53,694 nucleotides of DNA, taken from assembly GCF_000979455.1 (NCBI RefSeq), contig NZ_JJOY01000013.1:1-53694 (forward strand), read 5' to 3'. Position 1 is the stretch's first letter. Each line of letters opens with the position of its first letter. Below, in pieces: positions 1 through 53,694 of the stretch. This DNA is from Methanosarcina sp. 2.H.T.1A.6. Its GTDB lineage: Archaea > Halobacteriota > Methanosarcinia > Methanosarcinales > Methanosarcinaceae. Position numbers and translations under genes: made by a program. The notes below the pieces were generated by a model. That model was not told the DNA's origin. It saw only the letters and a program-made list of their open reading frames with translations, and searched no databases.

Positions 1-1350
<1,350 letters not shown>

Positions 1351-1374
1351 TATATGTTGCCTCCTAATTCAAAT

Positions 1375-1887
1375 TTATAAAAGGTCAATTACCTCGTCCA
1401 GTGCGGCAATGTGGTCTTCCCTGCTAAGGTTCCCAAAGGACATTGTTGCGTTCTGGATGTAGTTTTTGTCGATTGAAATTGATTTTACGTTGGTAAAATT
1501 CTTGGTTGCAGTCAGTACCTGGTTGATGTAGTACTTGTAGTGGCCCAGAGTAATGATTGTGTCATAGCTCCCTTTGCCGTCAAGTCCGGGCCAGTTGGGG
1601 TCCGTTAAGTAGAAACCAAGCTGGTGCACGTTGATGTACTTGGCATCCACGTCCTTGCCCACAAATCCAAGCATTGAGCTGCCGGTTGCGGCTATGGGCA
1701 GGTTGGCTGCCTTTGCGATCTTAACTGCGCGGTCCAGGACTTCGGGGGTGAGGCCTGCGGTCCCGATTACGAATAGTGGCCTCTTTGCCTTTGAAATCAA
1801 CTTGGCTGCAATTTCAGTGGTGATAGCTTTTGAGGTCTTTACACCGTAGGTGGTAAACAGCTTTGTGTTCTTTGTAGTGTCTACCAT
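1375..1887 (-). CDS. cdhB: ACDS complex epsilon subunit
   Basis: Small (170 aa) subunit that binds the CO dehydrogenase alpha subunit in the alpha2-epsilon2 component. I place the start at ATG 1887 (MVDTTKNTK) and not at the TTG 18 nt upstream, because that upstream stretch holds the GGAGG ribosome binding site. The protein has a Rossmann-like nucleotide-binding look ([18 protein letters not shown], then [12 protein letters not shown]), as known for CdhB. It begins 2 nt after the cdhA stop and ends about 24 nt before cdhC, so the three genes are translationally close and surely one operon. Confidence 0.95.
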
Positions 1888-1889
1888 TT

Positions 1890-4304
1890 TCAGGCCTCCT
1901 TGCAAAGTCTCTTGAGGTTAGTTGGCTGTGCGGAGACATCGAACTTGATTGCCGGGCCGGAAATGATTTTCTTCTTCTTCCAGTCGATCTCCCATCCGTG
2001 CTCGGCTTCGAGCTTCTTGAGGAGCTCTTCACGCTTGGAGAGCGGGAGGTCGGCTTCGTGCCTGACATACTTCCACCAGTCTTCGGGCATGATACCGAGG
2101 TACTTCTCGCTGAGTTCCATCCAGTGGGTCAGCTTTATAGATCTGCCCATGTTGTTGTCGGACGGGCGGATGCAGTTCTTTGCCAGTATTACGCAGGTTT
2201 CCTGCCAGGTCTCTGCGGTGGTTATAAGGAATTCGGGTGCTGGCGGGATTGCCATTTCCTGTCCGTTCCTGCCGTCGTAGACTTTCCACCTGGACTCATC
2301 GTAGTTCTTGGCAATCAGGGCTCTCCTGTACTTGGAGCTGTGCGGGCCGAGCACTGCCGGGATACCGTACATGTTGCACCCGGTACCGATAGCGGCTGCT
2401 TTCTGGGAGTATGCACCCCATGCAAGCCCGACTGCACCTACACGGGTCAGGGAGTAGTCAGCAATTTCTGCCAGGTTGCCTGAAAGGTTCCTGCCTGCGA
2501 ATATTGCAGCGACCTTGTGGACTGTACCTGAGATGTGAGAGTTCGAAACACAGGATCCGGTGTTAAGGATGTTTCCTTTTTCGAACCTGCCGGGGTACCT
2601 CTCATAGAGAGTCTTTCCGTCCTCATCCTTGTACATACCAATATCCATTGCTGAACATCCGGACACTACAAGGAGGTAGTTCCTCTTGAGGAATTCTTCT
2701 GCGATGTTGTAGACGTCTTTGGAACCTGCCGGATAGTTGGCACAGCCGATGATTGCGATGACACCAGGGGTGGTACCCATAACCAGGTTCAAACCTTCTG
2801 CCCTGATTTCTGCGTCACTTACCTGACCTCTTCCGGCTCTTACCAGACCTTTCTCTTCGGAGATGGCCTTCATGGCGGCTTTCTCGATCACGTTAAGGAT
2901 CGGGATGTCCTTATTGCAGACCTGTTCACACCTGCGGCATCCGACACAAATGTCGTGTAGGGCTTCAAGTGCATTGATGTCTCCTTCCTTGGCTGCTGCC
3001 ATTGCTTCCGGAATGTCCAGTTCCTCAGGACATGCGATCTTACATTCGCCACATTCCACGCACTTGCCGACAAGTGCTTTCATTTCTTCGTCGGAGGGGA
3101 TAGCGGTTAAGCCTTCGGCATCGCGGATCGGGGCCATTTCCATGGCAATCCTGGGTACAAGCTCTCCGAGCTTCTCATAGTCCAGCATCACACAACCCGG
3201 GATCGCTCCTGACTTGATGTCCTCAATGATCGCATCAACATCATCATTAGTCCTGTCAGGCAGGCCGTACATGATCTTGTCGTTGGATGCAATGACTGGG
3301 ATCTTGAGTTTCTGGCCTTCCTGGACGAGGTCAGCTCTTACACACTGTTCGTCAAGGACGATTACATCAGGAATTCCGGAACGGACGATCTTGAGTTCCT
3401 TTGCGAGGGATCCGACAATCTTTGCATAGGGGGCCTGGCGGTCTTCTCTCTTGTACCTGGTCATATCGAATGCGGTACAGCAGAGACCTCCGATTTCCAT
3501 CTTGTCGGTCAGGTCGTTGTCTTCCATGTAGTCCATGATGTAGGTAACCCCGGCAACGTTGTGCCCGATTGCAATGATAACGGGCTTCTTGGGGTCAATT
3601 GTTCCCATACCTACCTGCACGAGGGGGACATCAGGGTCGGACTTCGGGAAACCAAGGGCTGTGACCTGGGCAATATCGGAAACTTCCATACCCACGTGGT
3701 CCAAAACACCTGCAAGCATTGACTTGTTATCGTAATCGATTGCTGCTCCTTCCTGGCCTGCGTGGATGGTTGCAAGCATCTGGCCAAGTTCCTCTTCAAC
3801 ATATTCCATTATGGGTTTGAGGTCTCCAAGGGTCTTGGGCTGCCTTCCTGTAACAAGCTGGATGTTGGGGGCAATGACGTTTGATGCACCCATGTTGATG
3901 GGCATTTCTTCCCCAAAGAGCTCGATGATGTGGTTGAGTAGGTGACGGCCGTGGGCGCTGTGACAGGCACACCCGGTGATGCAGCGGAGGAAGAATTCCC
4001 TTGCAGCCTGTCCTTTCATGTCGATACCACAGGCACCTCTCTTGTTCCCTTCCAGGTTGCACGGTCCGAAGGTACAGTAGCAGCACTGGTCACACATAGG
4101 TGTGTACACTGGTTCGTAACGGTCGAATAGCGTAAAACTCCAGTCCCTTAAAGTTGCGATCCCAGGAAACGGAGTCGGACCCATCGGACCGAGTTCTTTT
4201 GCTTCTTCAGCAGCCTCCTTTGCTGCCCCTACAATGTTGTTAATAGTGATCTGAACGGATTCCAGATCTTCTATAGAAAAACTCCCGGTAGTTAGTTTGC
4301 TCAT
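1890..4304 (-). CDS. cdhA: ACDS complex alpha subunit, Ni-Fe CO dehydrogenase
   Basis: 804-aa CO dehydrogenase subunit that oxidises CO, or reduces CO2, at a Ni-Fe-S C-cluster and passes electrons through iron-sulfur clusters. The N-terminal cysteine cluster at residues 71-82 ([12 protein letters not shown]), the [11 protein letters not shown] segment, and two ferredoxin-type motifs, [12 protein letters not shown] and [12 protein letters not shown], are all present; the ferredoxin insert is the archaeal form of the enzyme. Length matches the family. Start ATG 4304 has AGGAGG about 9 nt upstream. First gene of the operon, preceded by a long leader and a TATA promoter. In Methanosarcina this operon is known to be regulated by growth substrate. 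Confidence 0.97.
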
Positions 4305-4675
4305 CTGAGCTTTACCTCCTAAATTTGTTTAAAGTCGACTTCGCCAAGACGATTGTAATTCTTATTTACGGCACATTCTTAATGATTATACATTATATAT
4401 CTTGCCGTATGCTTTAAAGTTACAACCATTTAAATGACGTTCTCTGGTAAAACGTTCTTAGCTCTATATTCGAACATTTATTGCTTTACCAACGTTTTTT
4501 CAAATAAAAACGTTTTTATAGGGAATATTTTCTTGCAAAAGTCGTTTTTAGGGCTTAATATCTCTTCAAAATCCCTTTTTACACCCTATGTCTCAAAAAA
4601 ACCGTTTTTACCAACGATTGAGACCTAAATCTTGAGCAGAGGTCGCTACCGATGGATAATAAACACTAATTAAAA
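4305..4675 (-). promoter_or_regulatory. Long 5' leader of the cdh operon with repeated AAAACG motifs
   Basis: Non-coding stretch between the predicted transcription start near 4675 and the cdhA start. A leader of about 370 nt is described for methanosarcinal cdh operons (from memory of published work), and the distance from the TATA box here agrees. Reading the minus strand, the leader holds several copies of TAAAAACG or AAAACG and related CGTTGGTAAA blocks, clustered at 4435-4620. The repeats could be protein- or RNA-binding sites, or could pair with one another (AAAACG with CGTTTT, both present at 4492-4517). Function is inferred. Confidence 0.6.
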
Positions 4676-4692
4676 GTCTAAATGTACCAAAT

Positions 4693-4700
4693 CTATATAA
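4693..4700 (-). promoter_or_regulatory. TATA box for cdhA
   Basis: Minus-strand TTATATAG preceded by an A-rich BRE-like stretch. It lies about 25 nt upstream of the start point that a 370-nt leader would require. Confidence 0.6.
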
Positions 4701-4718
4701 CATTTTCTAATTTGTAAT

Positions 4719-4737
4719 ACCCTATTTCGAGTAGGGT
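4719..4737. promoter_or_regulatory. Dyad upstream of the cdh TATA box, possible operator
   Basis: ACCCTA at 4719-4724 and TAGGGT at 4732-4737 form a perfect 6-bp inverted repeat with a 7-nt centre. It sits about 20-45 bp upstream of the cdh TATA box, where an archaeal activator would bind. No regulator is known to me for this exact site. Confidence 0.35.
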
Positions 4738-5250
4738 AAAATGGAATGTGGGGACACGTACTCAATAAAAAAAAGCAAGAAGTCTATATATGCAATGAAA
4801 CTATTCAATGTCTATTGATACTGGTTTTTTGATTGGGTATTCTTGCGTCTTAATAATTATTTCTATCGATTTTAATATTTGTTATTATTTATTTCTTTTT
4901 TTCATACTAGCAACAAATAATTCTAAAGATTCTTCTTACTTGAATATCAAGTTTAGCAAAAATAAAATTCAAATTATTCTATGCCATCTTTTAATATAAT
5001 ATTCCTAATAATAATTATACATATTATACTTTTTTTTCTTATGAAAATATCAATACTTATTTATATCGGTACGTTCTCTAAATCAATTTACACAGTAAAC
5101 GCTGTAAACCGTTTTCAGGATTTTTTTCAGGAAATGAATAACTATGATTCGCACATTTAAATATTAATCAGTAAATTCTTTGATTTAAATACTACTCATT
5201 CTTATTTAAAAATAGTTTTGGACTTGTTTCTGGAAGCCTGATACTATTAA

Positions 5251-5353
5251 TATCATGGAATCATACCATTATATTATTACGCTAAAAAAGTTAGAGATTC
5301 AAGAAATATCATAGAATTATACCATTACATTAAAAGAGTTAGAGATTCAAGAT
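5251..5353. repeat. Two imperfect direct repeats of about 50 bp
   Basis: Copy one starts TATCATGGAATCATACCATTA at 5251, copy two starts TATCATAGAATTATACCATTA at 5307. Both end in GTTAGAGATTCAAGA. The rest of the 4740-5814 spacer is AT-rich and shows no gene I can support. Confidence 0.7.
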
Positions 5354-5814
5354 TGCTTATTTCCAAAGTGGGGGTCAAAACCAATCAATTTGATTTCAGT
5401 CGAATACCCGGTTGCTTGCAGTGGGGTGCGCCAGCGCAACTTTGATTTACTGAAATTTGCAGTTAATCATTTGCTTATCGGGGTTTTCAATATTTGAGAT
5501 TTAAAGTACAGGATTCCAAATGTAAGAACTTCGAAATTTATAACATGAATTTTTGGGGCCGGGTTAAAGTATGAGATTCTCTTACGTCAGCTTTTTCAGG
5601 CTATGAACCTTGCTATGGATCAATTTACATACCTGTTATTTGTTCCTTAGCTTATGTTTGGATAATATTCTTGTGTTTGGACAACATCTTGTATCTAAAT
5701 AATATTTCCTGATTCATTTTGAGACATTCTAAGTTGCCTTTTATGACTTGCCTTATTATTCAGGTGATTTTATTCAATAATTTTATACTGGATTAAATAG
5801 AGAGTAACTGGAAC

Positions 5815-6483
5815 ATGTTTAACCGTGATACACCATATGAGTCTCGAGGCGGAACAACCGACAGAATCAAAAGTTCTGTTTCTACAAGCCCATCAATGGC
5901 AATTATTTCCCTGTGTGTAATTTCTTTCTTTCTGGAAATGGTTCCGGGCATGGGGTCTCTCTATATCAGTGCTTTTCAGTTTGACCCCGGTTCTATACTG
6001 ACAAGGCCATGGACGCTTGTCACATACATTTTCCTTCACAACGGATTATGGCATCTTTTTTTTAATATGCTTGTCCTGTACTTCTTCGGGACTGCACTTG
6101 AGAGAAGGGTAGGGAATAAACAACTCCTGGGAATCTTTTTCACTGCAGGAATTCTATCTGCAATAGGGTACACTTTCTTAAGCCGGCCTGTTTTCAACAT
6201 TTACCCGGGTCCTATGATTGGGGCTAGCGGAGCTATTTATGGGGTTTTTGCAGCCCTTACAGTACTTGAGCCGAATATAAGGGTGTATGTTTATTTTATC
6301 CCTATGCGTTTAAAGCATGCCTTATTGCTGTTTGCTGCTTTTGATTTTTTAATGGTCAATTCGTCGGACATGATAGCCCACACAGCTCACCTGAGCGGAC
6401 TCTTCGTAGGGCTCTACATGGGTTTTCGTATGAAGAAAATCCATGAAAAATATATGAAATCGAGGTATTCCGGCAGGTGGTGA
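5815..6483 (+). CDS. Rhomboid-family intramembrane serine protease
   Basis: 222-aa polytopic membrane protein. The catalytic serine is in GASGAIYG (Ser138) and the catalytic histidine in HTAHLSG (His192); the HLFFNM motif (His80, Asn84) supplies the conserved oxyanion-side residues. About six hydrophobic segments run from residue 28 to 205. Rhomboids cut substrates within the membrane; the substrate here is unknown. A TATA-like ATTTTATACTGG lies 30-40 nt upstream. The stop overlaps the next gene by 7 nt, suggesting coupled translation. Confidence 0.9.
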   Translation: MFNRDTPYESRGGTTDRIKSSVSTSPSMAIISLCVISFFLEMVPGMGSLYISAFQFDPGSILTRPWTLVTYIFLHNGLWHLFFNMLVLYFFGTALERRVGNKQLLGIFFTAGILSAIGYTFLSRPVFNIYPGPMIGASGAIYGVFAALTVLEPNIRVYVYFIPMRLKHALLLFAAFDFLMVNSSDMIAHTAHLSGLFVGLYMGFRMKKIHEKYMKSRYSGRW

Positions 6484-6908
6484 GTCTGGAAGGAGAGATT
6501 TTTTCTCAGGACAGGTATTATCATCCGAGGCCGGATCATGGGGAAAAAGTTCCAATTCATATTTTAAATTTCAGGCGGGTCTTTGCAGCCTGGTCTCCGA
6601 AGCTGAAAAACACTCTCTACTTTGAAAAATCACCTGAAGAGCCTGAAGAAGAAGGTCTAAAAAGAGTAAGAGAAATTGTCCTTCTGCAGGTCTATGACTG
6701 GTTCGCGGGGAGAGAAGGGTTAATAGAGCTTACGGAGCCGGAGTTCGAGCAGTTTATGAAGGTCTATGAAGTTTTCCTCCAGCAGTCAGGAGAAATCCGG
6801 TATAGCAGGCAGAAGAAGGGACGAAAAACTGAAAATCTCTTTGAACTTATGGAGTCCCCTTGCCTCATTCGGGAAGTTAAAAAAGGCCCCTTTTCCGATA
6901 AATTATAA
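6477..6908 (+). CDS. Conserved-looking protein of unknown function coupled to rhomboid
   Basis: 143 aa, starting at GTG 6477 inside the last codons of the rhomboid gene. I do not recognise a family. The protein is soluble, with mixed charged helices, a short Arg/Lys-rich stretch (RYSRQKKGRK) near residue 115, and an aromatic-rich N-terminal half (HILNFRRVFAAW). The 7-nt overlap suggests co-translation and perhaps a shared job with the protease. No membrane segment or signal peptide is seen. Confidence 0.7.
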   Translation: MVSLEGEIFSQDRYYHPRPDHGEKVPIHILNFRRVFAAWSPKLKNTLYFEKSPEEPEEEGLKRVREIVLLQVYDWFAGREGLIELTEPEFEQFMKVYEVFLQQSGEIRYSRQKKGRKTENLFELMESPCLIREVKKGPFSDKL

Positions 6909-7346
6909 TTATATAAAATATATATCGTGTTCTATAGTTAAAATCATTTAATTTTGAGAGGTTTTATTATATCTCAGGCCTTCCCTTTTTTAGGGCAGAT
7001 CAGGTTTTCAGTCCAATCTCTCTGATCAGACAAAATTAGGACCTTTAATTGTCAAAGTATGCAAATGTTTTACTACAGAAAAGCAAATATTTAGATATAA
7101 CAGATTACTACCCGAACTGCCGGGTATCAAGCTTTAAACCTGAAAAACCGTAGCTGTAAACTCATGGCTATGAACACTAAAATTGCGGTCTTCCAAAGGT
7201 TAAAGCAAACTTTCAGTACCGATAGACATGAGGGGGCTGCTGGAAACTCTGCTGCCCTCACAGACCAATTCTCCCCGATGCGGGGACATTAAATGTAAAA
7301 AGATGCAGGTCGAGTAAAACTGTAAGGATCACAGAGGACATTAATA
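6909..7346. other. Spacer without a supported gene
   Basis: AT-rich at the left end. I see no gene or strong structure. A GAGG at about 7333 serves as the ribosome binding site of the next gene. Confidence 0.5.
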
Positions 7347-7931
7347 ATGAAGCCTGTAAAAAGTGGACTTGACTCCATTTCTAGATACCTCCGCACTAAG
7401 AAAGAAGTCGGCCGGAGGAAGATAGGACTTCTGGTGGATGGGCCGAATATCCTCAGAAAAGAGTTTGATGTAAATCTTGAGGAAATAAGGGACGTTCTGA
7501 AGGACTATGGGAATATCAAGATTGGACGTGTTTTCCTGAACCAGTACGCCTCTGACAAGCTTGTAGAGGCTATTGAAAACCATGGCCTTGAGCCCATCAT
7601 CTGTTCCAGTGATGTGGATGTTCGCCTCGCGGTGGAGGGTATGGAACTGGTCTACAACCCCAATATAGATACCCTTGCAATCGTGACCCGTGATGCGGAT
7701 TTCAAACCGCTCCTGAACAAAGCAAACGAGCACGGGAAAGAGACCATTATCTTCGGGGTTGAGCCCGGATTTTCCACAGCGCTCAAGAACTCTGCAGATT
7801 ATGTCATTCTCATGGGCAAAAATCGCATGAGTGGTTATGATGATGATGAAGTCAAAGAGGGAAAACTTGAAGCCTCGGAGTTCGATGAATATAATGAAGA
7901 TGAGTATGAAGAATCTGTGGAAAAGACCTGA
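7347..7931 (+). CDS. NYN-domain (LabA/PIN-like) protein, TIGR00288-type
   Basis: 194 aa. The NYN domain (residues 25-155) shows the acidic residues expected of a PIN-like metal-dependent nuclease: Asp31 and Asn34 in LVDGPNI, Asp89/Asp91 in SSDVDVRLA, and TRDADF at 114-119. The C-terminal 40 residues are highly acidic and probably disordered. This family is widespread in archaea and is presumed to act on RNA, but substrates are not established. It is a single gene facing the convergent marker-12 gene. Confidence 0.88.
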   Translation: MKPVKSGLDSISRYLRTKKEVGRRKIGLLVDGPNILRKEFDVNLEEIRDVLKDYGNIKIGRVFLNQYASDKLVEAIENHGLEPIICSSDVDVRLAVEGMELVYNPNIDTLAIVTRDADFKPLLNKANEHGKETIIFGVEPGFSTALKNSADYVILMGKNRMSGYDDDEVKEGKLEASEFDEYNEDEYEESVEKT

Positions 7932-7963
7932 TTCCTCTCTTTAAGGATAGCCTCTCTTCACTC

Positions 7964-8941
7964 TTAAGGATAATCGACATCTACCCCGAGGATCTGTTTT
8001 TTTCCGGCAGAAACGTCCCTTGCTATCTCGGCACAGCCGATTGCAGCGTGCCACTTCCCGAGGCTCCGGCACTCCTGGTCCAGGTGTGTGCAGATCTTTT
8101 TCTGTACGTACTCTACTTCCCCGACCGAGCCTGCCAGAAAGACTGCTCCGGTAACCCCATAGTCTTTCATGAGAAGCTGCATCGAAGCGATTTCCATGGC
8201 TGCAAAAAGGGCTATCGTATCAAGGGCAAGCAGTGCAGGTTTTTCTCCTTTTTCGGCTGCATTGAGCAGTTCTTCCCTGTCTTTATATGGAGTCATCTTC
8301 AGGGTCCCTGCTTCTATAAAAGCCTGGTTTGCTGTCTGGCGCCCGTCATCAACGTTCCTGATTGCCTGCAGGTCCAGAGGTCCGTGGTGAACTCCCGGAG
8401 CAAAGATACAGGCGTCAATTGCACCAATTACTTTTTCTGAAGCAACTGCAAGGGTCACAGTGTTAGAACTTATATCGGAAACTACAAAGTCTTCGTAGCC
8501 AAGACACCGGATATGATATGCAATCCCAAGTTTTTCCGGGCTTGTGAGATGGGAAAAGACCTTCATTCTCGGATCTACTTTACTTCCCACGTGAAGGCCA
8601 GGAATTGCTATTGCCGGAATTCCGGAGTTTCTGAAGGCATCAAATACTCGTGTGCCTCCTCCTGTCTTTTTTCCTGCACCTTCGGTACTCTGAAGTCCTC
8701 TTCCTTCAAGTTTCCTTACGTCCTTGATTGTAGAAAAACCGTCTCCCATAGAGTATGTCAGAGCGATCAGGTCGATGTCGCCAATCTTGATTCCAAACTC
8801 TTTTTCAATGGATGCCAGAATTTCGTTTTCTGACATTGCAGCCGCTTCAGCCCTTCCGAGTTCAAAGGTCAGAACCTTTTCATCCTCAATAAGTGCAAAA
8901 CGCATTGCTGTTGTTCCGTGGTCAACCCCTATGAATGCCAA
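7964..8941 (-). CDS. Methanogenesis marker protein 12 (ASKHA-fold)
   Basis: 325 aa. The N-terminus FIGVDHGTTAMRFALI is a phosphate-binding loop of the acetate kinase/Hsp70/actin superfamily, and a second glycine motif (GAVFLAGSVGEVEYV) lies near residue 265. This matches the protein family found across methanogens as marker 12; its biochemical role is not established to my knowledge. It starts at ATG 8941 and is followed upstream, 23 nt away on the same strand, by the DUF2103 gene, so the two are probably cotranscribed. Confidence 0.88.
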   Translation of the reverse strand: MAFIGVDHGTTAMRFALIEDEKVLTFELGRAEAAAMSENEILASIEKEFGIKIGDIDLIALTYSMGDGFSTIKDVRKLEGRGLQSTEGAGKKTGGGTRVFDAFRNSGIPAIAIPGLHVGSKVDPRMKVFSHLTSPEKLGIAYHIRCLGYEDFVVSDISSNTVTLAVASEKVIGAIDACIFAPGVHHGPLDLQAIRNVDDGRQTANQAFIEAGTLKMTPYKDREELLNAAEKGEKPALLALDTIALFAAMEIASMQLLMKDYGVTGAVFLAGSVGEVEYVQKKICTHLDQECRSLGKWHAAIGCAEIARDVSAGKKQILGVDVDYP

Positions 8942-8964
8942 GCAGTAACCTCTCCCTCAACGCC

Positions 8965-9357
8965 TCAGAGGGCATTTTTTAAGATCTCATTTAATTCGTT
9001 CATGATTCTGTCCCCTTCATCAGCGGTACCAACTGTTGTCACCAGCCTGACTTCCTGGAAACTTCTCCCTTCAGATAGCAATAGCCTCAGGTTCCCTCTG
9101 GCGTCAGTACGCAGGACTTTTCCAGCCAGTTTTCCTCCTGCAACACCTTTTACGGAAATTACGGACGGAATTACTTTTTTTATTTCTGGGTGCTGGCTTA
9201 CAAGCTTTATGAGTTTTTTTCCAGCTCTCCCTCCAATAATTGTAGTATGAGATCCGCCAAGTTTATTCTTTGAAAGGTTTTGAGTTTTTTCCTGTAAGCT
9301 ATTTTTATTCTCTGTCATTTTTGTCAAACCGGCTGACTTTACTTTTTTGTCGGTCAA
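8965..9357 (-). CDS. DUF2103 family protein (predicted metal-binding)
   Basis: 130 aa if started at TTG 9357; an ATG at 9318 would give 117 aa, and I cannot settle the choice. The core GGSHTTIIGGRAGKKLIKL and IPSVISVKGVAGGKL segments match the archaeal DUF2103 family. Function unknown. Lies just upstream of the marker-12 gene on the same strand. Confidence 0.75.
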   Translation of the reverse strand: MTDKKVKSAGLTKMTENKNSLQEKTQNLSKNKLGGSHTTIIGGRAGKKLIKLVSQHPEIKKVIPSVISVKGVAGGKLAGKVLRTDARGNLRLLLSEGRSFQEVRLVTTVGTADEGDRIMNELNEILKNAL

Positions 9358-9925
9358 ATCCCTGTTTACTGTTATATGGATTGCCTTTTCTTTATTCTCA
9401 AAAAAGTCTTTTTCTGTTTGCTCTTTTTATATTTATAATGGTATCCTGCATTCGGCAGGTTTTTTGTATTCTTTAACTATTTTTTCCGATGCCGTTTTTG
9501 CCATGTTTTTGAACTAATCTCCAATATCTGTTATTCCATACATGAGCTCTTACTTATCTCTGAACCGAGATCTCGAATATATGTAAACATTATCAAAGGT
9601 TTTAAAGTAGATCTAGTTTCAAAAACAGTATCAGGAAAAATGTTTAATTTTTTATGCCGACCTGCCGAGTATTGGATATATATCTATTGAATGTATGTCT
9701 ATTTACACCGTAGAGGCTCAGAAAATCTCTGATAAATACTTCCGGCTACAAGTCTCTCCTGGCTACAAAATCTTCTATATAAATCAATTGCCATTCAGGC
9801 AAGAGTCTGTAAAAATAGAACTTCCAGATTGCTCAGGCACATCAATATAATGTGCCGGGCTCTGGATTATTTCCTGGTTTTTTCTTTAAATTTGTCTTCC
9901 CGGAAAATCCGGTGCACGATCAAAA
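9358..9925. other. Spacer without a supported gene
   Basis: 568 nt, T-rich on the plus strand. It should hold the promoter for the minus-strand DUF2103 gene. I see no RNA gene or clear repeat. Confidence 0.4.
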
Positions 9926-10375
9926 TCAGATCTTTTCAAGTTCCTTCTTGCCGATTAGTTTTATATTGTTCTCTTCCAGCGTTTTTATCGCCTTTTCAAT
10001 CTCGTTTACCCGGACTATAAGAAGGGCTTTCTGTTCCCTGGTGACAAAAGCATAGGCATAGTCAAGGTTGATATTAGCTTCTCCGAAAACTTCCGCAATC
10101 CGGGACATGCTGCCGGGGACATCTTCCATTTCGATTCCAAGAACGCTGGTTTCTGAAACTGTGAACCCGGCATCATGGAGTATACTGTGAGCATAGTCTG
10201 ACCTGTCCACAACCATGCGAATGATCCCGAAGTCTCCGGACTCGGCAATTGTAAACGCCCTTATATTTATGCCGGCGCTTTTCAATTTATTTGCCACACT
10301 TGCAAGTCTGCCAGGTTTGTTCTCCGCAAAAAGGGAAATTTGTTTTATAATTTTGTCTTCCATTCCAGCACCCAT
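9926..10375 (-). CDS. Double ACT-domain protein
   Basis: 149 aa with two tandem ACT domains, residues about 8-75 (SLFAENKPGRLASVANKL) and 80-145 (GIEMEDVPGSMSRIAEVF), each with the Gly-Arg or Gly-Ser turn of amino-acid-binding ACT folds. An ATG four codons in (10363) is an alternative start. Such stand-alone ACT proteins commonly follow phenylacetate-CoA ligase genes in archaea, as here, and are thought to sense aromatic or branched amino acids; that link is inference. Confidence 0.85.
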   Translation of the reverse strand: MGAGMEDKIIKQISLFAENKPGRLASVANKLKSAGINIRAFTIAESGDFGIIRMVVDRSDYAHSILHDAGFTVSETSVLGIEMEDVPGSMSRIAEVFGEANINLDYAYAFVTREQKALLIVRVNEIEKAIKTLEENNIKLIGKKELEKI

Positions 10376-10453
10376 ACCTTTTATCCCGTATTCTGTTACA
10401 TCTTTTATTCTTTTTTCTATCGAATTAATTAAGATTCTTTAATTTTTTTCTCC

Positions 10454-10540
10454 GTTCCTTCTTTTTCAGTTCCTTCTTTTTCAGTTCCTTCTTTTTCAGT
10501 TCCTTCTTTTTCAGTTCCTTCTTTTTCAGTTCCTTCTTTT
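10454..10540. repeat. 15-bp tandem repeat, about 5.8 copies
   Basis: Plus-strand unit GTTCCTTCTTTTTCA, essentially perfect. It lies between paaK and the ACT gene, in their probable shared transcript. Confidence 0.9.
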
Positions 10541-10684
10541 AAACTCTTACTTCTTTTCTCAATATTTTCCTCAGAATATAATATAAGTCTCTGTGTATAT
10601 TTTAAGTTTACATATGTATTGTTTTAACAGTATAAAGACCCGTTCCGGATTTCAAAGAGGGGCTTAAAAAAGGAACCGAAATTG

Positions 10685-10732
10685 GGAATCCCCGGAGGGA
10701 AGCATTACTCTATAGTTTTTCCCGGGCATTCC
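10685..10732. terminator. Hairpin after paaK
   Basis: GGAAT-C-CCCGG-AG-GGAA pairs with the later TTCCCGGGCATTCC, giving a strong stem with one mismatch and a small bulge. On the plus strand it runs into TTTTTT; on the minus strand, the direction of paaK, a T-tract follows about 20 nt later. Likely a transcript-end structure. Confidence 0.5.
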
Positions 10733-10784
10733 TTTTTTCTGGAATTTTAAATTTCTTGACCTTTTAATTTTCAGATTTCAAACT

Positions 10785-12089
10785 TCAGATCTTTCGTTTA
10801 TCGATGACTTTCTTTGATTTCCCTTCCGAACGCGGCAGAGAGCCGTGTTCCACAAGCTCTACCTCTACTGCAAGGTTCAGCACGCTCTTTAAAGCGCCTG
10901 CGATTTTCTTTTTGAGTGCCATCATGTCCGACATCCGGTCGCTGAAGGCAGACTCATGCATTTCGATCTGGACCTTCATTGAGTCGAGGGGTCCTATCCT
11001 GTCCACGATAATCATGAAATGGTTCCCTACTTCAGGGATATTCATCAAAACCGACTCGACCTGTCCGGGGAATACATTAATTCCGCGCACGATAATCATA
11101 TCGTCCGAGCGCCCGCTGATACGTGTGATCCTTGGGTGGGTCCTGCCACATTTGCAGGGCTCCGAAAGTTTTCTGGTAAGGTCCCTTATCTTGTAGCGAA
11201 TAAGGGGATTTGCTTCTTTTGCAAGGGTGGTGATTACGAGTTCCCCTGTTTCTCCATCAGGAACAGGTTCTCCTGTTTCGGGATTCAGTATCTCTACCAG
11301 GAACAGGTCTGCCCAGATATGGATGCCGCACTGTTCTTTACATTCTGTAAAGAGAGGGCCGCTGAGTTCCGAAGTCCCATAGATATCGTAGGCTTTAATC
11401 CCGGACTCATCTTCTATTCGTTTCTTGAGTTCCTCAGACCAGGGTTCAGCCCCGAAAAATCCCTTCTTTAATTTTGTATCGTTCCTGATACTGATGCCTT
11501 CTTTCCTTGCGGTTTCAATCATGTATAAAAAGTAAGAAGGAGTGCAGGCTATAGCTGTTGTACCAAGGTCTTTTATGAGTTCAAGCTGGCGTTCGGTGTT
11601 TCCCGAACTTGCAGGGAGGACGGTTGCTCCAACTTTTTCACTTCCATAGTGGGCGCCGAGTCCGCCTGTAAAAAGTCCGTACCCGTAACTTACCTGAAGG
11701 ATATCGTCTTTCCCCACTCCGACGGATGTGAACGCCCTGGCCAGGGACTCTGCCCAGTCATCAATATCTTTGCGGGTGTACCCGACTACCGTCGGTTTGC
11801 CCGTTGTGCCCGAGGAAGCGTGGAAGCGGGTGAGCTTTGAGTTCGGGACGCAAAACATTCCGGTAGGGTATGTATCTCTGAGATCCTGCTTAAAAGTAAA
11901 AGGTAACTTTCTAATATCTTCGAGAGTCCGGATGTCTTCCGGGCGAACGCCGTGTTCGTCAAACCTTTTTCTGTAAAATGGAGAGTTCTCATACACGTAA
12001 TGTACGAGTTTTTTCAGTTTTTCTTCCTGCAACTTTTTCAAATCATCTACAGGCATTGTCTCGATTTCAGGATCCCAGTATTCTGGCAT
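10785..12089 (-). CDS. paaK: Phenylacetate-CoA ligase family (aryl-CoA synthetase)
   Basis: 434-aa adenylate-forming enzyme. The ATP-binding P-loop SSGTTGKPT is at residues 92-100, the later YGTSELSGP and RISGRSDDMIIVRGINVFP motifs are in place, and the C-terminal lid ends SLPRSEGKSKKVID with the catalytic lysine region. It activates aryl acids such as phenylacetate to CoA thioesters; in methanogens it is thought to serve aromatic amino acid synthesis from exogenous aryl acids together with indolepyruvate oxidoreductase. The double-ACT gene follows on the same strand. Confidence 0.92.
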   Translation of the reverse strand: MPEYWDPEIETMPVDDLKKLQEEKLKKLVHYVYENSPFYRKRFDEHGVRPEDIRTLEDIRKLPFTFKQDLRDTYPTGMFCVPNSKLTRFHASSGTTGKPTVVGYTRKDIDDWAESLARAFTSVGVGKDDILQVSYGYGLFTGGLGAHYGSEKVGATVLPASSGNTERQLELIKDLGTTAIACTPSYFLYMIETARKEGISIRNDTKLKKGFFGAEPWSEELKKRIEDESGIKAYDIYGTSELSGPLFTECKEQCGIHIWADLFLVEILNPETGEPVPDGETGELVITTLAKEANPLIRYKIRDLTRKLSEPCKCGRTHPRITRISGRSDDMIIVRGINVFPGQVESVLMNIPEVGNHFMIIVDRIGPLDSMKVQIEMHESAFSDRMSDMMALKKKIAGALKSVLNLAVEVELVEHGSLPRSEGKSKKVIDKRKI

Positions 12090-12232
12090 TTGTTTTCACG
12101 CTCTGTGTTCTTTATATTGAGACCTTTCATTTTCAGGTCGCGTCTCTTTCGACCTTCTCGTGCGTATATTTTTCATTTCATGCCCCTTTAAGGTCATGCT
12201 TTAACGACGATATCTTTCATTTCATAAACCCA

Positions 12233-12276
12233 CAGCAGGAAACCCGTTAAATCTTTATATTTAGCGGGTAGTTGAC
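12233..12276 (+). repeat. Dispersed hairpin element, copy 1
   Basis: CAGCAGGAAA, then stem CCCGTTAAAT (12243-12252) pairing with ATTTAGCGGG (12259-12268), then TAGTTGAC. A related copy is at 39760-39803 and a variant at 29610-29660. Likely the right end of an IS200/IS605-type element or an RNA derived from one. Confidence 0.7.
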
Positions 12277-12434
12277 GCTGGTTTTTCATTCAGGAAGATC
12301 GAGGTACTTCCGGGCGGATACGACCTTCCGGTAGATATGATAATGTGAAGATTAAGTTGGATTCTCATATTAATAATAGTTGTTGTTATCAAATCTAAAA
12401 AAATATATTTTTCAGATTAAATTAAAAAAGGTAC

Positions 12435-12622
12435 TTGGAAAAATACGCTGAATTGGTAAAATATGCTGAATTGGTAAAATATGCTGAATTGGAAAAAATA
12501 TACTTAATTGGAAAAATATACTGAATTGGGAAAATATGCTGAATTGGAAAAAATATACTTAATTGGAAAAATATACTGAATTGGGAAAATATGCTGAATT
12601 GGAAAAAATATACTTAATTGGA
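12435..12622. repeat. Tandem repeat of 17-19-bp units with 55-bp higher-order period
   Basis: Units follow the form AAAATATGCTGAATTGG. A three-unit block of 55 bp is repeated almost exactly. Non-coding, downstream of the DHH gene. Confidence 0.9.
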
Positions 12623-12665
12623 AACATATGCCGAAAAATAATATTTTTCAGGCATTGGGAACAAT

Positions 12666-12701
12666 TATAGTTATTCTAACCACTATAGTTATTCTAACCA
12701 C
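12666..12701. repeat. 18-bp perfect tandem duplication
   Basis: TATAGTTATTCTAACCAC occurs twice back to back just beyond the stop of the DHH gene. Confidence 0.9.
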
Positions 12702-12711
12702 TTTTTATTAT

Positions 12712-13716
12712 CTATTCATCTTCATTGACTTCAACTTCATCCTCAGAAATCTCTGTTGAGGTTGTTCCAAGGGAATTTTCAAGGATTTTTTTTGTCATTT
12801 CCCTGCATTTGTGCAGCACTTCTTCCATATTAGCGATTATATCTATTCCAGCAGCTCCCGAATGTCCGCCTCCTGTACCATTATATTCATTACTGATATC
12901 TTCCATCAGCTGGCCAAGGTTAACCCCGACATTTACAGCATCTCGTTTCGCCCTTGCACTTACCCTGACACTTTCTCCTTTGGTAGTGCCAACAAAAGCC
13001 ACATCAGCTCCGATGTTAATAAGCATGGAAGATGCCGAGCCTCCGAAAGAACTCACGTGAGAAGTAGCTATAAGCATATTTCCTACCCTCTCGAGTTCAA
13101 CCCTGCTTGCTGCTTTCAGGATAGCTATGCGCATTGAGATATCCTGTGGGGTGGCAGCCATCAGGTCAAGCACTTCCCCGTATTCAACTCCGCTAGCCTC
13201 AATGATTTTCGCCACTGTTCGGAAAGTATCAACAGATGCGTGCTTGAAATGCCCGGTGTCTGTTACGATTCCAGTGAGCATACCGATTCCTACCCTTCGG
13301 TTAATCGGGGCTCCCATTGCTTTCAAAATATCATATACTATCTCTACAGTCGAGGTCGTGTTCCTGTGCAGGTAAAATTCTGCATTCTCGGTAAGGGCGG
13401 TGGTTGTATGGTGGTCAATTACGCAGTAACTGGTCAGCTCGATATCGTTTAGCTGCGCTTTTGTCGATGTGTCAACCACGACAACAAAACCATAATTTGC
13501 AGGGTCTGGCTTATCCACTACCTCTATTCCGAGCCTGTCGATCAGTACGGTAGCTACACGGTTGCAACCGTCTACGAGCCCTACTGTACCTCCCAGTGCC
13601 TCAGAAAGGGCAAAAGCACTGCTTACAGCATCCGGATCTGCATTCCGATGACACAAATATAAAATGTTTCGATAGTCAAGGAGCCGGTTGTAAAACTCCG
13701 CTTCATCAACTTGCAT
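12712..13716 (-). CDS. DHH-family phosphoesterase (NrnA/RecJ-like)
   Basis: 334 aa. All DHH motifs are present: HRNADPDA (23-30), VDTST with Asp82, DHH at 101-103, TDTGHF with Asp153, and the DHHA1 substrate motif GGGHSGAAG near residue 288. This arrangement fits an oligoribonuclease/pAp phosphatase-like or cyclic-dinucleotide phosphodiesterase using manganese. The C-terminus is a 20-residue acidic tail. Start is ATG 13716. Substrate cannot be told from sequence. Confidence 0.88.
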   Translation of the reverse strand: MQVDEAEFYNRLLDYRNILYLCHRNADPDAVSSAFALSEALGGTVGLVDGCNRVATVLIDRLGIEVVDKPDPANYGFVVVVDTSTKAQLNDIELTSYCVIDHHTTTALTENAEFYLHRNTTSTVEIVYDILKAMGAPINRRVGIGMLTGIVTDTGHFKHASVDTFRTVAKIIEASGVEYGEVLDLMAATPQDISMRIAILKAASRVELERVGNMLIATSHVSSFGGSASSMLINIGADVAFVGTTKGESVRVSARAKRDAVNVGVNLGQLMEDISNEYNGTGGGHSGAAGIDIIANMEEVLHKCREMTKKILENSLGTTSTEISEDEVEVNEDE

Positions 13717-13754
13717 TGTCCACTCTGGCTACCGTTTTTTATAGGTATCAAAAT

Positions 13755-13770
13755 TCCCGGAGTTCCGGGA
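13755..13770. promoter_or_regulatory. Short hairpin in the DHH gene leader
   Basis: TCCCGG and CCGGGA around a 4-nt loop, 39-54 nt upstream of the DHH start. Confidence 0.35.
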
Positions 13771-13784
13771 TTTCGGCACAATCT

Positions 13785-13845
13785 CCATTTATATCTATAG
13801 CCGTTAGAGCTATAGACATTATAACTATAGCCATTATAGCTATAG
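13785..13845. repeat. Four 15-16-bp repeats containing CTATAG upstream of the DHH gene
   Basis: Plus-strand units at 13785, 13801, 13816 and 13831 each end in CTATAG, with bodies such as CCATTATAG and ACATTATAA. They lie in the promoter region of the minus-strand DHH gene and contain TATA-like sequence. Confidence 0.8.
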
Positions 13846-13886
13846 TTATGTCCTGCATTCTATTTACGCAAAAGAAAAATAAAAGG

Positions 13887-14240
13887 TTATTGTGCTCTGG
13901 GTCCAAGAGCCTGCTGGATCTGCTCCTGAAGCTGTTTGAAGCGGGTAGTGAGCCTTTCTTCCTGCCTGGAAATAGATTGAAGCCTGAGTGAGAGGGTTTC
14001 TTCCCTGTCTTTAAGTTTTGAAACGGACTCCTCTTTGCTTGTTTTTATTACCAGTTCTCCGACATTACGGTAGACAACCGCATCGTCAGCCAGTCGTTCT
14101 AATTCGTCAAGAGCCATTTTGGACTCTTTCTGCATAGCTTCAATCTGAGATTTCTGCATGGTCAGAGCCTGAACTTGCTGCTGGACCTGCTGAAGCTGTG
14201 CTATCTGGTTCTGGATTTGAGGAGGTAATTCTGAAGTCAT
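13887..14240 (-). CDS. pfdB: Prefoldin beta subunit
   Basis: 117 aa, the standard archaeal length. Two long coiled-coil helices (residues 5-45 and 72-112) flank a short beta hairpin (DDAVVYRNVGELVIKTSK). Prefoldin is an alpha2-beta4 chaperone that passes unfolded proteins to the thermosome. Start ATG 14240 has an upstream ACTCAGGTGA binding site. It is followed on the same strand, 170 nt on, by the DHH gene. Confidence 0.94.
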   Translation of the reverse strand: MTSELPPQIQNQIAQLQQVQQQVQALTMQKSQIEAMQKESKMALDELERLADDAVVYRNVGELVIKTSKEESVSKLKDREETLSLRLQSISRQEERLTTRFKQLQEQIQQALGPRAQ

Positions 14241-14666
14241 ATAATTTTCACCTGAGTCCTCAATAAACCTGAAATGATTTTAATGTTTCTGTCCTTACAG
14301 CTTCCGAAAATAATCCCCCATCAGAAAGTAGCTTAAAAGCTCCTGCCAAAAACTTCAACAACAAGTTAAACTTAAATAAAAATCCCCCAACAATTAAATT
14401 AATATAGAAAAGATCATGTGAAAAAGTTATGGGCAGAACATGGTCGCGGCCACGAAACATGTGTTAAACCTACGGGGACTAAAAAGCCTCAAAAGTCTTT
14501 CAGCAAAGGATAATCATAAATGGGCATTTATAATATGTCATATTAAACAGATTATTTAGCAAATCAATTGAGTGCACTCTAAACTGAATAAGCATCCACC
14601 AGAATTAAGATGTGTGCACTCAGACTGACACTCCAGATTAAACCAATATTCAGGAGATTTTCTTAT
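14241..14666. other. Divergent promoter region between pfdB and the M42 peptidase
   Basis: No gene supported. The short minus-strand frames here lack ribosome binding sites and family features. GTGCACTC occurs twice (about 14572 and 14613). Confidence 0.4.
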
Positions 14667-15752
14667 ATGGAAGCAAATATGGAAAAAGGCGGAAACCTTG
14701 ACGAAATAAAATCTCTTCTCGAAAAGTTCACAAACGCCCACGGAATTTCCGGTTTTGAAGGTGACGTCCGAAAACTGTTAAAAAAAGAGCTCGAACCCTA
14801 TGTGGACAGTATGCGGGAAGATGTCATGGGGAACCTCATTGCCGTTAAAGAGGGAAAAGGGCCTTCTGTAATGCTGGCTGCCCATATGGACGAAATTGGG
14901 TTAATGGTCAGATATATCGATGATAACGGATTCCTGCGCTTTGTCGGGATAGGGGGATGGTTTGACCAGACTCTTCTGAACCAGAGAGTCGTGGTTCACG
15001 GCAAAAAGGGTGCCATTCCTGGAGTTATAGGTTCCAAACCCCCTCATGTGATGAAAGATGAGGATAGGAAAAAGCCCGTGAAACTTGAGGATATGTTTAT
15101 AGACATAGGGGCAAAAGACAGGGAGGATGCCGGAAATCTGGGAATCGAAATAGGCACCGCAGCTTCAATTGATAGGGCATTCGTGCCCCTGGCAAACGGG
15201 AAGGTTACCTCCAAGGCTTTTGATAATCGCGCAGGAGTTGTAATTCTCCTTGAGGTCATGAAACAGCTCCACAAACGTAAAATTGAAGCAAATGTTTATG
15301 CCGTGGGCACGGTTCAGGAAGAAGTAGGGCTCAAAGGAGCAAAAACCTGTGCTTTCGGGCTCTGTCCGAATGTTGCCCTTGCCCTTGATACAACTATCCC
15401 GGGAGATCATCCGGGTATCAGCAAGACCGATTCCGCCCTGGAACTGGGAAAAGGGCCCGTAATAACTGTAGCAGATGCGTCGGGAAGGGGTCTTATAGCT
15501 CATCCCCAGATTCTCAGGTGGCTCCGGGAAACAGCTGATACAAACGAGATACCCTATCAGCTGGGCGTAGGTTCTGGCGGCACCACCGATGCTACGTCAA
15601 TACACCTCACAAAGGAAGGCATTCCTACAGGTACGGTTAGCATAGCCACACGTTATATTCACTCTCCGGTGGAAGTTCTGGATACGGCAGATATAGAAGC
15701 TTGCGTTTCCCTCATTGTAAAGGCAATCGAAAATGTCCAAAAATATTTCTAA
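14667..15752 (+). CDS. M42-family metallo-aminopeptidase
   Basis: 361 aa from ATG 14667, chosen because AGGAG lies 10 nt upstream; the frame is open further up, but that region is untranslated in style. Metal and catalytic residues are visible: AAHMDEIGLMV (His, Asp), SKAFDNRAG (bridging Asp), VGTVQEEVGLKG (catalytic Glu pair), LDTTIPGD, and RYIHSPVE near the end. Family members form tetrahedral dodecamers that degrade short peptides and are cobalt or zinc dependent. Some relatives are annotated as endoglucanases, which I think is wrong for this type. Confidence 0.92.
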   Translation: MEANMEKGGNLDEIKSLLEKFTNAHGISGFEGDVRKLLKKELEPYVDSMREDVMGNLIAVKEGKGPSVMLAAHMDEIGLMVRYIDDNGFLRFVGIGGWFDQTLLNQRVVVHGKKGAIPGVIGSKPPHVMKDEDRKKPVKLEDMFIDIGAKDREDAGNLGIEIGTAASIDRAFVPLANGKVTSKAFDNRAGVVILLEVMKQLHKRKIEANVYAVGTVQEEVGLKGAKTCAFGLCPNVALALDTTIPGDHPGISKTDSALELGKGPVITVADASGRGLIAHPQILRWLRETADTNEIPYQLGVGSGGTTDATSIHLTKEGIPTGTVSIATRYIHSPVEVLDTADIEACVSLIVKAIENVQKYF

Positions 15753-16252
15753 ATATTCATTCTTAATTTTTTAAGGATAATTAACAAGAGCACAGCAGGA
15801 CCATTTTCCTGCAGTGCAACTTGTACGGACAGTTTCTAAGGGTAACCTTCAAAGGTGTTTCCGCAGGGTCAACTGCTATTGGCTGTTCCTGCAGATTTGC
15901 GAGATACCTTCAGAATCTCATTTTTCTCTCTTTTCAGTTTTCGGACTGCAAAGCTTCTGACCGGCTTTGGCCTTTACTTTTTTTAAAAAGTAATATGTAT
16001 TGTTAACTGGAAACTAAAAATACTATGGTCTACCTATTGAAGAGAAGTTTCAGAGAGCCCGGGAATAAATTCGGGGAAATTCCCGGATAGAACGGGGATT
16101 CTGAGATACATATCTGTAATATATAATAAAATGGGTTTTGCAAAATAGGATAAAATAACCTCAAATAATATAAAACAGTGTTTATCTTAAATGGTTATAT
16201 TATATCCTGTCGTGCAGAACTAATCTATTGAAATAAACACCAAAACTGAGGG
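15753..16252. other. Spacer without a supported gene
   Basis: 500 nt between the peptidase and the leuA-like gene. The middle (15790-15960) is less AT-rich than the flanks but shows no frame I can assign. Confidence 0.4.
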
Positions 16253-17743
16253 ATTGTATTATTCGAAAATATTCGCTTTCTTGATACTACTTTGAGAGAT
16301 GGGGAACAAACACCTGGCGTAGCCCTGACCAAAGAGAAGAAACTCTTAATTGCCCGGGCCCTTGATGAGATGAAAGTCTCTGTAATCGAGGCAGGCTCTG
16401 CAATTACTTCCGAAGGTGAAAGGGAATCCATCAAGGCTGTAGCGAACGCAGGGCTCAATGCCGAAATCTGCAGCTACTGCCGGATTGTAAAAATGGATGT
16501 TGACCATGCTCTTGAATGCGACGTCGATTCAATCCACCTTGTAGCTCCGGTTTCGGACCTGCATATCAGGACGAAAATCAAAAAGGACCGGGATGCAGTA
16601 AGGCAGATCGCAGCCGAGGTCACCGAGTATGCTAAAGACCACGGCCTGATTGTGGAGCTGAGTGGAGAAGATGCCTCGCGGGCAGACCCTGAGTTCTTAA
16701 AAGCCATTTATGCTGACGGAATCGACGCCGGAGCTGACAGGGTATGCTTCTGTGATACTGTAGGGCTTCTGGTGCCTGAAAAGACCACCGAGATTTTCCG
16801 GGACCTGTCTTCCTCCCTGAAAGCTCCTATAAGCATTCACTGCCACAACGACTTCGGTTTAGCAACTGCAAATACAATTGCTGCGCTGGCTGCAGGAGCA
16901 AAGCAGGCACATGTAACAATTAATGGTTTAGGGGAAAGAGCTGGAAATGCTGCTCTTGAAGAAGTTGTAATGAACCTGGAGTGGCTCTATAAATATGATA
17001 CTGGTATCAAGCATGAGCAGATATACCGGACTTCGAGGCTTGTAAGCCGGCTGACCGGAATTCCCGTGTCCCCTAATAAAGCCCTTGTAGGGGGAAATGC
17101 GTTCACTCACGAAGCAGGAATTCATGTGCACGGGCTTCTGGCTGACAAAGCAACCTATGAGCCGATGAGTCCCGAATATATCGGACGGCAGCGCCAGATC
17201 GTACTTGGTAAACATGCTGGACGGAGCTCTATTACTCTTGCCTTAAAGGAAACGGGGCTTGAGGCTGATGAGGCTCAGACTGAAGAAATCTTCAACAGAG
17301 TCAAGCAGATGGGTGATCAGGGTAAACATATAACCGATGCTGACCTGCAGACCATCGCAGAAACCGTGCTTGATATTTACAAGGAACCTCTTGTAAAATT
17401 AGAAGAGTTCACCATTGTATCCGGAAACCGGGTAACTCCAACCGCTTCCATAAAGCTCAATGTAAAAGACAAAGTTATCGTACAGGCTGGAATCGGAAAC
17501 GGACCTGTGGATGCTGTGATCAATGCTATCCGAGTAGCTGTAAGTTCCTGTGCTGAAGACATTATCCTTGAAGAGTACCATGTAGACTCAATTACCGGCG
17601 GAACTGACGCCCTTGTAGAGGTAAGGGTAAAACTCTCCAAGAACGGGAAGGTAATTACCGCAAGCGGAGCAAGAACGGACATTATCATGGCCTCTGTAGA
17701 AGCCGTAATGAACGGGATGAACCGTCTTATCCGGGTAGAGTAA
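16253..17743 (+). CDS. 2-isopropylmalate/citramalate synthase family; start codon unclear
   Basis: Acetyl-CoA-dependent synthase of the LeuA/CimA group, feeding leucine or isoleucine synthesis. The TIM barrel carries [40 protein letters not shown] and [11 protein letters not shown]; the LeuA regulatory domain occupies the last 120 residues ([20 protein letters not shown]). The frame extends upstream of the first possible TTG (16292) through the conserved first strand, NIRFLDTT, up to a TGA at 16247, but has no ATG, GTG or TTG there; only ATT codons at 16253 and 16271 are available. I give the coordinates of the full open frame. LeuA versus CimA cannot be decided by eye. It stands 300 nt upstream of ilvBNC. 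Confidence 0.85.
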
Positions 17744-17871
17744 ATCATAAAAGGATGCGGAACTTCAAAGGGTTCTCAGGAGGACTTTTCTGTCCTCTCT
17801 TCTTTTCCTGTTTGAAGAAATTTTTGAAATTGGGGATCTCTGACACTTGATACCCGGAGAAACCCTCAACC

Positions 17872-17880
17872 ATATATAAC
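17872..17880 (+). promoter_or_regulatory. Possible TATA box for ilvB
   Basis: CATATATAAC lies about 175 nt before the ilvB start. A second candidate, TTATAAAC, is at 17962. Which is used decides whether the 17975-18017 dyad is transcribed. Confidence 0.4.
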
Positions 17881-17974
17881 ATGATTGATTATGATGTATT
17901 TGCAGAATTCGCAATAAAAAAAGTGTGAGTGTGAGAGATAAGGTAGATAAAAAAGTATTTCTTATAAACACACC

Positions 17975-18017
17975 CTAACTGGAAAGGTGCTCACCTGAAA
18001 TGTGAGTGTCCAGTTAG
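17975..18017 (+). promoter_or_regulatory. Nested dyad in the ilvB leader
   Basis: CTAACTGGA (17975-17983) pairs perfectly with TCCAGTTAG (18009-18017). Inside, GCTCAC (17989-17994) can pair with GTGAGT (18002-18007), or alternatively AGGTG (17985-17989) with CACCT (17992-17996). The two inner pairings exclude each other. It could be an RNA switch or a protein operator. Confidence 0.55.
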
Positions 18018-18051
18018 ACCAAATCTCAAGAAATAAATAAGGAGATAAATA

Positions 18052-19746
18052 ATGACAACCGGGTCAACAGAAAAAGTCAACGGCGCAAAGGCTCTTATAA
18101 AGTGCCTTGAAAAGGAAGGGGTTGACACTCTCTTCGGATACCCCGGAGGGCAGATCATTCCTTTCTACAACGAACTCTATGATTCAGATCTGCGCCACAT
18201 ACTCGTACGCCACGAACAGGCAGCGGCTCATGCTGCGGACGGGTATGCTCGTGCTACTGGAAAGACCGGGGTCTGTGTTTCTACTTCAGGCCCTGGAGCA
18301 ACCAACCTGGTAACAGGTATTGCTACTGCATATATGGACTCAGTGCCAATTGTAGCCTTAACCGGCCAGGTACCAAGATCCCTTATCGGAAACGATGCTT
18401 TCCAGGAAGCAGATATTACGGGCATTACTCAGCCAATTACCAAGCACAATTATCTCGTACAGGATCCACAGGAAATCCCGAGGATTGTGAAAGAAGCCTT
18501 CCACATAGCATCCACCGGAAGGCCTGGCCCGGTATTAATTGATCTTCCAAAGGATGTACAGAATATAGAGATTGACTTACAATATCCTGACAAGGTAGAG
18601 CTTAGAGGCTATAAGCCCACTTACAAAGGTAATACTCAGCAGATAAAACGAGCCGCCGAAGAAATTGCAAACTCCTGCAGGCCTATAATCTACGCAGGAG
18701 GGGGAGTAATAAGTTCGAACGCTAGTGCAGAACTCATTGAGCTTGCCGAGACTATCATGGCTCCGGTTACTACCACTCTTATGGGTATAAGCTCTATCCC
18801 GACTGAACATCCTCTCTATGTCGGAATGCTGGGAATGCACGGGTGCAAATATGCAAACTATGCAATTCAGGAGTCCGATCTTATCATTGCCGTGGGAGCA
18901 AGGTTTGACGACCGCGTGACCGGTAAACTCGAGTCTTTTGCCCCCAACGCCAGGATTATCCATATTGATGTTGATCCTGCCGAGATTTCCAAGAATGTAA
19001 AGGTGCATGTCCCTATTGTCGGGGATGCAAAACAGGTACTTAAATCCCTGATTAAATATATCCAGCGCTGCAATTCCGCGGAATGGATTGAAAAGATAAA
19101 TCAGTGGAAAAAGGAATATCCTCTTGGCTACAGTCAGGTGTCTACGGATGTAATAATGCCTCAGTTTGTTATCGAGCAGATATCCGAAGCCTGCAAGGAC
19201 GCAATCATAGTTACGGAAGTTGGACAGCACCAGATGTGGGCGGCTCAGTTCTTCAAATACAGTACGCCTCGTACCTTCCTTACGTCAGGCGGGCTTGGCA
19301 CAATGGGATACGGGTTCCCTGCAGCCATGGGCGCCAAGGTCGGCAGGCCGGATAAAACCGTTATCAATATCTCAGGTGACGGTTCTTTCCAGATGAACTC
19401 TCAGGAGCTCGCAACTGTGGTCCAGAACGATATCCCGGTTGTTACCGTGATCCTGAACAACGGTTATCTGGGTATGGTCAGGCAGTGGCAGGAACTCTTC
19501 TACGACAAGAGGTATTCCTACACCTTTATCAAGGGCAGTGTTGACTTCGTAAAGCTTGCTGAAGCCTACGGAGCTCTCGGGCTGCGCGCAGAAAAGCCGT
19601 CCGAAGTCAGGCCTGCAATCGAAGAGGCTATCAGGTCCGGCAGACCTGCTGTTGTCGACGTGATTGTTGAATGCGAAGCAAATGTCTACCCCATGGTGCC
19701 GGCAGGAGCTGCAATTAACGAGATCATTGACATGGAGGAACACTGA
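18052..19746 (+). CDS. ilvB: Acetolactate synthase, catalytic subunit
   Basis: 564-aa thiamine diphosphate enzyme that joins two pyruvates, or pyruvate and 2-oxobutyrate, in valine, leucine and isoleucine synthesis. The N-terminal domain has [11 protein letters not shown] and the catalytic glutamate in [17 protein letters not shown]; the C-terminal domain has the TPP/Mg motif [14 protein letters not shown] and [20 protein letters not shown] lies 8-14 nt upstream of ATG 18052. The stop codon overlaps the ilvN start by one base. Confidence 0.97.
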
Positions 19747-20231
19747 TGAAACACACACTTGCAGTTCTTGTGGAAAATAAGTCCGGTGTGCTCTCCAGAG
19801 TGGCTTCGCTGTTCTCAAGGCGTGGATATAATATCGACAGCCTGGCTGTGGGAGTTACTGAAGACCCTGATATTTCGAGAATAACTATTGTGGTTCAGGG
19901 GGATGACCATGTGGTCGAACAGGTAACAAAACAGCTCAACAAGCTCATAGACGTTATCAAGGTCACGGATATAGGAGGTGACGATGCGGTTGAGCGGGAA
20001 CTTGTCCTTATTAAGGTCGCAGCCGATGTGAACACAAGGGCAGAGATTATTCAGATTGCAAATATCTTCAGGGCCAGGATAGTGGATGTTGCCCCTAAGT
20101 CCATGACTGTTGAAGTTACAGGGGACGAAGGCAAGATCCAGGCAATTGAAAAACTTCTCCGCCAGTTCGGGATCAAAGAACTGGTCAGGACAGGCAAGAT
20201 TGCACTGGTGCGCGGGTCAAAGAAGGTTTAA
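19746..20231 (+). CDS. ilvN: Acetolactate synthase, regulatory subunit
   Basis: 161-aa small subunit that stimulates IlvB and confers valine feedback control. It has an N-terminal ACT domain ([20 protein letters not shown], residues 8-27) and the conserved C-terminal half. ATG 19746 overlaps the ilvB stop by one base, typical translational coupling. Confidence 0.96.
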
Positions 20232-20288
20232 ATATTAAGGGCAGGTAAAGAGAGGTAACTGCTCAATTATTTTCTACAGATTGGGGCA

Positions 20289-20344
20289 GCCGGAAGCCTT
20301 TTCAAATTCAAAAGGTCTTCTTAGACACTTTCCGGGTTTCCGGC
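20289..20344 (+). promoter_or_regulatory. Hairpin between ilvN and ilvC
   Basis: GCCGGAAGCC (20289-20298) pairs with GGTTTCCGGC (20335-20344) with a single G-U. A smaller stem, CCTTTT (20297-20302) with AAAAGG (20310-20315), lies inside and overlaps by two bases. May be an end or processing structure of the ilvBN transcript; no U-tract follows directly. Confidence 0.5.
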
Positions 20345-20488
20345 CTCTCTCTACATCTCAGAAGGCTGTTCAGACCCAGAGACAGTAACTTTTCGAAAAT
20401 CAGTTTGTTTAATTTCAGGGAAGTATGTGTGTTCGAAATTTGAACACTTCCCCGAATAATGCAGGGAATTCTCATTACATAAGTAAAG

Positions 20489-20610
20489 AATCAATCAGAA
20501 AAATTAATCCGTAAAATCAATCAGAAAAATTAATCCGTAAAATCAATCAGAAAAACTAATCCGTAAAATCAATCAGAAAAACTAATCCGTAAAATCAGTC
20601 AGGAGAATTT
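20489..20610 (+). repeat. 26-bp tandem repeat ahead of ilvC, four copies plus a degenerate fifth
   Basis: Units at 20489, 20515, 20541 and 20567, each starting AATCAATCAGAAAAA. The fifth, partial unit from 20593 has changed to AATCAGTCAGGAGAATTT and supplies the ribosome binding site of ilvC. Confidence 0.92.
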
Positions 20611-20614
20611 AGTA

Positions 20615-21622
20615 ATGGCAACGATAATTTATGATAATGAAACTACCTTTGATGCACTTAAAGATAAAATAATCGCAATAATGGGCTATGGAAGCCAGGG
20701 CCACGCACACGCAAGGAACCTCCATGAATCGGGGCTCAATGTCGTTGTGGGGCTCAGGAAAGGCAGTTCCAGCTGGGCAAAAGCTGAGTCTGATGGTCTT
20801 AAGGTTATGACTGTTGAAGACGCTGCAAAAGCTGCAGATGTTATCATGATCCTCCTTCCGGACGAAAAGCAGTCCTCCGTTTACTATTCTCAGATTGAGC
20901 CCAACCTGAAATCCGGTGACGCCCTTGTTTTTGCTCACGGCTTCAATATCCACTACAACCAGATAGTGCCTCCAAAAGATGTGGACGTCTTCATGGTCGC
21001 CCCCAAAGGTCCCGGGCACATTGTCAGGAGAACTTACACAGAAGGCATCGGAGTGCCGGGCCTGATTGCAGTCTACCAGGACGCAACCGGAAAGGCAAGG
21101 GAACTTGCTATCTCCTACGCCAAGGGTATCGGTGCAACCAGGGCAGGAGTTTACGAGACTACCTTCCGTGAAGAAACCGAAACCGACCTTTTCGGAGAAC
21201 AGGTTGACCTCTGCGGAGGGATTTCCTCGCTTATCAAGACAGCTTTTGAGGTGCTTGTGGAAGCCGGGTACCAGCCTGAAATGGCATATTTCGAAACCTG
21301 CCATGAAGTCAAACTCATTGTGGACCTTATCTACGAAGGCGGGCTTGAGAGAATGTGGCACTCTGTCTCCAACACTGCAGAATACGGCGGCATGACCGTT
21401 GGCCCGAGGGTCATCAACGAAGAATCTCGCGAAGCCATGTACGATGCTCTCGAAAGGATCCAGAACGGGGAATTTGCAAAAGAATTTATCCTCGAAGGCA
21501 TGGTCAACCACCCTGTGCTCAAAGCCATGGAAAACCAGGAAAAGGAACACCCGCTTGAGATTGTCGGCAAGGAAATCAGGGCAAACATCCCCTGGCTCAA
21601 CAAGAAAATTGATGACGACTGA
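20615..21622 (+). CDS. ilvC: Ketol-acid reductoisomerase, class I
   Basis: 335-aa NAD(P)H and Mg-dependent enzyme, second common step of branched-chain amino acid synthesis. Rossmann motif [13 protein letters not shown] (residues 24-36), then [13 protein letters not shown], and the Mg-binding [16 protein letters not shown]. The cofactor loop reads GLRKGSSSW, which is the NADPH-type arrangement. ATG 20615 has CAGGAG about 9 nt upstream. It closes the ilvBNC group. Confidence 0.97.
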
Positions 21623-21649
21623 GCCTTAAGTTTCTTTTTTCAGTTTTAG

Positions 21650-21687
21650 GCCAGGCCAGTTAGATGGTCTGGCAACTTATTTTTTTC
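21650..21687 (+). terminator. Hairpin and T-tract terminator of ilvC
   Basis: GCCAGGCCA (21650-21658) pairs with TGGTCTGGC (21665-21673), one G-U, 6-nt loop, followed by TTTTTTT. Three more copies of a TTTTTTTCTGG unit follow, to about 21735. Confidence 0.8.
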
Positions 21688-21898
21688 TGGATTTTTTTCT
21701 GGATTTTTTTCTGGACTTCTTTTTTCTGGCAGCTTCTTTTTTTCCGGACTTTTTTTCGATTATTGTGTCTTTCTATCTTTTTTCGGTTTCATGAGGGTGA
21801 TTCCTTACTGTTTGCCGGTAACGTTTAATAACTTGATTTTAATCTTTTAACAGAAAGTTCATAAATTTGAAATTGAAACTTCAATCCGGAGAGAAAAC

Positions 21899-22441
21899 AT
21901 GCCAGTAACAGGAGAAAGCAAAGTCATTGACACGATCCTCAACAGACGGAGTGTCCGGGAGTTTACAGACAGGCCCATCAGCAAGGATGAAATCAACACA
22001 ATCCTGAATGCAGGTCGTTGGGCTCCTTCCGGGTTGAATAACCAGCCCTGGCGCTTTGTAGTTGTCAGGAACCCTGAAACCATCCATAAGCTCTCGGAAT
22101 GCACGCATTATTCCAGCATCGTGGCAGGAGCCCCTCTGCTTATCGCAGCTTTCTTAGACTCCGAAAATTCGTACAACAGGACAAAAGATATCCAGGTAAT
22201 AGGGGCTTCTGTACAGAACATGCTACTTGCCTGCTGTGAACTTGGCCTGGGTGCGGTCTGGCTTGGGGAAATCTTGAATCAGCATGAAAAGGTCAATTCA
22301 ATTCTCGAATGTCCCTCAAAACTTGAACTTATGGCAGTGCTGGCTATCGGAGAGCCTGCTCCCGGAAAACGAACTTCTACACGGAAAGCCCTTTCTGAAC
22401 TTGTGTTTGAAGACAGGTACGGGCAGAAATGGGAAGAATAA
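21899..22441 (+). CDS. Nitroreductase-family flavoprotein
   Basis: 180 aa. FMN-binding features are the N-terminal LNRRSVREF, the APSGLNNQPWRFVVV motif at about residues 42-56, and GLGAVWLGE with AVLAIGEPAPGKR toward the end. Cytoplasmic NAD(P)H-dependent FMN enzymes of this fold reduce many substrates, so the role is open. Its codon use resembles the neighbours. Start ATG 21899 follows a CCGGAGAG binding site. Confidence 0.9.
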   Translation: MPVTGESKVIDTILNRRSVREFTDRPISKDEINTILNAGRWAPSGLNNQPWRFVVVRNPETIHKLSECTHYSSIVAGAPLLIAAFLDSENSYNRTKDIQVIGASVQNMLLACCELGLGAVWLGEILNQHEKVNSILECPSKLELMAVLAIGEPAPGKRTSTRKALSELVFEDRYGQKWEE

Positions 22442-22580
22442 GGCCCTGAATTCAACATAAGACTCGGGCGTTTTTAAGGCAGCATGGAGAAAGTTTATTT
22501 TTGATCAACTTTCTCTAAGAATATTTATAGTTTTATTGAGGATTAAATTTATAAGCTATTTAGCACTATAGACAGCAAGT

Positions 22581-22646
22581 TAACTGATTACATCTTTATA
22601 AGTCAGTTGCCAGTAACTGATCTCAGCTTTATATGTCAGTCAACCG
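22581..22646 (+). promoter_or_regulatory. Duplicated promoter block before tRNA-Arg
   Basis: Two imperfect 33-bp tandem copies (22581-22612 and 22614-22646) each contain a TATA-like CTTTATA(A/T)GTCAGT. The second TATA is about 40 nt before the tRNA, a workable distance for transcription starting near 22656. Confidence 0.55.
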
Positions 22647-22667
22647 ATCATAACTTTTTCACAATGA

Positions 22668-22739
22668 AGGTCTGTGGTGTAGAGGATATCACTGGAGCCT
22701 CCGGAGCTCCGAACCTGGGTTCGATTCCCAGCAGACCTG
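22668..22739 (+). tRNA. tRNA-Arg, anticodon CCG
   Basis: Acceptor AGGTCTG (22668-22674) pairs perfectly with CAGACCT (22732-22738), discriminator G at 22739. The anticodon arm GGAGC-CTCCGGA-GCTCC gives anticodon CCG, reading CGG. The T arm is CTGGG-TTCGATT-CCCAG. CCA is not encoded. No intron seen. Confidence 0.95.
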
Positions 22740-23000
22740 TAATGAATTTTTCCTGCTGAGTTTTTATAAATTTATAACTTTATGTTTGACTTTTATTGCA
22801 AAACATCAGGTTTTAAATTCCTGTCTTACCTTTTGTTTTCTCCACTTAAAAAATTCTATTTTCCCTTAATAATTTCAATTTCATTCAGGTTTAATATTAT
22901 GGAAATTTTTCAGGAAATGCTCTCAGTCACGGGCAGAAAATATAAAAAGAGAAATAAAGTAAACGTATAAACAAAAAGAGAAATCTGGAAGGTTTACAAC
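22740..23000. other. Spacer without a supported gene
   Basis: AT-rich. A 62-codon frame from 22782 has no ribosome binding site and looks like chance. Confidence 0.4.
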
Positions 23001-23183
23001 ATGGCTCACGGATTTAATCGTCGCTTTCTGCGTGTAGGAAGAAGGAAACTTTCTCTGGTTCAGTTAATTCTGGTAGCGATAATACTGTATTTCCTGCTTC
23101 GCATTCTTCTGCCATTTGTTTGGACTCTGTTTTTGATCGTTGCTTTAGTTGTACTGCTGAAAGTAGTTCTTGCAAATCTTTAA
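23001..23183 (+). CDS. Small hydrophobic membrane protein
   Basis: 60 aa with an Arg-rich N-terminus (GFNRRFLRVGRRKL) and one long or two short hydrophobic helices (residues 19-58), so it should sit in the membrane with the N-terminus inside. GGAAGG lies about 9 nt upstream of ATG 23001. I do not recognise a family. No close partner gene. Confidence 0.6.
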   Translation: MAHGFNRRFLRVGRRKLSLVQLILVAIILYFLLRILLPFVWTLFLIVALVVLLKVVLANL

Positions 23184-23472
23184 TTTACATATTCACATTT
23201 TTCTTTATTAATTCTATAATTTTTTATATCTGGGCCATAATATTATATTTCTCCACACCCTGTCAATTTGTCGGAATCATTATCTTAATTTTTTATAATT
23301 GGAATAACAATCAAAAAGCTTATTAGTATCTATTTTCAGTTGTTTTAATACGTCAGTATTTTTTCTTATCCAGGTGTAGAGGTCTCCTTTTCTCAATAAT
23401 TTTGCTGAAATAGTTTTATCCTGCACACTGGATTCTCTATATTAAATATAATTTTGAGAATGCGAGGTAAAA

Positions 23473-24402
23473 ATGAATATACGTAGTAAACTTTCTTTGA
23501 GTAAAGTTTTCCTGGTAATTTTTCTGGGATTTATATTGGTACTGTCTTCTTCTGGGTGTACAGGAATCAAAGATTCAGCTGCTGAAGAAATCAATACTTC
23601 CTTTTCACTTATATATAGTGCTGATTTAAAAGTTGAGAGTGCAGTTTCAGATATGGGTGAAGGCAGCTATACTTCTGCAAAGACCTATCTCAAGGCAGCA
23701 AAAGTAGATTACGAAGAGGCTTTAAAAATTCTCAATAACGCTTCTTCAGATTACGAAGAGGAAACTCAAGATATTGAAAGATATATTATTTTTTCAGAGG
23801 CTGGGCTGGATGCTGTTAGCTATTCTGAAAATCTGATTCTTGTTCTGGAACATCTTGATAAGTTTGCAGCACATCTGGATTCGGAGGACATTGACCAGAG
23901 TAGACAAGAGCTTGACAAAGCAAGTGAGGCTTTAAACAACTCTATTGTTTATTTGAGTTCGGCGAAAGAAAAAATTTTCTCTATCGACCTTGATTCAGTA
24001 CCTGTAGAGCAGAAGAGTTATGTCACTGTACAAAGAGATGATCTCGAAACCAGCGAGAAAATGAGCCTGGAGTTTATGCAGATGATAAATGGAATGCATC
24101 CGTATTTGGATGGGTCTGAACATTTATTTAAAGCGGTGGAATCTCTCGAAACTGAAGAATGGGGTAAAGCTGCTGATGAGATTGCCGATTCTTCCGTTAA
24201 GTTTTCCGAATCAAAGAAAAGTCTGGAAAAGCTTAAAAATTCTGATTATTCAGAAATTTCAGTAGGAGCGATTGAAATCTGTGGAGTTCTAACACAGTTT
24301 GAAAAAGACTTGCCACATCTTGAAGCCGGCTGCAGGTATATGGAAAAAGGTCGTTATTCTCAGGCAGAGGCAGAATTCAACAAGGTTTCTTCCTATTACT
24401 AA
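23473..24402 (+). CDS. Predicted lipoprotein, helical
   Basis: 309 aa. A signal peptide (residues 1-28) ends in the lipobox LSSSGCTG, so the mature protein should be anchored at the outer face of the cell membrane through the cysteine. The rest is almost wholly helical and acidic, with repeated motifs of the form SYTSAKTYLKAAKVDYEEA and RYSQAEAEFNKVSSYY that suggest TPR-like or coiled-coil packing. I do not recognise a family. A GAGGT binding site precedes ATG 23473. Confidence 0.8.
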   Translation: MNIRSKLSLSKVFLVIFLGFILVLSSSGCTGIKDSAAEEINTSFSLIYSADLKVESAVSDMGEGSYTSAKTYLKAAKVDYEEALKILNNASSDYEEETQDIERYIIFSEAGLDAVSYSENLILVLEHLDKFAAHLDSEDIDQSRQELDKASEALNNSIVYLSSAKEKIFSIDLDSVPVEQKSYVTVQRDDLETSEKMSLEFMQMINGMHPYLDGSEHLFKAVESLETEEWGKAADEIADSSVKFSESKKSLEKLKNSDYSEISVGAIEICGVLTQFEKDLPHLEAGCRYMEKGRYSQAEAEFNKVSSYY

Positions 24403-24434
24403 GTTTTATTAAAAACGCAATGTAAAGAATGGTT

Positions 24435-24496
24435 GAGATAAAAGAAACCACAAACAAAAAATAATAAAGAAAGATTTCCAGTCTTTCTTTTATCTC
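24435..24496. terminator. Two competing hairpins between convergent genes
   Basis: GAGATAAAAGAAA (24435-24447) is a perfect 13-bp inverted match to 24484-24496. A second stem, AAAGAAAGA (24466-24474) with TCTTTCTTT (24482-24490), shares the right arm. It lies between the convergent lipoprotein and NfnB genes and could end both transcripts. Confidence 0.5.
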
Positions 24497-24528
24497 ACTG
24501 TCACTTTACTGTTCACTCTCTTTGTTTT

Positions 24529-25938
24529 TCACTTTTCTTTCAAATATTCATCAATTGCCTTTGCAGCTTTCTTCCCCGCACCCATTGCACTGATTACGGT
24601 TGCTGCACCTGTTACTATATCTCCGCCGGCAAAGACTCCGCATTTGGAGGTTGCACCGGTTTCCTCGTCAGCAACGACAGTTCCCCGCCTGTTCTGTTCA
24701 AGGCCTTCCGAGCCTTTGAAAATGATCGGGTTGGGGGAGGTGCCTATGGCAATAACTACAACATCTGCAGGCACAAGGAACTCCGAGCCTTCTACGGGGA
24801 CAGGGCTTCTCCTGCCGGATTTATCGGGTTCGCCAAGTTCCATTTTTATGCATTCGACGCCTGTAACATTGAATTTCTCGTCTCCGAGGATGCGGACAGG
24901 GTTTGTCAGAAGCCTGAAGGTAATGCCCTCTTCTTTGGCGTGCTCGACTTCTTCCCGACGGGCGGGCATCTCGTCTTCTCCACGGCGGTAGACTATGCTT
25001 ACCTCTTCTGCACCCAGGCGGAGAGCAGAGCGGGCTGCGTCCATTGCCACGTTTCCGCCTCCGACTACAACCACATTTTTCCCAAGCCTGACCATTGTGT
25101 CGTATTCGGGGTCATAGGCTTTCATGAGGTTTACGCGGGTCAGGAATTCATTTGCAGAATATACGCCGTTGAAGTTTTCGCCTTCGATTCCCATGAAGTT
25201 AGGGAGCCCGGCACCTGTACCCAGGAAAACAGCGTCGAAATCGTCGCAGAGTTCGTCAAGGGTCTTGATCCTGCCTATGATATAATTGGGCTTAACCTCT
25301 ACACCGAGTTTTTCGATGTACTCTACTTCCTGCTGTACAATTTCTTTTGGCAGCCTGAACTCGGGGATGCCGTAACTCAGGACTCCTCCGGCTTTGTGCA
25401 GGGATTCAAAGATTGTTACTTTGTGGCCGAGCTTTGCAAGGTCTGCCGCGGCAGTAAGGCCGGCAGGGCCGGAACCCACAACTGCTACCTTCTTGCCGGT
25501 TGGAGGCATAGCTTCAGGAGACTTCACGCCTTTTTCGTGCTCATAGTCCGCGCAGAAGCGCTCAAGCCTTCCGATTGCAACAGGCTGGCCCTTCTTTCCG
25601 AGTACGCAGCGGGCTTCGCACTGAGTTTCCTGGGGACAGACGCGGCCGCAGATTGCAGGGAGAGCGTTTGTGGCTTTGATTCTCTCGATTGCCCCTTCGA
25701 AGTTTTCCTCACAGACCATTTTAATAAAGCCAGGAATGTCCACATTAACAGGGCACCCCTCAACACACTTCGGGTCCTTGCAGGTGAGGCAGCGAGAAGC
25801 TTCGGCAAGAGCATCTTCTTTCGTGTAGCCGAGAGTTACTTCATTAAAGTTCTTTCTGCGCTCTTCTGCAGGCTGCTCTGGCATCGGGGTTCTTTCTTTC
25901 TTTGCGTTTCCTGTTTTTTCTCCGTGTAGTTCTTGCAT
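24529..25938 (-). CDS. NfnB/GltD-like flavoprotein, large subunit (sulfide dehydrogenase/NADPH:ferredoxin type)
   Basis: 469 aa from ATG 25938; the longer frame from 25977 is set aside because GGAGGGGAGG sits just before 25938. N-terminal iron-sulfur cysteines CLTCKDPKCVEGCP and CGRVCPQETQCEARC, FAD motif VAVVGSGPAGLTAAADLA (about residue 155), NAD(P) motif VVVVGGGNVAMDAARSA, and a second FAD motif GVFAGGDIVTGAATV. This matches the large subunit of NfnAB / archaeal sulfide dehydrogenase; the partner ends 17 nt upstream. Known relatives bifurcate electrons between NAD(H), NADP(H) and ferredoxin. Often misnamed glutamate synthase small chain. Confidence 0.88.
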   Translation of the reverse strand: MQELHGEKTGNAKKERTPMPEQPAEERRKNFNEVTLGYTKEDALAEASRCLTCKDPKCVEGCPVNVDIPGFIKMVCEENFEGAIERIKATNALPAICGRVCPQETQCEARCVLGKKGQPVAIGRLERFCADYEHEKGVKSPEAMPPTGKKVAVVGSGPAGLTAAADLAKLGHKVTIFESLHKAGGVLSYGIPEFRLPKEIVQQEVEYIEKLGVEVKPNYIIGRIKTLDELCDDFDAVFLGTGAGLPNFMGIEGENFNGVYSANEFLTRVNLMKAYDPEYDTMVRLGKNVVVVGGGNVAMDAARSALRLGAEEVSIVYRRGEDEMPARREEVEHAKEEGITFRLLTNPVRILGDEKFNVTGVECIKMELGEPDKSGRRSPVPVEGSEFLVPADVVVIAIGTSPNPIIFKGSEGLEQNRRGTVVADEETGATSKCGVFAGGDIVTGAATVISAMGAGKKAAKAIDEYLKEK

Positions 25939-25955
25939 TTTTCCTCCCCTCCTTC

Positions 25956-26801
25956 TCAGTGCAGTCCGCACTTGCATTTATCTTCGTAGTTTTCCACAGC
26001 TTTTGCCTCTTCGCCGCGGTACATTGCAAGCCTGTTCATGAGCTGAACAAAATCGACCTTCCGGGCATCAAATTCAGGTCCGTCAACACACGTAAACTTC
26101 GTTTCTCCGTCGACCGTAACCCGGCATCCTCCGCACATTCCTGTTCCGTCTACCATTATGGCATTAAGGCTGACAAGGATTTCCACATCATAGGGGAAAG
26201 CAACCCCTGCTCCCACTTTCATCATGATTGGCGGACCTATAATTACAACCCTTGCAACCTTTTCGCCGCTGTCCAGGATCCTTTTCATGATATCGGTCAC
26301 AAACCCGTGGTGCCCTTTTGACCCGTCATCGGTTGCTATGTACAGTTCGGAACTGGCTTTCTCCAGTTCGTCTTCAAGGATCAGGAGGTCCTTGTTTCGG
26401 GCTCCGATAATTGAAATTACCTTGTTGCCTGCATTTGTATAAGCCTTTGCCTGGGGGTAGATAGGGGCAACTCCTACTCCTCCTCCTACAAGAATTACAG
26501 TGCCAAGTTTTCTTACGTCGGCAGGGGTTCCGAGGGGGCCGACAAAATCCTCAAGGGAATCGCCTGCAGAAAGCTTTGCAAGCTGTTTTGTTGTCTTGCC
26601 CATTTCCTGGTAAATTACAGTAACTGTGCCTTTTTCGCTCTCAAAATCCGCAATTGTAAGAGGAACTCTTTCCCCCCTTTCATCAATCCTGAGGATTATG
26701 AACTGTCCGGCTTTTGCAGCTTTTGCCACGTCAGGGGCATCAATAACCATTCTGTGCACCGACGGGGCGATTTCTTCCTTTTCCAGTATTCTATATGCCA
26801 T
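25956..26801 (-). CDS. NfnA-like ferredoxin-NADP reductase subunit
   Basis: 281 aa. A ferredoxin-reductase fold: FAD-binding barrel (residues 1-95, with VPLTIAD), NAD(P) domain (VILVGGGVGVAPIYP), and a C-terminal [2Fe-2S] site with cysteines in MCGGCRVTV and FTCVDGP. It pairs with the downstream large subunit as in NfnAB or sulfide dehydrogenase. A final Cys-rich KCKCGLH tail is present. Start is ATG 26801. Confidence 0.88.
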   Translation of the reverse strand: MAYRILEKEEIAPSVHRMVIDAPDVAKAAKAGQFIILRIDERGERVPLTIADFESEKGTVTVIYQEMGKTTKQLAKLSAGDSLEDFVGPLGTPADVRKLGTVILVGGGVGVAPIYPQAKAYTNAGNKVISIIGARNKDLLILEDELEKASSELYIATDDGSKGHHGFVTDIMKRILDSGEKVARVVIIGPPIMMKVGAGVAFPYDVEILVSLNAIMVDGTGMCGGCRVTVDGETKFTCVDGPEFDARKVDFVQLMNRLAMYRGEEAKAVENYEDKCKCGLH

Positions 26802-27306
26802 GAGATCACATTTTCCTGAGTAAAAGCATATTTTCTGAACAAATGAATCGATAAATTTAACTATAGCGGAGCTTCACAAAGGTTTTTCAGCTATGTGGCT
26901 TCCCGCTTGGACGTTCTCCTTATAATGATTAATGGGATATATATTCGACTCTGTTCCAAAATCTAGTGATTTTTATATTTCTTGATTGAAATTCTGAATT
27001 CGCAAGAAGAATCAGGTCTTTAATCAAAATCAATATTCGAGATCTAAAGACTTCAATCCAAAATTCTTCTCACGAGAATTGTAACCAATCATAAAATCCA
27101 GTGATTTTCAATTTTCATTCATCACTGGATTTAGGTACTGAGTCATATATTCTCCCAAATAATTTTAATAATTCTACCTGGTCTGCACTATCTTTTTAGT
27201 TAAATTATAAATGCCTGCCTTTTTGACATCTTTTTTGAAAAAGAACTACCACTTTTTCAGGTTCTTTTATCCTTTTCACAAAAATTTAATAAATCTGGCG
27301 GGTGTA
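26802..27306. other. Spacer with an inverted repeat
   Basis: Holds the promoter region of nfnA and a strong inverted repeat at 27094-27132, listed separately. No gene supported. Confidence 0.5.
27094..27132. repeat. 11-bp perfect inverted repeat
   Basis: AAATCCAGTGA (27094-27104) and TCACTGGATTT (27122-27132), 17-nt loop. A single related half, AAATCTAGTGATTT, is at about 26961. Confidence 0.7.
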
Positions 27307-27489
27307 ATGAAATTAAGGGAAAATTCCCAAACTCGGCTGATCCGTGGGTTGGATTGGTAGAAAGGAGGGGTAATCAAAAAGGTACTGCAAACTATGGCCA
27401 TAGCTGAAGCTGTAGATTCTAACATCCTGAAGAAAGGAAACGTCCATTCTGATGGTGTACTGGTAGAATGGGATCTTTTTCTTTTTTGA
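27307..27489 (+). other. Possible short frame with one in-frame TAG
   Basis: From ATG 27307 the frame runs 60 codons to TGA 27487, broken only by TAG at codon 18 (27358-27360). The part after the TAG reads like protein (AIAEAVDSNILKKGNVHSDG). A GGAGGGG sits just after the TAG, so a separate short start downstream is equally possible. Weak evidence. Confidence 0.25.
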
Positions 27490-27596
27490 AGGCAAAATAA
27501 AAAGACAGCATGAAGTTACGAAATTGCTGAAAAGAATCTTTCCATAAATAAATGAATAAATAAATGAATAAATAAATTATAAAAGGAGTTGGGTAT

Positions 27597-27737
27597 ATGC
27601 CGGAAGAACGAAGAGAAGGGGAAAAGGGAGAAAAACTGGAGAAGAAAGAAGGAGAAGAGGTTGCAGACGTCGATCCTATTCATCCAACCGAAGCGCGGGG
27701 CGGCAAGAAAAGGTCGCTTCTTGATACCTGCAAATAA
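27597..27737 (+). CDS. Small charged protein, 46 aa, unknown
   Basis: ATG 27597 with AAGGAG 9 nt upstream, stop TAA 27735. The N-terminal half is almost all Glu, Lys and Arg; the C-terminal half (VDPIHPTEARGGKKRSLLDT) is more varied and less likely by chance. No family recognised. A run of AAATAAATG tetranucleotide-like repeats lies just upstream (27544-27575). Confidence 0.5.
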   Translation: MPEERREGEKGEKLEKKEGEEVADVDPIHPTEARGGKKRSLLDTCK

Positions 27738-27784
27738 CCTTAATACCTTTTCATTTTTTGAAGTGAACTAAGTTAATAGAGGAT

Positions 27785-27835
27785 GTTATGGATATTAAGG
27801 AATATTAGTAGATATTAGTGGATATTAGGGGATAT
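27785..27835. repeat. Degenerate repeats of about 10 bp
   Basis: GGATATTA / GATATTAGTG-type units, about five, upstream of the arsR-like gene. Confidence 0.5.
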
Positions 27836-27929
27836 ACTGGTCCCATTCAGCATCAGTGTGTCCTACTGGTCTCATCCTGCACCTGTTTTTCATGTATCTT
27901 TAACTCCTACTACCCATCTTTTCATTAAA

Positions 27930-27958
27930 TATATATGGTCATATGCGCATATACTCAT
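27930..27958. promoter_or_regulatory. Palindromic operator candidate of the ArsR-like gene
   Basis: A perfect 12-bp palindrome ATATGCGCATAT is followed by the half-site-like CTCATATA. It lies just before the preferred start at 27965, as expected for self-repression by an ArsR protein. Confidence 0.5.
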
Positions 27959-27964
27959 ATAATC

Positions 27965-28396
27965 ATGCTTGATAGCAAAGTAAAGTTCTTTAAAGCTCTC
28001 GGAGATGAGACACGGCTTACTATTCTTTCTTACTTGCTGGAGCACAGTTACTGCGCCTGTGATTTTTCTTCCCTTACAAAAAAGGACCAAACAACGGTTT
28101 CAAAGCACCTGAAGGTTCTTGTCGAAGCTGGAATTTTAAAGTACGAAAGAAAGGGACGAAACATCATCTACAGCATTAAAAACGAGGAGATCGGGCGTTT
28201 GCTTGAATCTCTTGGAATCAGGGATATAAAGCCCTGTTGTAATGGGCAGCAGGTTTCCAGATTTTGTTCTACGGATAAAACTGAAAACCGAATCACCAAT
28301 ATCATTAACGTGAGAACTAATTATCTAGCTGAAAACAAAGCTACGGATAAACCAACTGAAAATAAATCTCAAGATAAAAAAACCAATCGAAAATAA
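27965..28396 (+). CDS. ArsR-family winged-helix regulator with frameshifted repeat tail
   Basis: Start taken at ATG 27965 ([17 protein letters not shown]), leaving the palindrome upstream as operator; ATG 27935 is in frame but would translate it. The core winged helix (residues 1-85) has the [15 protein letters not shown] helix, the CACDF segment with two cysteines, and the recognition helix [10 protein letters not shown]. Cysteines in CCNGQQ may bind arsenite. The frame ends at 28396 after a 1-nt excess in an A7 tract (28376-28382); with six A's it would continue through a repeated KPxENKxQDK tail. Upstream of arsM, so it probably controls arsenic methylation. Confidence 0.85.
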
Positions 28397-28540
28397 ACCT
28401 CAAGATAAAAAACCAACTGAAAATAAACCTCAAGATAAAAAACCAATCGAAAATAAATCTCAAGATAAAAAACCAACTGAAAATAAACCTCAAGATAAAA
28501 AACCAATCGAAAATAAATCTCAAGATAAAAAAGGAATATC
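28338..28540 (+). repeat. 30/60-bp tandem repeat at the ArsR gene end
   Basis: About six 30-bp units of the form GAAAATAAA(C/T)CTCAAGATAAAAAACCAA, alternating in a 60-bp period. All units have A6 in the GAT-A-CC tract except the first, which has A7. In the A6 frame the array codes about five decapeptides and ends GISEK-stop near 28550, just before arsM. Confidence 0.9.
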
Positions 28541-28566
28541 TGAAAAATAAGGAATGGGGTAAAAGA

Positions 28567-29316
28567 ATGGATGCCACTGAAAAAAAAGAAGTTATCAAAA
28601 AGAAGTATCAGGAAATTGTAACTTTAGGGGGCTCTTGCTGTTCTGGCGGTGGGTGCTGCGGTGATTCGAGCTCAGCAGACCTTTCTAAATCTTTTGGCTA
28701 TTCGGAAGCTGATGTTCAGGCTGTTCCGGATGCAAACCTGGGTCTTGGCTGTGGCAACCCTACAGCTTTTGCGGAACTGAAACCCGGCGATATTGTCCTT
28801 GATCTGGGTTCAGGTGCGGGATTTGATTGTTTCCTTGCTGCACAGAGAGTCGGAAGCTCAGGAAAGGTTATTGGAGTCGATATGACTCCTGAAATGGTTG
28901 AAAAAGCACAGGCTAATGCCCAAAAATATGGATATTTAAATGTTGAGTTCCGCCATGGGGATATTGAAGCTCTTCCGGTTGATGATAGTTCGGTGGATGT
29001 TATTATCAGCAATTGCGTGATTAACCTGGCACCGGATAAAGAAAAGGTTTTCAGGGAGGCCTTCCGGGTGCTGAAGCCAGAAGGCAGGATGTATGTTTCG
29101 GATATGGTCCTCCTGGCTGAGCTTCCCGAAGATCTTCAAAATGACAAAGAACTGCTTGCAGGCTGTGTCGCTGGCGCTGTATTAAAAGAGGAGTATCTGA
29201 ATCTTTTAATAAAGGCAGGGTTTTCGGTTAAAATCCTGGCTGAAGATTCGGATATAAGTAAAAGGCAGTACGGAGGTCTGCCAGTTGAAAGCCTGAAATT
29301 AAAAGCCTGGGTATGA
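28567..29316 (+). CDS. arsM: Arsenite S-adenosylmethionine methyltransferase
   Basis: 249 aa. SAM-binding motif [17 protein letters not shown] and the following [12 protein letters not shown] are typical of ArsM. Cysteines for As(III) include the CCSGGGCCG cluster at residues 24-32, Cys in LGCGNP and the central SNCVINL. It methylates arsenite, possibly using glutathione-like or coenzyme thiols. It directly follows the ArsR-like gene, which supports the role. Start ATG 28567 follows GGGGT. Confidence 0.93.
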
Positions 29317-29439
29317 GAAGAATTTATATAACGAAGCGTAAAACCTCCATGTCTTAGCATAGGGTATATCAGCGTCAACTCCCTTCGTTTTCGTTATCTG
29401 CAACCATTAATATCTTCTCCGACCAATTATATATTAATT

Positions 29440-29553
29440 TCTTACTGCGAGAACAAGGTTAAAGGAATTACACCAGTTAATACTGCATTTAGAGGGTCTG
29501 AGGTAGTGCCTGAGAAATCGGAAAACCGAAAAGTAGCTCAAGCAAAACGCTGA
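29440..29553 (+). pseudogene. C-terminal remnant of an IS200/IS605-type tnpB
   Basis: In the frame ending at TGA 29551 the sequence reads ENKVKGITPVNTAFRGSEVV and then PEKSENRKVAQAKR, which looks like the C-terminal tail of TnpB proteins of the IS1341 type. Nothing of the nuclease domain remains. The following 110 nt to the hairpin at 29621-29658 would be the element's right end. Recognition is by resemblance only. Confidence 0.5.
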
Positions 29554-29609
29554 CACCCACGGAACATGGGAATGAGCCTGTATGACTTCTGGCAATTATC
29601 CGGAAGAAT

Positions 29610-29660
29610 GACTCAGAAAGCCCGTTAAATCTTTCGTTAAATCTTTAGATTTAACGGGTA
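29610..29660 (+). repeat. Dispersed hairpin element, copy 2 (with partial duplication)
   Basis: CCCGTTAAATC (29621-29631) and a second CGTTAAATC (29635-29643) can each pair with GATTTAACGGG (29648-29658). It follows the tnpB remnant, which ties the hairpin family to that element class. Confidence 0.65.
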
Positions 29661-29776
29661 TTTCACATTACTATTCAATTATTATTTTTTATGATCTGCA
29701 TACTCCAGGCTTGATTTTCTGAAGGCAGCTCCCTTCTGAATACGGGGAACAGGGTGATAGGGGCGGTCTCTTTGAG

Positions 29777-30844
29777 GTGATATTACTGAAAACCATAAGA
29801 TCCGTAAAAATCTGTTTTGCAATAGGTTTTGCACTTTTGTTGCTCAGCTCAGGCTCTGTGGCTGCCAGAAGGATCACTGTGGGAAGTGATGACAATAAGG
29901 ACTTTGCTTCAATTCAGGAGGCTGTGAATGCAGCAGAGGCTGGTGATACGGTTTATGTGTATAATGGGCTTTACATGGAGAACATATATCTTGACAAAGA
30001 AATTTCCGTTCGTTCAATCTCCGGAAGGCCTGAAACAAACATTGTAACGGCAAAAAACCCTGATGATCATGTATTTCATGTAATTGCAAATAATGTAACT
30101 ATAAGTGGTTTTTCCATAAATGGCGCTAATGATACTCAAAAAGCTGGCATTTATCTGGAGAATACGCAGGGAATTCTGATAAGCAACAATAATCTTTCCA
30201 GTAATCGCCTGGGAATCTATCTCGAATCTTCTACTACTAATATGTTGAATTTAAATGATGTTTCTGAGAATGAGGTGGGCATTTTTCTCAATGCTTCACA
30301 GGACAACTGGATTATCAATAACAAGGTAAAAATGAACAGTCTGGAAGGAATTTTTCTTGAAGCTTCTGATGAAAACCGCTTAAAGGGAAATCTTTTGCAT
30401 TTTAACACAGAGTACGGTCTTATGCTCTCAAACAGCAGTAAAAACCTCATTTACGATAACTATTTTCAGAACTCCGAAAATGTTGGCTATAAAGGGGTCA
30501 ACTTAGAAAATGCCTGGAATATGACTCTTAAGAGGGAGATTAATATTGTAGGGGGTTCATATCTCGGCGGAAATTACTGGACTGGCCCTGAAAGTACGGC
30601 CCTGTGCGTTATTGAAGATATGGATGACAATGGCTTCTGCGATGCTTCCTATGATCTGGGGGAAGGAAATGTCGATTATATGCCTCTTATCCGGCACCCT
30701 CAGGCCTTTCAAAGCAGTGGTCGTTCCCTTACGTTTTCTCTTTTGGGATTTGCTTTATTTGTATTCTCTCTCGGAATATTTATCATAAAAAGGGTCATGG
30801 GTTGGGGCAAGGAAGAGCTTACAAGAGATGATGACGTAAAATGA
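29777..30844 (+). CDS. Secreted right-handed beta-helix (NosD-like) surface protein
   Basis: About 355 aa. A signal peptide (to about residue 30, LLLLSSGSVAA) leads into PbH1-type repeats, residues 45-270, rich in motifs such as NNNLSSNRLGIYLESS and SENEVGIFLNASQDN, that form a parallel beta helix. Near the C-terminus is a hydrophobic helix (LLGFALFVFSLGIFII) followed by basic and acidic residues, so it is probably membrane-anchored and displayed outside, where it may bind carbohydrate. The start is uncertain: GTG 29777 lies within a perfect GAGGTGAT ribosome-binding sequence, so translation may begin slightly downstream at a CTG (29786). Confidence 0.85.
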   Translation: MILLKTIRSVKICFAIGFALLLLSSGSVAARRITVGSDDNKDFASIQEAVNAAEAGDTVYVYNGLYMENIYLDKEISVRSISGRPETNIVTAKNPDDHVFHVIANNVTISGFSINGANDTQKAGIYLENTQGILISNNNLSSNRLGIYLESSTTNMLNLNDVSENEVGIFLNASQDNWIINNKVKMNSLEGIFLEASDENRLKGNLLHFNTEYGLMLSNSSKNLIYDNYFQNSENVGYKGVNLENAWNMTLKREINIVGGSYLGGNYWTGPESTALCVIEDMDDNGFCDASYDLGEGNVDYMPLIRHPQAFQSSGRSLTFSLLGFALFVFSLGIFIIKRVMGWGKEELTRDDDVK

Positions 30845-31324
30845 GTTCGAGGAAGCCCATCATTTGACTTTTCATCAATTGATTTGAGTTTTATCATATC
30901 TATATTTTTTATTATTAATGGGCGATTTGTTCACCTTTTTCCGGTTTGATAGTCTGATGTACTTATTTTGTTTCAGTGATCTCAAAGCCAAAGGTTATAT
31001 ATTGACTTCTTATCATATACTGCTAAAAAATAATCTAACTTCAAAAATAATCCTATTCTAAAAATCCTATTCTAAAAATCCGATTTCAAAAGTAATTTAT
31101 TCCAAAAGTAATTTATTCTAAAAGTAATTTATTCCAAAAGTAATCTATTCCAAAAGTAATTTATTCTAAAAGTAATCTATTCTATAAAAAATTATATTCA
31201 GAAAATAATTATGTCCTAAAAATAACCTTATTCCACAGTATATCTATAATTCCTTTCTGTCAAGATAGTGTTGACAGTTTTTTATACTCTAATTGAGTAT
31301 TTTTCAAATCAATTCCCCAGGGAG
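30845..31324. other. AT-rich spacer with a tandem repeat
   Basis: The 31088-31183 repeat is its main feature. It should carry the manC promoter. No gene supported. Confidence 0.5.
31088..31183. repeat. 16-bp tandem repeat, six copies
   Basis: Unit AAAAGTAATTTATTC(C/T); more decayed copies extend left to about 31040. Confidence 0.9.
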
Positions 31325-32701
31325 ATGACAGGCATAAAGTCAATAATTCTTGCAGGCGGTTCAGGGACCCGGCTCTGGCCTCTCAGCCGGGAAATGTATC
31401 CCAAACAATTTTTAAAATTTGGTGACACCTCACTTTTTCAGGAGACAGTTCTTCGATGTCTTGAGGTTTCGGATATTTCTGAGATTTTTGTTGTAACGAA
31501 CGAAGCCCAGAAATTTTTCGTGATTGGACAGATGAAAGAAATAGGATACTCAATTCCTCCCGAGAATGTCCTTATCGAGCCTGAGGGCAGGAATACCCTT
31601 CCAGCAATCTTCTTTGGAATGAAGGAGATTGAATTAAAATTCGGGAATTCAATCGTAGGGGTATTTTCCTCCGACCATGTGCTTGACAGAGCTGCAATGG
31701 CAACGATTTCTTCAGCTGAAAAGCTGGCTTCGGATTATCTGGTCACTTTCGGGGTTATTCCTACATTCCCTCATACGGGATACGGCTACATTAAAGCCTC
31801 AGAGTCCTGTGGGCCCGGTTACAGGGTTTCGGAATTCAGAGAAAAGCCTGATTTAGAAACCGCACAAAAATACATTGATGAAGGCTGCCTCTGGAATAGC
31901 GGGATGTTCCTCTTTGAGACGCGGCTCTTCTTTGAAGAAGTAAAAAAGCACTCGCCTTCGGTTTTTGCCTGCTTTGAGAAAGGGGGCAATATTAATGATA
32001 TTTATGCGGGTGTGGATAAGGTTTCCATTGATTATGGCATAATGGAAAAGTCAGATAGAGTCGCTGTTGTAAAGCTGGGCCAGAAATGGAGCGACCTTGG
32101 GAACTTTGAGGCAATTTATGATGAACTGGAAAAGGATTCAGTAGGAAACGTGATCCATGAATGCGATCCCATGCTTCTTAACTCCGATGGGAATCTGGTT
32201 TATTCGAAATGCGGTAAAATCGTTTCCCTGATCGATATTAAAGACATGGTTATTGTTGACACGAGCGATGCCCTGTTAATATGTCCCAAATCCAGCAGTC
32301 AGAAAGTAAAGGAAATAGTCTCCGACCTCAAGGTCAGGAAAGATGAAAGAGCATTTGTCGGGCAAACAGTCTACCGGCCCTGGGGTTCATACACACTGCT
32401 CGACGCCTCCCCCGGTCATAAGATCAAGAATATTACTGTGCTCTCTGACCATAAGTTAAGCCTGCAACTGCACTACCACAGGAGTGAACACTGGGTGGTT
32501 GTAAAAGGCATGGCCTGCGTGGAAGTGGACGGAAAGCAGTTTTTCCTTAGACCCGGGGAAAGCACATTCATCAGAGCAGGACAAAAGCACAGGCTGTCGA
32601 ATCCCGGAAAAATCCCTCTTGAGATTATCGAGGTACAGTTAGGAGAGCTTGTGAACGAAGGGGACATTGTCAGGTTTGATGATGTTTATGGGAGGAAGTG
32701 A
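31325..32701 (+). CDS. manC: Mannose-1-phosphate guanylyltransferase / mannose-6-phosphate isomerase
   Basis: 458 aa from ATG 31325; a GGGAG binding site abuts it, and the decayed copy at 43004 begins similarity at the same ATG. The N-terminal nucleotidyltransferase domain has ILAGGSGTRLWPLSR and YPKQF, later EKPD and the C-terminal cupin isomerase domain has LHYHRSEHWVVVKG. It makes GDP-mannose, the precursor for mannosylation and for GDP-fucose by gmd and fcl about 12 kb away. It opens the glycan island. Confidence 0.93.
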   Translation: MTGIKSIILAGGSGTRLWPLSREMYPKQFLKFGDTSLFQETVLRCLEVSDISEIFVVTNEAQKFFVIGQMKEIGYSIPPENVLIEPEGRNTLPAIFFGMKEIELKFGNSIVGVFSSDHVLDRAAMATISSAEKLASDYLVTFGVIPTFPHTGYGYIKASESCGPGYRVSEFREKPDLETAQKYIDEGCLWNSGMFLFETRLFFEEVKKHSPSVFACFEKGGNINDIYAGVDKVSIDYGIMEKSDRVAVVKLGQKWSDLGNFEAIYDELEKDSVGNVIHECDPMLLNSDGNLVYSKCGKIVSLIDIKDMVIVDTSDALLICPKSSSQKVKEIVSDLKVRKDERAFVGQTVYRPWGSYTLLDASPGHKIKNITVLSDHKLSLQLHYHRSEHWVVVKGMACVEVDGKQFFLRPGESTFIRAGQKHRLSNPGKIPLEIIEVQLGELVNEGDIVRFDDVYGRK

Positions 32702-32909
32702 GGGAAAGGCTATTGGTTCAACGTTTAAGATGTCAGGGTCGGGGAGACGGCCCCTCAAAGGTGAAGGCATCACAAGATCCGGGAATCATGTGATTCGTCC
32801 TTCCAATAAACTTTTATCAAGGATATAAGTTTTTGAGATATTTTTGTTCTTTTTGGAAGGTTTACTCCGAGGATGGCGGATGTGTTCAGGATTTTTTCTT
32901 TTTTCGGGG

Positions 32910-33055
32910 TTACTGTAATTCCATCTGCTTTCCTATCTTTATTACTTCACTGTGGATATTGGGGTCAAGTTTTAAGAGCAGGAGAACGTACAAAATAGCA
33001 CCCATTATTATTGGGATTAGTTGTGAGCCATAAGCTTGATATGGGTACTAAAATG
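32910..33055 (-). pseudogene. C-terminal fragment of a Wzx-like flippase
   Basis: On the minus strand a frame ending at TAA 32910 reads LIPIIMGAILYVLLLLKLDP and NIHSEVIKIGKQMELQ, closely resembling the end of the intact flippase at 48651 (LLPIIFGALLYMYLILKLDS). A TAG and a TGA interrupt the frame upstream, near 33048 and 33078, and nothing of the rest is present. Confidence 0.6.
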
Positions 33056-33207
33056 CGGTAACCCCCCATCCTCAGTCCTGTTATCAGAGTGGATCACAGG
33101 AAAAGGGTAATAGTGATAGAGCTTTAATCAAAAAAAGATGAATGTGTATAGACTATTTTCAAGAAATCAGACACACTGCTAGCAGATCTTTTAATGGTGG
33201 CTAAACT

Positions 33208-34500
33208 GTGAATCAAAAAGAGAAGAATCAAAAAGAGAATAATCTTTTGTTATTATTTACTTCCTCCTATCCATATGGAGATGTGGCGGAATCTTTTTTA
33301 GATTCTGAAATCCCCTTTCTGAGTAAATCATTCGATAAAGTCATATTGATTCCACAGTTCCTTCCAACTTTACTTGAAAGAGTAAATAGGGAGCTTCCAG
33401 AGAACATTGAAATTGAAGATTCATTATTAAATGAACAATTGCCTCTGAAGGGCGTGCGAAATAAAATTTCACTGGCATTAAATGCTTTTATCTCAACCGA
33501 CTTTTACAGAGAAATTCTTAGCAAGCCAGAAATTCTTTTCCGGATCTCTTTGTTTAAAAGTTCTGTTATTTTTTTCGGCAACGCTGTAATTATAAAAAGG
33601 TGGCTTCAAAAGTACATTGAAACCCATAACTTCGACTTTTCAACTACAGTCTTTTATACTTATTGGCTGTCTCTGCCAACTTCCGGAGTTTCGATGGTAA
33701 AAAAGAAGATTCCATCTATCAAAATCGTCTCAAGAGCTCATGGTCTTGATCTTTATAGTGAAAGACACGTTCCACCTTACATTCCTCATCGCCCAGAGGT
33801 ATTTCAGTATTTGAACAGGCTTTATTTAATCTCGGACCACGGGAGAAAATATGTTTTAGATAAATATCCAATGTTTGAAGATATCTGTAAAGTCTACAGG
33901 TTAGGGGTGAATGACCTGGGTTTCCTAACAGAGGCATCCTCTGATGGCATTTTTAGAATTGTATCTTGTTCCTACCTTGTTCCTGTAAAGAGGATAGACT
34001 TGTTGATTCAGGCTCTTGCAGAGCTTGGTAAAATCAAAAGTTCCCGAACATTTGAATGGACACATATAGGATATGGAATTCTTCAAAAGGATTTACAAAA
34101 TCTTGCAGATTCTCTTTTGCCCAAAAATGTAATTCCTAAATTTATAGGCCACTTGCCTAATAAAGAAGTAATCGCATATTATCAAAATAATTGTGTGGAT
34201 GTTTTTGTCAATGTAAGTGCTTCCGAAGGGATTCCCGTTTCAATAATGGAAGCTCAGAGTTGTGGGATTCCAGTTATTGCTACGGCAGTTGGAGGTACAC
34301 CTGAAATAGTATCCAATGAGGTTGGGGTGTTGTTAAGTGAAAACCCGTCCCCGAGAGAGGTTGCTGAAGCGATATGCAGCATGATGGAAAATGAAGCTGA
34401 AGTCATGGTTAAAAGGATAAATAGTAGGGATAACTGGGAAAATAACTACAATTCCAATAAAAATTTTGAAATTTTTGTCCAGGATTTAAAAAAGCTATGA
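33208..34500 (+). CDS. Glycosyltransferase, GT4-like
   Basis: 430 aa. GT-B fold; the donor-site signature is SEGIPVSIMEAQSCGIPVIA, with TAVGGTPEIV after it, near residues 335-365. An N-terminal charged stretch (NQKEKNQKENN) is unusual. It should transfer a nucleotide sugar to a lipid-linked or protein-linked glycan at the cytoplasmic face. Starts at GTG 33208 after a GGTGG. Convergent with the flippase at 34772. Confidence 0.88.
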   Translation: MNQKEKNQKENNLLLLFTSSYPYGDVAESFLDSEIPFLSKSFDKVILIPQFLPTLLERVNRELPENIEIEDSLLNEQLPLKGVRNKISLALNAFISTDFYREILSKPEILFRISLFKSSVIFFGNAVIIKRWLQKYIETHNFDFSTTVFYTYWLSLPTSGVSMVKKKIPSIKIVSRAHGLDLYSERHVPPYIPHRPEVFQYLNRLYLISDHGRKYVLDKYPMFEDICKVYRLGVNDLGFLTEASSDGIFRIVSCSYLVPVKRIDLLIQALAELGKIKSSRTFEWTHIGYGILQKDLQNLADSLLPKNVIPKFIGHLPNKEVIAYYQNNCVDVFVNVSASEGIPVSIMEAQSCGIPVIATAVGGTPEIVSNEVGVLLSENPSPREVAEAICSMMENEAEVMVKRINSRDNWENNYNSNKNFEIFVQDLKKL

Positions 34501-34771
34501 TCTAAGTTTCAAAATTCTAAACGTATACAGATCGTGTCTCATGCTTTAAAAATAAGTGACAATTCGGTCAGGATAAAACCGCATCAATAACCTTCTTTTT
34601 AAAATTCCGTGAAAATATTTATGTGAACTAATTTTCTGGTCGGCCCCTGCTACATGGTTGATATTTCGGAATTAGAGCTCCCCGCACGGTTGTTGAGTTA
34701 GTTTTTATCTACTGTACGCCGGTGGGCTCAAGCCTTGTGCGGCGCGTGGAAAGAAATAATGTGAGATTTTT
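34501..34771. other. Convergent spacer with a locally GC-rich patch
   Basis: 34640-34745 is richer in G and C than its surroundings and holds CCGCAC and GTGCGG about 50 nt apart. No gene, tRNA or element could be assigned. Confidence 0.4.
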
Positions 34772-36205
34772 TTATAATGTTTGCTTGCAAAATAAAACTA
34801 TTTTTTGTTTGTCTTCCGAATGGATATAATATTTGAAAAATATTACTGCTTGCAGTATCATCGAAATAAGCCCCAAAAGAAGATTAGAGGAACTCATCAG
34901 ATATATTATACTCAATAAGCTTGAGATTCCAAAGATTCCTAAGTACCATTGGGTATCAAAGCTTATTCCCAGTAGCATTTTCATATAATGGATCATCAGT
35001 CCCATGCTAATGATCAGAGAAAAACTTGTGGCAAAAGCAGCGCCTGCAATGCCATAAACTGGAATTAAGAGAGCGTTTAAGATAATATTTATGATTGCTG
35101 AGACAAGAGGGATTCTGTACACTAACTGAACCTTTCCGATACCTGCAAAAATGGAGCCTATGGATTTTGTCGTCCCGTAAAATAAGATTCCAATCAGTAA
35201 TATAATCAGGGGGAAATACGCTTTTCCAAATTCGTTTCCATAGATTAAGGTCAAAATTTCCTTCCCAAAAAAGACAAGGAATGTACTGGAGAATATCAAA
35301 AAAAGATAGCTGTATTTCATGCACTTGTCTACAAGCATTTCAATTTCTTTCTTTTTTTCTTTTGCGTAGTATTCCGAAATCATCGGATAGGTAATTTTCT
35401 GGATAGTATCGGGAAGCATCCAGAGGATCTTTCCCAGGATTACAGCCACGCTATAAACCCCAACATCTGTTGCTGATAGGAAATAACCTATCATGAGCAC
35501 GTCAGCCTGATAATTTACAATGTTGATCGCATTTGAAATAAATGTTTTGGACCCAAATGAAAACAGCTCTCGGCTTGTAGTTATATAGTTAGCTGGACTA
35601 AGTTTACCCCATTTATGTACATAAAACAGTGTTATTGTTGTAATGAAGGACGAAATTACTATGGCAGCAACTGTGCCTTTCACTTCATATCTAAAAAAGA
35701 GCAGGAATGTGCCAAGTAGCAGAAAAATCCCGTTTGCAATAGTTACCGCAGCTTGCTTTTTCATCTCCCTAAAGCCTGTGAGGAGTCCGAACATTACACT
35801 GTTCAGGATCGCAAAAGGTAACGAAAAGGCCAGGATTTTTAGTAAATCATCCAATCCTGGCATATCGAAAAAGTCTGCTAAAAAGCCAGCACTCAAATAC
35901 ATTAAGCTAAGAGCCAGAATACCTAGAACCAAACTATTTATAATACTCGAAGAGATGAATTCCTCTTGTTTTCGGCGGTTTCCTGAAAATTCAGCTACGT
36001 ATTTGATTGCAGCTGCAGGCAGTCCAACCGTACCAAATAAGATTAATATCCCGAAAATGGTGTTTACCATTCTATAAAGTCCAAGATCTCCAGCCCCCAG
36101 ATACCTGCCAATAAGGATTGATAGTGGAAATCCTAAAAGCATAGATACGGCAGAAGCAAAAAATGTCACTCCTATATCAGAGATGAATTTTTTAAGTTCG
36201 GACAC
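34772..36205 (-). CDS. Polysaccharide flippase, Wzx/MATE-like
   Basis: 477 aa with about 12-14 hydrophobic segments. The N-terminal VSMLLGFPLSILIGRYLGAGDLGLYRMV region is the polysaccharide-biosynthesis transporter signature, and YQADVLMIGYFLSATDVGVYSV is the matching second half. It would flip lipid-linked oligosaccharide across the membrane. A second, different flippase lies at 48651. Confidence 0.9.
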   Translation of the reverse strand: MSELKKFISDIGVTFFASAVSMLLGFPLSILIGRYLGAGDLGLYRMVNTIFGILILFGTVGLPAAAIKYVAEFSGNRRKQEEFISSSIINSLVLGILALSLMYLSAGFLADFFDMPGLDDLLKILAFSLPFAILNSVMFGLLTGFREMKKQAAVTIANGIFLLLGTFLLFFRYEVKGTVAAIVISSFITTITLFYVHKWGKLSPANYITTSRELFSFGSKTFISNAINIVNYQADVLMIGYFLSATDVGVYSVAVILGKILWMLPDTIQKITYPMISEYYAKEKKKEIEMLVDKCMKYSYLFLIFSSTFLVFFGKEILTLIYGNEFGKAYFPLIILLIGILFYGTTKSIGSIFAGIGKVQLVYRIPLVSAIINIILNALLIPVYGIAGAAFATSFSLIISMGLMIHYMKMLLGISFDTQWYLGIFGISSLLSIIYLMSSSNLLLGLISMILQAVIFFKYYIHSEDKQKIVLFCKQTL

Positions 36206-36314
36206 TTAACCACACCATTCTTTTTAATAGTCGAAGGATTTCTGTTTACTTGCAGGTTCAATATATATAACTGATTTGGAGCGTTGAAGGTTGATCCCCT
36301 TTATATCAATGGCG

Positions 36315-36337
36315 GGATACAGCCGCCGACTGTATCC
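36315..36337. promoter_or_regulatory. Hairpin between divergent flippase and glycosyltransferase genes
   Basis: GGATACAG and CTGTATCC around CCGCCGA. Its place between divergent genes suggests an operator or leader structure and not a terminator. Confidence 0.4.
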
Positions 36338-36443
36338 ATTTTTGTAATTCTTATATACCACAACTTTTTTGATATATGTGTATTATTGTTTTAAGCTAGA
36401 ACCTTATTGTTTTAAGCTAGGACCTGAATTATTAAGGAATCAT

Positions 36444-37598
36444 ATGGATAATAAAGGCGATATAAATCTCAAAAATTTAAATGTTATTTTCCATATCCCC
36501 TGGAAATTAATTACTTCAGCCCCTTCTGGAAGTCAAATTCGTCCCTTGAGGATGTTGGAAGCATTTAAGTCGTTAGGTTGTAAAGTTGACGTGATTATGG
36601 GGTCCGGAGCTGAGCGACTCAGACAGATAAATCTGATTAAACAAAATGTTAAAAAAGGTAAAAAATATGATTTTGTTTATTCGGAAAGTTCCAGCTATCC
36701 CACATCGCTAGCTTATGGTGTAAAAGACGCTGTGAAATATCCATTTCTGGATTTCAGATTTTTTGTTTTTTGTAAAAAGAACAATATCCCAATAGGTCTG
36801 TTTTACAGGGATATCTATTGGAGATTTCCAGAACTTTTAGATAGACCCTTTGCAAAAAAATTGGTTCTTAATATAATGTATCGATTCGATTTAGTTGTTT
36901 ATCAAAAATACCTTGATGTATTGTATTTACCTTCTGAAAAAATGGCTAAATACCTGGCTTTTCACTTTCCTGTAATTAAGCCTCTTCCGCCGGGTGCCTT
37001 TATGTATCCTTCGAGCAGACATGATACTACTACTAATAATACTAATAATAATAATAATAATAAACACAATTTTATTTTTAATGTTCTGTACGTTGGGGGG
37101 ATAGGCAACCTTTACGATCTTCGTAAGTTAGTAAAGGTTATTGGAGAAATTCCCATAATATCTTTAACTATTTGTTGCAGGGAAAATGAATGGCAGAATA
37201 GTCTTAACGATTATGAAAATCTATTAAAACCCAACATTAACATCGTACATCTAAGTGGGGATGATTTGTTTTCCCTCTACGAAAAGGCTGATGTAGCAAG
37301 CATGTTTTTTGAAAATGTGGAGTATCGGGATTTTGCAATGCCAATAAAACTTTTTGAATATATTTCTCATTGTAAACCTCTAATTGTAACAAAGGGAACT
37401 GCAGCAGGAGATTTTGTAGAAAAAAATGGAATTGGATGGGCAATTCCCTATGACGAAAAAAGTCTTCTCATATTGCTGAACAAACTTCTAAATGATCGCA
37501 ATGAGTTAGAAGAAAAAAGGAACAAAATCATTGAAATCTTGCCTTTACATACCTGGGAATCAAGAGCTTTGCAGGTTTGTCAAGATTTAACCTATTAA
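36444..37598 (+). CDS. Glycosyltransferase, GT-B fold
   Basis: 384 aa from ATG 36444, chosen for AAGGA 6 nt upstream. The N-terminal acceptor half has IPWKLITSAPSGSQIRPLRM; the donor half has VLYVGGIGNLYDLRKLV and MPIKLFEYISHCKPLIV. Between them is an unusual Thr/Asn run (residues about 193-207) coded by a (ACT)n(AAT)n trinucleotide repeat at 37026-37062. The gene is AT-rich compared with the core genes, consistent with transfer of the island. Confidence 0.85.
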   Translation: MDNKGDINLKNLNVIFHIPWKLITSAPSGSQIRPLRMLEAFKSLGCKVDVIMGSGAERLRQINLIKQNVKKGKKYDFVYSESSSYPTSLAYGVKDAVKYPFLDFRFFVFCKKNNIPIGLFYRDIYWRFPELLDRPFAKKLVLNIMYRFDLVVYQKYLDVLYLPSEKMAKYLAFHFPVIKPLPPGAFMYPSSRHDTTTNNTNNNNNNKHNFIFNVLYVGGIGNLYDLRKLVKVIGEIPIISLTICCRENEWQNSLNDYENLLKPNINIVHLSGDDLFSLYEKADVASMFFENVEYRDFAMPIKLFEYISHCKPLIVTKGTAAGDFVEKNGIGWAIPYDEKSLLILLNKLLNDRNELEEKRNKIIEILPLHTWESRALQVCQDLTY

Positions 37599-37608
37599 CT
37601 GTTATCAT

Positions 37609-37690
37609 CAAATTCTCTTCAAATTCTCTTCAAATTCTCTTTAAATTCTCTTTAAATTCTCTTTAAATTCTCTTTAAATTCTCTTTAATA
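37609..37690. repeat. 11-bp tandem repeat, about seven copies
   Basis: AAATTCTCTT(C/T) units between two convergent glycosyltransferase genes. Confidence 0.9.
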
Positions 37691-37725
37691 TGTCCTGCAT
37701 TCAGCAGAGGGCACAAAAGAGCCAT

Positions 37726-38688
37726 TTATTTTAAGATTGTTCTTTTATATAATGTGAGAAATTTCTGACATAGCACCTTGTTATTATGAACTTTCTCTAC
37801 GTATTTTCTTCCGCTTCTTCCAAGATTTTCCCTTAAATTTTCATCACGTATTAATTCTTCCAATCTTTGCTTTAGATTGTCTTTTGTAACATTTACTATT
37901 CCACTGGGCTCTTCCAGATAAGGCTCTAATCCAGGCTTAATCCATGTACAGCATGGAATTCCCATCTGTTGGGCTTCATTGGTGAGAACACCGTACCATC
38001 CGACCTGTCTTTTATCATAAAAACCAACAGAATCAACAACTATATCACTGGTCTGAAGCAATTGCATTACTTCCTTATGGGGTTTATTTTCAATCAATAA
38101 GCAGTCAACATTTGGATATTCCTTTTTGAGCTGGTCCATCGCTTCCAGAAAATATTCTGTACCTTTGTAGAATCTGTTTGTTGGAGCATGCCCGATTATG
38201 ATTTTATCATCATTTCGATTGACTTTACTTAACCCGTGCCAGGGGATACAGTTTGGAATCCATATAGCATCCGGTGAATAGTCAAGTAAATCCGGGGTCG
38301 AAACTATTTCAACATCTGCGAATTTTGATCCAAAAGTTCTGCCATTATTTCTTAATTTACTGCCGTGCCAGTGGACAACAACTTTGCCGAAACGTTTAAA
38401 AAAAAGCGGTATGTCTATATCCTGGGGAAATATTCCTGCATCGTGAAGATGAAATATATCAAATTTCTCTTTCAATGTGATTTCTACAAGGTTTTTCTAT
38501 ATGATTTGGAAACGGCGAGGAATATCTTTTTTTGAATATTTTAACGGGAGATTTAGAGAGATATCGGTATTTTCGCTGGTATAATTTTCAGTTATCTCAA
38601 ATAAACGTACCTCATGGCCCATTTTTTTTTGTTGAAGAGACAGATTATATGCTACATTTGCAATATTCCTTATGTGCAGTATCTTCAT
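37726..38688 (-). CDS. Glycosyltransferase interrupted by one in-frame UAG (possible pyrrolysine)
   Basis: ATG 38688 opens a frame of 320 codons to TAA 37726, broken only by TAG at codon 64 (38499-38497). The text on both sides is continuous glycosyltransferase: KKDIPRRFQII, the TAG, then KNLVEITLKEKFDIFHLHDA. No frameshift or deletion is needed to join the halves. The C-terminal half has VVHWHGSKLR and GHAPTNRFYKGTEYF. ATG overlaps the wecB stop (ATGA), so it is set up for coupled translation. In Methanosarcina UAG can be decoded as pyrrolysine; read-through would give a full-length protein, termination would give 63 aa. A plain nonsense mutation is the alternative. Confidence 0.8.
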
Positions 38689-39752
38689 GTTTTCCCAGAG
38701 TTCATTTTTTGAGAGATTTTACCACTTGCGTTCCCGTCCCCAAATACTTCATTTCTTCTCTTGGTGCCCTCAAAATTTTCAATAGCATGTTTGATTTTCT
38801 CGTAATCTGCTCCTGTAAGTATATTCCAGCCTTCTTCAACTGTTTCTACCCATTCCGTATTATCCCTTAAGGTTATGCAGGGCACTCCCAGCATATAGGC
38901 TTCTTTCTGTACCCCTCCGGAATCGGTGAGTATTTTTCTGGCATTTGATTCGAGTTTTAACATGTCAAGATAGCCAACAGGGGGGATTACTTTTGTGTTC
39001 TTAAGGATTTTTTCCCACAAATTGTATTCTTTCAGGTATTTTCTGGTCCTTGGATGCATTGGAAACACTATTGTCGTTTCTACATCAGAAAAGGCTTCAA
39101 CAATTGATGAGAGGTTTTTTATATTGTCCGTATTGGAGGCACGGTGTACGGTTGCTAAAAGGAACTCTTTTGGATTGAGATTAAGATCCTGTAAAATCGT
39201 TGATTTTTCTTCTGCAATTTTCTGGTTATACTTAAGGGCGTCTACCATTACATCCCCAACATTGTATACACCTTCAGTGATGCCTTCATTTTTCAGGTTC
39301 ATCACTGCAGTATCAGTCGGGCAGAATAGTATATTCGAGATGTGATCGGTTATGACTCTGTTAATCTCTTCAGGCATGGCCCGATCAAAAGACCTCAGTC
39401 CAGCTTCCACATGTGCCACTCTGATGTGCAGCTTGGTAGCAGCAAGTGCGCCTGCAAGTGTAGAATTTGTATCTCCATAGACAAGCACGATGTCTGGTTT
39501 CTCTTTCAAAAGTACTTTTTCTATTTCTAGAATCATCTTGCCGGTTTGTTCCCCCTGGGTACCCGAGCCTATACCAAGGTTGTAGTCCGGCTTTGGGATA
39601 TCGAGTTCTTCAAAAAAGACCTCGGACATTTCAGGGTCATAATGCTGGCCTGTGTGGACAAGTATTTCTTCATGGTGCTTTCGGATGGTACGGGACACAG
39701 GAGCACATTTTATAAATTGAGGGCGGGCACCGACTACTGATACAATCTTCAT
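38685..39752 (-). CDS. wecB: UDP-N-acetylglucosamine 2-epimerase (non-hydrolysing)
   Basis: 355 aa. Hallmarks are GARPQFIK (residues 8-15), HTGQHYDPEMS, VYGDTNSTLAGALAA, HVEAGLRSFDRAMPEE and TDSGGVQKEA. It interconverts UDP-GlcNAc and UDP-ManNAc. The product may be oxidised by the dehydrogenase at 45517 to UDP-ManNAcA. The C-terminal 25 residues after GADYEKIKHAI look less conserved. Overlaps the next gene at ATGA. Confidence 0.95.
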   Translation of the reverse strand: MKIVSVVGARPQFIKCAPVSRTIRKHHEEILVHTGQHYDPEMSEVFFEELDIPKPDYNLGIGSGTQGEQTGKMILEIEKVLLKEKPDIVLVYGDTNSTLAGALAATKLHIRVAHVEAGLRSFDRAMPEEINRVITDHISNILFCPTDTAVMNLKNEGITEGVYNVGDVMVDALKYNQKIAEEKSTILQDLNLNPKEFLLATVHRASNTDNIKNLSSIVEAFSDVETTIVFPMHPRTRKYLKEYNLWEKILKNTKVIPPVGYLDMLKLESNARKILTDSGGVQKEAYMLGVPCITLRDNTEWVETVEEGWNILTGADYEKIKHAIENFEGTKRRNEVFGDGNASGKISQKMNSGKT

Positions 39753-39759
39753 AAAACCT

Positions 39760-39803
39760 CAGCAGGAAACCCATTAAATCTTTAGATTTAGTGGGTAGTT
39801 GAC
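39760..39803 (+). repeat. Dispersed hairpin element, copy 3
   Basis: CAGCAGGAAA, stem CCCATTAAATC (39770-39780) with GATTTAGTGGG (39785-39795), then TAGTTGAC. The fourth stem pair is A-T here and G-C in copy 1. Confidence 0.75.
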
Positions 39804-39862
39804 TTTAATTACCATTGCTAGCGAAGTATATAATCTCTATTTTTTATTTAAATTTCCAATCT

Positions 39863-40840
39863 TCACTGGATTTTTTCATAAACTTCTTTTATTTTCCTGG
39901 TGTTTGACTCCCAGAAACGATAATCTTCAGAGTTCAATTTCTCTGGTTTTTTATCAAGATACTCTCGGACAGCATTTTCGAGTTCAGAACTTTTTACAAT
40001 CAGCAGGTTTTTTCTGTCCTCTTCCTTCGTGATTCCCGAGGCTATTACCAGTTTTCCAAGGTTCAGGTATTCATTTAGTTTCCAGATGCTTTTATCCGTC
40101 GAATAAGGGGTCAAATTATTTTCTTTTCTGGGTATCATACATATTCTGGCTTTTTTGACTATCCCTGCCACTTTCTCATGAGGCTGCCATCCCATAAATT
40201 CTACATTGGTGGGTTTTTTTGCCAAATGCCACTTTGAAAAGGGGCCGTCTCCCACGATCCTGAATTTTTCATCCGGATACTTTTTTGCCAGATTCAGGAA
40301 ATTTCCTATCCCTTCCTGCTCGCAAACCCTCCCCAGAAATGTTATGGCTCCGTCTTCTGCCAGATCCTCTCCTGTCAAAAAACTATTTTTGGGGTAATTG
40401 GGGACCTCATAGACCTCTTGTTTTCCGTCTTCTGTATATGTTTTTACTTTTTCTCCCAGAGGCCCGTTTACCGTGGTTATAAGGTCCGCACTTGCTGCCA
40501 TTTTTTTTTCAAAATATTCAGCCATCATCCTGCTGGGAGCCCCTAAATTCATTTCAAGTTCAATACCCCAGGGAGACCTGTAGTCATAGATCATCTTTTT
40601 GTAGTAAGTTCCTTTTAATTTAGACAAATCGTGATATATTATATCCGGGACATTAAAAATGTGAATTACATCTGGTTTTTCTCTTTTTATGAATTGTTTG
40701 GCAAGGCCTGAGATCTGTATCCAGTTTCTGGTATTAAATTTGGGGATGAACGTGTCATATCCCAGTTCTTCAAGGGTACTCTGGAACATCTTGAGCCTTG
40801 TGGTATGTTCTGGCTGGTTAGCAAGCAATAAAATTCTCAT
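39863..40840 (-). CDS. Glycosyltransferase, GT4-like
   Basis: 325 aa. GT-B donor-side motif ITFLGRVCEQEGIGNFLNLA with RIVGDGP, and the later MGWQPHEKVAGIVKKARICMIP. The N-terminus (MRILLLANQPEHTTRL) is the start of the acceptor domain. It begins within the last codons of the gene upstream (4-nt overlap), so the two act in one operon. Confidence 0.87.
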   Translation of the reverse strand: MRILLLANQPEHTTRLKMFQSTLEELGYDTFIPKFNTRNWIQISGLAKQFIKREKPDVIHIFNVPDIIYHDLSKLKGTYYKKMIYDYRSPWGIELEMNLGAPSRMMAEYFEKKMAASADLITTVNGPLGEKVKTYTEDGKQEVYEVPNYPKNSFLTGEDLAEDGAITFLGRVCEQEGIGNFLNLAKKYPDEKFRIVGDGPFSKWHLAKKPTNVEFMGWQPHEKVAGIVKKARICMIPRKENNLTPYSTDKSIWKLNEYLNLGKLVIASGITKEEDRKNLLIVKSSELENAVREYLDKKPEKLNSEDYRFWESNTRKIKEVYEKIQ

Positions 40841-41958
40841 ATGGATCTCCTCAAGACCTCTTCGTATTTTCTGGCAAGGACTTCCCAGTCAAAAGTCTTT
40901 GCAATTTCTCTATATTTTTCCTCATTGTTTGGAGTATTCAGAATCCTTTTTACCTCACGGATGAATCCGTCTTTATCATCATAGTAATATAAGTTATCTC
41001 CGAGCATTCTTACAAGGGAAATTGTCCTGCTGGATAACACGGGTCTTCCGCAAGCCAGATAATTGAACACCTTTCCTCCAGCTGCATATTCGTTTTTATC
41101 CATTTTTTTCAGTGTATTGAGCCCTATATCCATAGCTGAAATATAAGGCCCTAAATCCTCGTAAGGCACAGCTCCTGTAAATGTGATTTTTTCCGAAACT
41201 CCCAGCTTGTTTGCCAGCTCTTTGATCTTATCACCGTAATCTGTAAACAGTCCCGGGCCCACAACCAGAAGGCTTACTTCCAGATCAGGGAGTGATTCTA
41301 CAACCATTTCAAGATCTACCCAGTGCTCAAGTGACCCTACATATCCTATGACAGCACCTTTTAAGCCCAATTTCTTTTTTGCCTCCTCTTTTGGGAGAGG
41401 TCTTAAAAGATTACAATTTACTCCATTAGGAATTACTTCTATATTTTTGACCCTTATACCTTCCAGAAAATCTTTGAGTTCCCGGGTTACGGTTATAACA
41501 GAAGTTGCATGTCTTAAATTATACCTTGTAATTTGCCTTACCCCATTCTTAACAATTTTTCCAAAAAAAGAGTCTGGGTAATATATTGAAGCAGATTCTT
41601 CTAAGTGGTCCAGATAGTCAAAAACAACAGGCACATTTAAAAAATTAATTATAAATGATGGAAGGATGTTTGCAGAGAGAACAACATCTATGCCTTCTTT
41701 TTTTATTACTTTTTTCATTTCCAAAAAATGCTCTGGCCAGTTTAATAAATAATATAAAGAAGGATCTTTCACACCTATAAATTTTGTATCTAAAAGTTTG
41801 CAAGCTGTTTTTCTTGCTCTGTTATTTCTGAAATTCTCCAGGTTGAAATGTAGTACATACACTTCATGTTTTTCTGCAAGGATATCAAATATGAAGTTAA
41901 GTCTATTCGGAAAAGGGTGCCTGATCCAATCAGTAGTAGGTATCACAAGAATTTTCAT
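40837..41958 (-). CDS. Glycosyltransferase, GT4-like
   Basis: 373 aa from ATG 41958, chosen because AAGGA lies just upstream; the frame extends five codons to a TTG. Motifs GAVIGYVGSLEHWVDLEMVV and LLVVGPG in the donor half, then GKVFNYLACGRPVLSS. Overlaps the following glycosyltransferase by 4 nt. Confidence 0.87.
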   Translation of the reverse strand: MKILVIPTTDWIRHPFPNRLNFIFDILAEKHEVYVLHFNLENFRNNRARKTACKLLDTKFIGVKDPSLYYLLNWPEHFLEMKKVIKKEGIDVVLSANILPSFIINFLNVPVVFDYLDHLEESASIYYPDSFFGKIVKNGVRQITRYNLRHATSVITVTRELKDFLEGIRVKNIEVIPNGVNCNLLRPLPKEEAKKKLGLKGAVIGYVGSLEHWVDLEMVVESLPDLEVSLLVVGPGLFTDYGDKIKELANKLGVSEKITFTGAVPYEDLGPYISAMDIGLNTLKKMDKNEYAAGGKVFNYLACGRPVLSSRTISLVRMLGDNLYYYDDKDGFIREVKRILNTPNNEEKYREIAKTFDWEVLARKYEEVLRRSI

Positions 41959-43000
41959 GGGATTTCCTTTCAATTTTCTACATTTTTCAATATAAGAATC
42001 AAATTTGGAACAGTACCTATATTATTCTTTCTTATTTATATTAGTCTTTTATAATATTTGCACAGAGATCTCATGCTGCAGCGAACTGCCTGATGTTAAA
42101 GCATTAAAGACTTCCGGCTCCATTCCCCTGATTACATTTTACCAGTCCGGTTCAACCTAACTAACATCCCGCTGACGCATTAATGGTTCCTTACTGCCCG
42201 GTTGCCGCATTAAGAAATGAACGGTAATTGTTCAAGTATTATATAAACATATTAAATGAATATAAATAAGCTTGAAATGTTATGGGGAGACATTCCATTT
42301 TATCCTATGCTAAAGTTTTTAGGCTTTAGATGAACTTTCTTCACATCCCGATTAGAAGAAGAAGCTACTTCATTCCTTGAAGCAATCCACCCCCGGAAGA
42401 ATCTGCTGTCCGCTATGTCATTTCCTGTGTAAAAATGACACCGGCAAGTTCTATGCGATGACCCTCCGGTCCATGAGACCTGGGTATCCTCCGCACAGGG
42501 AGTTGTTTATGCATAAATGTGTAATGTGCTTTTCGGAAGTAATGTTCTCTAGGTGGATATGGTTATGTCAAGATTTTTAAATAAGTAAAGGGTGTAAAAT
42601 AACCGGAACCGCCTCACCGAATGAAATGGTCAAAATAAGCATGACTCTTCGAGATCTTAGTAAAAAAAATATTGATTTTACGAATCTTCAACTTGTCACC
42701 AACTTGTCATCAACTTGTCTTCAACTTGATAAGTATATTCCAGATAAAATGCCCCAACTGAATTAATTTTTTGACATGATTTGAATTATCGTATCCAAGA
42801 ACCCTCATTTTTCACGATCTTAAAAACTCAGGTAAAACAACTCAGTTAACACTCGTCCGGGAGTTCAGGCAAAACTTATTTAATAACTTCTCACATATAT
42901 TGACCTGCTACAAAAATATTTTCTGACATGTATATAATCTCTTTATTCCAGAAGTCTTTATACACTTCTATTGAATACGTTTCTAAATATATACACACAG
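41959..43000. other. Long spacer, about 1 kb, probably decayed sequence
   Basis: No gene I can support. 42061-42215 and 42380-42500 are less AT-rich than the rest and look like worn coding sequence, but I could not match them. Four imperfect CAACTTGTCA units lie at 42688-42735. Confidence 0.45.
42688..42735. repeat. Short tandem repeat of CAACTTGTC units
   Basis: Four imperfect copies 9-11 bp apart. Confidence 0.75.
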
Positions 43001-43152
43001 GAGATGACAGGCATCAATTCAATAATTCTTGCAGGTGGTTCAGGGGCAGGGATCTGGCCTTTCAGCCGGGATATGTGTCCCATGAAGATTATAGAGGTGC
43101 AGTTCGGAGAGCTTATGGAAGAAGGGAGATGGAAGGTTTGACGGATATGGGA
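43000..43152 (+). pseudogene. Internally deleted manC copy
   Basis: From ATG 43004 a 45-codon frame reads MTGINSIILAGGSGAGIWPF and then SRDMCPMKIIEVQFGELMEE, ending at TGA 43139. The first 27 codons match the N-terminus of manC at 31325 and the rest matches its last 30 codons, joined at CCCATGAA/GATTAT. About 1.2 kb of the middle is gone. The catalytic GTR is now GAG, so it cannot be an enzyme. It keeps the GGAG binding site and lies about 100 nt before gmd. Confidence 0.85.
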
Positions 43153-43254
43153 GAAAATGAATATTCCGACAGATATCCAGACAGTAGTTTAGCAAAATAT
43201 TTATAAAGCTTTGATCCCCCTACTAATTGTTACTAAGTAAACCAGGGTAATAAT

Positions 43255-44376
43255 ATGGAAAAAGTCGCCTTAATCACCGGGATTACAGGTCAGGATGGTG
43301 CATACCTGGCTGAGTTTCTTTTGAATAAAGGATATATTGTGCATGGAATTAAGCGGAGATCCTCTTCTTTCAACACTGCAAGAATAGATCATCTTTACAA
43401 AGACCCTCATGAGAGAAATGTGAATTTTTTCATGCACTATGGCGACCTGACCGATTCAACCAACCTTATCCGTATTATTCAGGAAGTCAAGCCTGACGAG
43501 ATCTATAACCTTGCCGCCCAGAGCCACGTCCAGGTTTCTTTTGAAACCCCGGAATATACCGCAAATTCTGACGGCCTTGGAACCCTCAGGCTCCTTGAAG
43601 CAATCCGCATCCTCGGCCTTGAAAATAAAACAAAATTCTACCAGGCTTCAACCAGCGAACTTTACGGAAAAGTCCAGGAAATTCCCCAGAAAGAAACCAC
43701 TCCTTTTTACCCGAGAAGCCCCTATGCAGCCGCCAAACTCTACGCCTACTGGATCACAATCAATTACCGGGAAGCCTATGGAATTTTCGCATGCAATGGC
43801 ATCCTCTTCAACCACGAATCCCCGGTCCGCGGCGAAACCTTCGTCACAAGAAAAATCACAATGGCTGCTGCAAAGATAAAATACGGCATGCAGGAAAGGC
43901 TTTACCTTGGAAACCTTGATGCAAAAAGGGACTGGGGCTTTGCAAAAGACTACGTAGAAGCCATGTGGCTGATGCTCCAGCAGGAAACCCCCGACGATTA
44001 CGTTATAGCAACAGGCGAAACCCACTCGGTGAGGGAATTTACGGAACTTACATTCAAAGAGTTAGGAATAGAGGTCATCTGGCAGGGAGAAGGGATCGAA
44101 GAAGTAGGAATCGATGCCAGCACAGGCAAAATCATAGTTGAAATAGACCCTGGATATTACAGGCCAACTGAAGTAGAACTCCTCATCGGCGACCCCTCAA
44201 AAGCCAGAGAAAAACTTGGCTGGCAGCCAAAAGTCAAAATGGAAGAGCTGGTGAGAATAATGATAAAAGCCGATGAGGAAGAAGTCCTGAAAAACTACCC
44301 CTCTGAAAAATTAGCAGCCTGCCAGGAACTTGAAGAATACCTGGCTGAAAATTCATTAAATTTGAAGAGCTTATAA
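43255..44376 (+). CDS. gmd: GDP-mannose 4,6-dehydratase
   Basis: 373 aa, extended SDR. NADP motif [16 protein letters not shown] (residues 9-24), the [14 protein letters not shown] loop, catalytic Ser/Thr in ASTSELYG and Tyr-Lys in [15 protein letters not shown], and the GDP-sugar motif [16 protein letters not shown]. It makes GDP-4-keto-6-deoxymannose, the substrate of the next gene. TATA-like TATTTATAAAG is at 43198. Confidence 0.95.
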
Positions 44377-44441
44377 AAGTTGCTGGACCAGACAGCAACC
44401 CCCTCCCAGAAAATTCCCCCTATCAAACAAAAGGCGATAAC

Positions 44442-45380
44442 ATGGAAAAAGAATCAAAAATCTACTTAGCCGGCCATCGCGGCCTTGTAGGTTCAGCCCT
44501 CAAAAGAAAACTTGAATCCAACGGCTACACCAACCTGATCTTCCTCACCCACAAGGAACTCGACCTTACCAACCAGCAGGCAGTAAACGAATTCTTTGAA
44601 CAGGAAAAGCCCGAATATGTCTTCTTAGCCGCCGCAAAAGTGGGTGGAATCCTTGCCAACAGCACCTACCCCGCCCAATTCATCTATGAAAACCTGATGA
44701 TCGAAGCAAACATTATCCATGCCTCTTACAAATACGGTGTAAAAAAGCTCCTTTTCCTTGGCTCCTCCTGCATATACCCAAAGTTAGCCCCTCAACCTCT
44801 CAAAGAAGAATACCTGCTAACCGGCCCCCTCGAAGAAACAAACGAAGCCTATGCGATCGCAAAGATTGCAGGCATCAGGCTCTGCAAACACTACAACCAG
44901 CAGTACGGGACCAACTTCATCTCAGTAATGCCAACCAACCTCTACGGACCTAACGATAATTTTGATCTTGAAACTTCCCATGTGATGCCTGCGTTGATCA
45001 AGAAATTCCATGAAGCTAAGGTGAATAATGAACCTGAAGTTGTTGTGTGGGGTACGGGAAAGCCATTGAGGGAGTTCATGCATGTGGATGATATGGCGGA
45101 TGCATGTGTTTATTTGATGGATAATTATGATTTCTCTGAGATAGGGGAGTTTGTGAATATCGGGGTTGGAGAAGATATTACAATCAGTGAACTTGTGGAA
45201 TTGATAAAAGAGGTTGTGGGATTTGAAGGGGAGATTAAGTATGATACTTCAAAGCCTGATGGGACTCCAAGAAAATTGATGGATGTATTGAAGTTGAATG
45301 GATTGGGATGGAAGGCTGGAATCTCATTGGAAGATGGAATTAAAGAAACTTATGAATGGTATATTGAGTCAAAATTATGA
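44442..45380 (+). CDS. fcl: GDP-L-fucose synthase
   Basis: 312 aa, epimerase/reductase that finishes GDP-fucose. [15 protein letters not shown] (NADP motif), [14 protein letters not shown], catalytic [21 protein letters not shown]. The first 500 nt use C-ending codons heavily, as gmd does; from about 44950 to the end the gene switches to T-ending codons and TTG leucine, suggesting a mosaic origin. Confidence 0.95.
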
Positions 45381-45516
45381 ATAAATCTAATTTCCTATAA
45401 AGAAAAATGGGAACTTCGTGAAAATTGTATTTATTCTCGGCACAAGGCCAGAGTAAGATATAGGATTTAATTAGAAAAATAGTTACTTAAATTGAAAACT
45501 TTTGGAGAAAAAAATT

Positions 45517-47256
45517 ATGTCATCTCAAATTAAAAGTCATTTTATTAGCCCAGAAGACCTCCAAAATGAAAGAGAATCACTCATAAACCTAAATTCTCAA
45601 ATTAAAGACTGCTCGATTAGCCCAGAAGGAGAAGAATTTCCACTACCTGAACCTGAAGAATATAAAGAAGAATTTAACAGAATTAAGACTCTTGTAGATC
45701 AAGCCCGTGAAGAAGGAAAAGAAATTGTTGTTGTGATGGGCGTTGGATTCGTCGGAGCCGTGATGGCTGCAATTATCGCAGACACGAAAGACGAAAATGG
45801 GAACTACAGCAAATTTGTAATCGGCTGCCAGAGACCAAGCACCCGCAGTTACTGGAAAATCCCCCTGCTCAACAGAGGACAATCTCCTGTAAAATCAGAA
45901 GACAAAGAAGTAGATGAAATAATAAAGCGCTGCGTCCTTGAAACAAAAACACTGGTAGCTACATACACAAATGATTGCCTGAAACTTGCTGACGTTGTTG
46001 TGGTGGATATTCAGTGCGATTATGTAAAGTGTGAACTTGGAAACGTCAGGACCGGCGAAACCGATATGGCAGCACTTGAAGCTTCCATGAAAACAATCGG
46101 AGAAAACATACGTCCGGACTGCTTTGTCCTGATCGAAACGACCGTTGCTCCGGGAACTACCGAATTCGTTGCCCTTCCTCTCCTGAAAAAAGCTTTCTAC
46201 AAGCGTGGAATCAATTCAACCCCTCTACTTGCACACAGTTATGAGAGGGTCATGCCAGGAAAAGACTACGTTGCAAGTGTACGCGATTTCTGGAGAGTCT
46301 GTGCCGGTTGCACTGACGAAGCAAAAATAAAGGTTGAAAAATTCCTAAGGGAAGTAATCAACACTAAAGACTATCCTCTGACAGTGATGGACAGGCCGAT
46401 TGAGTCCGAAACTGCAAAAATTATTGAAAATTCCTACCGTGCAACAATACTCGCATTCCTTAACGAATGGAGCCTTTTTTCAGAAAGAAACGGCGTGGAT
46501 ATCATAAAGGTGATAGATGCAATAAAAATGCGTCCAACCCACAGCAACATGATCTTCCCCGGACCGGGAATCGGGGGTTACTGCCTCCCAAAAGACGGAG
46601 GTCTGGGTTACTGGGCTTACAAGCACATTCTCGGTTTTGAAGATGGAGATGATGTGTTTAAGATCACTCCCACATCAATTGACGTCAACGACACCAGAGC
46701 CCTTCACGTAGCCGAACTCACAAGGGATGCCCTCAGAAACATGGACCGGTACATCGCCGGAGCAGATGTCCTGATCTGCGGAGCCAGCTACAGGCAAGAT
46801 GTAGGCGACACCAGGTACAGCGGAAGCGAAATTGTCGTAAGGAAACTGACCGAAATGGGCGCAGAAATGCGTGTCCATGACCCTTACGTGGACCACTGGT
46901 ACGAGATAGAAAGCCAGGACACATATCCGGCATCCGGCCAGTCCTGGAAACGTTTCTTCAGGAACCAGGACAATTTGACGGAGTTGAAAATCGAAGAGGA
47001 CTTTTCAACAGCTATTAAAGGTATAGAAGCCCTTGTCCTCGCAGTTCCACATAATGAATATCTTAACTTAGAACCGGAAGCTATCGTAGAGATGGCAGGC
47101 GGACCTATCGCAGTTATTGACTGCTTCGGGATAATATCCGATGAAAAAATAAGAAGATACTTCGAACTTGGCTGCGAAGTCAAAGCCCTTGGAAGGGGCC
47201 ACATCCAGAGGATTAAAAAAGAAGTTCAGAAAAGAAAACTCCAAAAACTTTTATAA
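45517..47256 (+). CDS. Nucleotide-sugar dehydrogenase (UDP-Glc/ManNAc type)
   Basis: 579 aa from ATG 45517 (GGAG upstream); a TTG five codons earlier is less likely. It is longer than usual, with about 75 extra N-terminal residues before the NAD motif [25 protein letters not shown], the catalytic cysteine in [12 protein letters not shown], and [14 protein letters not shown] follow the family. It should oxidise a UDP- or GDP-sugar to the uronic acid; the wecB gene nearby suggests UDP-ManNAc as one candidate, but substrate is not readable. The C-terminal end overlaps no gene. Confidence 0.88.
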
Positions 47257-47281
47257 TTTTACAATTTTACAGAGGGATTAT

Positions 47282-48208
47282 TTGAAAAATAAAAATGTAA
47301 TAGTCACCGGTGGAATGGGTTTCATTGGCTCTCACCTTACTGAGAAATTGCTCGAAGATAATCAAGTAACAGTCATAGATAATGAATCTACGGGTAAAAT
47401 TGAAAATATAAAACATCTACTTGACCACAAAAAACTAACTGTAATAAAAGGTAGTATAGTAGACTTGAATCTAACAGAAATATTCAAAGGAAAAGACTAC
47501 GTCTTCCACCTCGCAGCAATTCCAAGTGTTCCGAGAAGCGTAAAAGATCCTTTCAGTTCAAACGAAGCTAATGTAACAGGAACATTGAATGTTCTGATAG
47601 CTGCAAAGGACGCTGGGATTAAAAAAGTAATATTCTCTTCCTCTTCCTCAGTATATGGCGATACTCCTACTCTCCCTAAAAGAGAAGATATGCCGGTAAA
47701 TCCCCAATCCCCTTATGCCATCACAAAAGCCACCGGCGAAATGTACTGCAGAGTCTTTGAAGAATTATATGGGCTTCCAACTATTTGTTTGAGATATTTC
47801 AATGTCTTCGGGCTGAGGCAGGATCCAAATTCCCAGTATGCTGCTGTAATTCCCAAATTTATAACTGCAATAATGAATGATGAAAGTCCAGTGATATATG
47901 GGGACGGAGAACAGAGCAGAGATTTCACTTTTGTGAAACATGTAGTAAATGCCAACATACTCTCATGTGAATATGACAAGACAGGTGTTTTTAACATCGC
48001 TTGTGGAAGACGGATCACAATAAATAAATTGGTCAATTACATCAATGAAATACTCGGCAAGAACATAATGCCAAAGTATATTGATCCAAGACCGGGGGAT
48101 ATCAAACACTCTCTGGCAGATATATCGAAAGCGCGGAGTTTTGGATATAATCCCAAAGGCAATTTCAAGGATGAGCTTGCTGAAGTCGTAAAATTGTTTG
48201 ACATTTAA
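47282..48208 (+). CDS. NAD-dependent sugar epimerase, GalE/WbpP-like SDR
   Basis: 308 aa from TTG 47282, chosen because AGAGGGAT precedes it by 5 nt and homologous sequence begins there; a frame from 47168 runs inside the previous gene. Motifs [39 protein letters not shown] and catalytic [23 protein letters not shown] and the late [13 protein letters not shown] fit 4-epimerases for UDP-GlcNAc or UDP-uronic acids. Confidence 0.9.
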
Positions 48209-48367
48209 CTAAGGAATGATAAAAATATAACTTCAAATTTTCAGTTCGGGAATTGCTCTATATTTCCATATCCCCAAATAGTCGTTCTTGGCAACAAAAA
48301 TCCTTGATATTATATTTGAATCATTTCTAAATAGATAGATGAAGATAGTGGGTTTACTTATATTTAG

Positions 48368-48486
48368 ATAGGACTTACGCAGATGAACAAAAAACCAGTA
48401 TTGGGAAGTACCAAACGGTCTACAGCACAATATTCTTGGTAAGCCCTTATGTGCTTGGTTTTACTTATCAAGTGCGTAACTCCTAT
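48368..48486. mobile_element. MITE-like element of about 119 bp
   Basis: Ends ATAGGACTTACGCA (48368-48381) and TGCGTAACTCCTAT (48473-48486) are inverted repeats with one mismatch. Internal sequence is non-coding and partly self-complementary. The GGACTTACGCA end resembles the terminal repeats of several transposon families. A clear target duplication was not seen. Confidence 0.65.
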
Positions 48487-48650
48487 TTGTAGCCCTCACA
48501 GTAGAAATCTACACTTCTCAAACTAGAAAGATGCATAAAATTAGTGTTTAAAAGTGTAATTAATTCGCGAGTTTACTATAATAGGGATTTCTGGCAAAGT
48601 GATATTTGCTAAATTAATCAAGATCCATATGAAAGGTAGTTCTGAAAATT

Positions 48651-50126
48651 ATGCCTTTAAAAAATCTTTTTACTCGTACAATGTCTATAAGCGAAGTTAA
48701 ACGCCAGAGCATTGCCTATTTTTCCAGCACAACAGTATGTACATTTCTTGGTTTTTTAAGCACAATATATTTTGCACATACAATTGGACCTAATATGCTA
48801 GGTACATATTTTATATTTATTGCATATTTTGGTATAATTGACATGATAAGTGATGGTGGTCTTGGCCGTGCTGCTATAAAACGCATCAGTGAAGGAGAAG
48901 AGCAGGAAGAATATTATTCTGCTTTTTTTGTTCTTCGGACAATAATCACCATTTTAATTGTTGCTTCATTGATCATATTTAGAACCTTCATTTCAGATCC
49001 AACAAACCGACAAATTTTCGATTGGCTAATATTGGCTCAGTTTGTTGCACTATTCTACTGCCTGGTATCCAAAGGGATTGCAGGACGTGGAAAAATGGGA
49101 ATATACGCTATAGGTGACCTTGCAAATAATGCATCACGCATAATTATTCAGGTCGTTGCAATATTTTTAGGATACTCGATGGCTGGTCTTGTAGGGGGAT
49201 TTATAGTAGGGTTTGCAATTTCAGCTATAATTCAGCTTAAATTCCTTGACTTACACCTTGCCAAGTTTAAATGGAGACATGTGAAAAGCCTGACTGCGTT
49301 CTCTTTCTGGTTATTCTTGACTTCGACAGGAGTTGTCCTTTATTCTTATGCAGACGTTATTATGATTGGATATTTTATTGACAATTCGAGTGTTGGCATA
49401 TATAAAGTGACCTTCCAGTTAGCAACCTTTGCAACAATTATTACTGCAGTAATTAGCAAAACCCTTTGGCCAAAAGTCAGTCACTGGGGCAAAAAAGGAC
49501 ACGTGGATTCTACAGAGACAGCACTTACACGTGCCTTTACCTTTTCTCTTCTTCTGGCACTGCCCATACTTGCAGGTGGAATATTGTTAGGCGAAAGAAT
49601 GTTGTACTTTTTCTATGGTGAAGAATTCGCATTAGGGCATTTAACTCTTGTAATACTATTATGTGCCCAGTTAGTAAATATATTTCAACAACTCTTTACA
49701 ATGTACCTTGGTGCACTGGATAAGCAAAAAGATTCATTCAAAGTGACAGCTGTTGCTTCAATTGCAAATGTAGGGCTCAATATATTTATGATACCACGTC
49801 TTGGAATTGAAGGAGCAGCCATTGCTACTTTTATTTCTTTGGGAATTAATGCCTTTCTCGCAATGAAAATACTATCTACAATTATGGCTATCAAGATTGA
49901 AAAAAGGAGTCTGATCAACATATTAAAGGCAACAATTTTTATGTCAATTGCTGTTTCAATCTACAAATATTTTGTCCTGTTGGACAATATATGGCTAATG
50001 TTATTACCTATTATATTTGGAGCTTTACTATATATGTACCTCATACTCAAACTTGATTCAAAAATATGTGATGAATTTAAAGATGTCGCTACAAAATTAA
50101 ATATACCATGGCCCCGTCTTTTGTAA
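48651..50126 (+). CDS. Polysaccharide flippase, Wzx-like
   Basis: 491 aa, 12-14 membrane segments. The N-terminal GFLSTIYFAHTIGPNMLGTYFI and central YADVIMIGYFIDNSSVGIYKV are typical. It differs from the flippase at 34772, so the island may export two glycans or carry an old and a new system. The C-terminal ending is matched by the fragment at 32910-33055. Confidence 0.9.
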   Translation: MPLKNLFTRTMSISEVKRQSIAYFSSTTVCTFLGFLSTIYFAHTIGPNMLGTYFIFIAYFGIIDMISDGGLGRAAIKRISEGEEQEEYYSAFFVLRTIITILIVASLIIFRTFISDPTNRQIFDWLILAQFVALFYCLVSKGIAGRGKMGIYAIGDLANNASRIIIQVVAIFLGYSMAGLVGGFIVGFAISAIIQLKFLDLHLAKFKWRHVKSLTAFSFWLFLTSTGVVLYSYADVIMIGYFIDNSSVGIYKVTFQLATFATIITAVISKTLWPKVSHWGKKGHVDSTETALTRAFTFSLLLALPILAGGILLGERMLYFFYGEEFALGHLTLVILLCAQLVNIFQQLFTMYLGALDKQKDSFKVTAVASIANVGLNIFMIPRLGIEGAAIATFISLGINAFLAMKILSTIMAIKIEKRSLINILKATIFMSIAVSIYKYFVLLDNIWLMLLPIIFGALLYMYLILKLDSKICDEFKDVATKLNIPWPRLL

Positions 50127-50536
50127 CTCAAATTTTACAGTTAAACTTGGTGGACATGCAGGCTTCATGTATTCTTAAAAAAATCGTAACTCGTACAGAG
50201 GGTAATATGCAGCTTTAATTTTATCCCCAATTTGACAGAAGCATACATTAGGATGTACAAATGGGCTTCATGCTTCTGTTTTCCCATACAATTCAAAGTT
50301 ACATCGTGTGTCTTTTGATTTCTGACAGTGTTCATTTTTCCTAAAGATACTGTGCCGATTGAATGTGTTTTTCATACATTATAGAAATATTTATTTCGTT
50401 TAAAACTGGTTAACATATGACCCAAATCTCACGACATATATAAACAATGAACCATTTTTGCAATAATGTTTAGTATCAGGGAAAATGTGTTTCCAGCAAA
50501 AACGCCATCAGTAAAAAGGTTGTGAATAAAACAAGT
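50127..50536. other. Spacer without a supported gene
   Basis: AT-rich. No gene or RNA recognised; a minus-strand 67-codon frame from 50632 shows no support. Confidence 0.4.
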
Positions 50537-50982
50537 TACCTGCCGAAAGTAGGATGATGGTGATTTTAGAATAATGCGCCATAATTGTGTGTAGTTGTTA
50601 GGTTTACATACGGTCGAAGCATAATCTCTCATACTAAACTTTATAGGGGCCTCTTAAATTCACTATTTAGCTGGGTGGTTATTTCTCCTTTCTTCTGCCA
50701 ATTAAACCAAATACTATTTTCCCTAAAATTTACATTTCGACCCCCCTTCAAAAATCAAATTGCGTGCGGCCACACCACCCTAAAGAGGCTGTCCGATAAT
50801 TTAATTTTATGTAAAAAATATATAAAAAGTCAGGAATATAAAGCCTTTAAATCGAAAAAGAAGGATTTCAGTTATTACTGACAGTAATTGTCGGACAGCC
50901 TGTAAAGGATTGGGTATTCGTGACCCTCCGCGCTCCCGAAGTAAAAAAGTTCTCCTGAATTAAATCCTGCTTTCGGTAGGTA
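50537..50982. repeat. 19-bp inverted repeats bounding a 446-bp segment
   Basis: TACCTGCCGAAAGTAGGAT (50537-50555) and ATCCTGCTTTCGGTAGGTA (50964-50982) are inverted with two mismatches. The MITE at 50786-50901 lies inside. May be the ends of a small non-autonomous element. Confidence 0.5.
50786..50901. mobile_element. MITE-like element of 116 bp
   Basis: AGGCTGTCCGATAATT (50786-50801) and AATTGTCGGACAGCCT (50886-50901) are inverted repeats with one mismatch. TAAAG occurs on both sides but not at exactly equal distance, so a target duplication is only possible. No coding capacity. Confidence 0.75.
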
Positions 50983-51053
50983 GACGTAAAAATCCATTTA
51001 ATTATTCTATTGATATCGATTTCTTCAGAAATTTTAAAATTAAATTTTAGAGC

Positions 51054-51319
51054 TCATCCCAAAACTTGATTTAACCTCATTATTGCTGCAAACATTACAA
51101 CTCCCAAGTATGATATTTCTTTGATTTCATATCTTGGAAATACTTTCTTGCATGACTCTATCCAGCTAAAGAACCTTTCTACTGCACTTTTCTTTTTGAA
51201 TTCATCCCAATCTACCTTTATTGGTCTTCCTCTTTTCTTTTTCTTTCGATTTCTTATGTTTACTGGTATATTGGACTTTATTCCTCTTCTTCTGTTATAT
51301 TTTCGAATTTCATCTGTAT
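51054..51319 (-). pseudogene. C-terminal half of an IS5-like transposase, split by IS21
   Basis: Minus-strand frame ending at TGA 51054. It reads DEIRKYNRRRGIKSNIPVNI and then KSAVERFFSWIESCKKVFPR before YEIKEISYLGVVMFAAIMRL, which is the DDE transposase C-terminus with the catalytic glutamate in SAVERFFSW. It continues across the IS21 element with the piece at 53518. Confidence 0.85.
51316..51319. repeat. Target duplication of the IS21 element, left
   Basis: GTAT, matched by GTAT at 53518-53521. Confidence 0.8.
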
Positions 51320-51415
51320 TGTCAATGGCGGTTTAATTTTCCCCACTTTGGCCGGTTTAAATTTCCCCACATTCAGATATAAATTTTACTCAATTTATCA
51401 TAAACTCACTCAAAA

Positions 51416-52189
51416 TTACTGATAGATATTTACCGTTTTTATACCCTGTTTTTTCCTTTCTTTCAGCCTGTAACTTTCCCCTTTGATATTAATCGTTGTA
51501 CAATGATGGAGAAGCCTATCAAGCACAGCAGCCGCTATAACATGGTCCTTGAATATCTCTCCCCATTCTCCATATGACTTATTCGATGTCAAGATCATTG
51601 AACTCTTTTCATAACGTCTGGAGATTAGCTGAAATAGGCAGTGAGCTCCTTCTTCATCAAATGGGAGATAGCCTATTTCATCAATTATCAGCACTTTATA
51701 TTTCGTCAAGTCCCTGACCTTCTTTTCAAGAATTCCGTCTCTATTTGCTATTTTCAACCTCTCAATAAGGTTTCCTGTATTCGTAAAGTAAACAGAAATT
51801 CCTGCTTTTACCGCTTCAATCCCAAGAGCAATTGCAAGATGAGACTTTCCAACTCCAGGAGGACCGAGCAAAACAATATTCTCTGCATTATGAACAAATC
51901 TCAACGTTGCAAGGTCTCCTATGACTTTTTTATCAATAGATGACTGAAACTCAAAATCGAATTCTTCAAGCATCTTTTTCACAGGAAAACCTGCACTTTT
52001 CATCCTTCTCTCAATTGCAGCAGCTTCCCTGTGTTTCTTTTCCTGTTCAAACAGATAATCAAGGACTTCCATTGTTGTCTTGCCGTCTCTTGCAGCAACT
52101 TCAAGATAGTTATCCAGAAGCTCTTCAACAGTATTCAGTTTCAGGTACTGCAAGTTATTGTGAAGTCTCTCATAGCTGAAATTGTTCAT
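51416..52189 (-). CDS. istB: IstB transposition helper ATPase
   Basis: 257-aa AAA+ ATPase. Walker A GPPGVGKSHLA (residues about 108-118), Walker B VLIIDEIGYLPF, sensor ILTSNKS. It loads target DNA for the IstA transposase. Overlaps istA by 4 nt (ATGA), indicating coupled translation. Confidence 0.95.
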   Translation of the reverse strand: MNNFSYERLHNNLQYLKLNTVEELLDNYLEVAARDGKTTMEVLDYLFEQEKKHREAAAIERRMKSAGFPVKKMLEEFDFEFQSSIDKKVIGDLATLRFVHNAENIVLLGPPGVGKSHLAIALGIEAVKAGISVYFTNTGNLIERLKIANRDGILEKKVRDLTKYKVLIIDEIGYLPFDEEGAHCLFQLISRRYEKSSMILTSNKSYGEWGEIFKDHVIAAAVLDRLLHHCTTINIKGESYRLKERKKQGIKTVNIYQ

Positions 52190-53436
52190 TCAAAGCCACC
52201 TTCACTAAATGTATCATAGACATCAAGAGACCTCTTTTCAACTTCAGGACTTGAGAACTTCAACAGAATCTGCGAGTCTTTCCTGCATTTTGAATTCTCT
52301 TTAAGAATCTCGCTCAGAAGACCCTGGAAATGTTCCTTTTTCCTTGAAACTCTGCAGTTTCCAGGAAGGATCTCATGTTCACAGATCTTCTCATAATCAA
52401 CATATACCTCTAACTTTCCTTCAAAGCTCTGAAGCTCTGCCGTTCTTCCTGCAAACCTGTAAGGAACAGAATACTTATTTCCAAGGAACGAAATATAACA
52501 ATCTCTGGAGATCTTTCTGGTCTCCTTATGGACAACTTTGTAAGGAGGAACCTGACCCAGAGGGTTCAGGTTCTCCTCCTTAAAGCGTTCAAGAGGGATT
52601 TGATAGGTTGTTCCGTGGACAGTTGAATTTACCCTTTCCAACCACTTGTGAACTTGGGCGTTCAGGCCTTCGAGAGAGGTAAACTGTCTTCCAAGGAAGA
52701 AATCCCTCTTGACGTACCCTACCGTATTTTCAATTTTACCTTTTGTCTGAGGCCTATAAGGCCTACATAAACGTGGAATAAAACCAAAGCATTTGAAGAA
52801 ATCCTCAAACTGTGAGTTCCATTCAGAATCTGATGATTTCAAAGCTCTCCTGATAACAACCTGTTTCATGTTATCGTAGAGAATCTCCTGTGTAAATCCT
52901 CCAAAGTACTCAAAAGCATTCAGATGACACTGGATAAGAGTGGGGGTGTTTATACTCAGTGTAAATTCAACATATCTCATTCTGGAATATCCAAGAATCA
53001 TGTTGAAGCAAAAGAGTTTCTTTACCTTTTCATCAACCTCAACTGTTCCCGTCTCTGCCCAGTCAACCTGAGCCTGTACACCTGGTTTTGTTTCATAACG
53101 GAGTACAGCAGGGATTCCCTTCTTAGGTCGGACTTCTCTTACAAAGTCCTTGACGAGGGTCATTCCTCCATCAAAACCCATTTCTTTGATTTCTCGATAA
53201 AGGCGAGCAGCAGTATAGGGGCCTTCTTTGAGTTTTTCTAGAATATAAGATTTATAAGGGTCAAGCTTGCTCTTTCTTCCGGAACGTTTCTGGGGTTCAG
53301 GTAAGGTTTTCAGGTGGAGATATTTACTCACAGTTTTTCTGTCGAAACCTGTTTGTCTGGCGATTTCACTGATGCTCAAGTTTTGTGAACTTAAATCTCG
53401 TATCAAGAATAAATCCTCCTCTTTCAGCATGATCAC
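52186..53436 (-). CDS. istA: IstA transposase, IS21 family
   Basis: 416 aa. N-terminal helix-turn-helix LSISEIARQTGFDRKTVSKYL (about residues 16-36), then an integrase-type DDE core: QVDWAETG, LYDNMK and KGKIENTVG supply the three acidic residues. Length and arrangement match IS21 transposases; no frameshift seen. ATG 53436 is the likely start; ATG 53430 is also in frame. Confidence 0.95.
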   Translation of the reverse strand: MIMLKEEDLFLIRDLSSQNLSISEIARQTGFDRKTVSKYLHLKTLPEPQKRSGRKSKLDPYKSYILEKLKEGPYTAARLYREIKEMGFDGGMTLVKDFVREVRPKKGIPAVLRYETKPGVQAQVDWAETGTVEVDEKVKKLFCFNMILGYSRMRYVEFTLSINTPTLIQCHLNAFEYFGGFTQEILYDNMKQVVIRRALKSSDSEWNSQFEDFFKCFGFIPRLCRPYRPQTKGKIENTVGYVKRDFFLGRQFTSLEGLNAQVHKWLERVNSTVHGTTYQIPLERFKEENLNPLGQVPPYKVVHKETRKISRDCYISFLGNKYSVPYRFAGRTAELQSFEGKLEVYVDYEKICEHEILPGNCRVSRKKEHFQGLLSEILKENSKCRKDSQILLKFSSPEVEKRSLDVYDTFSEGGFE

Positions 53437-53517
53437 AATCCTCGAACTTTCCTCAAGGATTGAGAATTGGGGAATTTTAATCCGCCGAAAATGGGGAATT
53501 ATTCACTGCCGTTGACA

Positions 53518-53694
53518 GTATCATATATTGCATCAGCTGTCACTTTGGAAGGCCTGTTTACAGGCCTTCCTATAGGTCTCTGTATCTTGAAATTTTTAAG
53601 TGTAGGTACATAAAGCGTGGAGTCATTCTCATTTGCAGGAACAACAATAATAGAGAGGGGTAGCCCCTCTAAATCTACTAAAACGCTTATTTTT
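53518..53694 (-). pseudogene. Central part of the split IS5-like transposase, runs off the window
   Basis: Minus-strand frame reading KISVLVDLEGLPLSIIVVPA, then TLKNFKIQRPIGRPVNRPSK and VTADAIYDT up to the IS21 junction. Removing the IS21 element and one GTAT copy joins it in frame to DEIRKYN at 51319. LVDLEGLPL with the catalytic aspartate is the IS5/IS4 DDE motif. The N-terminus is outside the window. Confidence 0.85.

Follow-up and report, generated by a model that had tools for sequence, protein, structure and literature searches.

A surface-glycan glycosyltransferase gene of Methanosarcina sp. 2.H.T.1A.6 carries one TAG within an otherwise open frame, which raises the question of whether this codon ends translation, is read as pyrrolysine, or both. 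The gene lies in a stretch of 53,694 bp that was analysed as a whole and is referred to here as the window.

The glycosyltransferase gene and its locus

The frame is on the minus strand, which the initial annotation did not give, and runs from an ATG at 38688 to a TAA stop at 37728-37726. The TAG at codon 64 was its sole in-frame stop upon translation. The initial annotation had described 320 codons uninterrupted except at this position and free of indels, and this was confirmed by translation and by orthologue alignment. Its overlap of the start with the stop of wecB was also found, the two sharing ATGA. The frame is homologous to those of relatives on both sides of the UAG. All orthologous copies stay in register through the TAG, so that the frame is real coding sequence and not a chance open frame.

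The Pfam domain Glycos_transf_1 was identified above its cut-off (32.8 bits compared to 26.4). Glyco_transf_4 spans the TAG (residues 10-111) and scored below its cut-off (24.4 bits compared to 28.5). An AlphaFold2 model computed from this protein together with its relatives (pLDDT 85.6, pTM 0.83) showed a GT-B glycosyltransferase with two Rossmann-like domains, and the best PDB matches of the model were MshA, BshA and PglA (TM ~0.7). Domain and fold thus agree on a predicted GT4-type retaining glycosyltransferase of GT-B fold. In the model codon 64 falls midway along a helix (53-73) of the N-terminal domain, and the invariant HWHGS-like and STPDLL stretches of the alignment lie apart from it. 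A downstream ORF starting at codon 72 is predicted to lack the first 71 residues and with them the strands and helices that open the N-terminal Rossmann domain. No sign of use of this ORF was seen in the sequence analysis.

The neighbourhood was classed as a putative surface-glycan locus because the amber gene is surrounded by a polysaccharide flippase, further glycosyltransferases, wecB, manC, gmd and sugar-nucleotide enzymes. The pair of wecB and the glycosyltransferase recurs in relatives, as do the two glycosyltransferases upstream. Features are listed in Table 1.

Table 1. Features of the amber-containing locus and of other frames with in-frame TAG in the same genome (G000). Plain numbers are window positions.
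Feature	Position	Strand	Basis or remark
Predicted GT4-type (GT-B fold) glycosyltransferase, 320 codons	37726..38688	-	Translation, Pfam, AlphaFold2 model, PDB fold match, orthologues
In-frame TAG, codon 64	38497..38499	-	Ser TCG in G024; Ser TCA in G015, G010 and both G011 copies
63 codons 5' of the amber, product if UAG terminates	38500..38688	-	Translation
Mechanical downstream ORF, TTG at codon 72	37726..38475	-	Next in-frame start
wecB, non-hydrolysing UDP-GlcNAc 2-epimerase	38685..39752	-	TGA overlaps glycosyltransferase ATG (ATGA); pair also adjoins in G010
Glycosyltransferase upstream of wecB, intact	39863..40840	-	Pfam, comparison with relatives
Further glycosyltransferase, intact	40837..41973	-	Pfam, comparison with relatives
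S-layer domain protein, 537 aa, TAG codon 144	G000:C50:96322-97932 (L086:16322-17932), junction C50:96751		Repeats in relatives mostly Gln CAG
PF06983 (3-dmu-9_3-mt) protein, TAG codon 82	G000:C51:118583-119128 (L057:18583-19128), junction C51:118826		
Histidine kinase, TAG codon 472 inside HATPase_c	G000:C1:54384-55904 (L070:14384-15904)		Gln in relatives
IS110-type and DDE transposases with in-frame TAG	G000:C54:116874, C54:54169; C45:71-613		

Orthologues, ancestral codon and selection

The gene was found in 10 of 31 Methanosarcina genomes (E<=1e-10), with close orthologues in four besides its own. These four contained five orthologous copies with protein identities of 73-87%. The alignment continued across the TAG with no indel at the site in G015 (81% identity), G024 (86%) and the two G011 copies (76 and 73%). 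In the G010 orthologue two segments aligned, residues 1-202 (87%) and, beyond an insertion, residues 200-318 (73%).

Codon 64 was serine in all five copies. The initial annotation had considered Tyr, Trp or UAG for this codon in orthologues, and none of these was present. The conservation of the UAG position that is seen in the methyltransferases was therefore not found among these orthologues. TAG at codon 64 was absent from every other genome searched in the 31-genome set and is private to this lineage. The nearest relative (G024) has TCG, from which TAG is a single C-to-A change, making this a one-step private amber of the Thg1 kind.

Compared with G024 (dS 0.48), dN/dS was 0.17 for the part 5' of the TAG and 0.15 for the part 3' of it. 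The dN/dS of the gene's own branch was 0.20-0.26 by parsimony, near that of the sister branches and far from 1, and its sequence departed least often from otherwise invariant columns. As both pairwise and own-branch values were low, purifying selection acted on the gene during most of the time since its divergence. This leaves two options, a TAG of recent origin or continued synthesis of full-length protein. No pseudogene signs (relaxed selection or further lesions) were seen on the own branch, although a null allele of very recent origin would give an identical picture.

In G010 the orthologue is interrupted at approximately codon 202 by an insert (L028:8666-10340) encoding an IS200/IS605-type TnpA, which matches IS200/IS605 transposases in the PDB. 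Because of this insertion the enzyme appears to be dispensable in at least one relative. The G024 orthologue is out of frame owing to a missing A in an A-run at approximately codon 20; this is a metagenome assembly and the missing base may be an error. The best match to the glycosyltransferase in plasmid records was 28%, with no close homologue among them. A view of the gene as a plain pseudogene subject to repeated decay had been built in part on a TAA in the G001 homologue and was dropped, as that TAA is the true gene end.

Pyrrolysine machinery

The genome encodes tRNA-Pyl (pylT, anticodon CUA), pylS, pylB, pylC and pylD in one intact cluster. The pyrrolysine machinery that the initial annotation had noted for Methanosarcina is thus present in this genome as pylTSBCD and looks complete. 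The cluster adjoins an mtmB interrupted by an in-frame TAG; its PYLIS match scored 96 bits and served as a positive control. No PYLIS match, PYLIS-like element or unusual fold was found 3' of the glycosyltransferase TAG (fold z -0.26). PYLIS is not required for pyrrolysine insertion, and an introduced amber without PYLIS was read through at 20-30% in Methanosarcina acetivorans (PMC2933860). UAG serves as sense and stop codon alike (PMC2933860) and is reported to be seldom used as a stop in Methanosarcinaceae (PMC3941956). Here TAG was the stop of 27 of 1,219 called genes (~2%), and these 27 include the 5' portions of some interrupted genes.

In-frame stops across the genome

In-frame stops flanked by coding sequence were sought in stretches that together cover 1.62 Mb (40% of the genome). 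Junctions were read through and scanned with Pfam, those at pylC/pylD and mtmB being judged by context. The scan gave 81 junctions, 10 with TAG and 71 with TAA or TGA. At eight of the 10 TAG junctions the stop fell inside a single domain (MtmB, MttB, MtbB, the glycosyltransferase, an S-layer protein, a PF06983 protein, and IS110 and DDE transposases). None of the approximately 70 TAA/TGA junctions tested in the 1.62 Mb interrupted a Pfam domain, though several had no Pfam match and are uninformative; C51:259993, at a stretch edge, was left out. Most of these junctions were neighbouring genes sharing a frame by chance. A family search added a ninth amber-interrupted frame, a histidine kinase with TAG in the ATPase domain (C1). 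In PF00534 and PF02518 searches of this genome the single interior stop was TAG. Where the S-layer, PF06983 and kinase genes have their private ambers, the codon in orthologues is mostly CAG or CAA (Gln). At the PF06983 site orthologues of 84-92% identity in three relatives have CAG or CAT.

Across the 31 genomes the checked families contained six strictly internal TAG and no TAA or TGA. The six were the glycosyltransferase, S-layer, PF06983 and histidine kinase genes of this genome, a G006 kinase and a G027 relative of the PF06983 protein. With an expected TAG share of 0.35-0.43 among nonsense changes, 6:0 corresponds to p ~0.002-0.006. Within this genome alone, without transposases, methyltransferases and the glycosyltransferase, the ratio was 3:0 (p 0.04-0.08), and it was 4:0 with either the glycosyltransferase or the IS110 transposase added (p ~0.01-0.03). 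The sampling was not fully independent, since the analysis set out from the glycosyltransferase and a known hit led to the choice of the DDE transposase stretch. Given small sets that depend in part on how the search was made, the asymmetry supports but does not prove a better tolerance of amber than of TAA or TGA inside otherwise intact frames of this genome. It is a more interesting lead than the single gene.

The S-layer amber frame is much shorter than its best G020 homologue (1610 aa) and may be a partial gene. The G027 relative of the PF06983 protein (53% identity) has its TAG at a different position, and the G006 homologue of the histidine kinase (L142) has its interior TAG at another codon. 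A TGA and a TAG of the G004 S-layer gene were rejected as interior stops since both lie upstream of the gene start, and TAA and TGA codons of G020 kinases were rejected as terminal stops. The alignments of the G027, G014 and second G020 kinases showed no interior stop. A genus-wide Glyco_transf_4 search showed no stops among the matches listed, which were the strongest only and are therefore uninformative.

Interpretation of the amber codon

The explanation to which somewhat better than even chances are given is a recent neutral change from serine to amber that is partly decoded as pyrrolysine, so that a reduced amount of full-length, probably active enzyme would be made. Its observed basis is the TAG, the ancestral serine, the intact pyl cluster, the purifying selection of the past and the higher number of amber than of ochre or opal codons inside conserved frames; read-through at codon 64, activity of the pyrrolysine-containing enzyme and any glycan effect are what we infer. 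The C-to-A change from TCG to TAG would have arisen recently in this lineage, in a glycosyltransferase of surface-glycan synthesis. UAG would be ambiguous in a pyl-bearing host. Most ribosomes would probably release a 63-residue product, and some would insert pyrrolysine via tRNA-Pyl (CUA) and complete the enzyme. Pyrrolysine would replace Ser64 in a permissive helix of the N-terminal Rossmann domain and would have no catalytic role. The amber would be neutral or mildly hypomorphic, tolerated because read-through buffers it. The initial annotation had proposed read-through with pyrrolysine. Partial read-through is indeed likely because the pyl machinery is complete and amber is tolerated over TAA and TGA. 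The idea of a pyrrolysine position with a role was not supported, as serine in all orthologues, the private amber and the lack of a PYLIS-like element argue against an ancestral or catalytic site. A dependence of glycan assembly on UAG decoding is conceivable, but the enzyme may be dispensable, given the broken orthologues in at least one relative.

The chief rival is a young null allele in a disposable gene, that is, a fresh nonsense mutation in a dispensable glycosyltransferase of a variable glycan locus, with any read-through too weak to have an effect. It is a serious possibility, although we lean against it. The initial annotation had named a nonsense mutation in a decaying surface locus as its alternative, and that alternative is still live. 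The IS200/IS605-type element in the G010 orthologue and the possible frameshift at the A-run of the G024 orthologue, if not a metagenome error, speak for it, and the enzyme may be dispensable because orthologues are broken in at least one relative. Occurrence in a minority of the genus and the lack of PYLIS after the TAG also fit a null allele, and the low dN/dS is equally compatible with a very recent one. However, plain decay does not predict interior TAG without interior TAA or TGA in conserved frames, which is the asymmetry found here, and the own branch has neither relaxation nor a second lesion. In favour of an error of sequencing or assembly, a single base is concerned and the genome is a draft of 54 contigs. 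The site is not a homopolymer, however, and several independent private ambers one step from sense codons, with TAA and TGA not found, are not an error pattern, making this very improbable.

Two further readings give pyrrolysine a larger part. The amber might be a functional or regulatory site coupling glycan assembly to methylamine or pyrrolysine status, since the pyl system and amber methyltransferases are present and read-through could in principle vary with pyrrolysine. This is highly unlikely: codon 64 is serine in every orthologue, is neither conserved nor catalytic and has no conserved downstream element, the amber is private to one genome, and the deletion of pylT in Methanosarcina acetivorans was reported to affect methylamine use only (PMC2933860). 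A broader reading, in which UAG is near-sense in this genome, would place neutral pyrrolysines in the glycan enzyme, S-layer protein, kinase and transposases, and their output, including the glycan, would follow pyrrolysine supply. It is conceivable but rather unlikely.

Relation to known amber-containing genes

The preferred reading, partial decoding of a neutral amber, makes the glycosyltransferase a further candidate of the Thg1 type and no new kind of system. Thg1 (tRNA-His guanylyltransferase) of Methanosarcina acetivorans contains a neutrally evolved pyrrolysine (Heinemann et al. 2009, reviewed in PMC2933860 and PMC8211752). Both are non-methyltransferase Methanosarcina genes with a single lineage-private amber and a sense codon in other species. 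Pyrrolysine is not needed for Thg1 function and was physically observed there, whereas the glycosyltransferase is known from sequence alone and, unlike Thg1, belongs to a variable gene set. MtmB, MtbB and MttB of the same genome share the in-frame UAG and the tRNA-Pyl/PylS system. Their amber is conserved between species and catalytic, while that of the glycosyltransferase is private and replaces serine; MtmB has a PYLIS match and the glycosyltransferase does not. Amber transposases of Methanosarcina acetivorans and Methanosarcina mazei likewise have an in-frame amber in a non-essential gene, but there it is reported to be conserved among copies (PMC2933860) and here it is a single private change. 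Similarity also continues across one UAG in published lists of candidate read-through ORFs in Methanosarcina (PMC1242214, PMC3639795). No glycosyltransferase is mentioned in the main text of either paper.

If the codon is read through, pyrrolysine would not be limited to methylamine enzymes and the expanded code would buffer amber mutations. Ambers could then spread into ordinary genes, a stage between stop and sense codon. If it is not, the gene would be an ordinary null allele of a glycan locus. The asymmetry between amber and ochre or opal offers a cheap test of amber buffering over complete Methanosarcina genomes.

Other observations

Thg1 genes across the genus included one interior TAG, in the fragment G016:C475:2062-2241. 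This is possibly another Thg1 amber of the Methanosarcina acetivorans type and has no bearing on the glycosyltransferase. In the window at 22770-23180, directly after a tRNA gene (22668-22739), a TAA joins two coding-like stretches in the same frame which have no Pfam match. A tandem repeat with a unit of approximately 12 bases (aattctcttta-like) is located at 37607-37690 of the window, between the convergent ends of two glycosyltransferase genes.
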